From Rhizophagus irregularis (lineage: Eukaryota; Glomeromycota; Glomeromycetes; Glomerales; Glomeraceae), in assembly GCF_026210795.1 (NCBI RefSeq), contig NC_089453.1, positions 1,924,501-1,988,500 of the forward strand: a stretch of DNA of 64,000 bases, written 5' to 3'. This document shows, piece after piece, positions 1 to 64,000 of the stretch. Numbering within the stretch: position 1 is the first letter of the stretch; each line of letters opens with the position of its first letter. The translations under genes and the position numbers were made by a program. The notes under the pieces are model-generated. The model had not been told where the DNA came from. It saw only the letters and a list, made by a program, of their open reading frames with translations, and ran no database searches.

Positions 1-600
1 AGAAGAATAATTTCTGCATTTTGTGCTTTACTTTCTCTAACCAATTCTTTGATTTTATCAAAATAAATTTTAACTTCTTGATTAAAATTGTCTAAAGTAA
101 CTCGTCCAGATTTTCCATAATAATTAATAATTAATGATTCTCATTTTTTTATTTCCACTAAAAATAAAATCAACATATATAATTCTTCCTTTGAAGCTAT
201 TATAATTGACTATATGCCGTGCATAATTTTTCTTAATAATAAGACCTATGCCATTTCCCCTATAATTAATTTCCTCATTTGCAAAATAAGTAACATAATT
301 ATTTCTATAAAAATTAAAAGAATGTTTTGCCATTTTGTTCAATATATTAGTTTCTGATAGACCCAAAATAGTTATATTATATTCACCTAATATATCAATT
401 AAGAATTGTTTTTTAACATCAGTTATACCTTTAATATTCAATGAAGCTATTTTAATTATATCTGATAAATTGAGTCGTTGACGTGTTTTCAGACGATAAA
501 TTTGTTGATTATTTAAATTTGAACGTGATTTTTGATTAACAGGAAAAGGATTATTATAATGTTTTTTCTTAAAAGAATGTGTTTTTTTATTGTTCATCAT
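1..600 (-). pseudogene. 5' part of LINE-type ORF2 (endonuclease domain), truncated by window edge
   Basis: Minus-strand coding begins at an ATG at 598-600 and runs off the left edge. The protein has a basic Asn/Lys-rich lead of about 45 residues, then the start of an exonuclease-endonuclease-phosphatase fold: IASLNIKGI matches the first strand with its catalytic Asn, and LGLSETN carries the metal-binding Glu. This is the usual N-terminus of non-LTR retrotransposon ORF2, which nicks target DNA to prime reverse transcription. A frameshift lies near 124. In another frame the coding continues leftward to the edge (reading YYGKSGRVTLDNF...). The reverse transcriptase would lie outside the window. 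With the frameshift and the decayed ORF1 upstream, this copy is very probably dead. The class is clear; the LINE clade is not. Confidence 0.75.
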
Positions 601-646
601 TAAAGATAATATTTAAAGGGGTATTTAATCCTCATGGGATTCATTA

Positions 647-1340
647 GGCCGCTCCAATTTAATAGTTTGTTTAACATCCTAACTTTATATAAAAATTGAG
701 GAGGGAGGGGATCAAATTAAGTAAACATTTAAAAATAAACATATAAATTAATAACCTTTACTTTTACAAGTTTGGCAAAATGAATATATAGTAGTAAATT
801 TTTCTTCAAGCTATCATCTGACTCTAATAACTCATTTTTTCCCTACAATAAAAACAAATAATTTAATGATGATATGAATAATATACAGCTTCAATTGGAC
901 TACTACAATAGATTTTTTGTCTAACATAAACTTTTTGTAATGATTATGTATTTCAGGAGTTATAGGAGATCCACAAATATAAATCACATTATTTAATAAA
1001 ATTTCTAAATTAGTTTTTTCTTTATCACTCTGCAATTTTACTAAAAATATATCTTGGTTTATTACAGATAGTGCAATTGATAAGTTTACATATACTACTA
1101 TTATTAATTGTACCACTAGAAATATAGATTCAGATGCAAAGAAATTTTTTTATTTATTTTTATTTATTTTTATTATGAAAACATAGATTCGGGAGATTCA
1201 AAGAAATTCCTTTAAATATTGTACAGATCGGCAATATTGTTATAAATCATGTGATATAACATAATGTTTGTTTATCTTTAAAAATTTTTCAAAAACGAGG
1301 GGGTGGAGTACGTTAAACAAACTATTGAATTGGAGTGGCC
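647..1340. mobile_element. PIF/Harbinger-like nonautonomous element inserted in the LINE
   Basis: The ends are inverted repeats of about 30 bp: the left starts GGCCGCTCCAATTTAATAG and the reverse complement of the right starts GGCCACTCCAATTCAATAG, both running on to TTTGTTTAAC. The flanks carry the same trinucleotide, TTA, at 644-646 and 1341-1343. A 3-bp TWA target duplication with GG-starting ends is typical of PIF/Harbinger. The 694-bp interior has one 94-codon minus-strand ORF (832-1116) that I do not recognise and no transposase. It sits between LINE ORF1 and ORF2, so it is the younger insertion. Confidence 0.72.
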
Positions 1341-1343
1341 TTA

Positions 1344-3427
1344 TTGTCAATAATTTTATCCCTTGAAAATTATTAACGTCATTATTATTGTCAGAAGTAA
1401 AATTTTTGAAATATTTTTACTCATAGTTGATAAAGCATCACCGAATCTATTAATTTCGTTATTTTGTTTGTTTAAACTATTTTCTATATCTGAAGATCCT
1501 GAGGCTTCAAGTTGTTCATTATCAACTCTTGATCTTTTGTTATTCTCATTTTGTAAGGCGATTGTACTTCTATCTTGATTGACTTTAATATTTTTTCCTG
1601 AACTTGTTGTAGACTTGTTTTCTTTATATTTATAAAATTCAGATTTAATACGATAGTTTTATTGTTGGATTTTTTTGAAATCATTAGCTAATTTATTCAA
1701 ATTCTCATTAAGTTGTTTAATTTGCGTGAAAATTCCCTGACTTTTCATTAACGTTATTATTTCTATCATGTGAAATATTTTTATTCCAATATCTATTAAT
1801 ATTTCCATTATTATATTTAGAATAATTATTTGAATTATTACTTTGCTGACATTTTTCAAATGAATTTTATTTTGTTAAATTTGCATAACTGCCTTTTTTA
1901 AACTTCTTGTTATTTTCTTGATGAAACTCCTTAAGCTTTTGCTTTCTATTCATTACACGTGGTTTAGCAGATGGTTCAATATCACACTTACTAATTAAAT
2001 GATCAAAGGAACCACATCTATGGCATGATTTTTCACCTGGAGTTCCCCAATAAAGCGTTCTATTACAAAAAATAGTATTTCTTTCTGCTGTAATACCTAT
2101 ATCTTCATCATTTTCATAATAAACTATTGCATAATTCAATGGTTTATTATTATTTGGATTACATGGTATAAAAATATACTTAGGATTGTTAACTTCTAAA
2201 GCTTCATGTATATCATAAGCAGTTGAATTTCATGGTAATCCAGTTAATTTAACTGTATACATTGATCTTTTTTCTATTTCATCTTCTAACAAAATTTTTG
2301 GCACAATAAGTACTTGATGTTTTCCAATCCATTCTGACCATATGCCTTTGTATAATTTTTGTAGACTTTCTTCTTTTTTATATGTAATGAAAGCTTGAAT
2401 ATATAAATTTCTAATTCTGGTATAAAAGCCATTTTCTTCTATTTCACCATATTTGTTAAATACAGCTCTAGACGCATCTCCTAATAAGGATATTATGGAC
2501 TCTAATTTGATAATTAGGAATTTCAATTGGAATATTTATAACTTTAATCGTTCTACAATTTCTATCTTTAATTTCTTCTTCAGTAAAAACTTTTTTAGTT
2601 TTTTGATATGGTGTAAATTTTATTATTTTCTTAACCTTACTATTAGTACTCGACTCTGCATCTTCACCATTTTCATGTGACTGTTCATCATCGATAATAT
2701 CAATTTCTAGATTAATAATTTTATCATAATCATTTTTCATAATTGGTAAAATGATAAATTCGGGTTCTTTCTTATTTAAGATAACTCCCCGGCCAGGGTA
2801 ACATTAATTCCAGCTAGTTGTTTTCTCAAATTAAACTTTTTTTGAATAATATTGTTTCCTGGAATAGAATCTTTTTTGATTTTAACTAAAATAGGTTTAG
2901 CCTTATTAAAAATTTCTGAATGATTATCACTAATTATGTCATTAGTATCCCCATTTTTCTGATTATCCTTATTAATAAAAGATTGATCATCTGTTTGATT
3001 ATCAATTTTTCCATTGTCAACGATCATTTCATCAATTTTTTCACCATCAATTGGTGCATCTGGATTTTCTGGTGTTACTTGATTATCTGTATTGGATTTT
3101 GCTGCGCCACCGCTTTAGATGAAGGAGCAAAAGTATTTTGACTAATATCCATATCATCAGTAGTTTTTTCAGTAGATTTATGTTGCCTAAAAGCAAACAA
3201 GGTTGTTTTTTCTGTTGTTTTTGTTCAACTTGTTTTTCTTTATCTTTTCTTTTAGTTTTACGAGAACTTGCAGGTTGCCAATCCTGAATAATAGGATTGA
3301 TATTGAAGACTGGTTTATGTATTGAGTCTTGAAGAGTTTGCTGTTGTTCTGGTTTGTTAACTTCTTTATCTTGTTGTTGTCTTGTACTTGACCGAGTGGC
3401 GTGGACCTTAGGTTGCAACCCTGACAT
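1344..3427 (-). pseudogene. LINE-type ORF1 (RRM-like region plus CCHC zinc knuckle), frameshifted
   Basis: A minus-strand chain of reading frames starts at the ATG at 3425-3427 (MSGLQPKVHATRSS) and passes through at least four frameshifts (near 3200, 3050, 2750 and 2500). Order: a charged Gln/Lys-rich head; an acidic Asp/Asn-rich stretch; a stretch resembling an RNA-recognition motif (IKVINIPIEIPNYQIR, then GLPWNSTA-like text near 2230); and a gag-type knuckle at about 2040-1990, CHRCGSFDHLISKC, which fits CX2CX4HX4C. A Lys/Asn-rich tail follows. RRM-like plus CCHC upstream of an endonuclease-type ORF2 is a standard LINE ORF1 layout, and the product would bind the element RNA. No continuous frame survives. 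Confidence is good for the knuckle and moderate for the RRM. Confidence 0.7.
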
Positions 3428-4016
3428 CTCGAACAAGTTAAAACTTAATAAACTTACTCTTAAAATTGAACTTTTTCCTTTAAAAATTCTGCAGTAAAAA
3501 TGGTCTTGAATACAAAGAAGAAGAAGTTTTCCCTCATATGCAATATGCATATTTTTATATATAAAAATTTGAACTCTAAAGTTCGCGTTGCACACTTCCA
3601 AATTTCTGAAAAAATACTTGAAGATTACACAACAAATACCAAATTAAGCGAAAAAGTACATTTATTTGGAAAGTGATCATCAATAACTATCACATTAAAA
3701 GTATACTATCGCGAATATACTAAAATAAAATAAGAATATAATAAAAATATATAATAATAATAAAAATCATATAAAATTATGATGATCATTTCACTGACTA
3801 ATAATATATTAGTGCATGATGATCATCCAACAACTAAAATTATGCAACATTATGTTTGTACTTGTGATCAATGCTTTTGCACATAATGTATTTTGCATAA
3901 ATATTATTACCATATTTATTCATACTAATAAAGACGTTTAAAAGGCATTTAATAATAAAAAAAAAGAAAAAAATATATATTTATCTTTTTCAATTAGGGA
4001 GAGTTTTAATATAGCA
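3428..4016. other. A+T-rich spacer before the kinase gene
   Basis: No gene seen. It holds the presumed LINE 5' end and the presumed kinase promoter. An ATATATAT run near 3971-3980, 40-50 bp before the kinase ATG, could serve as a TATA-like element, but such runs are common in this DNA. Confidence 0.4.
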
Positions 4017-7000
4017 ATGGGCCAATGTATTGGTAAAGGTAAAGCTTATAACATGATTAATAACATAAATTGAAATTATTCAAATTATTAAAATGAACTT
4101 GCAATATAATAAAACTAGTTTTGTGTAATACCAAAGAACCTGAAGGTAAATATTATATACAAAACAAAATTGAAATAATAAGACTTTTATTTAATTATAA
4201 ATAATCAAATATAATTAAACCAAATTTGAAATATAACAAAACTAGTTTCCAGTAATATTGAAGAATTTGAAGAAAGTGGTACTGGAAAATTTAAGGGAAG
4301 TGGCACTAAAGAATTTGAAAGTAGTAATATTAAGGAATTTGAAGAAAGTAACACCAAGGAATCTAAAGGTATATCAAACAAGCTGAAATATTAGAATTTC
4401 ATTTATAAACAATTCAAATACTATCTAGGCTAACTATATTATATAAAAATTATATTAAATATTTAGCTCGTAAGTTAATATAATGAATTACTCATTATTT
4501 TTATTGTATTCCATATAACTAAATAATTTATTCAATAATTAATAATCTGTAGTTAGTAAGTTATCAGTTATTTAAATCTTTACTTTATTTATTCTATACA
4601 ACATTCAAATAACTAAATTCTTTGTTTAAATAACTATTTAATAATTAATTGTATTACAGATGGTAAGTTACAATATAAATATTATATTTATTTGTTTAAT
4701 ATTTTACATAATTCAACTAATTATATTCTTAATTTAAATAACTAGATTGTAAGTAATATATATATAATTTACAATAATTACTTTTATATTAACTAATTAA
4801 TAATTAATAATACTACAGGGTGTAAGTTATATGATATCTATATTTATATTATTTGTACAATCCAATCTAACCAATTTCTTTATTTAAAAAATTATTAAAT
4901 AATATAGGGTGTAAGTTATTTATTTAATTCTATTATTACTTATTGTTATAATTTTTACATATAATTTAAACTATCTAATTTCTTTATTTAAAAAATTATT
5001 AAATAATATAGTGTGTAAGTTATTTATTTAATTCTATTATTACTTATTGTTATAATATTTACATATAATTTAAACTATCTAATTTCTTTATTTAAAAAAT
5101 TATTTCATAGATGGTAAGTTATTTATTTAATTCTATTATTACTTATTGTTATAATATTTACATATAATTTAAACTATCTAATTTCTTTATTTAAAAAATT
5201 ATTTCATAGATGGTAAGTTATTTATTTAATTCTATTATTACTTATTGTTATAATATTTACATATAATTTAAACTATCTAATTTCTTTATTTAAAAAATTA
5301 TTAAATAATATAGGGAGTAAGTTATTTATTTAATTCTATTATTACTTATTGTTATAATATTTACATATAATTTAAACTATCTAATTTCTTTATTTAAAAA
5401 ATTATTTCATAGATGGTAAGTTATTTATTTAATTCTATTATTACTTATTGTTATAATATTTACATATAATTTAAACTATCTAATTTCTTTATTTATTTAA
5501 TAGATCGTAAGTTATAAGTTATTTATTTAATTCTATTATTACTTATTGTTATAATATTTACATATAATTTAAACTATCTAATTTCTTTATTTAAAAAATT
5601 ATTAAATAATATAGGGTGTAAGTTATTTATTTAATTCTATTATTACTTATTGTTATAATATTTACATATAATTTAAACTATCTAATTTCTTTATTTAAAA
5701 AATTATTTCGTAGATGGTAAGTTATTTATTTAATTCTATTCTTACTTATTGTTATAATATTTACATATAATTTAAACTATCTAATTTCTTTATTTAAAAA
5801 ATTATTAAATAATATAGGGTGTAAGTTATTTATTTAATTCTATTATTACTTATTGTTATAATATTTACATATAATTTAAACTATCTAATTTCTTTATTTA
5901 TTTAATAGATCGTAAGTTATAAGTTATTTATTTAATTCTATTATTACTTATTGTTATAATATTTACATATAATTTAAACTAACTATCTAATTTCTTTATT
6001 TAAAAAAATTATTAAATAATATAGGGAGTAAGTTATTTATTTAATTCTATTATTACTTATTGTTATAATATTTACATATAATTTAAACTATCTAATTTCT
6101 TTATTTATTTAATAGATCGTAAGTTTATTTAATTCTATTATTACTTATTATTATAATTTTTACATATAATTTAAATTATCTAATTTCTTTATTTAAAAAA
6201 TTATTAAATAATATAGGGTGTAAGTTATTTATTTAATTCTATTATTACTTATTGTTATAATATTTACATATAATTTAAACTATCTAATTTCTTTATTTAA
6301 AAAATTATTTTGTAATTTATTTTAGTTGGTAAGTCATAAGTTATTTATTTAATTCTATTATTACTTATTGTTATAATATTTACATATAATTTAAACTATC
6401 TAATTTCTTTATTTAAAAAATTATTAAATAATATAGGGTGTAAGTTATTTATTTAATTCTATTATTACTTATTGTTATAATATTTACATATAATTTAAAC
6501 TATCTAATTTCTTTATTTAAAAAATTATTTCGTAGATGGTAAGTTATTTATTTAATTCTATTATTACTTATTGTTATAATATTTACATATAATTTAAACT
6601 ATCTAATTTCTTTATTTAAAAAATTATTTCGTAGATGGTAAGTTATTTATTTAATTTTATTATTACTTATTGTTATAATATTTACATATAATTTAAACTA
6701 TCTAATTTCTTTATTTAAAAAATTATTAAATAATAAAGGGTGTAAGTTATTTATTTAATTCTATTATTACTTATTGTTATAATATTTACATATAATTTAA
6801 ACTATCTAATTTCTTTATTTAAAAAATTATTTCGTAGATGGTAAGTTATTTATTTAATTCTATTATTACTTATTGTTATAATATTTACATATAATTTAAA
6901 CTATCTAATTTCTTTATTTAAAAAATTATTTCATAGATGGTAAGTTATTTATTTAATTCTATTATTACTTATTGTTATAATATTTACATATAATTTAAAC

Positions 7001-9318
7001 TATCTAATTTCTTTATTTAAAAAATTATTAAATAATATAGGGAGTAAGTTATTTATTTAATTCTATTATTACTTATTGTTATAATATTTACATATAATTT
7101 AAACTATCTAATTTCTTTATTTAAAAAATTATTAAATAATATAGGGAGTAAGTTATTTATTTAATTCTATTATTACTTATTGTTATAATATTTACATATA
7201 ATTTAAACTATCTAATTTCTTTATTTAAAAAATTATTTCGTAGATGGTAAGTTATTTATTTAATTCTATTATTACTTATTGTTATAATATTTACATATAA
7301 TTTAAACTATCTAATTTCTTTATTTAAAAAATTATTAAATAATATAGGGTGTAAGTTATTTATTTAATTCTATTATTACTTATTGTTATAATATTTACAT
7401 ATAATTTAAACTAACTATCTAATTCTTTATTTAAAAAATTATTAAATAATATAGGGTGTAAGTTATTTATTTAATTCTATTATTACTTATTGTTATAATA
7501 TTTACATATAATTTAAACTATCTAATTTCTTTATTTAAAAAATTATTTATGATCTAGCTTGTAAGTATCTCTATTGTTATAATTTTATATAATATTTATT
7601 TGTTAATTTAATTCTTTCATTTAAAATATCTGTTACTTTAGTTGGTAAGTTGTAAATTATAGATTATTATATGTATTTATCCAAAAGCTAAGACTTATAT
7701 TACATTAAATTCCTATTTAAATTTTAGAGTAAGTAATAATTTATTTTTTTGTAAATTATAATACAATCTATAACATAATAATTTTAATTATTTAAATTAT
7801 AGATTTGAAAAAAGTGGAAATGCAATTATAGATAAATTTATTCTTGAAAAAGGATTAAAATGGATTCCTTATGACAAATTTAAAGGGGTTGAACATCTTA
7901 GTGAAGGAGGATTTGGTACTATATACAGAGCTATTTGGTTAAAGAATAATGGAGATGAAGAAGTAATTCTTAAATGTCCCAAGAATTTAAATGAAGATTT
8001 AAATGAATTTTTAAAAGAGGTATGGTAGTATATTATTTTCTATTTTTAATTTAAATTAAAATTTATTTATATATAATAATATTATTATTTTTTATAGTGG
8101 GGATATCATGCAAGTGTTTTAACTTCAACTGATATTATAAATGTTTATGGATTCACAGAAGTTCCAAATACTTCAAAATATATGGTAGTAATGGAGTATG
8201 CAAATAAAGGTAATTTAAGAGAAAATTTAACAACAATAGTCGAAAATAGTTGGAATCAAAAATTATATATGTTGTACGAAATTATTTCTGGACTTAGTAA
8301 GATACATAAAAAAAATCTTATTCATTGTGATTTTCATGATGGTAATATTTTAAATCATGTTAATAAGAATAAGGATAAAATTTATATTAGTGATTTAGGA
8401 TTATGTCAACCTGTAAAATCGTTTTTGAAAAAGTATGATATTTATGGCGTTATACCATTTATGGCTCCTGAAGTTTTAAGAGGCAAACCTTATACTCCAG
8501 CTAGTGATATATATAGTTTTTCTATGATTATGTGGGAGTTTACATCTGGAATACCACCATTTAATAATAGAGCACATGATCTTGAACTTAGTTTAGATAT
8601 TTGTAGAAAAGGTGAACGACCTGAAATTATTGAAAATACTCCGCAATGTTATGTAGATTTAATGAAAAAATGTTGGAATGAAGATCCATTAAAAAGGCCA
8701 TCTACATCAGAAGTGGAAAATATTTTTGTTAATTGGATTTTCTGTCCTAGTGATGATAAAATTAATGAAGAATTAAAAAGCAACATTATGGAATTTATAA
8801 ATGCACCAATTGGGAATAACAATCTTGTTACAAAATCTCATCCTAAAGCATGTTATACAAGTCGCTTACTTGATTTTACTAGTAAAAAATTGAATGAAAT
8901 TCTTGAAAATGATTCACAAGCTAGTGTAAAAGCAAATGAAATGCTAGTAAGTGAAGATTTGAATGATTATATAATTAAGGATTTAGGGTCATCAGGTATG
9001 TATTATAATATATAAAAAATTAATCTTGCAAATTATTTATATGAAATTAATTAATTTATTTAATTATTAAACCAGATGAGAATACTAGTAAAAAGTTTAA
9101 TGAAATTCTTGAAAGTGAAGATTCACAAGCTACTAGTGTAAAAGCAAATGAAATACTAGTAAATGAAGATATGAGTGATTATATAATTAAGGATTTGGGG
9201 TCATTAGGTATGTACTATGATATATAAAAGGAATTAATCTTGTAAATTATTTATGTAAAATTAATTTTATTTAATATTTAATTATTTAGATATTAAAACA
9301 GATGAAAAAATCAACTAA
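4017..9318 (+). CDS. Protein kinase (TKL-like) with MGxC N-terminus, spliced, with microexon array
   Basis: Proposed exons: 4017-4038, 4119-4145, 4246-4368, thirty-three 3-nt exons (4467-7644), one 1-nt exon (7728), 7803-8019, 8098-8995, 9076-9207 and 9302-9318. They sum to 1536 nt, so the model closes in frame at TAA with 511 residues. Residues 1-4 are MGQC, a myristoylation-plus-palmitoylation type start, so membrane attachment is likely. Residues 8-57 are acidic, with repeated EFEES motifs. The kinase domain has the glycine loop SEGGFGTIY (124-132), VILK with Lys148, catalytic loop HCDFHDGN with Asp241 and Asn246, DLG in place of DFG (Asp262), MAPE (285-288) and SDIYSFSMIMWE with Asp300. 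All residues needed for catalysis are present. The C-terminal tail carries a duplicated segment of about 44 residues encoded by a duplicated exon. Kinases of this type form a very large family in Rhizophagus; the substrate is unknown. The domain is certain; the 5' exon chain is inferred from splice signals and frame. Confidence 0.85.
4369..7802 (+). repeat. Tandem intron array: 33 three-nucleotide microexons between complete introns
   Basis: From the end of exon 3 to the kinase-domain exon the DNA is a chain of 74-109-nt intron-like units. Nearly every unit begins GTAAGT, has a CTAAT or ACTAA branch-like motif about 28-40 nt before its end, and ends in TAG or CAG (once AAG, at 6738). Between one acceptor and the next donor there are always exactly three bases. 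First bases of these triplets: 4467 CTC, 4553 TTA, 4660 ATG, 4746 ATT, 4819 GGT, 4908 GGT, 5012 TGT, 5111 ATG, 5210 ATG, 5314 GGA, 5413 ATG, 5504 ATC, 5615 GGT, 5714 ATG, 5818 GGT, 5909 ATC, 6025 GGA, 6116 ATC, 6217 GGT, 6326 TTG, 6437 GGT, 6536 ATG, 6635 ATG, 6739 GGT, 6838 ATG, 6937 ATG, 7041 GGA, 7145 GGA, 7244 ATG, 7348 GGT, 7455 GGT, 7558 CTT, 7642 TTG. Units from 4908 to about 7550 are nearly identical (recent expansion). Those at both ends are diverged yet keep the same layout. Confidence 0.85.
7728..7728 (+). other. Candidate single-nucleotide exon (A)
   Basis: The sequence around it is TTTTAG-A-GTAAGTAAT: a good acceptor, one base, a good donor. All exons before it are multiples of three after a 22-nt first exon, so they leave phase 1. 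The kinase exon at 7803 is open only in phase 2; in phase 1 it hits TAG after nine codons. One extra base is exactly what is needed. It also creates a Glu codon, giving EFEKSG, which matches the EFEESG motif of exon 3. Confidence 0.65.
8874..9300 (+). repeat. Tandem duplication of exon plus intron at the kinase 3' end
   Basis: The coding stretch at about 8874-8995 and the exon 9076-9207 encode near-identical peptides (TSKKLNEILE.. / TSKKFNEILE.., both ending YIIKDLGS). The introns that follow are also alike, both starting GTATGTA and containing ATATATAAAA. The second exon is 132 nt with phase 1 at both ends, so the duplication kept the frame. Confidence 0.85.
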
Positions 9319-9410
9319 TCATTGTTTGTTCTTAAAAAAATTTATAGTTTTTTTAAGTGATATGTGATATTACGCATTCAAAAGAAATTGTTCTTTATTT
9401 TATTCTTTTT

Positions 9411-9610
9411 AGATTTATTTAAACACTAAGACCAGAGTAGTAAAATATTTTACAAGTTTCTTAGTTTGTAATTTAAATAATTCCTTTTTTTTTTTAGCTT
9501 TTCACTTTTTTTATTATACTTAGAATTATTTAAACACTAAGACTAGAGTAGTAAATATTTTACAAGTTTCTTATTTTGTAATTTAAATAAATCTTTTTTT
9601 TTATAACTTT
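9411..9610. repeat. Two-copy direct repeat, period about 111 bp
   Basis: AGATTTATTTAAACACTAAG at 9411 recurs with few changes at 9522. Each copy runs through ATTTTACAAGTTTCTTA to a T-run. It lies just downstream of the kinase stop; function unknown. Confidence 0.8.
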
Positions 9611-11816
9611 TCCAATTATGAGATATAAATTATCAAAATAATAAATATAAGGCTATTATTATTTGGCGACCCTGTACCCAACCTCATATCATATGATTTT
9701 TAATTTTTCCGATACTTTATTTTTTCAATATTTATTTTTTTAATTAGTATTATGAGCAAACAATAAACGAATGAATAAATAACTAAATGAATAAATGCAT
9801 GAATAAAACAAACAAAACTATTAAAATATCATGTCTATATACAATTTGTATACATTTTATTGAAAATTAACATGTATATGTTATAATTGATGCTCATATA
9901 TTGTATGAAACAACATAATTAGGGATAATCAGGGCTCATTCACTAAGTAATGATTAGGTGATAAATTGAGGGATATTTATCGGGAAATATCTTACTAATA
10001 TCACGTGATAGCTAGGAATATCATGTGAAATAAAAAAATTTGTCTAGTTTTCCTAAATAATACAAGCATTTTTATTCATTATCAAAGGAAAAAGAAATTA
10101 AAAAATTAATCTGATGTTTGTACTTCGAGAAAAATTTCTTGGCATAATTTTTCAGTATAATTTTTCAGTTATGAATCAATTTTCTTTACATACAGAAGTG
10201 TTTTTTTTTCTTGCAAATTTGATTTCACCAAATTTTTTAACTTTATTATTAAAGTTTATACAAAAATGCATTCACAAAAGAAACGCAGAATGAACAGTTA
10301 TCATTCAACTAGAAATCTAGAATGTCTCACTTTAATTATTGTCTAATAAAATTTAGAAAAACAGCAATTTATGCAAAATATTGGAATTCGAGATATTGGG
10401 ATTCAGGATATTGACAGGAAAAATCGAATTTTAGAAAATTGGGATTTGAGAAATAAGAATTCGAGAAATTGGATGTTTCAGGAAATTGTCTAGTTCAATG
10501 TGACCCGTACAATTGTAATAACAAGATGAATGAAATACAACTAATATGTGAGTATAATATTATTTGCAAGTTGCAACCAAAAAAAAAAAAAATTAATATT
10601 AACCGGTTAAGGTTTTTTTGAAAAGTTCTAACTTCGAAAATGTAGTAGATAAAGGTAGACACACGATCAAAACACATTTTCTTCAAAATCTATTAAAACA
10701 AAAGTTTTTGATATTAATCATAAAAAAAATTATTTTAAAATAACAGCTACAAGAAAGGGACGCATTTAACTCACCAACAATCATATCATCGATAGCTCTT
10801 TCACCAATAAGCAAATCTCATTGACAGATAATTTATAAATATTATGAAATTAAATATAAATTAAAAAATATATATATGACTTTCATATAAAAATACAAAA
10901 TTGTTCTTTTTTTTTTAACATGGTTCTAATTTAGTGATTATTATAGCTTTCAAATTTTTATTATTATCGCATATCATTTATCATTTTTATTAATTTTAAC
11001 TGGCAAAAACAAAAAAAAAGGTAATTTAATTTTCTTTAAAATGAGCAAAATGAACTGTCAATAAAATGATAGATGAAACATTTATCGCGAAATGGACTGT
11101 CAATAAAATGATAGTCGATGAAACATTTATTGCGAAATGACCACCCTATCGGTGAGACGTTTGTCGTTGAAGTGATTTTTGGTGAAATAATTGACGGTAA
11201 AATTAACCAGGCTTTATAGAAATAGGATACAGAGAATTAAAAGGACCAAACTAATAAGCTATTATTTTTGATAGTACTTTATCGTACTATACTTTGCAAG
11301 TATCGGCACCATCAAAGTGGTATTTCGAGTATCTAATATTTTTAACGTGACATGAAAATGTAAATGTTACTATGGTGGATCAGTTCGTAGTAAATAAACA
11401 AATTGTAAATTATTTAAATGACTTGCGTTACAGTGTGATGTAAAGTATATAAGATTGTGCATGTTATGTTAGTACGGTATATCTGATGATCTGAAACGAG
11501 GTTAATTATTGTGATGCAACATTAGATTTGAAAATCCAAAAATTTATTTGGCTATGATAATCGAATAAAGTTTTAAAGTTTCCATTTTTGGATCATCTTT
11601 ATATAAGAAGCATTTTATTAAGATGACGATCATTAGGTATTAGTTATAATATTTAAAAAATCTAATTAAAATCTAATTAAAATAGTCTAGATTAACATAA
11701 CTAAGGGTTTATTATTTTATTAACTTGATAACATGAAATTATTAATTTTATATATAGAATATGTTTTCAAGATTAAATCTAATGACAAAATTATTGTTCA
11801 AATTAAATTAATTAAA
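9611..11816. other. Noncoding A+T-rich stretch
   Basis: No convincing coding sequence on either strand. It contains a two-copy repeat of about 43 bp at 11053-11140 (TGTCAATAAAATGATAG...GATGAAACATTTAT) and scattered A/T runs. Confidence 0.5.
11053..11140. repeat. Two-copy 43-bp direct repeat
   Basis: CTGTCAATAAAATGATAG followed by GATGAAACATTTAT and GCGAAATG occurs twice back to back, with a 3-bp insertion in the second copy. Confidence 0.75.
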
Positions 11817-12221
11817 GGGTTTTGTTTTTTATCGCCATGGCGATGCATCGCCAGTGTCACGTGATTTTATAATTCCGGCCGGGAATTAAAAGATCGTCAA
11901 AGAAATTTCCTTTTTTGGAAGTTTTGTGTAACAAAACTTGAATTTTGCTGAAAAATAAAATTGCCTTTTTTGGATTGTGTAACGTTACCTAAAGCTCCAA
12001 AAAAGGATATTTTGGCCAGCGTTATAAAATTTGGCCGAGATTAAGCATGTGATGTATAGGGAGTGACAAATAGTATTTTTTGCACTGAAAAAATTCAAGT
12101 CCCCAGAATAAATAATAAAAATGGAAAACTAGAGGATGTGATGCGGGGTGACAAATTATTCACATATGTAAAGTCACGTGACACTTGCGACATATCGCTA
12201 TGGCGATTTTTTATAAAATCC
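11817..12221. mobile_element. MULE-like nonautonomous element (405 bp, 9-bp target duplication)
   Basis: The left end reads GGGTTTTGTTTTTTATCGCC and the reverse complement of the right end GGATTTTATAAAAAATCGCC. The similarity continues through GTGTCACGTGA for about 48 bp. Both flanks carry TTAATTAAA (11808-11816 and 12222-12230). A 9-bp duplication with long imperfect inverted repeats points to a Mutator-like element, although the low-complexity flank makes the duplication less decisive. There is no transposase inside; the short open frame at 12063-12257 is incidental. Confidence 0.6.
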
Positions 12222-12308
12222 TTAATTAAAATATCTAATTATAAATATACAAATTAACTATTAAATTCTATATTAGATAGTGTAATTAATAATAATGTTC
12301 AAAATTAA

Positions 12309-12881
12309 TTAATTAAGTATATAATAACTTAGGTATTGTGTTAAATAGGATTTAAGATTTTCTTTGTGATAAGGTGTAAATATAGCAAGCTCTTCTTGTA
12401 TCTGTTCAACTTCGATACCATAAATATTTTTATTCAAATAATTATTAATCGAAAAAGGAGTAAACATTTCACATGTTATCTGATAAGATTGGTAGTCACT
12501 TAATTGTAAATAAAAAAATGTATATTCATTTTCTTTTAATTGTTTATTAATTGACTTATTTAATGATTGGTTAGAAATTTTTTCACATTTAATGTGATAA
12601 TTGAAAGGAACATTTGGTGGCTGATAAAAAAATTTGGTTGGATGAATCGGTATACTTTGAAGTAATTGTTGATTGATTGAATATTGTTGATTTGATAAAT
12701 CGTTTTGATTCATAAAATGAGATTGTTCAGAATATAATTGAGATGGGATGGTAATAGAATCTGTTTGTTGAGAATAATCATAATTTTCATTATCATAGAA
12801 AATACTCTGCGATGCAGAATTAATATGAGAAGATTGAAAGTTGTTTGAATCAGTAAGAATTTCTAAATGTGCTACACTCAT
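12309..12881 (-). CDS. Hypothetical protein, Gln/Asn/Ser-rich, 190 residues
   Basis: Single-exon frame of 190 codons with ATG at 12879-12881 and an A/T-rich leader upstream. Residues 1-80 are low-complexity and rich in Gln, Asn and Ser, as in intrinsically disordered activation or scaffold regions. Residues 85-190 look folded, with a regular hydrophobic/aromatic pattern (PFNYHIKCEKIS, YTFFYLQLSDYQSYQITCEMF, YLTQYLSYYIL). No signal peptide or membrane segment is seen. I do not recognise the family. The length, mixed composition and absence of stops in A+T-rich DNA argue that it is real. It could be a lineage-specific regulator, but that is only a guess. Confidence 0.6.
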   Translation of the reverse strand: MSVAHLEILTDSNNFQSSHINSASQSIFYDNENYDYSQQTDSITIPSQLYSEQSHFMNQNDLSNQQYSINQQLLQSIPIHPTKFFYQPPNVPFNYHIKCEKISNQSLNKSINKQLKENEYTFFYLQLSDYQSYQITCEMFTPFSINNYLNKNIYGIEVEQIQEELAIFTPYHKENLKSYLTQYLSYYILN

Positions 12882-13011
12882 GATGAATTAATAAATTAGT
12901 GAAGAATAAAAAAAAATTTAAAATATGAGATTTTATTATTTTATTTTATTTTTTTTTGAATTTAATATGAGAAAATTATGAGAATTTAATTTTTTTTTTT
13001 GAGTGAATTTA

Positions 13012-13407
13012 TTTACCGCACCCTGCGTTACAACTAAGGTTGCTTGCCGAAACCTAGGGGTTTAGGCAAGATGGCGTTTCGCCAAAAAGCGAAATTCTGC
13101 CGAAACTATATTAAAGTTATATTAAAAAACTGGCGAAACTTTGGAGAAAAGCGAAACTGCCAAAACTTATTATAAATGCCGAAACTGCTGAAACTTTGCC
13201 GAAACTATAATAAATCTATAGTAAAATTTTGACAAAACTAATCGTAGGATTTTGAAGAGGTTTAGACAAGCAACCTTAGTTACAACGCACCCTTCCTTTT
13301 TTGTAAATTGTTTATGTCAATCTTTAGTTTATACACCGCACACCCCTTAAAATGGCAAATGATAAACATAAAAATATATATAAATTTGTAACACAGGGTG
13401 CGGTAAA
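13012..13407. mobile_element. Outer Tc1/mariner-like MITE, host of a nested hAT element
   Basis: The inverted ends read TTTACCGCACCCTGCGTTAC (left) and TTTACCGCACCCTGTGTTAC (right, reverse complement), each flanked by TA (13010-13011 and 13408-13409). Removing the nested element and its 8-bp duplication leaves about 144 bp, a typical MITE size. The TA duplication suggests Tc1/mariner; the family is not certain. Confidence 0.7.
13035..13278. mobile_element. hAT-type MITE, 244 bp, nested in the previous element
   Basis: The ends start TAAGGTTGCTTG on both strands, fitting the hAT end rule (C/T)A(A/G)NG, and continue to AAACC. An exact 8-bp duplication GTTACAAC flanks it (13027-13034 and 13279-13286). 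The interior has short repeats of GCCGAAACT and no coding capacity. Confidence 0.82.
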
Positions 13408-14743
13408 TACATTATTTCTTTTTTTTTTTTATCTTTTGCTTAGGAAATTATCAAGTTGATTTTTGTTATTTCTTTGCAAAAGATTTTTTTCAAAAAAAGA
13501 AGGTTTTAGATGCAATATTTATATGTAAAAAAAAACAATAAAACATCTAACTATAAAATTGTTTTTTTTTTCCTGTGTGCAGGTGCCACACGAAAATTAT
13601 GGTGTCACACGAAAATTATGATTTCAAATCTTTCCGTCAGATTTTCTATAAGTATAAAGTTGAACGTTTGTCATTTTAGGTGTGACGATAATTTGTATTT
13701 TGTATCACACGTCTTTATTTTCTTTATAGAATCATTAAAGATATACAAAATTACGTTATAAACTTTTTTTATCTTTATATTAAATATATGGATAAATTAT
13801 TAAGCCCATTTATCCATTTATAACAATGCAGTATATTAAATGTATTTATAAGATTTAAAATTTTGTATCGTCTTTAATCTTATAATTATAAATTTTCTTA
13901 GGTATATATCGGCTTAGAGTATATCCGAATTTATAAAAAAAATTTGTCACGAGGGAAATACTGATCAGTGATATCATAACCGCTTTAGTAAATTTTACAT
14001 GTTAAAAGATCTACTTTGAATAAAATTGCGAAAACCAACATGAAAATTTTTTTTGTTGGAACTTTTCTATTTTGGAATTGTTGTAACCAAGGAGGTTCGA
14101 TGCGTTTCAATTTAAAACCCGTTTAAGTATATCGTTACAAGAGATTTTACATCGCAAACCGTGAATTCTAGAATTAAAAAATTTTGACAATAACTGGAAA
14201 TTATTATGTTAACATAAAAAATATTAGATGCAGAAATATTAATACATAAAAGGTTAGATTAGGGTTGTTTATTTTTTCCTATATAAAATTATATCTTCTA
14301 ATTGTGTTAATAACCCGTTCTAAAAAAGTCAAAGCTGATTATTCAGTTTATTCGACTTGAATGAGATAAAAGTACCTAATTGGATTGCTATTTTTATGAC
14401 ATTGTAATTTTTTTTTTAATTTCGGATGAAACATTCGTGAAGTGATAATTAGGTACGAGGATATTCTCCGATATATTTCTTAGAATCTCATCTTTTATAT
14501 TTCTTGTAGATTTACAGAAACTTAATTTTCTTAATGTGCAGTAAACTGTATATTTACCATGTTTTCGCTATATGATTATTATAATTACTATACAACTTAC
14601 AATGCATAATACGTTTTTATAATGTTTTTCAAGCAAAAAATTATAAAAACATAATAAATCTATATTTGACCGAATTAATTTTACTAGTACATAAATGGAA
14701 AATCCCTTAATAACCACATTTTAAACCACATTTTTGATTCCAG
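13408..14743. other. Noncoding stretch
   Basis: No supported gene. It contains a short duplication CACACGAAAATTATG at 13586-13620. The last part precedes the first exon-like block of the pseudogene at 14744. Confidence 0.45.
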
Positions 14744-17036
14744 CTGCCCGAAGAAAATCAAATAGCAATCTTTACTTTGCACCTAAATTAAAGATTTATA
14801 ACTTTCATGGTAAAGGCGGAATGGCGCAAGAAGTTTTGATCCTCAAGCATATTTATGATTTTGATTATCAATTAATAAGGTAACGTTTATTCTCAATTAA
14901 TATTATGCTAAAAAAATTTAATAAAAAAAAAATTAAATGCATGTAATATTATTAATATTATTCATATGAATTCTAATAAAAAAAAATTATCATAATTTAT
15001 TAAGAATTAAATTTTATTATGTCTTTCTTTCTAACTAAGTTAATTAAATTAATGTTAAAGTTTTTTAACCATAATAAAATTCGGTCCCAATGAGATAAAA
15101 GATAATATCTACAAGTTATTGGTAACACGTCAATTGAGTATTAGATGCAACGTCTTTGTATTATATTTTTTGAGTAAAGAATTAGGTATAACTCTCCGTT
15201 ATATAGTTTGAGAACCTCGTGTCGTGTATTGGTATTATATTTATTATACTGTATATTCTAATTAGTTACATTTGATTTTTTTCTTGAATGAGAGCGCTAA
15301 GAAACTTAAGTATTACTTTCAATTTTATTATTATTAGTTTTTATTTTTTATTTTTATTATATAGGCGTGATTATAATTAAGGTATTTACAATATTTTGCA
15401 TGAATCTGTACTACATTACAGCCGACATTATGCAATTCCGGCTGAGGAAGAAAATTTAATTCGTGATCCAGATGTTGATCAGTGAAAATCCATAGATAAT
15501 CAATATACATTTGGGGATAAGTGATCTTATACAATACAACGCGTTTTAGAATCTTTCACTTCCTCATATAAACTTATGCCTAAACATAAAGAATACACAG
15601 TTACATTAATTTCTTCAGGCCTAATAGTAGACGCTCTACATTATGGGCCTTTTTGTCATAATTGGTGGATTTCTAGACCTTCTGAAAAACGCGAAAATCC
15701 AATATTTCTTCACCCTATTAGATTACGTATGAAAACTCTAGTTAATTTAAAAGACCGGGACTTTATTATTGAGGTTGTTGAAACCTTTTCAAATTATGGT
15801 CAAATACCTGGATATATTTGCAAATGTGATGGTATTCAAAGTGAATTCTGCGAATCACTTACAGCTGCAGTTAATAGCGTTTATAAAGAGATCTTTCAGA
15901 CAAATGCCAAATATTCAGGGCCTGCAGTAATGGGGTTTGACATACCAATTATTTCTGAAGCATTACTAAAGGATTTACCATTTCGTGCTTTCCTATTTCC
16001 TTTAGGAAAATTAAATATATGGGTATTGGGAATTGGAAAATCTAATAATAATGAATGGAATTTTGCTGGAACGGGATATAAGACTTCTTTTATATACACA
16101 TATCGAAAAAAAAGATGTGTCTTTGTCCAGGAATTAGAGGATGATAATTGTCAGGTCACGATATACTCAGGAAATGAAATATGTAATATTTATGTTGATA
16201 ATAATCCAGAATTGGTATGGAAAGAAGTTGCAATTTTACAACAATATGAAGGAAAAGAATTGTTTGGGCTGGAAAATAACAAAATACAACAATTGGTTTT
16301 GTCAACGCCTAGTTGTACATTAGAAGAATGGAATGATGAGGACGTGATGAGAAGAATGTATTCACATCATCTTAGATGACAAATTCCAGCAATTATCAAC
16401 TGGCAATTGTTATTTAATGATTGGCGCTCTGAAACATCTACTATAATAGAACTGCGAACACAATTTAAAAAATTATATCCATTTAATCACAATATCAATG
16501 ATCGAGAGTTACATGCATGGAAATCAATGTTGAAAAATGTGGGATGTACAAAAATTACTCCCTTTACTAAGGAACAATCAGAGGTTAGTAAATTGATAAG
16601 AATAATTGAATAATTAGTGAATATTAACTAATATTTGTTTATTTTAAAGTGTGAGTTTTGGTCTAGATCTTCCGCTCCAACTGTTGATCAAAAAAATCTG
16701 ATGATGCTATACAAGCAAGGATTTATTAATCCAATACCAGTTCATTTTCAAAATAAAACTGAGATTTTTTGGGATTCATTTCGGGAGGCAGTAAATATTA
16801 ACAAAATGGGTATGATGGAAAAACTCGTATTTTATCTATCATTGCTAAAAAATTTCCTTACGAGGAAATTAAAAGTACAGTCAACTCTCTTTATAGTCAC
16901 ACATTTGGGACAGTCCATATTTGGTGATTATAAAGAGATGTGACTATATAAAAAATTTCTTATATTAGTATATCATAATTCCGGCCAAAAATTAACATAC
17001 TTTTGGCCAAAATTATACTCAAAACTTTATTGTATC

Positions 17037-17450
17037 GTAACTCCTCCAATATTAATCATAGAGAGATGATCTTACCGCCATTCGATTCGTCTTGATGAGA
17101 CGGTTCTAATGGTATAAATTACATCGAAATCCAATCACTAGATTAATTTCCGAAATTAAAAAAATATTAATGGTTTTTGTGTAATAACTCTGCCAATATT
17201 GATCCTAGAGAGACGATCTTACTACCATTCGATTCGTCTTGATGCGACAAATCTAATGGTATAAAATACATCGAAATCTAATCACTAGATCAATTTCCGA
17301 AATTAAAAAATATTAAATAGTTTTTAAGTAGTAACTCCGTCAATATTGATCATAGAGAGATGAGCTTACCACCATTCGATTCGCCTTGATGAGGCGATTC
17401 CAACGAGCTATTAATCGTCTTTTTACAATCACTAGGTACCGAGATATTTA
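17037..17450. repeat. Tandem repeat, about 146-bp unit, three copies
   Basis: Units start near 17037, 17181 and 17325 and share AATATTGATC, AGAGAGATGATCTTAC, CATTCGATTCGTCTTGATG and AATCACTAG. A fourth, diverged piece lies at 19991-20070 beyond the tRNA-module units, so those units were inserted into this array. The motif TCGTCTTGATGAGACGA inside the unit is a short near-palindrome. Confidence 0.8.
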
Positions 17451-17557
17451 GCAAAATGTTAAATGGCGCAGTAAACGTAAATCAAGGAATATAATAATGC
17501 CGATGCTTAACATTTTGTTGAATAACTCATCAGCCAGTGATCGTAAAAGGATAAAAC
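17413..17557. repeat. Fold-back inverted repeat inside the mariner-type element
   Basis: CTTTTTACAATCACTAGG...TTTAGCAAAATGTTAA (about 17419-17464) faces TTAACATTTTGTTGAATAAC...CAGTGATCGTAAAAG (about 17508-17549) across a spacer of about 45 bp. The arms are about 45 nt with several mismatches. Confidence 0.7.
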
Positions 17558-17558
17558 T

Positions 17559-17988
17559 AATTCTCTCCCTAATACTACTCCACAACATCACAACTCTTCT
17601 TTGGCGTCAGTTTCTCAGGATTCCTGGATTTCTTGGATATCCTCTTCTATAATTCGGGGTGGATCTTGGATCTCGCACTTGGATTTTCTGCGCCGCTTAA
17701 CAGTTCAACCTCTTAGGATTTCTTTCTGGTAACGGACTGGATTTTTGGATGTTGGATAGTTGACTCACACTGGCCTTCGGGTAAAGTTGGGGTATGCGAT
17801 TCTGTAATAGTTCAGTTTTTCTTTGCTTTAATTTTATTTTAGTTTAGATTTCTTTACTTGTATGAGTCGTGAAGCTACTCTTTTTATTTTTTATTATTAG
17901 TTTATTTTCTTATTTCTGTAATATTGTTCGATTATTTTTCGAAGTTTAAAGTATAAATAAAAGATAAAGTCACAAGACTGTTTGCACA
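17559..17988 (+). mobile_element. 430-bp insertion of unknown type bordered by 16-bp direct repeats
   Basis: It lies between two copies of GTAAAAGGATAAAACT (17543-17558 and 17989-18004). It starts G+C-richer (CTCTTCTTTGGCGTCAG..) and becomes T-rich, then has AATAAAAGATAAAG near its 3' end. This composition is compatible with a retrotransposed RNA copy, but no promoter boxes or coding sequence identify it. Confidence 0.45.
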
Positions 17989-18004
17989 GTAAAAGGATAA
18001 AACT

Positions 18005-18981
18005 AGGGGTTGATCACCCTATCTCAGTGGTTAGTCACTGAGACCCTCATTAAGCCTGAGTATGGTGAGGTCGCAGGTTCAATTCCGCCGATCACGGAAA
18101 TTAAACGAATTTTACTGCGGACGCTACAACCAATAGCGTGAAGGTACAGGGATTAGTGTAGTTGGACTGCATCATGGTGAATTAGTGTGTACAGTTAGGC
18201 TGCACATTTCAACTAAGGGTCATGGTGTCCTTCTAACGTTCCCTATGAGGCCATTGGCATGTGCGCAGTCCTGTCCTTAAGGTCACTACTATACCTTGGG
18301 GGGGACTTCCTGTCCGGGTGGTCACTCTACGATACCACTTGGGGTCAGTAATGGCTAGATGGTCGTCCTAGATGGTAAAGCTGAGGGTGCAATGTCTTAG
18401 TGGTAGTTTGACCTTCTGTTAGGTCTTAGACCAACCAAGGTGTTCGTGCACAGAACAGGTAGCATGGTTATGGGGTTCGATTCCCTACTCTTTGGGTCCT
18501 GGTTGGTGATCCCTGGTGGTTGATACCCACCATAAGGGGTGATCCTGGACAGATGCCTGCTACTTCCTGTCCGAGTGGTCACTACAAAGTATACCACTTG
18601 GGGTAAACAACTGTACTATCGGTGCTGGGTAATCGCGGGCTGTAGTGGCCTTTGAGTGAGACTTAGTACCTAAAATGGTGGTATGGAAGGGTACTGGATG
18701 GTTGATGTTACCTGTCGAAAGTCCTCCATGAAAGTAGGTGCTCTCTAAAGGTCGTAAAATAAATTGAGTACCAGTATCATGCAATGGATTAAGGATGAGT
18801 AGGCGGCGTGTACCTAGCTTCAGATCAGCCTAAAATGGCCCGATGGGGGATGTCTTCTAAGTGGTGCTGTTCCTGAGGAATTAAGTACTCGGTATTATGG
18901 TGCCCATGAAGATGATAGGACACAGACCCGAGATTAGTCTCATAAGAGGCAATGGGTGGTCTGGCCGTAAACACTAGCAAA
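18005..18981 (+). mobile_element. tRNA-module (SINE-like) unit, copy 1
   Basis: A 977-bp unit with visibly higher G+C than its surroundings. Near the start, TATCTCAGTGGTTAGTCAC resembles a Pol III A box and GGTTCAATTCC a B box, in a tRNA-like layout of about 90 nt (18008-18098). A second pair, TGTCTTAGTGGTAG (18393) and GGTTCGATTCC (18475), lies 80 nt apart. Two further A-box-like pieces read CTGTCCGGGTGGTCAC (18310) and CTGTCCGAGTGGTCAC (18567). No long coding frame is credible. It could be a composite tRNA-derived SINE or another Pol III-transcribed repeat. Borders are copies of GTAAAAGGATAAAACT. Confidence 0.6.
18008..18098 (+). ncRNA. tRNA-like module with A and B boxes
   Basis: The D-arm-like CTCAGTGGTTAGTCACTGAG, an anticodon-arm-like CTCA..TGAG stem with a 7-nt loop, and the B box GGTTCAATTCC are in tRNA order. 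The acceptor and T stems pair poorly, so this is a tRNA relic acting as a possible Pol III promoter rather than a working tRNA. It is repeated at 19001-19091. Confidence 0.5.
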
Positions 18982-18997
18982 GTAAAAGGATAAAACT

Positions 18998-19974
18998 AGG
19001 GGTTGATCACCCTATCTCAGTGGTTAGTCACTGAGACCCTCATTAAGCCTGAGTATGGTGAGGTCGCAGGTTCAATTCCGCCGATCACGGAAATTAAACG
19101 AATTTTACTGCGGACGCTACAACCAATAGCGTGAAGGTACAGGGATTAGTGTAGTTGGACTGCATCATGGTGAATTAGTGTGTACAGTTAGGCTGCACAT
19201 TTCAACTAAGGGTCATGGTGTCCTTCTAACGTTCCCTATGAGGCCATTGGCATGTGCGCAGTCCTGTCCTTAAGGTCACTACTATACCTTGGGGGGGACT
19301 TCCTGTATGGGTGGTCACTCTACGATACCACTTGGGGTCAGTAATGGCTAGATGGTCGTCCTAGATGGTAAAGCTGAGGGTGCAATGTCTTAGTGGTAGT
19401 TTGACCTTCTGTTAGGTCTTAGACCAACCAAGGTGTTCGTGCACAGAACAGGTAGCATGGTTATGGGGTTCGATTCCCTACTCTTTGGGTCCTGGTTGGT
19501 GATCCCTGGTGGTTGATACCCACCATAAGGGGTGATCCTGGACAGATGCCTGCTACTTCCTGTCCGAGTGGTCACTACAAAGTATACCACTTGGGGTAAA
19601 CAACTGTACTATCGGTGCTGGGTAATCGCGGGCTGTAGTGGCCTTTGAGTGAGACTTAGTACCTAAAATGGTGGTATGGAAGGGTACTGGATGGTTGATG
19701 TTACCTGTCGAAAGTCCTCCATGAAAGTAGGTGCTCTCTAAAGGTCGTAAAATAAATTGAGTACCAGTATCATGCAATGGATTAAGGATGAGTAGGCGGC
19801 GTGTACCTAGCTTCAGATCAGCCTAAAATGGCCCGATGGGGGATGTCTTCTAAGTGGTGCTGTTCCTGAGGAATTAAGTACTCGGTATTATGGTGCCCAT
19901 GAAGATGATAGGACACAGACCCGAGATTAGTCTCATAAGAGGCAATGGGTGGTCTGGCCGTAAACACTAGCAAA
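18998..19974 (+). mobile_element. tRNA-module (SINE-like) unit, copy 2
   Basis: Near-perfect repeat of the preceding unit at a spacing of 993 bp. The only difference I noticed is CCTGTCCGGG versus CCTGTATGGG (near 19303). The duplication is therefore recent. The right border is again GTAAAAGGATAAAACT (19975-19990). Confidence 0.7.
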
Positions 19975-22900
19975 GTAAAAGGATAAAACTACCACCATTC
20001 GATTCGTCTCAGTGAGACGATTCTAACAAGCTATGGTACATCTTTTTACGATTATTAGATGCCAAGTTATTTAATATATTCTTTATATAACTGTGATTAT
20101 AAATGGTTCTTTTTAATATAAGATTTTTGAGGATAGGTGTGATAGTGACTATAGATAGATTGTGACTATATAGGATAGATTTTAATAATAAAGTGTTTTG
20201 AACATTCAACTGGTGTGACTATATAGTAGAATGTGACTATAACGGGAGTGACTATAGAGGGAGTTGACTGTAATTTGAATGTAAGTAATTTGCACTTTTG
20301 ACGGGTTTTTTGATTATCAATAATTACTAATGTAAATTTTTTTAGGTATCAAATGATGCAATTCGTTATGCACGAAATCATGCTCTCATACATGGTGCTG
20401 GTGGTCAAGTTTGGAATAAACCTGTAATAACACGTGAAAAATTATCAACTGAGATGCAAGAACAATTACAGGCTTTTTTAATGGATAAAGCACATGTCGT
20501 AATGAGTTCATATAAAACAGATGCAGCAACTAATGAACCTGTGCATTATCTTAAGCAAACAAAAACAGCACTTTGGAAAAAATATCATGAACAATATCCA
20601 GATGGAATTCAACGAACAACATTTTTTACCAAGCTGGAAGGAAATAAATATATTTATCGTGAAAATTTGGGTGGTTTGTGTTTAACCTGTCAAAAATATG
20701 GATATGAAATTTTTTCAGATCTTATTGAATACATTAACAAGTATATTACACAATCTTATATACAGGTATTTATTTATTTGATTTATTAGTAATTTAGTAA
20801 ATTTAAATATGAAATACTAAATTATTAGTAAAACTAAACTTTTCCTTTTTAACATTAGAAACAACTAATAGTACGCTGTGAAAATCTGAAAAGATTTTTA
20901 AAACGTGATTATGAACAACATTTTCATGTAACTTCAAATGGCAAGACTTCCCACGATCCATGTATAAACCATTGTTTACTTTATGCTTTTAACCAATGCA
21001 CAGAATCTCACACATTAACATGTAATGAATGTCAAGAATTCTTCAACTTTTTCGCTGATATTAAAACTCATAGTAATGAAACAAATTATAATGATCTTCT
21101 TGATATGAAGGAACATTTGTTATATTATCTTGCACATCAAACAAGAAAAGTTTATTTGAACACCCAATTTAATGCCAATTTGTTAGCATTAGATGAAAAG
21201 ACTGCTCTTTTTCTAGTTGATTACAAGATGAAAATTTTGCCAAAGACTGCTCGAGAAACAAAAAGTGATTGGTTTGGCAAAAAGGGTTGGTCATTGCACT
21301 CTATTTTAGTATATACAACAATACCCACTTCAACCAAACTTCAAGTACAAGCATTTGACCATTGGTCTCCAGATACCCGACAAGATTCTTGGTTTACGGC
21401 CACTTCACTTCACGCTGTTCTTGAAACATTAGACTCACGACCAGAATCTGTTATTATAATGTCTGATAATGGTTGTCATTACCACAATGCGGATTTAATG
21501 ATGATTATGGCTTTTTGGCCAAAATGGTATAATGTAAAGGTTAAGAAATGGGTTTTTCTTGAAGCTGGTGAAGCTAAAACGGCTATAGACTCTCATCATG
21601 CACAGGTAAATTAATATCCAATTATATGTATTTTTGTAATATATACACTAAGCTAATTTGGGTTGTTATAACAGATTTCACATGCAATAAATCGTTATGT
21701 TCGGTTGGGATTTGATATTCAAACAGGAAAAGATATTGAAAATGCAATTCAAGATATTCGGGGAACTTCTGTAGCTCAGTTGGTACCTAATCGAGATCAT
21801 GGTATATTATATAATTATAAAATTAGCATCATGTATTTTTATAATTGTATAAATTATTACAATGCAATATGTAAAATAAAGTTTTTTTCATTATTAATTA
21901 CATCTATCATTTTATTACAAAATTGTAATAAATAATATTACCAATAAAGGGAGTGGAAGTAATACGTTGCCAGGCAATTCAAATTGGTTTGAATGGCAAT
22001 GGCCAACCTCTGGAGATTTTGAGGGATGTATATTGGCACGGTCTATACCCAATCTTGGACCTTGGACTACATTTACTCCTACGCAATTAGAAAAATTACA
22101 AAAGCGTGAAATTGAAAACCCTAATCCAAATATATCCACCCCTACTATTTCAAATTCTAATTGGGAAATTCCACCTCCTAATTCAGAATGTATGTATCAT
22201 GGAAATTATTTTGATTCTTTACCGATTGCTTCACAAAATTTCCCATTTGCACTTTTTCACCTTCAATTTTGTCAGTTTTATTCTTTTCATATTCTTTCTT
22301 GCAATAGGATAGTATTAGTAATTAATGAGATACTACTGTAATAGATATTTGACCAGAACGTCTTACAAAACAAGTTCTTGTAAAAAAATTACAATCTAGA
22401 GGAATAGAATTGAATGGAAAGGAAAATAAAGAAGAATTAGTAATTAATCTAGAGAAAGAATTAAATAAAGAAGTAGAACGCAAAAAATTGGGTGAGATTA
22501 ATTAGCAATGATTAATGCTTTCGTTCAAAGTTTTTGATATTTGAATTATATAACATATATTATATAGAACCAGAAAGAATAGTTGGTGTGTTAGTAGATG
22601 TAACAAACAGCCAAACTATACGATGGTATGTTTTACACTCAATTTATTATACCAAAGATAATGAACATTTACTTACCTAATTGTTTATTCGTTATTTAGT
22701 GATGTCAAGGAAGTATATCCACTGCAAATCGGCTGGGCTCTAAAGAAGAACCAAAATTCGGTAAAAAGGGAGCAGGAAAAAGGATGACAAATCAAGTGAG
22801 AGCACTATTAGAAGGATATTTTATGGCAGGTAATGCAGATAAAAGTAACCGTTATACCACTCAAGATATGCAACGTGAGTTGGAAAAGTGTGCACAGGAA

Positions 22901-24122
22901 GGTGAGATTGACAAAGACGACATTCCAAAAGTTACCACAATTCAAAATTGGATATCAAAAACTACCAGAGAGCATCGTGAAGAGGCTGCAACTAGAGTTT
23001 TGAATTATAATAATTTGTAAAATTAGGAATAATAATAAAGATATTGCCTTAAAAGGTCATTCGTTACCAACAATTAAAAAACATAAAATTTGCAAAAAAT
23101 GAAATAATAATAGGTTTATTGAGTGTATAACGTCTTTTGTGTCATAATAAATCATAAAATGAATAATTTATAACCGGCAATTAAGAAAGTTCATAATAGT
23201 TTTTTCCCAAGAATCTGCCGTCGCCACAAAGACAAGTTATTTTTTTATTTTTATTGGATAGGAAATTAATAATTCATTTGAAAGCTGTGGTTTTTCTGCT
23301 ATAAAATATTGCGTAACATTTTCATTTTGTTACACTAAATGCAGTGATATCTTATCCACAAAAATGCCGATTAAATGAATTTTGTTAAGTGATCTACAAA
23401 ATTTCACCCCATTTTTAGATAGTAATTTTCACTGATTTATAGCCGGATCTCGAATTAAGCATTTTTTGAATTTGAACGCCATTTTTTTTTTTTTACATAT
23501 GAATTATATGAATTTAATCGTAATATTAAAATTTTATTGGCTGATTATTAGATGGTATATAAGGTATATGCTTAAATTAGTTTAATTGATAACATAAACT
23601 AATCTCGCCTCATTTTATTAATTTATTGATATTTTTAACCAAATATAACCTAACATAAAAATTATTCATGAAAAAATCTTGATTACTAATAAATTAGTTT
23701 AATTAAGAATAGAGAAAGTATGTTTACTGTACATTCATATGCGTTCTATTTGACGGTGTTGACAATATGACCTTGTCCTTTGTCATTTTATGTAGACACG
23801 TAAGACACGTTATGTCGTTATATGAACAGTATGTGATAGTTAGTCATATGACGATATGACGTGACCTAGCATAAATGATACATATATAATGACCAATTAA
23901 AATTAACCAAGTTAAAAATGATCTAGGGTAAAATAATAAGTACTGCGCCTAACTTAAAAATGATTTTAGCCTATTTCGTTTCCCAATTTATATCACTGAA
24001 TTATTCATATCAAGCATGAAGAAAAAAAAATTTCGGATGACTAATTTTACACACCGCAATTTTCAAAATGTTTGGTAATGATATATTAGTAAATTTAACT
24101 GTTAGGGTTCTCCCCCTTTTAA

Positions 24123-24155
24123 TACAGTCGACTCTTTTTATAGCGAATTTTCAAA
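24123..24155 (+). mobile_element. Isolated Tc1/mariner-like terminal sequence
   Basis: TACAGTCGACTCTTTTTATA resembles the TA-CAGTCAACTC end of the 16878 element. No partner end was found nearby, so it is a relic at best. Confidence 0.4.
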
Positions 24156-25161
24156 AATATTCATTTTTGACGATAGTATGACGATTACAAAATGACAGGA
24201 ATTTTATTTACTGGCGCTAGCCGGTGGATTGTATTCATATTATTTTGATTGGACAAAATAAATTAAACCATTTAATAATCGATCACATAATGTGATTTAT
24301 ACTATTGGTCCTTTTCTATATTGAATTCTTTAAAAAACTGAATATATGAAGGGTTCGGACAAAGTATTTTTTCACGATATATTACGTTATTATTTGTGGT
24401 GATTTTGAATGGTAAAAATAAATCAGGGTTAGCATGGAAAAAGAAAAAAAAATATTGTTAGTATTACGGAATGATACTTTCTCATGTTTAATGCATGTGC
24501 AATTTGCTCAATCACATAGTAGTTGCGATAGTAATATTACGTCTAACTCTTCGAGAACATTTTCCACAGCGTAAACGTGATCATAGTGAAATTATTTAAT
24601 TATTTTTCACATTAACAACTTTTTTTTAACGCGTGAAATCTATTTGTCACGCTCTACTTGTCACTTAGGTTATTTGGCTATGTCACATACTCACATGTCC
24701 GAGCTTTGAATTTTTCGGTGACGTATAACTTGACGAATTTTATTGGTCAAAATTTATTTTGTACAACATTTTTGGGGTGTTTCAAAAATAAAAAAAAAAT
24801 ATAAAAAAAACATTTATATAAAATACTTCTTATGATTCTTTTCACTTAATTAATTTTATTGATTTTTTTTTTTAACATGGCAGTTGTTAATTCCTTTCCA
24901 ATTCTTTCATTAAAATAAGCTGAATAAATTATGTTATTTTAGAAACTTAACATTAAATCTTTATATTAATTATAATAAATAGTCAATTTTTATAATGTAT
25001 TAAATAGAAAAGTCTTCTTCAAAACTTAATAGTTCACTATTTATATTAATATATAAAAATACGCGTTTTTATTTTCACAACAAAATAAAATACAATAAAA
25101 ATAAGAAATAGAATAGAATAAACTATAATAAAAAATAATAATATACATTTCAGGGAAAATT

Positions 25162-25267
25162 CCATATAAAAAATTTTCTGGGGAAAATTCAGATAAATGA
25201 TCACTTTTCTAGTTTTCATTCCAAAAAAACTCCGATGTGATCAATTTTCTAAAAAATTTTTTATAGG
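25162..25267. mobile_element. Small MITE, family shared with 28385
   Basis: Starts CCATATAAAAAATTTTCTGG and ends in AAAAAATTTTTTATAGG, giving inverted ends of about 20 bp. The interior (GATAAATGATCA, TTTTCTAG) matches the element at 28385-28494. Confidence 0.65.
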
Positions 25268-26967
25268 GACTGCGAAAAGTATTATTTTATCAGTGCGGTC
25301 TATTTTCAAATCGTGCTGCTACTGGCAGTATGCATATGACAATAGTAGTATCCAACTTTCAATCTGTCAACATTCACGATATATGTCATCCAAAAGTTTG
25401 TGTAACATAACTTACCCGGTGGAAGATATACCCAATAAAAATCCTTTATAATCTAAAAAAATAAATTACTATTGTTGTGATGACGGATTGAGATCAAATG
25501 AAGTCGGATCATTATTCCTTTTCCCCTTATAAATAAATAAAAAAATATTGTATACGTTGTGTAGGATTTCCCCCTTTTTATTAGGTACGTCCATTGGATA
25601 TACTTCTTGAGGTAAATAGAAAATTGGAAGGGAAGAGTCCCTTGTTAAGATTCACGTTCCAGAAGTCAAAATCACTTTGGCCTGGGCCGAACGGTATAAT
25701 TATAAATGTCCGTTTAGAGGAGGAAAAAAAAGTATTTAAATCAAAAATAGACGACGGATAGACCGTTTGGATTTTTCCTTGGGTCACATGATTTTCGGAT
25801 CACGGTTGACGGATGATCCGCGGATTGGAACACTAGGCGATTTTTTATGATAAAAAATTTTAATTTAATACCTTTTGTGTAACAAATATACTTTCAATTT
25901 GGCATTATTACGTCAGCCATATGACGAATACGAGAAAAAGAAAGTAAACTTCTTTTTACAAAATTCTTTTTAATAACTAAATTATTTGCTAAAAATAGAA
26001 CATAATACGTTTCAAATGCAGAAACACGTTGGTTTGAAATATAATTATGTTGATTAATAAAATTTTCGGTTATTAATAATATTAATTACGGATAAATATT
26101 TAATTTCATCCAACAGCTCGCGATTTTACAATAGTAATTTATTTATATAATAACAAGCTTGCCGCGACACTGAAATGAAACGTGTATTTATAATAAAGTA
26201 GTAAAATTCTTTATTTTCAAACTATAAAATGAGTCAATAATTGATATTTTTAACTTTAAAAAGTCGATAATCGACATGTTTGAAGTATGTAAAAAATTTA
26301 ATCTGATTGAATTTTCACCCGTTGGATGATCCATTACTACTATTTTCCTTTTTTACATTTTTGAAAAGAGATTTTATTGATTGAATGCACATACATAATA
26401 ATTATCAATATCTCTAATTGTCAGGAACTTATGAAATTCAAATAAAATGGATAAACGATATCTTTGTTTTAAATAATGCTGAATATACTTTGTAACAAAA
26501 ATTAGATCATCAGCATATTTTTTTTGTTTTCAATGAAAACTAGTTTGATAAACATGTATTTTTTGTTTGTTAATTTCATATGTAGTTAAAATTAATAAAA
26601 TTTTCTCACAAATGGCGTAATACAACGTGAATTAGCAAAACGTCCTTGTATTACTACATACACTTTACAAAGAAGCTGAATCTTTGTTAAAAAATTATAT
26701 ATATGATAGTCATAAATTTGCGACTTATACTTGATAAAAATAAATCTATATATACATAATCCGCTAAAATTCTAAACTCTGAAAAAAAAATTCTTGATAA
26801 AATTTAAATATTTAAAATCAGTATTATAAAAATGGTATGATACACTTCAAGGTGTTCTTCGAATTTTTTATATTAAACTAAAATTTTCTGAGAAAATATT
26901 CCTTTACGCGTATTTAATTAACATAATTTGGTACACAATATTCTTTGCTACTTTTTTACTTCGCGGT

Positions 26968-27534
26968 ATGAGGGTCATTAGTTTTTTTGTCCCATTAAAT
27001 TTTGTAATTTTATTTTATGCATATTTTATGTTAAAGGGAGTAAGTATAAGATATGATTATTTAATAACAAAAGATTAGTTGTTAACTTTTTATTTTATAT
27101 ATTATTAGGTAAGGGATGAATCGAAATGGATGCTGTTCATTGTATATTTTGGAAATATCTTTCAAGTTATCTTATTGTATTTTACAACAATTGATTTTTG
27201 TTATAAAACGAGTAAACCATATTCCTTAAAATATTGTTTTACATATGGTGCAATTTTCAACATATATTTATGGACAACAATATTATCTTGGATAATACTG
27301 ATTTTGTCAACATTAAACACCATAAGGTGTCATAGTAATTTTGGGAAAAATCTTGGAGTTTATCGTAAGTAAATTTATCTACCAATTTTAGATTATTGAT
27401 TAATAATCAGCTGAATTTCACTAATTAATCACTTGTTTTTAATGTTAATAGTAAGACATGAACCAACACCTGATGTATTTAAATCAAAATTAGAAAGGAG
27501 AGAAAGCCTAACACCCATAGACCTAAACTTGTAA
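26968..27534 (+). CDS. Small multi-pass membrane protein, three exons, unknown family
   Basis: Exons 26968-27039, 27109-27364 and 27452-27534 use GTAAGT donors and TAG acceptors, and join in frame to TAA with 136 residues. There are three clear hydrophobic segments: VISFFVPLNFVILFYAYFML, then WMLFIVYFGNIFQVILLYFT, then IYLWTTILSWIILILSTL. The hydrophilic C-tail is HEPTPDVFKSKLERRES. The same frame stays open upstream to 26833 and encodes another hydrophobic segment (NIIWYTIFFATFLL). The true start may therefore lie in an unseen upstream exon, which would give four membrane spans; I chose the first in-frame ATG. It has no family I recognise. Confidence 0.65.
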
Positions 27535-27716
27535 TTTTATAACTTAGGATGATAAATAGAATGTAAAAAAAAAATAACACTGACTTAAAATGAATTGTTT
27601 GCTCGAGAAGTTAAAGTTATAATACAAGCCGCATCAAAACATTATGCACTTTATGATTAAAAATTTGTCATAAAAAAAGGCTTTGTCGGTGTTTTGAAGT
27701 GCGACTATTGCACCAA

Positions 27717-27784
27717 TAATAATGAAATTCAAATATAGTTGATGGACCAATAATAATGAAATTCAAATATAGTTGGTGGATCAC
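27717..27784. repeat. Tandem 34-bp duplication
   Basis: CCAATAATAATGAAATTCAA followed by ATATAGTTG and TGGA occurs twice in a row. Confidence 0.85.
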
Positions 27785-28384
27785 GGATAAATGATACCTT
27801 AGTTTTTAAGTATAGTGTTTTGTAAGTTGTAACTCACGAAGCAAAGAGCTTTGATAGCATTCAAAAAAAATCAGAGGAATATTTATTTTTAAATTTAGAA
27901 CACGCTTTATTAGTTTATTTATTTTATATGAAGTAAAAATTATCCTTATATTTAAATTATATAATGGATAATCAATTAAATAAATGTCCCAGGGATATGC
28001 AGATGATAAAAATCTACGTTTAACGCAAAATGGGCATAAAAAAGCATTTCTCACATAGTTCGACATGTAACAATAATGAAAAAATCCGATATGAAGCTAA
28101 GGGTATACATAAAAAACTTCTCACATAGTATTACAGTACTATGTGTCAATAAAAAAAAATCCACCAAGGAGGGAAGATTATATTGTACTGTACAATTAAT
28201 CTATTGAAATTCGTACAGTACAGTTTATCGTTACACCTAGGTCGAATCTTTACAAAAATTGATATTCCTTTCACGTCTTTAATTGACAGATTCTTTTTCT
28301 GATTATCTCTATGGTAAATGTCGTTTATTTATAAATTTGCTTATCATAAATACTTTAGTTTTTTAACATCTGGACTTTGCCGTT

Positions 28385-28494
28385 CCTATAAAAAAAATTC
28401 TGGAAAAAACTCCGATAAATGTTCATTTTTCTAGTCTTTATTCCGAAGAATCTCAGCAGACACGCGATCATTTTTCCGAAAAATTTTTTATAGG
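28385..28494. mobile_element. Small MITE (110 bp)
   Basis: Starts CCTATAAAAAAAATTCTGG and ends CCGAAAAATTTTTTATAGG, a near-perfect inverted pair. Its interior aligns with the 25162 element, which supports a family of mobile copies. Confidence 0.7.
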
Positions 28495-29117
28495 GCGTTA
28501 TAGTTTTATAGAAAGAACCACACGGAATTTTCATTTATTATTATTGTACATTCATACCAATTATTATACTTTGTTCTTATATACGCAAAGTTGAATCAAA
28601 TGGAAATTGCATCTTTAAATAAACAACAATTTATACGTTAAGCAATCATTTTAAATAATTATTTAATTAATTAATTTGAAATAATTTATTTGCGATATTG
28701 AATAATCAAAATATCAATCGTTACATTGTTTAAGATTTCTATTTGTCATTCGTGGATATTGTAAAGAAAAATTCGTAAAGAAAAAAAATTTTACAATGCG
28801 AGTCTTGTTTTTGACCTTTTATAAAAGTTGGCGTTGTATTTACTCATTTCTCTTATATCATTATGATGGAAATCAGTGTGAAATCCCATGTTAATCTATT
28901 ACAATTTACAATATTATTACCGTAAGGTTTTTTTTTGTTGATAACATGCGATAACATGTTTGGATGATCTATAAAAATAATTCTAACTAGTTTCCCAATC
29001 TGAGGATATCCATCATCCGGTTTATCCGATCCAATTATTATCTGTATTCGGAAAATGTGATTATCCATCAAAATATAATAGCCAACGGGTAACGTTAAGT
29101 GATCTTTTAATCAGTGC

Positions 29118-29332
29118 TAGAGGCCTGCAAACGGGACCCGGAACCCGGAAACCCGGATCTTCGTAATTCTGGCCAAAACCGCCTTAATTCTGGCTGAAAT
29201 TAAACCGGCTAAATTAAGTTGGCCGATTTTTTTGTTTTACAACAAATTGATATAATAATAGTCCGTCCGGGCCGAGACGGGCCGGGCGCTTTGGGTTAAT
29301 TTCCAAGTGCGGGCCGTCAATGCAGACCTCTA
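29118..29332. mobile_element. hAT-like MITE, G+C-rich (215 bp)
   Basis: The ends start TAGAGGCCTGCA (left) and TAGAGGTCTGCA (right, reverse complement), fitting the hAT rule (C/T)A(A/G)NG. The interior has CCCGGAACCCGG and GGGCCGAGACGGGCCGGG, unusual in this genome. No 8-bp duplication is visible, so the copy is old or its ends are shifted. Confidence 0.6.
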
Positions 29333-30431
29333 ATTTGTATATCAATATGCATACCAATATGCACATCCAATATACAACGTCAATATGCAACGTCAATCTA
29401 CAATAAACGCCAATAACATTATCCAATTGCTTCAATATAGTCTCATCTCAAAGATCTTATGCTAATGAGCTAAATAGGTTATTGGGGGATAAGAAAATTG
29501 TCTTATGATCTTATTAATTCTGACATATAGAATTTTGCTGATTGCATAGAGAAATATTTATTCTATTTAGAAATAAAGTTCATAAAATTAATGACATTAT
29601 ATTGAAAATAAAAAGTAATATACGAATATACGATTAATCTAAGAAATATCACAATATTTTTCGCAATTGGACAAGTCAGAATCTTCAATCTCTATTTTTT
29701 CGCTTGTTACTTTTTTTTTAATAATAAAAAATGATAAATATATTGTCGGAAACAATGATATTGAGTTCTGAAATTACCTGACGAATATCTAACCATTTAT
29801 CTGGTTCATGTTCCAAACATTCTATTCAAATGGGTCACAATTAGTTTGCAATATGAAAAACTCCAAAGAAATCATTGCTCTAAAAGTATTTCATACTTTG
29901 ATAGCGAATACTTTTCTTTATCTCAAGAAAATTGAATATGTCAGCAAATTCTTGTTATAATACTCGAAGATTCCGATCTTAAAATTTAGTTATTTGAGCA
30001 AAAAATTCGTATACGTGATAGTACATTACTACTCCAGGGTGCTGCCATCAACAACAGTTGTACTATTTCCCATTCCACATCCCAGACAAGTAATTATTCA
30101 ATAGACAAGTTCCATATAGTTATAAAATTATCAAACCAATTTAAAAAAAGTGAGAGTAAATTATGTATCGTGGGTTCAATTATTTAGATTTGTTTATAAA
30201 TAATACATGACCATTAAATAGTTGCTTAGTTCCAAGTTTCCACTCGGCAAAAAAACTCTTCTGTCGATCGTTCGGTCCAAAATTTTGTAAGAAAAAACTG
30301 ACAAATAAAAAGACGGGAAGCCCTATAAAATATAAGTAATAACAAGTGAAAAATGGAGTCCTAACTACGACATGAAGAGTTTGAGGAAAGAGCGTTAAGA
30401 AATATTAAGTACTTTATAAATAAAAATTTTA

Positions 30432-31410
30432 AAAATGTCAAGAGGATGTCTTCAGCTGGCTGCGGTAGGCCGTAGGCGCAACAAAATCCAAAACTGCAAG
30501 AGAATGATGACAAATTTCATATCAACACGGAAATTTATATATCAGATCTGTTGGAAATATTATTCTATGATTTCCAGCAAGATGGTCAGGTGAGAAAATT
30601 GCACTCGTTTTGAAACATTATGGTTTATTGAATTAAAACAACATAAATATAAATCAGTCAAAGCGATTATGCATTTAAAGAAACGTAATATAGAGAAGAA
30701 GTGGGCATGAACTGTTCAATTTAAATTTGATAAAACATATCAGATGGTTTTTGTCAAACATGAAATTATCAAAAATTCGAATGGGTCGTTTATAAATAAG
30801 TACCTGATGTTGACAAGAATCTGATGGATGAAAAATATGGTTGTTATGATTTTTTCTCCTCGAAACTTATATATAAAAGATAATTTAGAGACGAGGAAGG
30901 TTTGAGTAAGGCAATAGCGGATTCAATAAATAAGGAAGGACCCAATGGAGTTTGGATAATTCCATCAAGAAAAAGTAAAGAATTTTAATAACTTTATTAG
31001 TAGGGAAAAAAATAAAACTGGAAAAAATAGGAATATTGGAAAAGCTTACCAAAGATGCAGTGGTTGACATGGTAAATAAATATGGGCAAGAAATCTTGCA
31101 CGAAGAAACACCAAAAACTCAATCGATAAATAAAGAAGTATTTTCGAAAAGTAGTAGAACTAGTAAGGAGATTACGAGACAATGATGATGTACAGAAGAA
31201 ACAGATAGATTTGGATTCAGGTACCATTGATTGGTTGAACGACAAGGTAAAAGCAGGTCAGTCTGTTTTGGAAGCCACATCTTCCTCAAATAATTTGATT
31301 ACAACTGATAAGAAGACAATGAAAGGAACAAGAAACTGGTGAGGAAGAATTTCGAGAACATACAAAGGTTTATGAAGAGAGTCATGAGACTTCGCAATCA
31401 TCTGACTAGA
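30432..31410 (+). pseudogene. Decayed fragment of an unrecognised multicopy gene
   Basis: A chain of short open stretches in shifting frames on the plus strand reads like one eroded protein: DLLEILFYDFQQDGQ (about 30530-30600), SVKAIMHLKKRNIEKKW (about 30655-30710), LSKAIADSINKEGPNGVW (30902-30957) and ILEKLTKDAVVDMVNKYG (31030-31085), then a Lys/Glu/Ser-rich tail. Stops and shifts separate the blocks. I recall similar text from repeated Rhizophagus proteins of unknown function, but cannot name the family. Confidence 0.45.
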
Positions 31411-31649
31411 TTCGTTCATAATAAACGCGCAAAATTTGATAAGAATAAATCTTTAAAATATAAGAAATAAAGTTAAATACAAATAGATTACAGATTAAAT
31501 AAATGAGTTACATAAAATAGATAGTATATTACTCAAAATTAATTGTATTGTTTTTTTTATTTACTACACATTACTAAAAAAAAAGTCCTTTTCGTATAAA
31601 TAATATAATTTGTTAATATTGGTAGGAGTGAAAATAATCAAAATTTGCT

Positions 31650-31935
31650 GCGCCATTATTGATAAAAAAAATGAGTAAATTATGTAATAAACGCGACTAT
31701 CTATAGATAATTATTTTGATTATTTATCACTTTTATCACTCCAACAAAGTTACGCGACTATTAGAACTATTAGACATATTAGGAATATTAACTAATCATC
31801 GGATCATAAAAAATTCTATTTTCCGCGCCACTTTGAAAAAAATGAATAAATTATATGACTAATCCGACTGGAAGTTACGTGATAATTAGATATATTAAGA
31901 ATATTAATTAATCATCGGATCATAAAAAATTCTTA
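31650..31935. repeat. Two-copy direct repeat, period about 176 bp (imperfect)
   Basis: GCGCCA followed by an A-run and ATGA(G/A)TAAATTAT occurs at 31651 and 31827. TCATCGGATCATAAAAAATT occurs at about 31797 and 31913, after shared GTTACG and AATATTAA blocks. Confidence 0.65.
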
Positions 31936-32171
31936 ATGTGGAAATAAAAATTTTTCGCAAGTAACTATTATATGTTAATATCAGTGCGTAAAACGGGTTG
32001 AATTTGATTGAAATTTATAATATAAATACCCCCACCTTTTCGCACTCTTTCCGAATAATGAAAAATATCTCAAATATTTCGAACAAAAGTCAAAGTATTG
32101 ATCCCTCATTGACTTTGACAGGTGGGCATTAAATAACATTGAACATTATCGAATCATCATACCTTTCACAG

Positions 32172-32968
32172 GCACCTAAGTGAAATTTTACAGAAGTCAA
32201 ATTCAAAACAAAAAATAAAGAAAGCAAGGGAGCTTATTAGATTTAAAAAAGTAAGTAATCTTATTGAAGTGCAAGTTTTTTCATTGGGGTCTACTGATTC
32301 TTCAAGAGGAATCAGTTATGTACTTTCCCCAATTAAACTTACACTTTGGCAGAATGACAAGCTGGCTTATCCTGTGCGAAGGAATATTTTCCTGGCCGTT
32401 ACTGGCTTGCCTTAGACGAAGAAGGTTCCTTTTGGCTGTAGCTTATCTTGTGTGAAGGAAATATTTTCCTGGCCGTCACTGGCTTGCCTTGGAGCTATGG
32501 CTTGTCCTGTGTGAAGGAAATATTTTCCTGGCCGTTACTGGCTTGCCTTGGACGAAGAAGGTTCCTTTTGGCTGTAGCTTATCCTGTGCGAAGGAAATAT
32601 TTTCCTGGCCTTTACTGGCTTGCCTTGGAGCTATGGCTTGTCTTGTGCGAAGGAGATATTCTCCTGGCCTTTACTGGCTTGCTTGGATGAAGAAGATTTC
32701 TTCTGGCCATGTCTTAGATTTCTAGCCATACGCTTATTATTACTTACTATCTATGTATATTATATATACTTACATTTTATTTCTTGATTTTTAGGAAGAT
32801 TTAAAAAAATTAAACGATCTGTGGAAAACACCCAACAAATTAAAAAATATTAATAAGCATGATGATAAAAGTATTGAAAATTATGAGCGAGCTTTGGCTT
32901 TCGAAGAATGTAAGCTTGAATTAAAGGAACGAGCAGCAAAAAAAAGTTCACTCATTAGAACTACATAA
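32172..32968 (+). pseudogene. Two-exon fragment of a basic coiled-coil-like protein
   Basis: Exon 32172-32250 (HLSEILQKSNSKQKIKKARE..) joins exon 32795-32968 (EDLKKLNDLWKTPNKLKN..) through a GTAAGT...TTTTTAG intron with phase kept, ending at TAA. The product is rich in Lys and Glu with heptad-like spacing. A run of seven A at the 3' end looks frameshifted, since another frame continues with HNIQVRNEIRFGWKGGQ. No start codon is seen, so this is part of a longer or decayed gene. The intron is filled by a minisatellite. Confidence 0.5.
32369..32710. repeat. Intronic minisatellite with alternating 77/58-bp units
   Basis: The core GAAGGAAATATTTTCCTGGC recurs five times, near 32376, 32452, 32510, 32587 and 32645. 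Spacings alternate 76, 58, 77, 58. Long units carry GACGAAGAAGGTTCCTTTTG and short units GAGCTATGGCTTGT, so the repeat grew as a 135-bp pair. It is G+C-richer than its surroundings. Confidence 0.85.
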
Positions 32969-34340
32969 TATTCAAGTCAGAAATGAAATAAGGTTTGGAT
33001 GGAAGGGTGGCCAAACGCGCAATCAAATTAAGATTCGGGTGAATGGATGGGCTAAGTATTTCTTGAATATTTTAAATTATGTTTTATGATTATATTTTTT
33101 TTAAAGAATTCAACTTATTGATAGGAATTATAGTGAATAATATCTTTTTTTCTCTGCTAAAGCTATATGATCTAGATGATTGGAAATAATTAATGTATTA
33201 AACAATTGGATTGAGATTTTGCGTCATGATTTTAATAGAAGAAGATATGAATTTACTAAAAATTTATTGTACATAAAAAATTTAAACAGAAATTTGTTTT
33301 TTTAACTTAGATGAGCATAATTACTACATAACTAATAGAAATAAATTCATTTGCTTCAATCTGTATAATACTATTTTTTATTAATACATTTTTCCTTGTT
33401 GGATTTTCCCGGACATAGATGAACTTATTAGATACAAGCAAGTCTATATTACGTGATTATGTGGAAAGTTGAAAGTTACTTGGTATTTTGAGATACTGTA
33501 TCTTTGTTTTTGGCGACCTATTATTCATACCCTACATTTGTTATTCGTACCTCCCTTGTAGTAAACCATGTGTGTGATTGGACGATCTACAATCACGTTA
33601 ATGCGAAGATGAAAATTTAATAACATAAATAACTTAGAATTTTGAAATGTTCACATTTTGGAAAAATGTTTCTTTTTATTTTATTTTATTTTCTCTTGCC
33701 TCGCTTAATGAAGAAAGGTTATTTTGGGTGGTAAGATCATTAATCAAATTTGAAGATAACGCCATGATCTTGAGAACTTGATACTATTAAAAAATATTGC
33801 TAATAGAACTCCCAAATGTTTTTTTTTAAAAGTGCTCATAATTTCAGACTTACACGTGCATAAGATGAAATATAAAAGAATACATGTGTTGTTATGAAGA
33901 TAAACTAAATATTTCGAATTTCTCCTTGCAGACTGATGGTAAAAAATACATTTTCTCACTCTTTAATCGAATCCTTTCTAGTTGAGCTAGTTTGTCATTT
34001 AACTTTCATTTTTCAACGAATGGCACAGTAAAATTAATAAACCGCTTAACGTGATTGTACAGTAGATCATGATTTATTTATTGCAGGTGAAGGGGTACGA
34101 GTAACAGCAGCTGCCTTGTTTTCAAGTGGTTAGATAGTTTGCTTATTTAAATTAATATAGTTCAAGTAAGACTTTATCCCTAATATGAAAACAAAGCTGA
34201 AAATAAAAGATCAGCCCATATTTTAATAAATGCTCTAAAACCATTTATCATGAAAATTCATTAGTTCTTGTAAGTTAAGATGCTGAAGAACATGATAGCG
34301 CAGTTACTATTGCACATTTAGATGGATTACCTAAAGGGAT
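32969..34340. other. Noncoding stretch
   Basis: Apart from the possible frameshifted continuation of the preceding fragment (to about 33060), nothing is supported on either strand. Confidence 0.45.
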
Positions 34341-34352
34341 ATATATTTACTA

Positions 34353-35530
34353 AATGGATTCCTTATTATGGATTAAAAAAATAAATAAAAAATATCAAAT
34401 TCAAATTCTTAAGCTCAAGGTGAGTTCAGTACAATTTATGAAGCAGTTTGGTTGGATAGATCGATACTTATTAACTTGGATTGTAAATAAGATCGTTATG
34501 TTGAAAAACTTGTGAACAATAAGATTATAAAATGCAATAAAATCAAAATCCTCTTACAAATATGATGAAACACTTAAAAACGTTTAAATAATCCAATGAA
34601 GATGATCTTAACGACTAAATAATAATGTGCAATACTATACCGTATTTACTAATACTTAAAGTATATTAATATGTAATTTTGATATGATAATTAATGCTAA
34701 TTTTAAAAATATAACGAGAAACTACAATAATTACAATATCAATATAAAATACGGTCAAGTGATACGTTGTGGTTTCTGAATACCGGTGGAAATCGGAGCT
34801 TGGCCGGCATTACGAAATCCTAGTCCGGCACTATGCTGTAATTCTGGCCAACACCCCGTATCCACATATATGGGTTCGGAATACCACATAGTTCCGTTTT
34901 CACCTACAGCATATATAAGCAAAAAAAATTGTGTACAATTGGCGTAAAACTCCTTTTTTCAGTAGCTTATTTAAAGGTTTCTCTTGTAGTCTTGTTCCAT
35001 TCATTAATGAGAATAAACAGGATTAAGAAACATTATATCGTATAAATTGCCTTTTAAAGTGGTAAAATTTCAGTTATGATTCATTTTTCCTACACCGTTA
35101 TATCATTAATTACTTGCGGAAAATCTCGAATTAACATACTTTACCAATTAAAGTATATCTTTAATGAAAAATAATCTAAGAATTTTTTTCTACGCTAAAA
35201 AAATCAAAAATCAAAATCTTAATTTCAGTACGGCTTGAATTCATGGAGATTTCATAATGAGAATTTACTGTTGATATATAGTTTTGGAATTATTATGTGA
35301 GAGAAGTTCAGTATATCGTAATACTGCGATATCCTTCGCTAATGATTTTATCTTACATTATTATATGCAAGGTATAGGAGAAAAAATGCCTGAATATATA
35401 TATATATTGAATTAATAAAAGATGGGATAACAGTCAACTTGAAAAAAAGGCTAACAGCTAACGAATTGAAACTATCTGTTCCTGGTAATTATGAAGGTCT
35501 ATTCTCAAAATGTTTAAATTATGTGTTTGA
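34353..35530 (+). pseudogene. Protein-kinase pseudogene (TKL-like), heavily eroded
   Basis: Remnants appear in domain order. KWIPYYGLKK (34353) is followed by the glycine-loop region GEFSTIYEAVWLDRS (about 34421-34465) in another frame. The catalytic-loop remnant HGDFHNENLL (35240-35270) runs straight into IYSFGIIM-stop-E, then a piece like the GERPEII region near 35390. The block between catalytic loop and F-helix is deleted, and stops occur throughout. It is a decayed relative of the kinase at 4017-9318 (compare KWIPYDKFKG, HCDFHDGN, IYSFSMIMWE). Confidence 0.7.
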
Positions 35531-35539
35531 TTACTTTCA

Positions 35540-38500
35540 AACATTTTACAGACAAAAATTATTAATCAGACTACTATTGTAAATAAAAGTTTATTTATGT
35601 TTATTTAACTTTTTCAATAAAAAAAATTTACAGTGATCGAAAATTTTGATTACATATAAATTGATCATGTGTTCTGAATTGGATTTTCCAATAGTAATTC
35701 TGGCCCGAATTATGAATTTTGATCGATCAATTTGAGAGTTCGTCGATTACTTAGGATAATATGGTCCATATTCAAAAAAACGCATTAAACATTATTGTGT
35801 ATCATCGCGTAATACACCTTTACACATTCATTACATTCATTTTAAATTAACCATTTTTTACTAACCTCGCAAATTCCTATATAAATTATCGTTAGCGTTA
35901 GGATTAGTTTATGATGTTATCTGGATAAAGACAATTATTTCTTAAAATGTAAGACAAATTCAACTTTTATTTTTTTTAGCGTCAAATTAATTACGAATAT
36001 AGTATACTTATTAGTATAGATTTGTTTATAATAAAAATTTTTTAAGAATAAATCAACGTAATTTTATAGCTAACATTTTGTAAGTAATACTTTTACTAAT
36101 GTGAAATCTTACTAATGTGTATTAAACTTTACATTAAAAAAGGATGCCAACTTTTGGCTTGCCATACAACGAAAATTTCACACATTAGATAATATTAAAT
36201 TATCTAATTGCATTTCAAAGTTATGATAATTAGATACAAGTATACAACAGGAAATGCGACGCCTTTCTTACGAAGTTATGACATATGCTACGGCCTAAAT
36301 TATTTATCACCTTTCTATCACATATTTGCTGATATGGCTATTTGGCTCGTTTTTGTGACCAAAACATATACCGTATAGCCATTTTGCCATTTTGACAATT
36401 TTGACCAAGCCATTTTTGGCTAGCCAATGGCCAAGCTTTTCCGCAGCCACAATACCAAGCTCTTTTGTGGCAGGTCGAGAAAATTCAACTTTTGAAATAT
36501 GTGGCGACAAAAAGTCTTTATTTACTTTTTTTAGGCATCATAATACTGAGAGATTCACAATATAATTACATAATGAAGTATAAATATAGTAGCAAAATAA
36601 CTATTATTAAGAAATAGGATGAAACCGGAAAAAAAAATTTTTTTTTCTGTCTAGAAATGAATGGGAATGGCTGAAACTTAAAATCCGATAATTTTATTCT
36701 AAGATTGGTTAGATAAAGATAATTAGAGGCAAATATATTCCCATGGTTTTTGCACCTTCATAATAATTTAAATATCGTTTCCGCACCTTTCTAATAATAA
36801 TTCTATACCTTCCATAATAATAAAATATCTTCCTAATCCCTCCGAAATCACGTAAAAGTCAAACAAAGATTTCATGGATAGTAGTTTAAAACGTGTGATC
36901 AAAGATTACTTTATAAAAATGAATGTCGTATAAAAGTCTTCATTTTTTTTTTATGGAATCATGTTCTAAATTTGTCTAGAAACTTAATCTAGAGATTGTG
37001 TTGTACATATTATCCCGTAAACATTTTCTATATTTAATAAGTCAAAATTTTTCTAATTATAATATAAAAAAAACTAATTTAGAATATTTTAAATTTCATG
37101 TGAAATCGTATATATGAAAAGAGTTTGGGTAAAAATATAATCCCTCTGAGTGATAATTCAATTACGCTATCAAAAAAATTACCATTGGTAGTTAAATGAA
37201 ATATAGATTAATACTAAAAAGGTAAAAACAAAATTAGATTTGTCGTTTATGACGTTCACATGAATTACAAGATCGGCATTTGGTTGCGCGATACACTAAT
37301 TTTGGTTAACAACCAGATCAGCAAATTTTTAATTGTTTCGTTCAATCGGAGTTTCGGACTCGCAGTTAAACAATGCTATTTACAATTATTCCAATTCTTG
37401 CTTAGGAAAGTAATAAGGATAATAGAAATTAACTTATTATTGGTGCAAAGAATGTTATTACTTATTAGATAAGTTTTATTCAAGAAACGAAATTAAATGT
37501 AAAAATGGTATCATGATCTATTAAATTTCTAAAAGTGGAATTAGTTTTATTGAACAATTTGTTTAGGATGGATGGATACTTAATTGCCGTGCCCTTTTCC
37601 CCCTTTTTCTTACTTATTTTTCTTTTAACCTTTTCTTGCTTATTTTTTCTTATTAAATAAAAGGACAAAAAGAAGGGGCGCGCACGGATGAGATTGATGC
37701 CGTATTTGGAGAACAAAGATTATGAAGATACAATAAATTCTAAAAATTAAAAATCTCTTACAAAGTAATGAAAGAACATGGTCTTTCCTCTAGTTCTCAA
37801 AAGGTTAAATATTTATTAAATATTATTAATAAAAAATTATAAATTACTAAAGAAAAACCAGGTTTATTAACCATACAAAGAATTTAATAATAAAGAAAAT
37901 AATTAAGGTTTAAAAGGTAATTTTTATGCATGTACTGTATGTATGTATGCACATGAAAAAGGAAATTATTATGATTATTCTAAATTATTTAATGATTTAT
38001 AATTTTTGACCATATTCAATATAATTATTTTCATGAATAATTATGTCCATATGAGAAAAATTTTTTTTTTGATATTTTTGATATGTAATACAATATTAAT
38101 AATAAAATATTTGATTTTGTAAATTTTGTTAAAATGCATGACTAAAGAATTTTACACTAAAATTAACTTTTCACCATATAAAGTTTTATATATCGAGTAA
38201 TTGTTTTGGTCCGAAAGTTGTAAGACGGGTTGTAAGACGATGGTGTTAAACTTCCAGACGATGGTGTTAGACTTCCAGACGTCAGACGATGGTGTTAAAG
38301 ACAAAACCAATGTAATTCGGTAAATCAAACTCGAAATTTTCAAAATCTTCGGCTAGATAACTATACCGTAAGTACTGTAAAGCACTTTATTACCGAAATA
38401 TTTAATGTGATTGGTTAATAACTTTTGAATTTTGAAAACGATCAAATCATAGTATAAAAGTAATTTGACGTATCTGAATACATGTAATATTCTGTGTTCC

Positions 38501-39220
38501 GTTACGATCATACAAAAATTACAGGATTTTTGTGATGAGATTTATAAATAAAAGATTGTAATTATAATTTATGAGAATATATGATGAGAACTTAAAAAAG
38601 TATTTATTTTGAATATTCATAGATTTTCATCTAACGTAGAATATACTCCAACATTTTTTTTAGTACCAATAGAATATACTTCAACGTTCGGCATAATATG
38701 TTAAATCGGGATAATACTTTGAAATATTCCGAAATTTAGAAATTATTATTTAACAACAATTAATACATGCACAGTACGTTTATGAATATTTTTAGCGAAT
38801 CACACAGTAACATTGTCACTCAATGTAAGATGTTCACAAATCACAATTATATGCAGTAAATTAACGATATACTGTACCATACGTAGTGTACATACGGTGA
38901 ATCATTCATAAACAAAGTGGTTTAAGAGCATATGAGGTATATGATCAATAGATGTTATAATATGCTCAATATATGGTGGAGGTGAGATCGAATACAAGTA
39001 TATTGAGTATATTGAAGTATATTGATATATCCAAAATACCATGGTCATATCATCATGTTTCTATATCTGATATGACGCATACATTTTTTTCTAATTTCTA
39101 TAGTACTTTAACTCTTTATGTCATCGTACAACATTTGAAATTGAAACAAAAAAAAAAATTTTTTCATATATAAGCAAATATATTTTGATACTATTAAGAT
39201 CGAGTACTTAAGTTCGAAAT
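35540..39220. other. Noncoding A+T-rich stretch
   Basis: No supported gene. It contains a short repeat at 38224-38292 in which GACGATGGTGTTA occurs three times. The 70-codon frame at 37260-37472 has no supporting features. Confidence 0.45.
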
Positions 39221-39867
39221 ATGGCTCAAATATTATTAAACCGTACTCTATCTTATTCAAAGAATTTCTCTATCACCAAAAATCAATCTACATTATTAAT
39301 AAAGTCAAGTCAAATTATTTATAAACCTATTATTATTCGATCTATACAATCTTGTTCATGGCAAACTCCAAATCATACGAATCATACGGTAATTATCAAA
39401 ATTTTTTAAATTTTTTAAAGGAATAATAAAATTTTATTTTTTACGTTACGATTAACTGTTAATAAAAACTTTTTTATATACGTTAGAAATTAACGAAAAC
39501 CGTAAGTGATGATTGTGTGAATGAGTCATATGATTCTGGAGGAAAAATTTTACGTGATTTTATTAACAAGATCGAAATTAAGATTTATGAAAATAATGCA
39601 AAATTGATAGGTGAACCAATTGATATCGTATTTCATAATAATAATATTCAAGATGGTCGTTATTATGAATTTAATCAATTTCGTTTTAATGGGAAATCTA
39701 TTATTTCAGTGTTTGGTAATGATATTAGAAATTATTTTAAATCACATTTTCCAGATTTGAAAATTACATTTGTAGAATCAATTAATACTAGTAGTATTAC
39801 AATTACAAATTATCTTAATCGTGATATTATCTTGAAAAAAACTGGAATTGGAATTTGGGATTATTGA
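39221..39867 (+). CDS. Two-exon hypothetical protein with mitochondrial-type presequence
   Basis: Exons 39221-39388 and 39487-39867 join in phase 0 across a short intron (GTAATT...GTTAG), giving 182 residues. The first 50 or so residues (MAQILLNRTLSYSKNFSITK..) have Arg, Lys, Ser and Thr spread through hydrophobic text and no acidic residue, the pattern of a cleaved mitochondrial targeting sequence. The mature part looks globular and compact: ILRDFINKIEIKIYEN, then GRYYEFNQFRFNGKSII. It ends with ILKKTGIGIWDY. I do not recognise a domain. A TATATAAGC box about 50 nt upstream (39166-39174) could be the promoter TATA element. The weak GTAATT donor is the main doubt in the model. Confidence 0.7.
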
Positions 39868-41948
39868 GATTATTGAGATTTTGTCATTGTTATCATTTTT
39901 ATCATTTTTATCATTTCAAAGATTATTTTTTTTTAAAAAAAAAATAAAATGTGTTGAAACGTACAATACACTTTTTCTCGAGTGCGTGCTAATAACGATA
40001 AAATGTTAAAATATCAATATTAAAATGAGTTGAACTTACCGACCCCTTACCGGGACGCATTATTTACGATAATCATATAAATAAAAATTTTTTTTTTTTC
40101 GCTAGAAAACATTTCTGACGGAAACCCTGGAGTCAAGACGTGCGTGTTTAAAAACTCGATGGATTTTGATTTGTTACATGAGAATGAGCGAAATTTCTAT
40201 ATCTGATATCGTTTAAAATGAATTAATCTTTTAACAAATGTAAAAAATGACAAAGATAATAAACGAATGAAACTTTTCCCTAACCTTGAAGATGAACTTA
40301 ATGAATATGGAAATTTCATACAATTTTAAACAACCATATTATCGTAGTACTAAAGCATCATGATTATCGTACTTTTTCCATATAAATAATACAGATCAGA
40401 AGAAATTTATTTTTTTTCTAAAAAATTCTAAAAATAAAATTATAAAAAAATAAATATATTATATTATAAAAAAAATAATTTAAATGTTATAAATAATTAT
40501 TATAAAAAATAACTTATATAAAAATAACTATTATAAAAAATAATTATTATAATAAATAATTATTATGAAAAATAGCTATTAAAAAATAATTATTATAATT
40601 ATGAAAAATAATTATAAAAAATAAAATAATAATTATAAAAAAACATTGCTTAAAGAAAAAATCACTTATCGTAATTCCAGGGAATTCATTGCTGCGTGTC
40701 TTCGTCGTAAAAAAAAAAAAAAATTTTTTTTGTTGTAGGTCTTTTTTCGTGTAACGCAAACATATGTCTAACACTAATGATTGAAATTTACTAAATTTGC
40801 TATTTTCTTTTTAGATCTGCATACCCCTTTTTGTCTTTTTTTGTTTAATTAATCGAGAAACATATATAATATTTTTAACTTTTGTAATCATATTATATCA
40901 TATTATCTCATCATTACTTGTAATCGTCAGAAAATCGAACTCCGATAAAGTAAAAGATCTATAAAAAAAAAATGTTTAAAAAAAAATTAAGTTACTTTTT
41001 AGAATCGAGTAAAAAATTTTCTTGTAAAGGAAATAAACAAATAATATGTAGATCAAAATGCCATTTTCTTTTTTAAAGACACAGTATTTAATTTTTTTGA
41101 TATTTGATATTTTATATATATACATATATATATATATTACATATAAATATAGTTATAATATGTTATAATTATATAGTTTAAAAATAGAACTTATATAGAT
41201 GTGTAATGTGAGTCCGATTTTTTGCACGACAGAAATAATAAGAAATAATGATAGTATAATGAAGTCGGGGAAGTCTGGAAATGTTAAAAAATCAAAACTC
41301 TGGATTTTAAAAAAAAAAGCGAAAGGGTTTTTTTTGAATCTTAATGTTATTTTGTAGAACGCGTACTATTTTTAGCAATGTTATAAAAAAAGTATTTTTT
41401 TTTTTTTAAATAGAAATAAAAAAAAAAAGATTTCAAAAAAAGTTAATGATGAAATTTGTTTACGATTATTTTCTTTTTTTCTCAAGTAAGTTTTGTTCAA
41501 AGAAAGTCATATCATACAAATTTATTTTGTTTTTTTTTTCATATGTATCTCTCCTTTTGAACGCATAAATTACTTTTTTTTTTACTAAAAGAAAAAAAAA
41601 GCGAAAAAAATTATTATATTTTTTTTTTAAAAAAAATTTTAATTTTCATACCAAAATTTGATACTTATTATTAATTTTTTTTTTTTTTTTAAAAAAAAAA
41701 AGCTATATTACATTTTTTTTCTTATATATTCATACATTTCTAAAAAAATCCTATATTACAAAAAAAAAAAAGAAGAAAATCTAATATTTTTAAAACATCT
41801 TACCCTTACCGTATAATAATGAATGAACTATTATTGCGTTGACCTATTAAGGTTGGTAAAAGATGGTAAGCTTGAAATTTTTTTTGGGGACATGATAGAG
41901 AGATTAATTAGCATATATAAAATCAATCCCTGTTATATATATATATAC
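39868..41948. other. Noncoding, very A+T-rich stretch
   Basis: Long A and T runs, an AATAATTATTATAAA-like simple region (40420-40650) and an AT dinucleotide run (41110-41140). No coding sequence is supported. The right end would contain the 3' untranslated region of the regulator at 41949. Confidence 0.5.
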
Positions 41949-44900
41949 TCAAGCAGAACCATTTGGAGTGTTACTGGAAACAGTTGTAGTAGACATGGAC
42001 CTAGTATCATTTGTAGAATCATCATTTGTTGAACCATTAATCGAACTCCAATGTTTAAGTGGACGATTTAATATAAAATCTCTTTCTGACATGTTCCAAT
42101 CGAAATTTTGTAATAATGGCAAATCTATCATTGGGTATCCTTCATAAACAGGTGGTGGAAAATTATTGAAAGCTACTGCTGTATCTTGAGTAAAATAATC
42201 ATTATCTGTTGAATTTTCCCCAGGTTTTGTTTTTAAAATACGTGATAATGTTCTTGGAGTAAAGGGTCCAGTAGAACGAAGGAAACTAGAAAACGTGTCA
42301 TTTGGAACAGATGGTTCGTTAATGCTTCCCAACCAACGTGGTGAAGCGAATTCTTCAGGTAATATAATAGATGAAATATCCCCCAAATTATTATTATTAT
42401 TAGTCCCAGTAGCTGCTGCGTTATTGGTACGATTCCAGTATGCTAAAAGTCCTGCATCCGTACTTAAGGTGATATCATTCATTTGTTCCGGGTTCAAATT
42501 ATTATTAAAAATATTATTATTTTTCTCTTCTTGTTCAGCTCTCATTTTTCGCATTTCATTAATCATGCACAAGAATTTATTACCCATCGCCCAATAAGGT
42601 CCCATTGTTGTCAAATATTTTTCAACTGTTGATAAATTCATTTTAGCTTCTTCAGCAACCGAAATTTTTGAACTATAAGTATCATTAATGAGAATTGTGG
42701 TGGATACGAATATAGGGTATACAGTATAAGGGCTAAAACATTGACAACCATTTTGAAGAATATCTGAAGCTATTGCAACTACTACTTTTGCTGCGGCGCT
42801 GCAACGTTCCGCTGATGCACGCATGAACTCTAGATGTGGTTCCCCAACCTCATTATTTTGCAAAATTGCGATATTTGGTCGATTCAGAACAATTACAGTT
42901 GCATTGAATAGTAAATGTAATGAAGAAAAGATGACTCCGGTACCATTTGTCATTAATTTCTGAAGTCTTTCTTTTGAGTAAGTGTAATGAGGAGACAATG
43001 AATTATACCACATATCTAATTCATTTGCCAATATGGAAAATTGAGATTGTGGATCCCAAGGTGGTAATGAATTGGCTGGTTTGGATCGATTTACGAACTG
43101 GGTAACTCTTCCAAGTAAGGCAGCTACGCTAATAAAACAAGCACATAATCCATTATTTGTAAGATTTATACGTGAATCTCGCTTGACGTGAACTTCATTA
43201 AAATATCCTTCGATCAATGATTTTGAAAAAGGATGATCATAATTCCAGATGGCTTCATTACAAGGCAATCTCACATCACAATCATCTTCATCTATCAATG
43301 TAGGTCTGCCAAGTGCGCACGCAGAGTATCTAATAATAAACAATAACGACACAAAAAAAAAATAATAATAATATATAAATAAAAGAAAAAAATTTTTTCA
43401 ACTATATATACTATATAAAAAGTTAGTGTTGCGGAAAAAAACTAATTTTCGTCCAATCTGATCTACAAAAGTATTTCCGAATTAGGGTTTCGGGATTTTC
43501 GGGGGAGTTTCGGACTTATAATGTAAGATTTGGAAAAAAAAAGTTTTGCTCGCAACGATCGCAACGATATAAGAAATTTTATTACCTATCAAGCAGGAAA
43601 CACGCCCAAAAGATACGCCTTTTAGTTTCTTTTTGTATAAAGGTTGCTTCTGATTTAAGCTTTACAGGCTGAGCACCAGAAGCTGTTTCGTCTATCTTAT
43701 GAAGGCCTATTTCTTGTGCCATTCTTATGGCCATTCCAATGTACATCCAAGCTCTTGGCCCTTTGCAGGTACCAAAATTGTGGAGGGTCAATAAAATAAA
43801 CGCTAAAAATAATAAAGGTAGAATCAGAAGATAGCCAAAATCAAGTGTTTGTTACAAGGGTCAAAAAGATATTAAACCTTGAACATATTCAACGGAAGGA
43901 TAATCGAAAGATTGCAATATCATCTTGGTCGCCACATTCGCAAATTGTTCACCTGCCGTATAAGGAGGTTTACGAACAATAGCTGGATGAGTAGCATACC
44001 TAAAAAAAAAGTAGAGAGATAAATAAGTTATATGTATTTAAAAATATAAATATAAATTTATATATATATATATATAATTATATAATTATGTTAATACTCT
44101 TTACCTAGAACTTACTGCGCACATGGCATATACTAAAAAGGCTGATACTTTATTTTGTCTTAATTGTCTCATAAAAGTAGCTTCATGGAATATAGAAAGT
44201 TGAATATCAATGTAACGGAAAAAACAAGAAGCGAGATGTTCAATAATCTCTATTGGTATATGATCACTAGCTATGATAATTCTCGGAATCGGGGAATTAA
44301 GAATTGGAGTAGTATCACCCGAATTAATACCGGATTGGGATGATCCTTCAGAAATTGTTGGAGATTCAGGAGGAACAGCATTCTTACACATAATCTCTGA
44401 AGTATGACGAAATCCAGGTTTTAACAAAGAAGTCTTTCCAAAATAGATAAGTTCATCATCCTCCTTTCCCGAACCAGCTGAATCATTTTCACTTTTTTGA
44501 GAGTTATCATGATGTTCCATTACTTTTTGTATTTGATCACTTGGCATTTGTAATTGATTAATTTGTGGTTCACTCTTTTGCTGAGAATATATGTTGAATT
44601 CATTTTGTTGATAAGATGGTCGAGATTGTTGATTTGAATTATTGTAATTTCCAAAGGTTTGTTGAAATTGATTAACATTTTGAGAATTAGTAGTTGGAGT
44701 AAATGCGGATTTGTTATTATTATTGTTGTTATTATTATTATTATAATTGGAAGAATTATTCTGAGCAGAGAAAGAAACATCATCAGAACTTAATCGTGGT
44801 TTTTTAGAAGAGGAATAACCACCAATAGGCTTATCATCAATCTCACTATCATCCACAAGACCTTGTTCCTTAAGGGGTTGTAAAAGTTTTTCCATTTGTT

Positions 44901-45165
44901 GAAGACGTTTTTCCAAACTTTCCACCAAACCAACTCTTGGACCTCTCTTACGCGTACTAGGAAGGTATGTACAATTTACACCAAGTCGGGCACAATTATT
45001 ACAAGTTGGTTTTTCACCACTACACTTCACTTTTTTCTTACGACACGCGTCACATGCTTGAGTCAAACGTTTTCTTTTAATAGGTGGAGTTTCAGCCTCA
45101 CTCGCGGGAGGGTTATTAATAAGTGAACTCACGTTAATAGATGTAAAGGTAGGTGGATGATCCAT
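41949..45165 (-). CDS. Zn2Cys6 transcription factor with fungal-specific regulatory domain
   Basis: Minus-strand exons 45165-44105, 43999-43878, 43802-43586 and 43329-41949 join in frame to a 926-residue protein ending in TGA. Residues 38-65 form the binuclear zinc cluster, with Cys38, 41, 48, 55, 58 and 65 in CX2CX6CX6CX2CX6C spacing. A basic linker (TRKRGPR) and a coiled-coil dimerisation stretch (SLEKRLQQMEKLLQPL) follow. Residues 130-240 are Asn/Gln-rich, with a polyAsn run coded by AAT repeats. The fungal-specific middle domain begins about residue 300 (IIEHLASCFFRYID..). It includes AWMYIGMAIRMAQEIGLHK and, across the exon 3/4 junction, FWACFLLDRYSACALGRP, all hallmark text of that domain. 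The C-terminal 200 residues are low-complexity, probably an activation region. It should be a nuclear DNA-binding regulator; target genes are unknown. The second intron donor is a less usual GTTTAA. Confidence 0.92.
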
Positions 45166-46318
45166 GTTTAATTAAATCAAAGTCTCTTTGTTTTTTAAAA
45201 AAGATTTGCGCGCCTTTTTTTTTTTTTTTTAAAAAAAAAAGAAAGAAAAGAAATTTATATGAAATGTTGTTAATATATTGTTCTTTGAAAGGAAAAAAAA
45301 ATATCTAAAAAAATTTTTTTTTTTATTTAAATCGCCTTATAAATGGTTATCTGATTGAAAATATTTGATTACGAAAAAAAAATTATATCACGCTCAAAAA
45401 AAAATTTTTTTTTTATTTAAAAAAAAAAAATAAAAAAAAAATAAAAATCCCAAAATACTAGTTAATAATATAATAATTCTTACTTTGTCAAATAATAGAA
45501 GAAAAAGGAAGAAGAAAAAAAGGGAAATAAAAAAATAAAATGGTTACTGGAAAGGTAAATAAGATAAATATAGAGTTTTGAAAAAAAAAAAAACTAAAAA
45601 TATTTTTTTTAAAAAAAAATTTTGGGTAACTGTTTATTATATTGAAAAACCAATACACCGCAGTAATGAATAAAAACCTCTTTTTTTTTTTTAAGAGATG
45701 CGTGTTCGATTGAAAGCGGGGGGACGGATACGGAGAAAAGGATACCGACGCTGTGGAGGGGGATATTTATATAAAATTTAGACGGAAATCGGTTTAAGTA
45801 GATGCCGAGGATCCGTTTTTTTTTCGGTAAAGAAAAGTGGTACATAATTGTGATACATGTTTACAAATGTAGTATTACAAATCAAGATATCAGTTGTGAC
45901 AATAGATCTGCTGCACATCAGGTGATATTATTGTAAAATAGTATTTTCGCTTCTCGGCATAAAAGAGTTCCGGAATTACGGAATAACCGAATTTCTCCCC
46001 GATAAAAAATTTCCGGTTTAAACATATTTAGAATATGAAAAATTTTTTATAAAGAAAAATATTTGGTTGATTCATTAAAGAGTTTAAGAATATAAAGTTT
46101 CAAGGAGCAGATGAATAACTTTATGAAATTTTTTTAAAAATGAGAGGTACATCAAATTTCATCCCGGGAAGATAATAAAGCCGAGATTAGAGAGGTAAGC
46201 CTTTGTGAGGCTTATTGGCTTATAAGAAAATTATTTGATGATAGACACTTAAAATTCCCTTGTAAAATAATTATCATCGCGACATATATATAAATATATA
46301 ATTTCATTATTATAATTA

Positions 46319-46504
46319 CAGTTCACCCTCGCTATAGTGAAGCTCATGGGCTGAAGGTTAAGATTCACTATAGTAAGGGATTCACTATAGCGAAGGTGAA
46401 CTGTATTAAGAATTATTATTTATATAGAAAATCCGTACCTGAGCTTTTCTTTACTATAGCAAATTATTCACTATATAAAAATTCACTATAGCGAGGGTGA
46501 ACTG
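46319..46504. mobile_element. Tc1/mariner-like MITE with a third, internal terminal repeat
   Basis: The left end CAGTTCACCCTCGCTATAGT and the reverse complement of the right end match, both flanked by TA (46317-46318 and 46505-46506). A further right-end copy (CACTATAGCGAAGGTGAACTG) lies at 46383-46403, also followed by TA. The first 85 bp alone therefore form a near-perfect palindrome with a complete TA-flanked element structure. Confidence 0.8.
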
Positions 46505-49500
46505 TATTATGTGAACTAATGAATGTCAATTACAAAACAAGACCATTCACAAGAATGCATGCAAGTATTTTTGGTTTTAAACTTTTATTTTTACGATATT
46601 ACTTACTAAATAAGCTGATCCGTTAATATAAAAAAAGACCTTTTCCGGCTTGGCGGAAGTATTATTTTCCGATTTAGATAATCTTTCTTTGGTAATTCAT
46701 TGTCCTTTTAGTCATTATTATATTATATATATATTAACTTTTTTATAGTGTGATATTTACCTTAATGGTTACTTAGCCACAAAATTACCACAAAAAAAAA
46801 AATGTTATCATAAATTTTATACAAATTGAGTTAATCAATATTTGCGTGCTATTATTGAAATCTCGCGATTTACATATGATTAAAAAAAAAATGAAATTTA
46901 CAGTATATTATATAATAACAACCTATATTTTATAATAATATCAACCATATTTTTTTTTATAATGACAATAATAATAATATTATTATTATTAACAATTTTA
47001 TTTATTTATTTTTTTAATTTTTTTTTATTTTTTTTTATTTTTTTTATTATTATTACTTTTTAATAATTTTGGATTATCTGCACGCATTTTACTTAGTATT
47101 TTTACATATATATCATTATATTACCGGTACGGTACATATGAGCAAATTATTACTATTTTCAGGGATTTTGGCAAATCCCAAGTTTTACATAATCTATTTC
47201 TCGTGATTTTCGTGGAAATGTATACGATTTTTAACTTTTTTGGTTTTGTTATAATCATTATTTAGGTATTATAAAAAAAAAAGATCATTTTAGAGTAACC
47301 AATTTATTTTTTATTGAATTATTTTAATTCTCTCTTTTTCAATAGTTCAATAGTGGGGAGAATTTGCACTATTTTGGTTAAAATGAGCAATTTGTGTAAC
47401 ATAGCAATTTTTGTGATGTATGTTGATGTTTCAATTAATTTATAAGGTACAATCCTTTTACCAATTTTAAATTAATTTCATTATGTATCACATTAAAGTT
47501 TCAAAAACTTTCTTTATAACCTACGTTTAAATTTATAACCTAAATAATAAATATGTCATAAGTATTGGTAATTAGGGTATTCCGTCTCCACGCGTGATCA
47601 TTCTTTATTATATAAAAAGGATTGATTATGTAATAAAAATATGCGGCATTTACTCAAATTGGAATTTTGGCAAATTAATTTATAAATAAATGTTATAATT
47701 TTTAATGCGGTTGGAACGCGTTAGAATACAATCTTAAAACTAAATGAATGCGTTTAATAAAAAACAACAATAATAAAAAAAAAATATATATTTTTTTAAG
47801 AATTTTTTTTCTTTTTTCTTTTTTTCTTTTTTTTTCTTTTTCTTCTCCCTACAATAAAATAATTTTACGATTCGTTGAAAAAAAAAAAACATTTATGTAC
47901 AAAGAGTACCTAATCACATTTATTGAAGATAATCACTTGTGACTTTTTGTGAAATGTATCACAAGGAAAAACTTTCCGATCTAAGGTTTCCATTCAAAAT
48001 ACCTCTTAATTTTATTACCAGTTTTAGTCATGTATTGCTAATTCAAAATAATTTAAATGCAATATATATTAAAAAAAAAAAAAAAAAAAAAATTAAGAAA
48101 CGCCAAGCCGTTACTTGGCTTTGTTGGCTGTGTTGCAGGCTGGACATCAACATCCCTATTATTATGTTTGATTTTTATTTGTTGAATTATAAAATATAAT
48201 TTTAAAATAAATTAATGTAATATAAAATATTTTTTTTTAAAAAAAAAAATTTATATATATGTATATATAAAAAGCCTACGTAAGTGATGTATGATGTACA
48301 ATAATAAAAACTCATAGAAGAAATGATTATTATTATTTGGATTTACTTTTTTTTTTAGAAAACTTTTACCAAAATTTTGTGCTCGACCTAATAAAGGTTT
48401 ATTTAAGATAACAAAAATAATTACACAGATATATTAGATATACCGGAACGGTATTCGTTCCATTAGTCTAAAAATCAGTTATACTATTATGTTGAAGTTC
48501 GGTATATCAAAAATCCGTTATTGCGTCATTTATAAATTGGGAATGTGATCGGTTAAATTCATATCCGATCGAATTTTCCGTTAATTCGGGACATATCTTA
48601 TTCCGGCCCGAGTTATGCAAGATTGTTCTTGAAATCATGTGTAGGTTAAATCTTTATGCGGGGTATATCATATTGTTCAAATACGTACAGTAATATGTGA
48701 TATGTCCCTTCTTTTTTTTATAAAAAATATTTTTGAATGAAAATTATGAGCGGAGCTAAACTCGGACCTTTTTTTTTTTTTTTTTTATGTTAATAATAAA
48801 ATTAGTCTAATTATTAAACCTATCTTATTGAAGCATCATAATATTTATTCCCGTATCAAATGATATTCGGTGGTTACCCTGCCGCGAAATTTTAAATAGC
48901 ATTAATAATATATTATATTAATTAATAATCAAAATGAATCTTACTTTTCATTATTTTCATAAAAAAAAATAATGATAGGTGTAAATAATTTCGATTTTAT
49001 TATCGTGTCAATTATACATACTTTTATTAGAACTTCTTTCCAAGAAATCCAAAGAGATTTAATCGGTTCTTCGGTCTTTCTTAAAATTAAAAAGGGTTAG
49101 TCTAAAAGAAAATTTGTCGTAGTTATGACATAATTTTATTCAAAATAAATCTCATAATGACAATAATAATCGTGTTTAAATATAATTTTTTATGGATAAG
49201 ATTGAAAGTAATGTTAGGGTTACAAGTATTGTATTGTATTGACGTCATCAAATGTTGTACTGTATATTTATTATATATACTATATAGGGTATTCTCTTAC
49301 CATATTTAATATTATGTATAGGTGGTGTTCGGTAGTAGTGAGTAGTCATCATGATGTTTTATCAACTGAAAATCTCGTATTCAAGTTTTTAACCTGATTT
49401 AAGAAATTAATATTAATAATAATAGTAAGAAAAAGGAAAGAAATGAAAGATATAACTAATGAGTATTTTAAAATCGAAAAATAATTATTTTTTCCTTTTA

Positions 49501-50589
49501 ATCTTCATAGTTTTCATATATTAGCATATTTTATTTTGCAAAGAGAAACGACTTCAAGCTTTGAAATACCTTAGTAAGGCAACTTTTTCTGGAAAAATCC
49601 ATTCCTTTTACGAAATTTGGAGAAAAAAACGCGCCGAATTCGCGTTTTTTTCGTTTTAAAAATAACAAATTATTTTGAAATATTCTTTAGAATCGGAATA
49701 AAAGAAGAATGCTTGTTTATTATATAGTTTTACATTCATAATATATCAGAAGAATAGAAGAATAGGAGAATGATGAAAACGCGTCATTCAGTTCGCTTTG
49801 TTCGTTTTATCGACAGCACCGTACATCACGCCTTCAACTTTATAACGCGTAATTTATAAAAAGATGATTATTTCACATGAAAAAAAAAGGAATTTATAGT
49901 CTAATTTTAATTAAGCTGAGATAATTTATTTGCTAGTTTCAAAAAAGTTTGTAGTAGGATCATTAAGTATTATTATTACTTAATGCGATCTTTTATCTTT
50001 TACACGTTTAGCTTAATCATAGAATTTAGTGATACATGATTTAACACAAACTGGAAAATTCGTCGTTGAAAAGTAGTAAAAGATAGGATTATGAATAAAT
50101 ATATTTTATTATAGTAAAAATGCGTCCTTTATCAGAGGGATTAGGATTAAGTCTACGAATATTATGGGAATTATTTAACCAATAAATTGGTTTAAATTGT
50201 AAATACCAACATTTATATGCAATCAATCATACAAAGTAGTGATATGACAATAGTACACAACATTCAATCGTAGTAATAAAAATGGTGGAAATTAATAATG
50301 AAAGCTATGCGGAGAGATGGATGGATGTAATAACATTGAATCATTAATAAAGTAGTCCATGAAATTCCTTAATTAACAAATTAGAAGTGACGTTATACAC
50401 ACTGTGTATGATCAAAATGTAACACTTTTCGTGTCAAGATTAACCGTAAGTAACGTTTATTATATATCGAATTATAACCTTTAGCGGTTTTAATATTATA
50501 AACGTAAGCTGTAAATTGGCTGTAAATACTACACTATTGTGGTTAGCTAAAAGATGATTTACAATCATTATATTTACTTGACTTTTGGA

Positions 50590-50682
50590 CTTACAACGAC
50601 CAACACTAGTCAAGATAACACTTACAACGACCAACACTAGTCAAGATAACACTTACAACGACCAACACTAGTCAAGATAACA
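50590..50682. repeat. Three perfect copies of a 31-bp repeat
   Basis: CTTACAACGACCAACACTAG followed by TCAAGATAACA occurs at 50590, 50621 and 50652 without change. Confidence 0.95.
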
Positions 50683-52676
50683 AGGAAAAGTAATATAAGA
50701 AAGTTTTAAAATGCTTCTCTAACACACGATTCTGATTGGGATTATAATATACTGGGAAAACAGAAACTATTGAAGTCCGTTGCTTAATAGCAACAATTAA
50801 AAATCTTTGTAGTGGCTTGTTTGCTCCTAACGACGATTATGACGATAGTGGTAGTACTGAAAATGATTCCAAATTCATTCCAAGTGTAATTCTTACTTTC
50901 GAGTTTAGGGTCTGATATTTGCTCAACATCATAGGAACTTGCTACTTCGGTTCATTTGTGCTGACGTTCCGATTTCGTGCTAGTATCTGAAGGTAAAAGT
51001 AAGATTTATATATATATATATTTATTTATTTTATTATTATTAATATTATTTATTTTATGGGAATTGGGAATAATAAGGCTCTTTCTCGAATTCCCGGTCA
51101 TTTACAAATATAGTTAATTACTTGCAGTATGAAGATAATCATGAGTGATACTTAGTGCGACAGGGAATTATTTCATTTATTTTTATTTTTATTTTTTGCT
51201 AAGCTTTTATGTAGTTAAAATAAAAGAAAAATGATTTTACATAGATTATCAATTTAACTAGTTTTGTCGCGTTGTTGTAATTGTTGTAACTGATCATCCC
51301 CGATCTTACGTCTTCTGTTACTGCAGATTCAGTCTAGAATTCCAGATCATCGATCAAAGTGAATTTGCGATACAACCATACAATTTTTTAAAAGGAAAAT
51401 GAGAAACACTCAGTATATCAGATCAATTAAAAAATAATATTAATATTTTTGATGTGATTAATATTATATTGATGATGCTCTAGCGTTGAGAAAAAAAATA
51501 TTCATTTAAAAATAAATGGTGAATAATTAGAACAGGTATTTATTATAGTTATTTATAAATTCTATTATAAGTTTTGGACACTTTATTTTTAATATTCTAG
51601 ATATTAATGATTTTTATGAGTCGAAGAATCCATTTTTTTTTATTCAATTAGAGTTTGAAAAATGAAATAAATAAATTATTATAAAAAATTAATGAGCATC
51701 AACGGTTGATATAGGATGAATAAGAAAATTGAAAAGGTGACGTTATGAATATAATATTCTAATATTCCTTTCACTTCATTACCGTTTGTTGATCGTTGAA
51801 AATAGATTGAAACAAATGTACATAATGTCTTCCATGAACGCCACCTGTTGACATTCGTTGACTGTTGACATAAAAGAGGTCACATGTTTCTTCTATATAA
51901 TCTTTCGATGTTCTCATGATTTTTTTATTCAGAAATTTGGAGATTTTAGAGATTTCTCAATTTCGAAACTAGTTTCATCAAGTTTACTTGTTTAATTTAA
52001 CACGTGTTATTCATGTGACGATTGTGACGTGCCAAGTTAAAATTACCGCAGCATGATCACTATGTAATGACATTTGATTGCTTAGAAAAGATATAAAAAG
52101 ATATAAAAAAACTTAATCTTTTGATAAAAAAGTTTACTTTAAAGTTATAGATGATGGTTGAAAATCAGCTGAAAACTGACTTTTTTTTTTAATTAAGTGT
52201 ATTTCTGGTCAAGTTTCAATTTTTTAAAAATCGAGAAATGATTTACAGCAGATCGAAAACCTAATATTGTTTTATATAATAAAAGAATTCCCCCCCTGAA
52301 AATCATTGACAAAGTTTAATGAATTTATTACCCTAAAAATTATTATTGCATCTCAAGTTTTTCTAAAGTTTTGCCGCTTCTCAAACAAAAAAATTTTCTC
52401 ATGATTTCTTTTTTTTTTTCATTTATTAAATGAAATCAAAATGATTTGTTTTTGTTTCCTAAATAGGATAAATGGGATATCAAGTTTTATTGTTCTTTAT
52501 TGTAATTTAATAAATACAAATAATAAATAATATATTTATAAGTATATTCGAATATATATATATATATATAAAATAATAATAATAATAATAATCTATTTAT
52601 GTTAATCACATTTTTAGCAACTGTGATTATATAGAGAACCGATTATCAAAAAATACGCAAATTTAAATGAACGAAA

Positions 52677-55073
52677 TTATTCGGTAAGAATAAAATTAAA
52701 GGTCACAAGATGTTTCATGCGCACATAATTTTCCTCACAACTATTAGATTGATTTCTCCAATCTTCTTCAATTGACAAGGCTAATTTTTTTGGAATCTTA
52801 ATTTTTTCTTTTTCATCAACTGATCTTAAAGTATTACTGTTGTTTGTGATACAATCAATTTGATTATCCCAAAATTGATATAAAATATCCACATTCGTAA
52901 TAATTACGGGAAGCTTGTTTTTAATTTCAAAGATTTTGTTATTCTTTTGCTGAGATAATTCTTCTAATCTCTGTGATTTACGTTTACGATCCTTCATCCA
53001 CGGGAGATATAGTTTAGGTTTTGTTATACGCAAAAGAATCCACATTAATAAAGCTATCAAGATACCGAAAACAATGGCATTCACATATTGTGATACGTGA
53101 ATCTGGTCCGTCTGATTAATTTCATTTGTGTGATTATTAACGACATTGGGGTGAACCGGGTTCATCTGGTTCGATAAAGAAAATCCACTTGTTTGATTTG
53201 TTTGATTATTAGTGTCATTAGTGTGCGTCCCTCCACTTGTTTGATTATTAGTATCATTAGTGTATGTCCCTCCATTTGTTTGATTATTAGTATCATTAGC
53301 ACTAATAGTGTTTGGTAGTGATTCTTCAAAGTTACACAACCAGGAAAGCCACGAAGGACACCAAGTTGTAATTTCATCCTTTGGTATTTTCCCACCATTT
53401 TGTGATTCTTTACCATTTTGTGGTTCTTCACCATTTTGTGATTCCCTATCCTTTTGTGTATCCTCATCCTTTTGTGATTCCTTATCATCGGGAAAGTTTT
53501 TGGGATGCAGAACTGTGGAGATTTGTGAAATTATCAGATCTCCATTCTTTGGTGATTTCCCATCATTTGGTGGTTTCGCGTTTATTTGATTATTAGTATC
53601 ATTAGTGTATGTCCCTCCATTTGTTTGATTATTAGTGTCACTAGTGTCATTAGCATGCGTCCCTCCGTTTATTTTATTACTAGTATCGATAGTGAATGTC
53701 ACTCCGTTTGTTTGATTATTAGTATCATTAGTGTGCGTCCCTCCACTTGTTTGATTATTAGTATCATTAGCACTAATAGTGTTTGGTAGTGATTCTTCAA
53801 AGTTACACAACCAGGAAAGCCATGAAGGACACCAAATGTTAATTTCATCCTTTGATATTTTCCCACCATTTTGTGATTCTTTACCATTTTGTGGTTCTTC
53901 ACCATTTTGTGATTCCCTATCCTTTTGTGTATCCTCATCCTTTTGTGATTCCTTATCATCGGGAAAGTTTTTGGGATGCAGAACTGCGGAGATTTGTGAA
54001 ATTATCAGATCTCCATTCTTTGGTGATTTCCCATCATTTGGTGGTTTCGCGTTTATTTGATTATTAGTATCATTAGTGTATGTCCCTCCATTTGTTTGAT
54101 TATTAGTATCATTAGTACTAATAGTGTTTGATAGTGGTGCTTTAGAGTAGCACAACCAGGGAAGCCACGAAGGACACCAAGTTGTAATTTCTTCCTTTTT
54201 TTTCTCATTCTGTGATTTCTCATTCTTTGGTGATTGCCTATCCTTTAGTTCTTTCTCATTATTTAGTGGGTTATTATCCTTTTTTAATTCCTCTTCCTTT
54301 TGTTTTTCCTCATAATTTGATGATTTCTTACCACCACGTAGTCCCTCATCCTTTTGTTCTTTCTCATCATTTGATTTCTTATCCTTTTGTGGTTCCTTAT
54401 CCTTTTGTTTTTTCTCATCATTTGATGATTTCTTATCCTTTTGTGGTTCCTTATCCTTTTGTTTTTCCTCATCATTTGGTGATTTCTTATCCTTTGATGC
54501 ATTATGACCCAACGTTCTCCACAATATCTCTGGTATGTTATTGCATGCGTTATCTTGATTAGATGAAAGAGGATCACAATTCATATTTAGATAAAATATA
54601 AATGTACTAAATAAAAAAGATAAAATCGGTATGACAAATTCTGGATTTTTAATTTCGATTTGTTCATTATTTAAATTATCTATCACATAATAATTGTTAA
54701 AATTTTCAAGGAAGTCTTGATAATCTTGTCTTAATCTATTTGTACTTTCTCGTCTATTTCTCGCTTCGACTAATAAAGATGATAAAATTATTAAAATTGC
54801 TTCTACAGTTTCACTTTCTTTTGAAAGTGCATCCATATATATGGCGACATTCTTAGAATACGAAGAATGTTTAAAAGATTCTTGAGCTCTTCTTTCAGTT
54901 AAAGTATTAATTGAAATATTAAATTTTTTAATTTCGGTATCATTCCCATGAAGTTCGAGTTCTAGTTTTCTGCATTTATTGAAGGCTTCTAATACTTCAT
55001 TCGTTTGATTTTCAAGAATATCAAGTTGTGGAAAGTTTGGATTTTCCCATAATTCTAATTTTATCGTTACCAT
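52677..55073 (-). CDS. Coiled-coil / membrane-hairpin protein with a repeat-expanded loop of about 500 residues
   Basis: Single-exon frame of 798 codons. I chose the ATG at 55071-55073 (MVTIKLELW) because the 29 codons upstream are hydrophobic A/T-rich text absent from the paralog at 55647. Layout: helical, Glu/Arg/Asn-rich coiled coil (20-140); membrane segment FVIPILSFLFSTFIFYL (146-162); Lys/Asp/Glu repeats with KDKE and NDEK motifs (192-310); a 157-residue duplicated block containing WCPSWLSWLC and NDTNNQT sequons; second membrane segment IVFGILIALLMWILL (667-681); and a helical C-domain with YQFWDNQID. WCPSWL motifs start at 299, 414 and 571. More than a dozen NxT/NxS sequons imply that the loop faces the secretory lumen or cell exterior. 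Family unknown. The helix-hairpin-helix plan recalls alpha-pore-forming proteins, but that is only a structural analogy. Confidence 0.75.
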   Translation of the reverse strand: MVTIKLELWENPNFPQLDILENQTNEVLEAFNKCRKLELELHGNDTEIKKFNISINTLTERRAQESFKHSSYSKNVAIYMDALSKESETVEAILIILSSLLVEARNRRESTNRLRQDYQDFLENFNNYYVIDNLNNEQIEIKNPEFVIPILSFLFSTFIFYLNMNCDPLSSNQDNACNNIPEILWRTLGHNASKDKKSPNDEEKQKDKEPQKDKKSSNDEKKQKDKEPQKDKKSNDEKEQKDEGLRGGKKSSNYEEKQKEEELKKDNNPLNNEKELKDRQSPKNEKSQNEKKKEEITTWCPSWLPWLCYSKAPLSNTISTNDTNNQTNGGTYTNDTNNQINAKPPNDGKSPKNGDLIISQISAVLHPKNFPDDKESQKDEDTQKDRESQNGEEPQNGKESQNGGKISKDEINIWCPSWLSWLCNFEESLPNTISANDTNNQTSGGTHTNDTNNQTNGVTFTIDTSNKINGGTHANDTSDTNNQTNGGTYTNDTNNQINAKPPNDGKSPKNGDLIISQISTVLHPKNFPDDKESQKDEDTQKDRESQNGEEPQNGKESQNGGKIPKDEITTWCPSWLSWLCNFEESLPNTISANDTNNQTNGGTYTNDTNNQTSGGTHTNDTNNQTNQTSGFSLSNQMNPVHPNVVNNHTNEINQTDQIHVSQYVNAIVFGILIALLMWILLRITKPKLYLPWMKDRKRKSQRLEELSQQKNNKIFEIKNKLPVIITNVDILYQFWDNQIDCITNNSNTLRSVDEKEKIKIPKKLALSIEEDWRNQSNSCEENYVRMKHLVTFNFILTE
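53210..54200 (-). repeat. 471-bp in-frame tandem duplication in the coding sequence
   Basis: Text such as CCCATCATTTGGTGGTTTCG at 53569 recurs at 54040, exactly 471 bp on, and the long surrounding blocks are almost identical. A third, diverged partial copy reaches about 54200. Since 471 is 157 codons, each duplication adds one WCPSWLxWLC plus sequon module without changing the frame. Confidence 0.9.
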
Positions 55074-55160
55074 ATCGAAAAAAAAATGTTTGAAGAAATT
55101 TTGAGGGAGGAAAAGACAAAAAAAAAAGGAATAAATAAAAATAATATATATATATAACAA

Positions 55161-55646
55161 CAGTAATATGTTATATATATATATATATATATATATCTAT
55201 AGAAATAATAAAAATATTTTATCGTGTTTAAATACATAATTGTTCACAGGTCGTGATGTCAATTCACACCAGTTATCACGTAATTTATTACCCTTTTTTA
55301 AAAAAAGGAACTCCCTAAAAATTTTTCGTGATCCATGTTTAGGCGTAGAACGTGCATTTTTTTTTTATTCAATTTTTCAATAATTCACGAGACTTGTGAT
55401 AAAATGAACGTAATATTTTTAATAAATCGTTGTTTATTTATAATATAAATGAAATATACAATATGTTTAAGTTTATAAAAAAAAATAAAAAAATAAAAAA
55501 TAAATAAAAATAAAAATAAAAATAAAAATAAAAATAAAAATAGAAATGTTTTAATCAATTCCGACTAGCATTTCCCGTTTTCCTAACGCTTAACATACTG
55601 TATACGTTGTTCGAATTTTTCTTGCGGATATTCGTATTTCATAATT
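55161..55646. repeat. Spacer with AT run and (AAAAAT)n microsatellite
   Basis: The intergenic gap between the two paralogs holds an AT dinucleotide run (55145-55195) and AAAAAT repeats at about 55489-55545. It must also contain the promoter of the 52677-55073 gene and the 3' end of the next one. Confidence 0.8.
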
Positions 55647-56684
55647 TCAAGCACTATTAACATCTGTTATAGTTTTACGTACAGTTCTAATATAATTATC
55701 ACATTTTTCTTTTGCATTTTCCCATCTTGGTTTCATAGGTTTAACAATAATGCGTTTTATAGCTTGATTATTAGTAGTAATATTAGTAATATTTTCTAAA
55801 TTGTTGTTAAGATCCTCCAAAATGTTATGTTGTAAATCCCAATAATTGCTGAAGGTACACATTTGCATTATTATCGGAGTCAAATTGTTATTAATTTCTC
55901 TTAACTCAGAAATTTCATTTCTTAAATCTACCAATCGTTGTAATTTATTCACTTCTCTTTCGCTCTTTTGAAAATTATTTTTCAATTTTTTTGTATATAG
56001 ATAGCTACTTGCCGTTAAAATTCCCATCGTAACAATGCCAAGGCCTAAGGTATTTTTAAGAAGTATTGATGACTCTGACCGGTCAAAGTCTAATCCTAAT
56101 AAAAGAGCAAACGAAATAAAACCGATAATAAAAAAGCCTTTGGTATACGGTTTCTGTCCTTTAAAATTATCCTCTAATTTATTTCTTCTTTCTATTAAGC
56201 TCTGAAGTTCTCTCCGATCACAATTCCTGCGTTCAAAATTTTCTGTATAAATTTCTTGCAATTTATTTCTGATTGATTCATATTTTTCTTTTATTTCTCT
56301 AGTTTCATTCTTATTGTTTTCAGCATTATCGATAAGGATTTGTAATATATCCGAAACATGATTCTCGTCAAAGTTTGGATCGTTTAGAATTTCTAAATAA
56401 TCTAATGCATTATTAGCGTGATTTTCGAATTTATTACTCTGAGTAATTGACTTTTGTAAACAAGTATGAAATTCTTTTCCTTGTTCTCTAATTTTATTTA
56501 TTTGTTCATCAACATCAGGAACTACTGATGACATAGCATTACAATTTTTGAAATATTTAAGAATTAGTTTTAATTCGTCCTTAACATAAAAAACATCATC
56601 ATTTGGCGGTTCAACATTATTTGGCAGTTCAATATTATTTGGCGGTTCAACATTATTTGGCGGTTCAATATTTTCTGAAAACAT
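55647..56684 (-). CDS. Coiled-coil / membrane-hairpin protein, compact paralog
   Basis: Single-exon, 345 codons. Residues 5-28 are four short Glu-Pro-Pro-Asn repeats. Residues 55-175 are charged helical coiled coil. Two hydrophobic segments, GFFIIGFISFALLLGL (183-198) and LGLGIVTMGILTASSYLY (213-230), are separated by only about 14 residues and form a hairpin. Residues 232-345 are again helical, ending with the SNYWDLQHNI block and a Trp-containing stretch (PRWENAKEKCDNYIRT). This tail matches the tail of the neighbour at 52677-55073 (YQFWDNQID; EDWRNQSNSCEENYVR), so the two are diverged tandem paralogs differing mainly in loop length. Both are on the minus strand, about 570 bp apart. Function unknown; a membrane-inserting or pore-type role is a guess from layout alone. 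Confidence 0.75.
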   Translation of the reverse strand: MFSENIEPPNNVEPPNNIELPNNVEPPNDDVFYVKDELKLILKYFKNCNAMSSVVPDVDEQINKIREQGKEFHTCLQKSITQSNKFENHANNALDYLEILNDPNFDENHVSDILQILIDNAENNKNETREIKEKYESIRNKLQEIYTENFERRNCDRRELQSLIERRNKLEDNFKGQKPYTKGFFIIGFISFALLLGLDFDRSESSILLKNTLGLGIVTMGILTASSYLYTKKLKNNFQKSEREVNKLQRLVDLRNEISELREINNNLTPIIMQMCTFSNYWDLQHNILEDLNNNLENITNITTNNQAIKRIIVKPMKPRWENAKEKCDNYIRTVRKTITDVNSA

Positions 56685-57928
56685 CTTGGTATTTCGATAA
56701 TTTTTTCCCCAAGTGAACGAAATGATAGTTTTTTTTTTTTTGGAGTACCCCGTTTATTTAAATTATATATTTTAACAAATTTCAAAATTTAAAGTTTGAA
56801 AATGATTTAATGAAATCTATAGGTAATACGACAGAATCCTTTAAAGGATAATTTTTTTTTTTCTGAGTATCCCTATTTTATAACTTTTTGAATAATTTAG
56901 GGTGAACGCTAGGAAGAGGGACCAAGTAGATAATAAAATTGCTTGATTTAGAATATGTGATTTTTCAGCGGGATTTCTTGATTTCTTCTTTCGCAATATT
57001 ACTGTACATATGAATACACTGTATTTACTAAAAATATTCGTGATGTTATATGAAATTTCAATCAAAAAGTACTATAATTGATAATTATTAAAAATAAAAA
57101 TAAAATAAAAATCTTATTTCAATGAATTGAAACCTGAATTTTTTACGTCATAGATGCTTATAAATCCATGATTATATTGTAGTCAGCATTACAAATTCTA
57201 CGTGTTTCAGCGTGATTCGAGTAAAAAAAAAAGGTTTGTATTTTTTTCGTTCTTATGACCCCAATAAATTATTAAAAATGAAATGAAATGTTTAAAGAAA
57301 TTTTTTGATCGACAAAAAAGGAAAAATAATGCATACATCATAATATCCTAACAGATAAGAAAGCAGTGCATTATCAATATCATTGTTTTTAAAACTTTTC
57401 TCATACTAACCTTGGTTTAGTTTCATTATTTTTTCAAAATTGACCAAATACAGTAGTAATATTCATTTGACAATGATAAGAAAATTCAAATATGGAAAGA
57501 ATGAAAAAGTAAAATCGATTTCAATGATATAGATCACATCCCCTGATATGATCATGTGATGTTTTAATGGGTTATTTTTTATCCTTATGCACATTAAGTT
57601 AATCATTTTGTATTTTCTGCCAATAAAATTTGATGCTTTATTAGTTATGAAATCTGAGATATTCATTTTTTTTGTAAATTCATGGGACGGCAGTATAGTT
57701 ATGACCTATGACCAGTCATAACAATTACTAACAATAAATAATTTTAATCCACATAACAGATAAAGCCTGTTCAATTCTTATCGTTCTGGTTTTTTGATCG
57801 AAAATCCATTAGCCAATCCTAACATGTAAACAAAATCAAAATTCGGCTTATTGAACGGTTAACATTGGTCACCTTATTTTTCGTATAATAAAATATTTTT
57901 TTTTTAAAAAAATAGCAAATAAGCGATA
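56685..57928. other. Noncoding stretch
   Basis: No supported gene. Short minus-strand frames near 56841 and 57463 lack any feature of real proteins. Confidence 0.45.
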
Positions 57929-58197
57929 AGTGTTGTACATGGGAATTGTCCGGCGATTTTTTGTGGACACGGAAGTCCAAAAAAATCATGTCCGCGTCCA
58001 TATCTGCGAACTCTGCGGACATAGGCAAGCTGTTAACCAACCTTAAAAATCTTTGGTTGGTATTAACAAGAAAAACAGCTGGCATTAATGCGGACAAAAT
58101 GTCCCGAATATGAAATATAGCGGACATGGACCGGACTGTCCGGTCCGGGACTGTCCAATGTCCGTGTTCGTGTCCCAACTGTCCCATGACAACGCTG
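57929..58197. mobile_element. G+C-rich MITE, hAT-like ends
   Basis: The left end AGTGTTGTACATGGGAATTG and the reverse complement of the right end CAGCGTTGTCATGGGACAGT are related inverted repeats. The interior repeats GGACA, CCGGACTGTCCGG and GTCCG motifs, very unlike the A+T-rich surroundings. The right end fits the hAT start CAGNG. No target duplication is clear. Confidence 0.6.
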
Positions 58198-58304
58198 CGG
58201 CATAAAAGTATAGTAAACTTTTTGAGAGCGCATATTAACGTTAAAAAAAAGCGATCAAAATGATACCATTTTTGTTGTTCAGAAAGTTCTTCAGGTCTAG
58301 AGAT

Positions 58305-58836
58305 GCAGTTGGAACTCGATCACATTGGGATGAGCCGTATCACAACTGAGTTATAACTAGTAGTTATAACTCTTTACTTTAAGATACGTGGTAAATGTGC
58401 CGTAACTGGTATATATGCCGTAAATAGGCACTATAACTTGTGTGTAATGTTTATTAAAATTTAAATTTTCTTAAAATAAGTATGTAAATATCATATTTTA
58501 TATCATTCTAATTATCATTCTTTTTCTCTTTCATTACTGTTAAAATTATTGTTCCATGAAATTTATAATCAAAGAAGTTATTTAAAATCAGTATGGAAAC
58601 TTTAAATTTTGATAACTAATTCGGAGAGATTTAAAAAATTTATACTGCTAAGCCATGTATACTATTAAACTATTTTATGTTATCTATTTAGACTATTTAT
58701 ACTCTACGGCTTCATTGGCCACAGTAAAACTTACGGCATTAATAACATTAACGGCACATCGGGTTTCACACGGTTTTGCCGTAACTGTGGCCACAATCCG
58801 CTATGCCGGCCAATTCATTGGGACAGTTCCAACTGC
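58305..58836. mobile_element. 532-bp inverted-repeat element
   Basis: Bounded by GCAGTTGGAACT and AGTTCCAACTGC. GCCGTA/TACGGC motifs recur inside on both sides, suggesting extended imperfect inverted arms. It lies directly before the ribonucleotide-reductase relic. No coding sequence and no clear target duplication. Confidence 0.55.
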
Positions 58837-58899
58837 TAATCAGGTCACATCAAGTCATCAACTCAAAACCCATAATTGAACAGGCCTATAGTCTCACTG

Positions 58900-59640
58900 T
58901 GAATTATGAAAGCTACAATCTGATGTCAGAAAATTTTTACTCAACATCTCCGACTTTATTTAATGCTGGTACACCTCGCAATGAAAGATGAGAATATAAA
59001 GTATAACATGTAATGATTTCTAAGTAGGCGGTATGGTTTGAATATTCGTAACGTTCGTGATAGGATCTTATATTACTGGAACAAAAGGTATTCAAATGAA
59101 AGTATTCCTATATTACGCTTTTGTAATAATACCGCTAGATACAGTATGTTGAACCGGGCATGTTTGCTGTTAAGAAAACCCTAACATTTTTTATGGATTT
59201 AAAAAAAATAGTATTTTATACACGAGATCTATTTTATGCACTTTAAATTTCGAATCTTTTTTCAAGAAAAGAATAGTCAAATGATAATTGGAGTTTATTT
59301 GATATCCGGCTGAAGCTTTTGTTCTAGGTGATAAATTTGAAGTTAGTATCGTAACAAACATGATTTCTAATAATGTAAATTAAATATATTTCCTAAATAT
59401 TTTATTTAAAGATTATATTAATTGTATGAGCGTCAATTACTTACACGAAAGTTGTTATTAAATCCTAGAAAGTCTGAACAGTAATTTTTGAATCTTCGTA
59501 GAGCAAATATGGTGTACCTGTTTATTTTAATTGGAATTCTTGTAATCGTAAATCTAATCAACAAGGTCTCGGTATGATCAAATGGAGTATTGGCTAGCAT
59601 AACGTTGCCCATATTTGTTCATATGATTCAAGCGTTTACA
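58900..59640 (+). pseudogene. Ribonucleotide reductase large-subunit pseudogene fragment
   Basis: Plus-strand remnants follow the order of the class I reductase large chain. ESYNLMSENFYSTSPTLFNA (58908) matches the segment just before the active-site Cys loop. QYVEPGMFAV, FMDLKK and TRDLFYAL (59140-59260) match the pieces around RPGAFA, DLKKN and RDLFYALW. DNWSLF (59285) follows, then NSCNRKSNQQGLGMIKWS (59540-59590) and LASITLPIFV (59590-59620). Stops and frameshifts separate the blocks and some are deleted. A working gene makes deoxyribonucleotides and would exist elsewhere. This is a decayed copy; whether it came from the host, a virus or a mobile element cannot be told here. Confidence 0.75.
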
Positions 59641-59649
59641 TAAGGTACT

Positions 59650-60610
59650 GTTATTATTATTTATGTTTGCATATTACTATTATTAAAAGTAAGTTTAATT
59701 GTATTATGTTACATCTGTCATCGACCAATTGGTATTTGCGCTCGAGCTACGTTATATATATAATTTTTTTTTTTTTTTGGTAAACGTATTTAGTTATATA
59801 TATAATTTTTTTTCTTTTAATAAAATGATCGGAATGAGAGATACTTTCCTTGCTATATGTTTCATTAGTATAATTATTACTAGTTGGTTGCTTAAAATTT
59901 AAAAATAAGATTTGAAATTTGTAATTATACTATTATTATTTACAGTATTTATTTACTAAAAATTATTATTTACAGTATTTATTTACTAAAAAAATTTTTT
60001 TCAGTTTAAAAAAAAATTTTATTTCACCTTATTGTAGTGTTTAAATAACTTGTTTTCGCTCTTTAAATAAAAAAAATGTTTTTAATGAAATTGAAAATTA
60101 ATTATGATATAATATCCTACCATGGTATATCCTTTTTCTATATTTTTAGCTACACATATATTAGATTAAAGATTTGTCATGAAGAAAAATTTGCGTAAAC
60201 AATTATCAAGAATTGATAAATCAATGTGCGCAAAATTACAAATAGTATTACTTCATTTTTAAAATTATGCTATGGTGCCAAAAAGTCTATACTAGATAAT
60301 AAAATTATAACAATTGAAAAACTTTCAATACCTTAAAAAATAAACTTGTAATGTGAATACTATTAAATTACTGACCAGATTTCCAAAAAATATCTAATAA
60401 GCATTTAAACTCGGATGATTTTCATATTATTGGCCCAAATTTGAAACAAACCATGTCACGGGATGCAATTTGTTGGCCAAAATTTTTTATAATTTGAGCT
60501 GAAATTATAATTTAGTGCCGTCACAAGAGAAATGAGTGATTATGAGAAAAATTTTGATTTTCACAAGTAAATGAGGAATTTTATTTGAATAGCCAATAAT
60601 CATTTATAAA
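59650..60610. other. Noncoding stretch
   Basis: No supported gene; A/T runs and a duplicated ATTTACAGTATTTATTTACTAAAA at 59938-59990. Confidence 0.45.
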
Positions 60611-61137
60611 ATGCCATTTAAAATAAAAAGACAATTACAGGTAAGCAATATACCTAGAAAAAAAAAGACGTTACATATCAAAAGATCAAGAGGAAACTGG
60701 GGAAAGGCTGTTGCTAAAGAAAGAAAAGAGAGTGACATTGATGGAAATTGGATAGAGGATGAGAATATTAATGCTTAGTCATAAGCGGTCATGACCATGA
60801 CCAATATCGGTCGGTCAAAGACTTCTGACCAATAGTTTGACCGATCGTTTGCCCGAATATTTGATTGTGCAATTTATTGTAAACAAATTTTTAGATAAAT
60901 TTATCTAAAAATAAAGCAGTTGTTGATCATTTTTCGATCAGATTAATTAATATAATTGGTCAAATGGTCGGTCAGGTGGTCATTCAAACGGTTAGACAAA
61001 GTGGCCAGTCAAAACGATCAGTCGGTCAAAGGTTCTTAACTGGCTATGACCGACCAATGACTGACCATAGCCGACCGTTGCCATCCCTAGATTGGACAAA
61101 TAGATTTGAAAAAGTTTGTGAATTATATAATACACAG
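60611..61137 (+). pseudogene. Basic gene-family fragment split by a MITE-like insertion
   Basis: An ATG at 60611 opens 55 codons rich in Lys and Arg (MPFKIKRQLQVSNIPRKKKT..., then GNWGKAVAKE and GNWIEDENINA), ended by TAG at 60776. After the inverted-repeat-like sequence 60776-61089, open reading resumes at 61090 with DWTNRFEKVCELYNTQ and a GTACAT donor-like sequence at 61138. The two parts look like one N-terminal exon of a multicopy Rhizophagus family interrupted by an insertion. Function not recognised. Confidence 0.5.
60776..61089. mobile_element. hAT-like MITE relic in a coding fragment
   Basis: The right end reads CGACCGTTGCCATCCCTA, the reverse complement of the TAGGGATGGCAACGGTCG-type end and the same class as the intact element at 61328. 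The left end is diverged (TAGTCATAAGCGGTCATGAC). The interior is full of GGTCGGTCA and TGACCGACC inverted motifs. No 8-bp duplication is visible. Confidence 0.5.
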
Positions 61138-61327
61138 GTACATAAAACATAATAATAAAGGTATTAACTAATACATTTATTTCATTATGAACATGAAAAT
61201 AAAAGATTCAGTAATACCATAACATTTTTTCAATATCCTGCATGTCAAAATTCAAAAATTCAATCAAAATTTCAAAATCTCAATTTATTTTGATTCAGAG
61301 TTAAGTTCAAGAAAATTGAAACAATAT

Positions 61328-61858
61328 TAGGGATGCCAAAAGTTCGGTTATAACCGATTATAACCAGTTTTTATCGGTTCGGTTACGGTTCGGTTTCAGT
61401 CCAAGACCGACCGGTTAACCGTCAGTTTTATATATAAAAAAAACTGACAAAAAAACTGATCAGTTAATCATATATTCCAAAAGAAAAAAATGTTTCTTTC
61501 ATTAATTATATTGAGAATATTATTAAAAATTATGATTTTGGTGTTTATTTATATATATAGTATTCTTATTTTTGAAATAATAGGAAAATTTTTGACGTGT
61601 CGATCACGTGATTTTTCGTTCAGCTGAAAAAAATCGCAAAATTGACATTATTATCGTAAAAAAAATTATAATTTTAAGGAATATTATCAAATAAAATTAT
61701 AATTAACACTTCTAACATTAGTTCATTCAATTTTGCAGTAATTTTGCGATCAGTTTTGCAATTCGGTTTTATCGGTCAGTTTTGCGGTCAGTTCGGTTTC
61801 AGCTGAAGACCGCGGTTTTAAAACCGAAACTGAACCGAACCGACCGTTGGCATCCCTA
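61328..61858. mobile_element. hAT-type MITE, 531 bp, exact 8-bp target duplication
   Basis: The ends are TAGGGATGCCAA on both strands, flanked by AACAATAT (61320-61327 and 61859-61866). The arms are rich in CGGTTCGGTT and AACCGAACCG motifs, and the right half repeats TTTTGCGGTCAGTTCGG. There is no transposase. Confidence 0.88.
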
Positions 61859-61866
61859 AACAATAT

Positions 61867-63692
61867 CATGTGATTGTTGAGTAAAGACTTATCTCTCCGT
61901 CATTTTCCACCCACATGACTAACCAAATAATACTAAAAAACTCAGAACTGATTTTTATAAACCTTATAATGAATTCTAGTTTCAAATGCATAAATTATAT
62001 TAACCTTTTGGCTTCAAATTTGCTGTCTTGAGAACTAGTGATTGGATTTAATGGTCTTGGGCTTGTTTTTAGATTTGTCTCATTGAAATAAACATTTTAA
62101 TACCTATTTCATCTTTGTAGGTGCAATATTAACCAAGATATTTCATTTTGAAATCTTTGTTACATAGGATCTGAGTTATCTTAGTATTATTTGGGGTCCT
62201 GATAGGATTGGGATAGAGTTAGGATTAAAGTTGAAATAAAGTTAGAATAGGGTTAGAATTAAGGTTGAGATATGCCAGATGATGGATTAGGATAGAGTTT
62301 AGGATAAGTGGATTAGAATTTTAGTGAATAATAAATGAGCTAGACCCATTAAAAGAAAGGAGATTGTTCTACTGATAAATGATTCAATTGAATTATTTTG
62401 ATTATATATTATAAAAGAGAAATGTTTTATGAATTAATTTGATTATATAAAAGAATGGAGTTAATATTTCCTAATATAGAAATTTGACAACGTATATTAT
62501 TCATAACGTCACGTGATATTATAGCTACCAGTAATATATACATTGCACAAAGATTCATATTAGGAAATATTTTTAATTCAGGCCGGAATTATAAATTTGG
62601 CCAGAATTACTGCTGATCGATTATGATCACGTGTGAAAATTCATATTGGATGGTCCAATCTTTTTGCAATTAGCGGTAAGAACGATTGTTTATGTTACTG
62701 TAAACAAAAAAAAAACTTTTTTTGTTCTTATAAAGATAAACAAAAAATTATTTATTTATATAACCATTTTTATTACATTGTTACAAATCAGCTAATAATT
62801 TACCAATCATATTTTAACAAATTAATCAATAATTGTTGACCAGCTTGATAATTTATCAAAAAAGATTTTTTCTTGATCAGTCCTATTAGACCGATCAGTC
62901 CTAATTGGTCCAGTCCTAGGACCGGACTGGACCATCGTCCAGACTGAAACCATTAACATCCCTAACTCAAAATTTTAACAACAGTAGGAATAATGATCTG
63001 ACCCATACAATAGAAAGTCTTGTTGACTAAATACAGTCAAACCTTTATATAATGATATGTCAGATATATATGAAATTTTTAGGAAATGTCATTATATCAA
63101 AGTTATACCGATATTTATATGTACTCATATATAGTGGAAAAATAAAATTTTATCGGTATATCGTGTTTTAATAGTATATCGGTATATCAAATATGGTATA
63201 TCGAGGTTCAAATGTGATAACAAGTTATGTGAATATGTTTTTAATATACCAAGTTGGTAATTATGAGAAATTTTACTCATGTTTTTACTGTCTTAACATT
63301 ATTTTATATGTTTTTCTTTTTCATTTTACTAAAGGTTGCAAAGAATTGCTGGAATACTTGTTGCATTTTCTACTCTCAAGATAACTAATAATGCTGGTTC
63401 ATATGATATTGGTTGATTTAATTTCACATTCAGTTGGTCATAAATTTAGTGACCCTTTCTTCATTTCTTGATTTATATACTGATAATGCTAAAAAGTTAT
63501 TCTTTTTTATTTTTCTATTTGCTAATCCCTGCTAAATTCTATTGCTGTTACTACCCATCATATTTCATATTCTTGTAAAATCTAATTATATATATAAATT
63601 ATTTAATATGTAAATTTCATTTCACATTTATAATAAAGGTAATATTACCAAATAACTTAAATAACTTTGTATTTTTTTTGTAAATTAACACA
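61867..63692. other. Noncoding stretch with transposon ends
   Basis: No supported gene. At 62880-62965 a lone right end (AACATCCCTAA preceded by GGTCCAGTCC and GGACTGGACC motifs) belongs to the TAGGGATG hAT class. At 63034-63211 a Tc1/mariner-like relic starts TA-CAGTCAAACCTTTATATAA and ends near GGTATATCGAGGTT. The 62190-62340 region is low-complexity GGATTAGG/TTAGAAT text. Confidence 0.5.
63034..63211. mobile_element. Tc1/mariner-like MITE relic
   Basis: The left end CAGTCAAACCTTTATATAAT after TA, and the opposing GTATATCGAGGTT at the right, form an inverted pair that has lost its outermost right bases. ATATCGGTATATC motifs repeat inside. Confidence 0.5.
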
Positions 63693-64000
63693 TTAAATAA
63701 AAGCTTTCACAATTTCTCTCCCAATCCTTTTCCCAGTAAGTTGATGAATTTCACTTCTCACAGTTTCAAATGCATAGTCCATAGTGTATCTTTTCTCCTA
63801 TTAAATCAAAACTTCCCTCAATTTCTTCAAGATGAGTCATGAATCAGATGACCAGAAGAAGAGCCTGCGTGTGATTGGAGATTGATGCTTCAGATTGGTT
63901 CATACTTTGATGATTAAAACAATCTGAATCTGTAGGTAATTGCGTAATGTCAGACATTTCATTTAAGAGAGCTTCAATAGATCATTGAATTCAGATGAAA
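63693..64000 (-). pseudogene. C-terminal fragment of an unrecognised gene, running off the right edge
   Basis: The minus strand reads MSDITQLPTDSDCFNHQS near 63930-63955 and, in another frame, MDYAFETVRSEIHQLTGKR with REIVKAFI before a TAA at 63693-63695. The frame changes and an in-frame stop lies between them, so the gene looks broken. The text has protein-like composition and I recall similar C-termini in repeated Rhizophagus proteins, without a function. Confidence 0.4.

What the first reader, a model, noticed from the sequence alone, without database searches (positions are those of the whole stretch)
4369..7802. Array of 33 three-nucleotide microexons, each between two complete introns
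Seen: for 3.3 kb, every tandem unit ends in an acceptor (TAG/CAG, once AAG), is followed by exactly 3 nt, and the next unit starts with a donor, nearly always GTAAGT. A CTAAT/ACTAA branch-like site lies 28-40 nt before almost every acceptor. Known: very small exons exist in plants and animals, but I know of no gene with dozens in a row, each a multiple of three. Inference: the kinase pre-mRNA is spliced through a chain of one-codon exons, or the units act as stepping stones in recursive splicing. Because each microexon is 3 nt, any number can be skipped without changing the frame, which allows a ladder of isoforms.
Basis: partly seen in the sequence, partly recalled or inferred. Interest (0 to 1): 0.95.

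Follow-up and report, generated by a model that had tools for sequence, protein, structure and literature searches.

The report
Kinase genes spliced codon by codon
In this fungus-like genome a large family of kinase genes appears to encode one stretch of protein a single codon at a time, each codon its own three-letter exon between two introns, and those codons vary more than the introns around them.

Summary
TAG-N3-GTAAGT occurs 6,435 times in the 146.7 Mb assembly, against 881 to 1,054 for spacings 1, 2 and 4. All 8 loci fetched because of kinase hits carry an array. Models of 19 arrays built on splice signals give 741 microexons: 717 of 3 nt, 5 of 6 nt, one 1-nt exon in each array. Joined in order they hold 1 stop in 694 junctions; shuffled order expects about 22. 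Joining exons two to six apart gives 21 to 28 stops. So consecutive inclusion and translation is favoured; skipping is not protected. The codons are unusually variable: with identical 20-nt flanks the triplet differs in 33 of 65 haplotypes, against 4 to 9 of 45 to 60 at nine intronic places. I propose that introns serve as frame-safe modules of a codon-diversifying segment. No transcript was available. Ten searches of open papers listed no precedent.

The parts
4017..4038 (+). exon 1, MGQCIGK + 1 nt (phase 1)
   Evidence: open frame in the assembled gene; by eye a similar ATGG...AAG or ...GAG start exon lies upstream of 12 of 13 other arrays printed (not L009)
4119..4145 (+). exon 2, 27 nt, TAG acceptor, GTAAAT donor
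4246..4368 (+). exon 3, 123 nt, 24-nt coding repeats (KEFEES-like), ends AAA G in phase 1
4369..7802 (+). array: 35 introns of 70-113 nt separated by 33 three-nt exons and one one-nt exon
4467..4821 (+). first five microexons CTC TTA ATG ATT GGT at 4467-4469, 4553-4555, 4660-4662, 4746-4748, 4819-4821; with the G of exon 3 they give A-L-N-D-W
   Evidence: related codons at the start of most other arrays
4908..7457 (+). 26 variable microexons of 3 nt, first bases 4908, 5012, 5111, 5210, 5314, 5413, 5504, 5615, 5714, 5818, 5909, 6025, 6116, 6217, 6326, 6437, 6536, 6635, 6739, 6838, 6937, 7041, 7145, 7244, 7348, 7455
7558..7560 (+). microexon CTT, common near-last unit
7642..7644 (+). microexon TTG, common last 3-nt unit
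7728..7728 (+). one-nucleotide exon A that sets the frame of the kinase exon
   Evidence: one in each of 19 models, A in 17, G in L018, C in L022-23; leaving it out gives a stop
7803..8019 (+). first kinase-side exon (FEKSGNAIIDKF...), donor GTATGG
8098..8995 (+). protein kinase domain exon
   Evidence: Pfam PF07714 E 5.6e-34 and PF00069 E 7.9e-33 on window:8098-8997

Best explanation
The array is coding sequence cut into single codons. Each pre-mRNA is spliced through the units in order by intron definition: each intron of about 70-120 nt is complete (usually GTAAGT, a branch-like CTAAY, TAG). Removing one intron deposits 3 nt and presents the next GTAAGT as donor, a ratchet that leaves one codon behind at each step. 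A final 1-nt exon sets the frame for the kinase domain. The product is a segment of about 19 to 81 residues (13 fuller models) with related ends (often A-L-N/D/E-D-W ... F-E-F-G-K-S-G) and a variable middle. SHOWN by computation: the spacing; one 1-nt exon per modelled array; a frame nearly free of stops only for consecutive joining; codon bases less conserved than the introns beside them; an array in each of 8 loci fetched because of kinase hits. INFERRED: that it is transcribed and spliced this way; the order and mechanism of splicing; that units multiply by unequal exchange within the similar introns, which changes length by whole codons; that diversifying selection drives the codon changes, perhaps in a recognition or docking segment of a kinase that is membrane-attached in some members.
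For: (1) Spacing: 6,435 TAG-N3-GTAAGT against 881-1,054 for spacings 1, 2, 4. (2) Frame: 13 models scored on splice signals, 563 exons, 0 stops; 0 of 530 junctions against 19.6 (sd 3.5) for shuffled order, 0 of 2,000 shuffles as low; lags 2-5 give 20, 20, 25, 22 against 17.6-18.3. With 6 further arrays: 1 of 694; distinct triplet pairs 1 of 291 at lag 1, 15-21 of 286-297 at lags 2-6; 18 of 19 arrays free of stops at lag 1, 8-10 of 19 at lags 2-6. (3) The window gene reads open for 463 codons from MGQCIGK into the kinase; direct splicing, or loss of the 1-nt exon, gives a stop. (4) One 1-nt exon in each of 19 models. (5) Codons are built across introns with synonymous changes: Leu as C|TT or C|TC, Asn as A|AT or A|AC. 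(6) GTAAGT at 474 of 563 microexon donors, at 0 of 27 candidate donors of ordinary upstream exons listed. (7) 8 of 8 loci fetched because of kinase hits have arrays. Of 67 listed kinase hits on C1-C11, 40 have the usual first unit TAGCTCGTAAGT within 13 kb upstream on the same strand, 1 within 13 kb downstream on either strand; 41 of 60 clusters of that unit have a listed kinase hit downstream.
Against: No transcript, proteome or second strain was available. One modelled array (L064) has a stop at CGT|AAC, and in the six added arrays the stop test has little power (1 seen, 2.3 expected). Skipping all triplets while keeping the 1-nt exon is also in frame. Of 14 array loci found by pattern (window included) 3 were not modelled: L011 and L015 (2 and 1 units; no kinase by tblastn) and L012 (kinase exon not placed). 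In L009, L014 and L016 the kinase exon was joined at a weak acceptor (score -1.3 to -1.6); in L021 and L029 I set its start by hand. The six added models start at an early unit, not the first. 28 modelled introns and 3 exceed 140 nt and may hide missed units. Splice sites look conserved partly because units were found by them; the matrix was trained on 12 arrays, 11 of which are among the 13. No retrocopy of a spliced 3' end was found. 19 of 60 first-unit clusters had no listed kinase hit downstream; for three of these (L012, L014, L016) tblastn does find the kinase.
Confidence: 0.9

Rival explanations
1. The array is a satellite inside one large intron; its splice-like motifs are inherited with the repeat and not used.
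For: Units in the middle of the array are near-identical tandem copies; no transcript was seen.
Against: The near-absence of stops depends on exon order; a direct splice is out of frame; every modelled array has one 1-nt exon.
Confidence: 0.03
2. Recursive-splicing stepping stones that help remove one long intron and leave nothing in the mRNA.
For: Acceptor and donor lie side by side, as in ratchet points.
Against: Ratchet points are juxtaposed sites that appear as zero-nucleotide exons (PMC8605326, passages); here 3 nt intervene and they read as codons; spacing 0 is absent on the array strand of every array locus scanned; a zero-nt product is out of frame in the window.
Confidence: 0.03
3. 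Alternative inclusion: cells make a ladder of isoforms by skipping different triplets.
For: Frame is kept whatever number of triplets is skipped; the product that skips all triplets and keeps the 1-nt exon is open.
Against: Junctions made by skipping 1 to 5 exons carry 21-28 stops while adjacent junctions carry 1; donors are mostly the same strong GTAAGT (474 of 563).
Confidence: 0.1
4. The codon differences between otherwise identical units reflect introns copied or homogenised between places (intron mobility or gene conversion) around older codons, not fast codon change.
For: The window and L065 share units with both neighbouring introns identical though their kinase exons are 87% identical, so introns are younger or more homogenised than the genes; bases near splice sites are constrained, which can make flanks look more alike than their age.
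Against: Triplet class follows intron class (NGN, ATN, TTN), so triplets do travel with introns; the wobble base Y changes less than X and Z in most classes compared.
Confidence: 0.35

Closest known systems
Schistosoma micro-exon genes (MEGs)
   Same: Many very short, mostly frame-neutral exons in a row; variable products
   Different: 10-20 short exons, range given as 3-81 bp in the abstract and 6-81 bp in the text, mostly 15 bp, introns 0.1-5 kb (PMC10526429, passages); alternatively spliced isoforms (PMC10399815, start of abstract). Here 18 to 80 exons of exactly 3 nt in the 13 fuller models, introns about 95 nt, a kinase family, no sign of protected skipping
Single-nucleotide exons: Arabidopsis (PMC4674806, listing and start of abstract) and Fusarium CYP621A (PMC12940212, abstract and section list)
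   Same: A 1-nt exon; in Fusarium it is needed for the frame and RNA reads confirm that a fungus splices it (abstract)
   Different: Single cases in those papers; here one in each of 19 modelled arrays, after a run of one-codon exons
Drosophila recursive splicing ratchet points (PMC8605326, passages)
   Same: Acceptor and donor side by side, stepwise removal
   Different: Zero-nt ratchet points leave nothing in mRNA; here 3 nt are kept at each step (inferred)
Stwintrons in Hypoxylaceae (PMC8469720, PMC9024468, starts of abstracts in the listing)
   Same: Complex and repeated spliceosomal introns in fungi
   Different: One intron splits a splice signal of another; here introns are consecutive and separated by a codon
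Kinase expansion of arbuscular mycorrhizal fungi (recalled)
   Same: Large kinase family in a genome of this size and base composition
   Different: No listing in my ten paper searches mentions microexon arrays in it

Membership tests
Protein kinase (PF07714 / PF00069) | Kinase domain above the curated cut-off | tested here: met
   118 and 114.4 bits against cut-offs 23.1 and 31.7 (window gene only)
U2-type spliceosomal introns | GT-AG ends with donor and branch consensus | tested here: met
   GT/GC and AG were required by the model; not required were GTAAGT (474 of 563) and CTAAY 18-48 nt upstream (72% of 722, shuffled 13%)
Micro-exon genes (Schistosoma MEG) | Runs of short, mostly symmetric exons | tested here: met
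   717 of 741 modelled exons are 3 nt, 5 are 6 nt
Micro-exon genes (Schistosoma MEG) | Secreted MEG proteins | not tested
   The window gene encodes a kinase; no comparison with MEG sequences and no signal-peptide test was made
Recursive splicing ratchet point | Juxtaposed acceptor and donor with zero nt between | tested here: not met
   Spacing 3, 1 or rarely 6 in the models; spacing 0 absent on the array strand of the array loci scanned
One-nucleotide exon | 1-nt exon required for the frame | tested here: met
   (window); one per model in 19 of 19
Expressed, fully included microexons | cDNA support | not testable with these tools

The most novel reading that the evidence does not exclude
A genome-encoded codon-diversifying device: roughly 5,000 one-codon exons in some 150 or more kinase genes (estimate). 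Similar introns give recombination surfaces, so that any exchange adds, removes or swaps whole codons without breaking the frame, and the codon bases themselves change faster than the introns beside them, by strong diversifying selection or by a process aimed at the codons. The result is a repertoire of variable segments on kinases, some of them probably membrane-attached, as would suit self/non-self or partner recognition. (Probability lowered from 0.4 to 0.35 on checking, since the cleaner control gave a smaller contrast than the pair counts.)
Probability: 0.35. Interest if true: 0.98.

Novelty: categorically new. Interest (0 to 1): 0.95.

Why it matters
If transcripts confirm it, a spliceosome routinely joins dozens of 3-nt exons and a 1-nt exon in one message. 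That would be an extreme test of intron definition and of how small exons can be. It would also show a gene architecture in which the codon is the unit of duplication and recombination, and that a variable part of a large kinase family is easily missed by gene predictors and RNA-seq aligners. It can be tested directly with long reads or by mass spectrometry.

Tried and rejected
Satellite in an intron: rejected by the order-dependent stop test and frame. Isoform ladder as a selected feature: not supported. Retrocopy of a spliced 3' end: a 20-base pattern with up to 2 mismatches gave 7 places (backward control 3), all with 2 mismatches; 3 of them are the genomic acceptor TTTAG|ATTTGG. Relatives in viral contigs: 27 stretches with one match each, so no array; not studied further. 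Pfam on the first kinase-side exon alone: no family. A first stop count held 7 phase-0 'stops' from overlapping false units; these were removed (phase 0: 0), and one lag-1 stop there rested on a weak GTAAAA unit that the later model does not use. Stop test on six added arrays: low power and one stop in L064. The first matched control for codon variability was flawed, since the flanks of most intronic places contained the microexon; one search replaces it. Paper searches on microexons with Rhizophagus or arbuscular mycorrhiza, 3-nt or one-codon exons, tandem microexons and recursive splicing, kinase families, single-nucleotide exons and micro-exon genes: no listing showed such arrays; lists were capped, and bioRxiv and most subscription papers are not held.
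Full report
WHAT IS THERE. The window lies in a 146.7 Mb, 32-contig assembly and is 27% GC. From memory, not from any call, size and kinase content fit the mycorrhizal fungus Rhizophagus irregularis. Between exon 3 (ends 4368) and a kinase exon (starts 7803) there are 34 acceptor-donor pairs: 33 are 3 nt apart and the last, at 7728, is 1 nt apart.

NOT CHANCE. Genome-wide, TAG-N3-GTAAGT has 6,435 places against 1,023 for N1, 1,054 for N2 and 881 for N4; the same patterns read backwards give 1,477, 2,164, 1,972 and 2,227. The longer pattern TAGNNNGTAAGTTATTTATT has 1,824 places and a backward control of 0. In five random 10-kb stretches 1 of 33 GTAAGT sites has [TC]AG at spacing 3.

A GENE FAMILY. 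I fetched 13 more array loci seen in the capped list on contigs C1 and C2. Two are fragments (L011, 2 units; L015, 1 unit) without a kinase by tblastn; 11 are long arrays like the window's. Two loci with listed kinase hits, chosen also because TAGAGTAAGT lay beside them, and six listed kinase hits without the usual first unit upstream all had arrays: 8 of 8. The kinase-side exon has 153 matches, a lower bound. Of 67 listed hits on C1 to C11, 40 have the usual first unit within 13 kb upstream on the same strand and 1 within 13 kb downstream on either strand; 41 of 60 first-unit clusters have a listed kinase hit downstream and 19 do not, though three of the 19 (L012, L014, L016) do have the kinase by tblastn. 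The random stretch L024 and the flanks in L019 and L030 contain more distant kinases (about 40-45% identity); I did not model them.

THE CHAIN IS READ. I built gene models with a splice-signal score, allowing exons of 3, 1 or 6 nt and using no coding information inside the array. The kinase exon start had been picked as an open exon in the expected frame, by hand in L021 and L029; L012 could not be placed. Thirteen arrays gave 563 exons: 546 of 3 nt, 4 of 6 nt, 13 of 1 nt, one per array. Joined and translated from the G of exon 3, all 13 are open. At adjacent junctions there are 0 stops of 530; shuffling exon order within arrays gives 19.6 (sd 3.5), and 0 of 2,000 shuffles are as low. Joining exons two to five apart gives 20, 20, 25 and 22 stops against 17.6-18.3 expected. 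Six further arrays, modelled from an early unit on, added 1 stop of 164 where 2.3 were expected, so they hardly test the point. Over all 19 arrays: 1 of 694 at adjacent junctions and 21, 24, 28, 23 and 23 (of 674 to 600) at lags 2 to 6; as distinct triplet pairs, 1 of 291 against 15 to 21 of 286 to 297. Adjacent microexons are therefore read together, and junctions made by skipping are not protected.

THE FRAME. In the window, exons 1-3 + 33 triplets + A + kinase exons read open for 463 codons. Exon 3 to kinase directly, or all triplets without the A, meets a stop; A alone between exon 3 and the kinase exon is open. The phase of exon 3 was computed for the window only; in most other arrays a similar exon ending AAAG or GAAG was seen. 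The joined starts are related: A-L in 10 of 13, Trp at the fifth place (fourth in L010 and L029, V-S-D-W) in 10 of 13; exceptions for Trp are L013, L014 and L021. In L021, L022-23 and L030 Leu is C|TC and not C|TT, and in L021 Asn is A|AC. The joined ends read F-(E/K/R)-(F/Y)-(G/E)-(K/T/N)-S-G in 10 of 13; exceptions L013, L014, L022-23; all but the first two of these residues come from the kinase exon.

SPLICE SIGNALS. GTAAGT is the donor at 474 of 563 modelled microexons; acceptors are TAG 531, CAG 27, AAG 5. Of 27 candidate donors of ordinary upstream exons found by a simple rule, 0 are GTAAGT; some of the 27 may not be real donors. Array introns have a median of 96 nt (5th to 95th percentile 78-120). 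Between a unit and its nearest relative in the same array mismatch is 3.6% at the donor, 3.1% at the acceptor, 24-25% inside the intron and 43, 32 and 54% at the three exon bases (517 pairs); between arrays 4.7, 3.3, 17-21 and 45, 31, 57% (589 pairs). Low change at splice sites is partly built in, since units were found by them, and pairs were chosen by similar introns, which lowers the intron figure. Strong donors and complete introns fit intron definition: an exon of 3 nt can hardly hold factors for both sides at once, so neighbours are probably removed one after another. That order is inference.

MECHANISM PROPOSED. Constitutive stepwise splicing leaves one codon per step, and a 1-nt exon closes the frame (confidence 0.9). 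Unequal exchange inside similar introns changes the segment by whole codons; a block repeat in L022-23 (peptide KRIDWNNNRKFDIKKK twice) looks like such a trace. Function of the segment is inference: a variable docking or recognition part next to a kinase domain, with a myristoylation-like start MGQC in some members (motif recalled; sequence).

NOVELTY. Single 1-nt exons are reported in Arabidopsis and Fusarium (PMC4674806, listing; PMC12940212, abstract). Schistosome micro-exon genes have 10-20 short exons, mostly 15 bp (PMC10526429, passages). Drosophila zero-nt ratchet points leave nothing in the mRNA (PMC8605326, passages). A survey of minor introns discusses R. irregularis introns; the 12 of 20 places shown do not mention such arrays (PMC10639083). 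Ten paper searches listed no report of arrays of one-codon exons; lists were capped and bioRxiv and most subscription papers were not searched.

Noticed in passing
window 4261-4368: Exon 3 itself consists of 24-nt coding repeats (KEFEES-like), and the joined array end reads EFEKSG, like one more repeat.
   Followed up: partly
L011, L015: Orphan units (2 and 1) with no kinase found in the 10-kb stretch: probably decayed or scattered copies.
   Followed up: partly
L012, about 6000-7400 of its reverse complement: The stretch between the last units and the kinase exon is long and holds foreign-looking sequence; possible insertion, array perhaps disabled.
   Followed up: no
L064: One array has a stop at the CGT|AAC junction; possible pseudogene or missed unit.
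   Followed up: no
window 53198-54495: Several tandem repeats with periods divisible by three (18, 36, 39, 54 nt), perhaps coding.
   Followed up: no
window 32363-32707: 136-nt tandem repeat, 2.6 copies.
   Followed up: no
window 9393-9612 and 17038-17393: Two other tandem duplications (111 nt x 2.0, 147 nt x 2.4).
   Followed up: no
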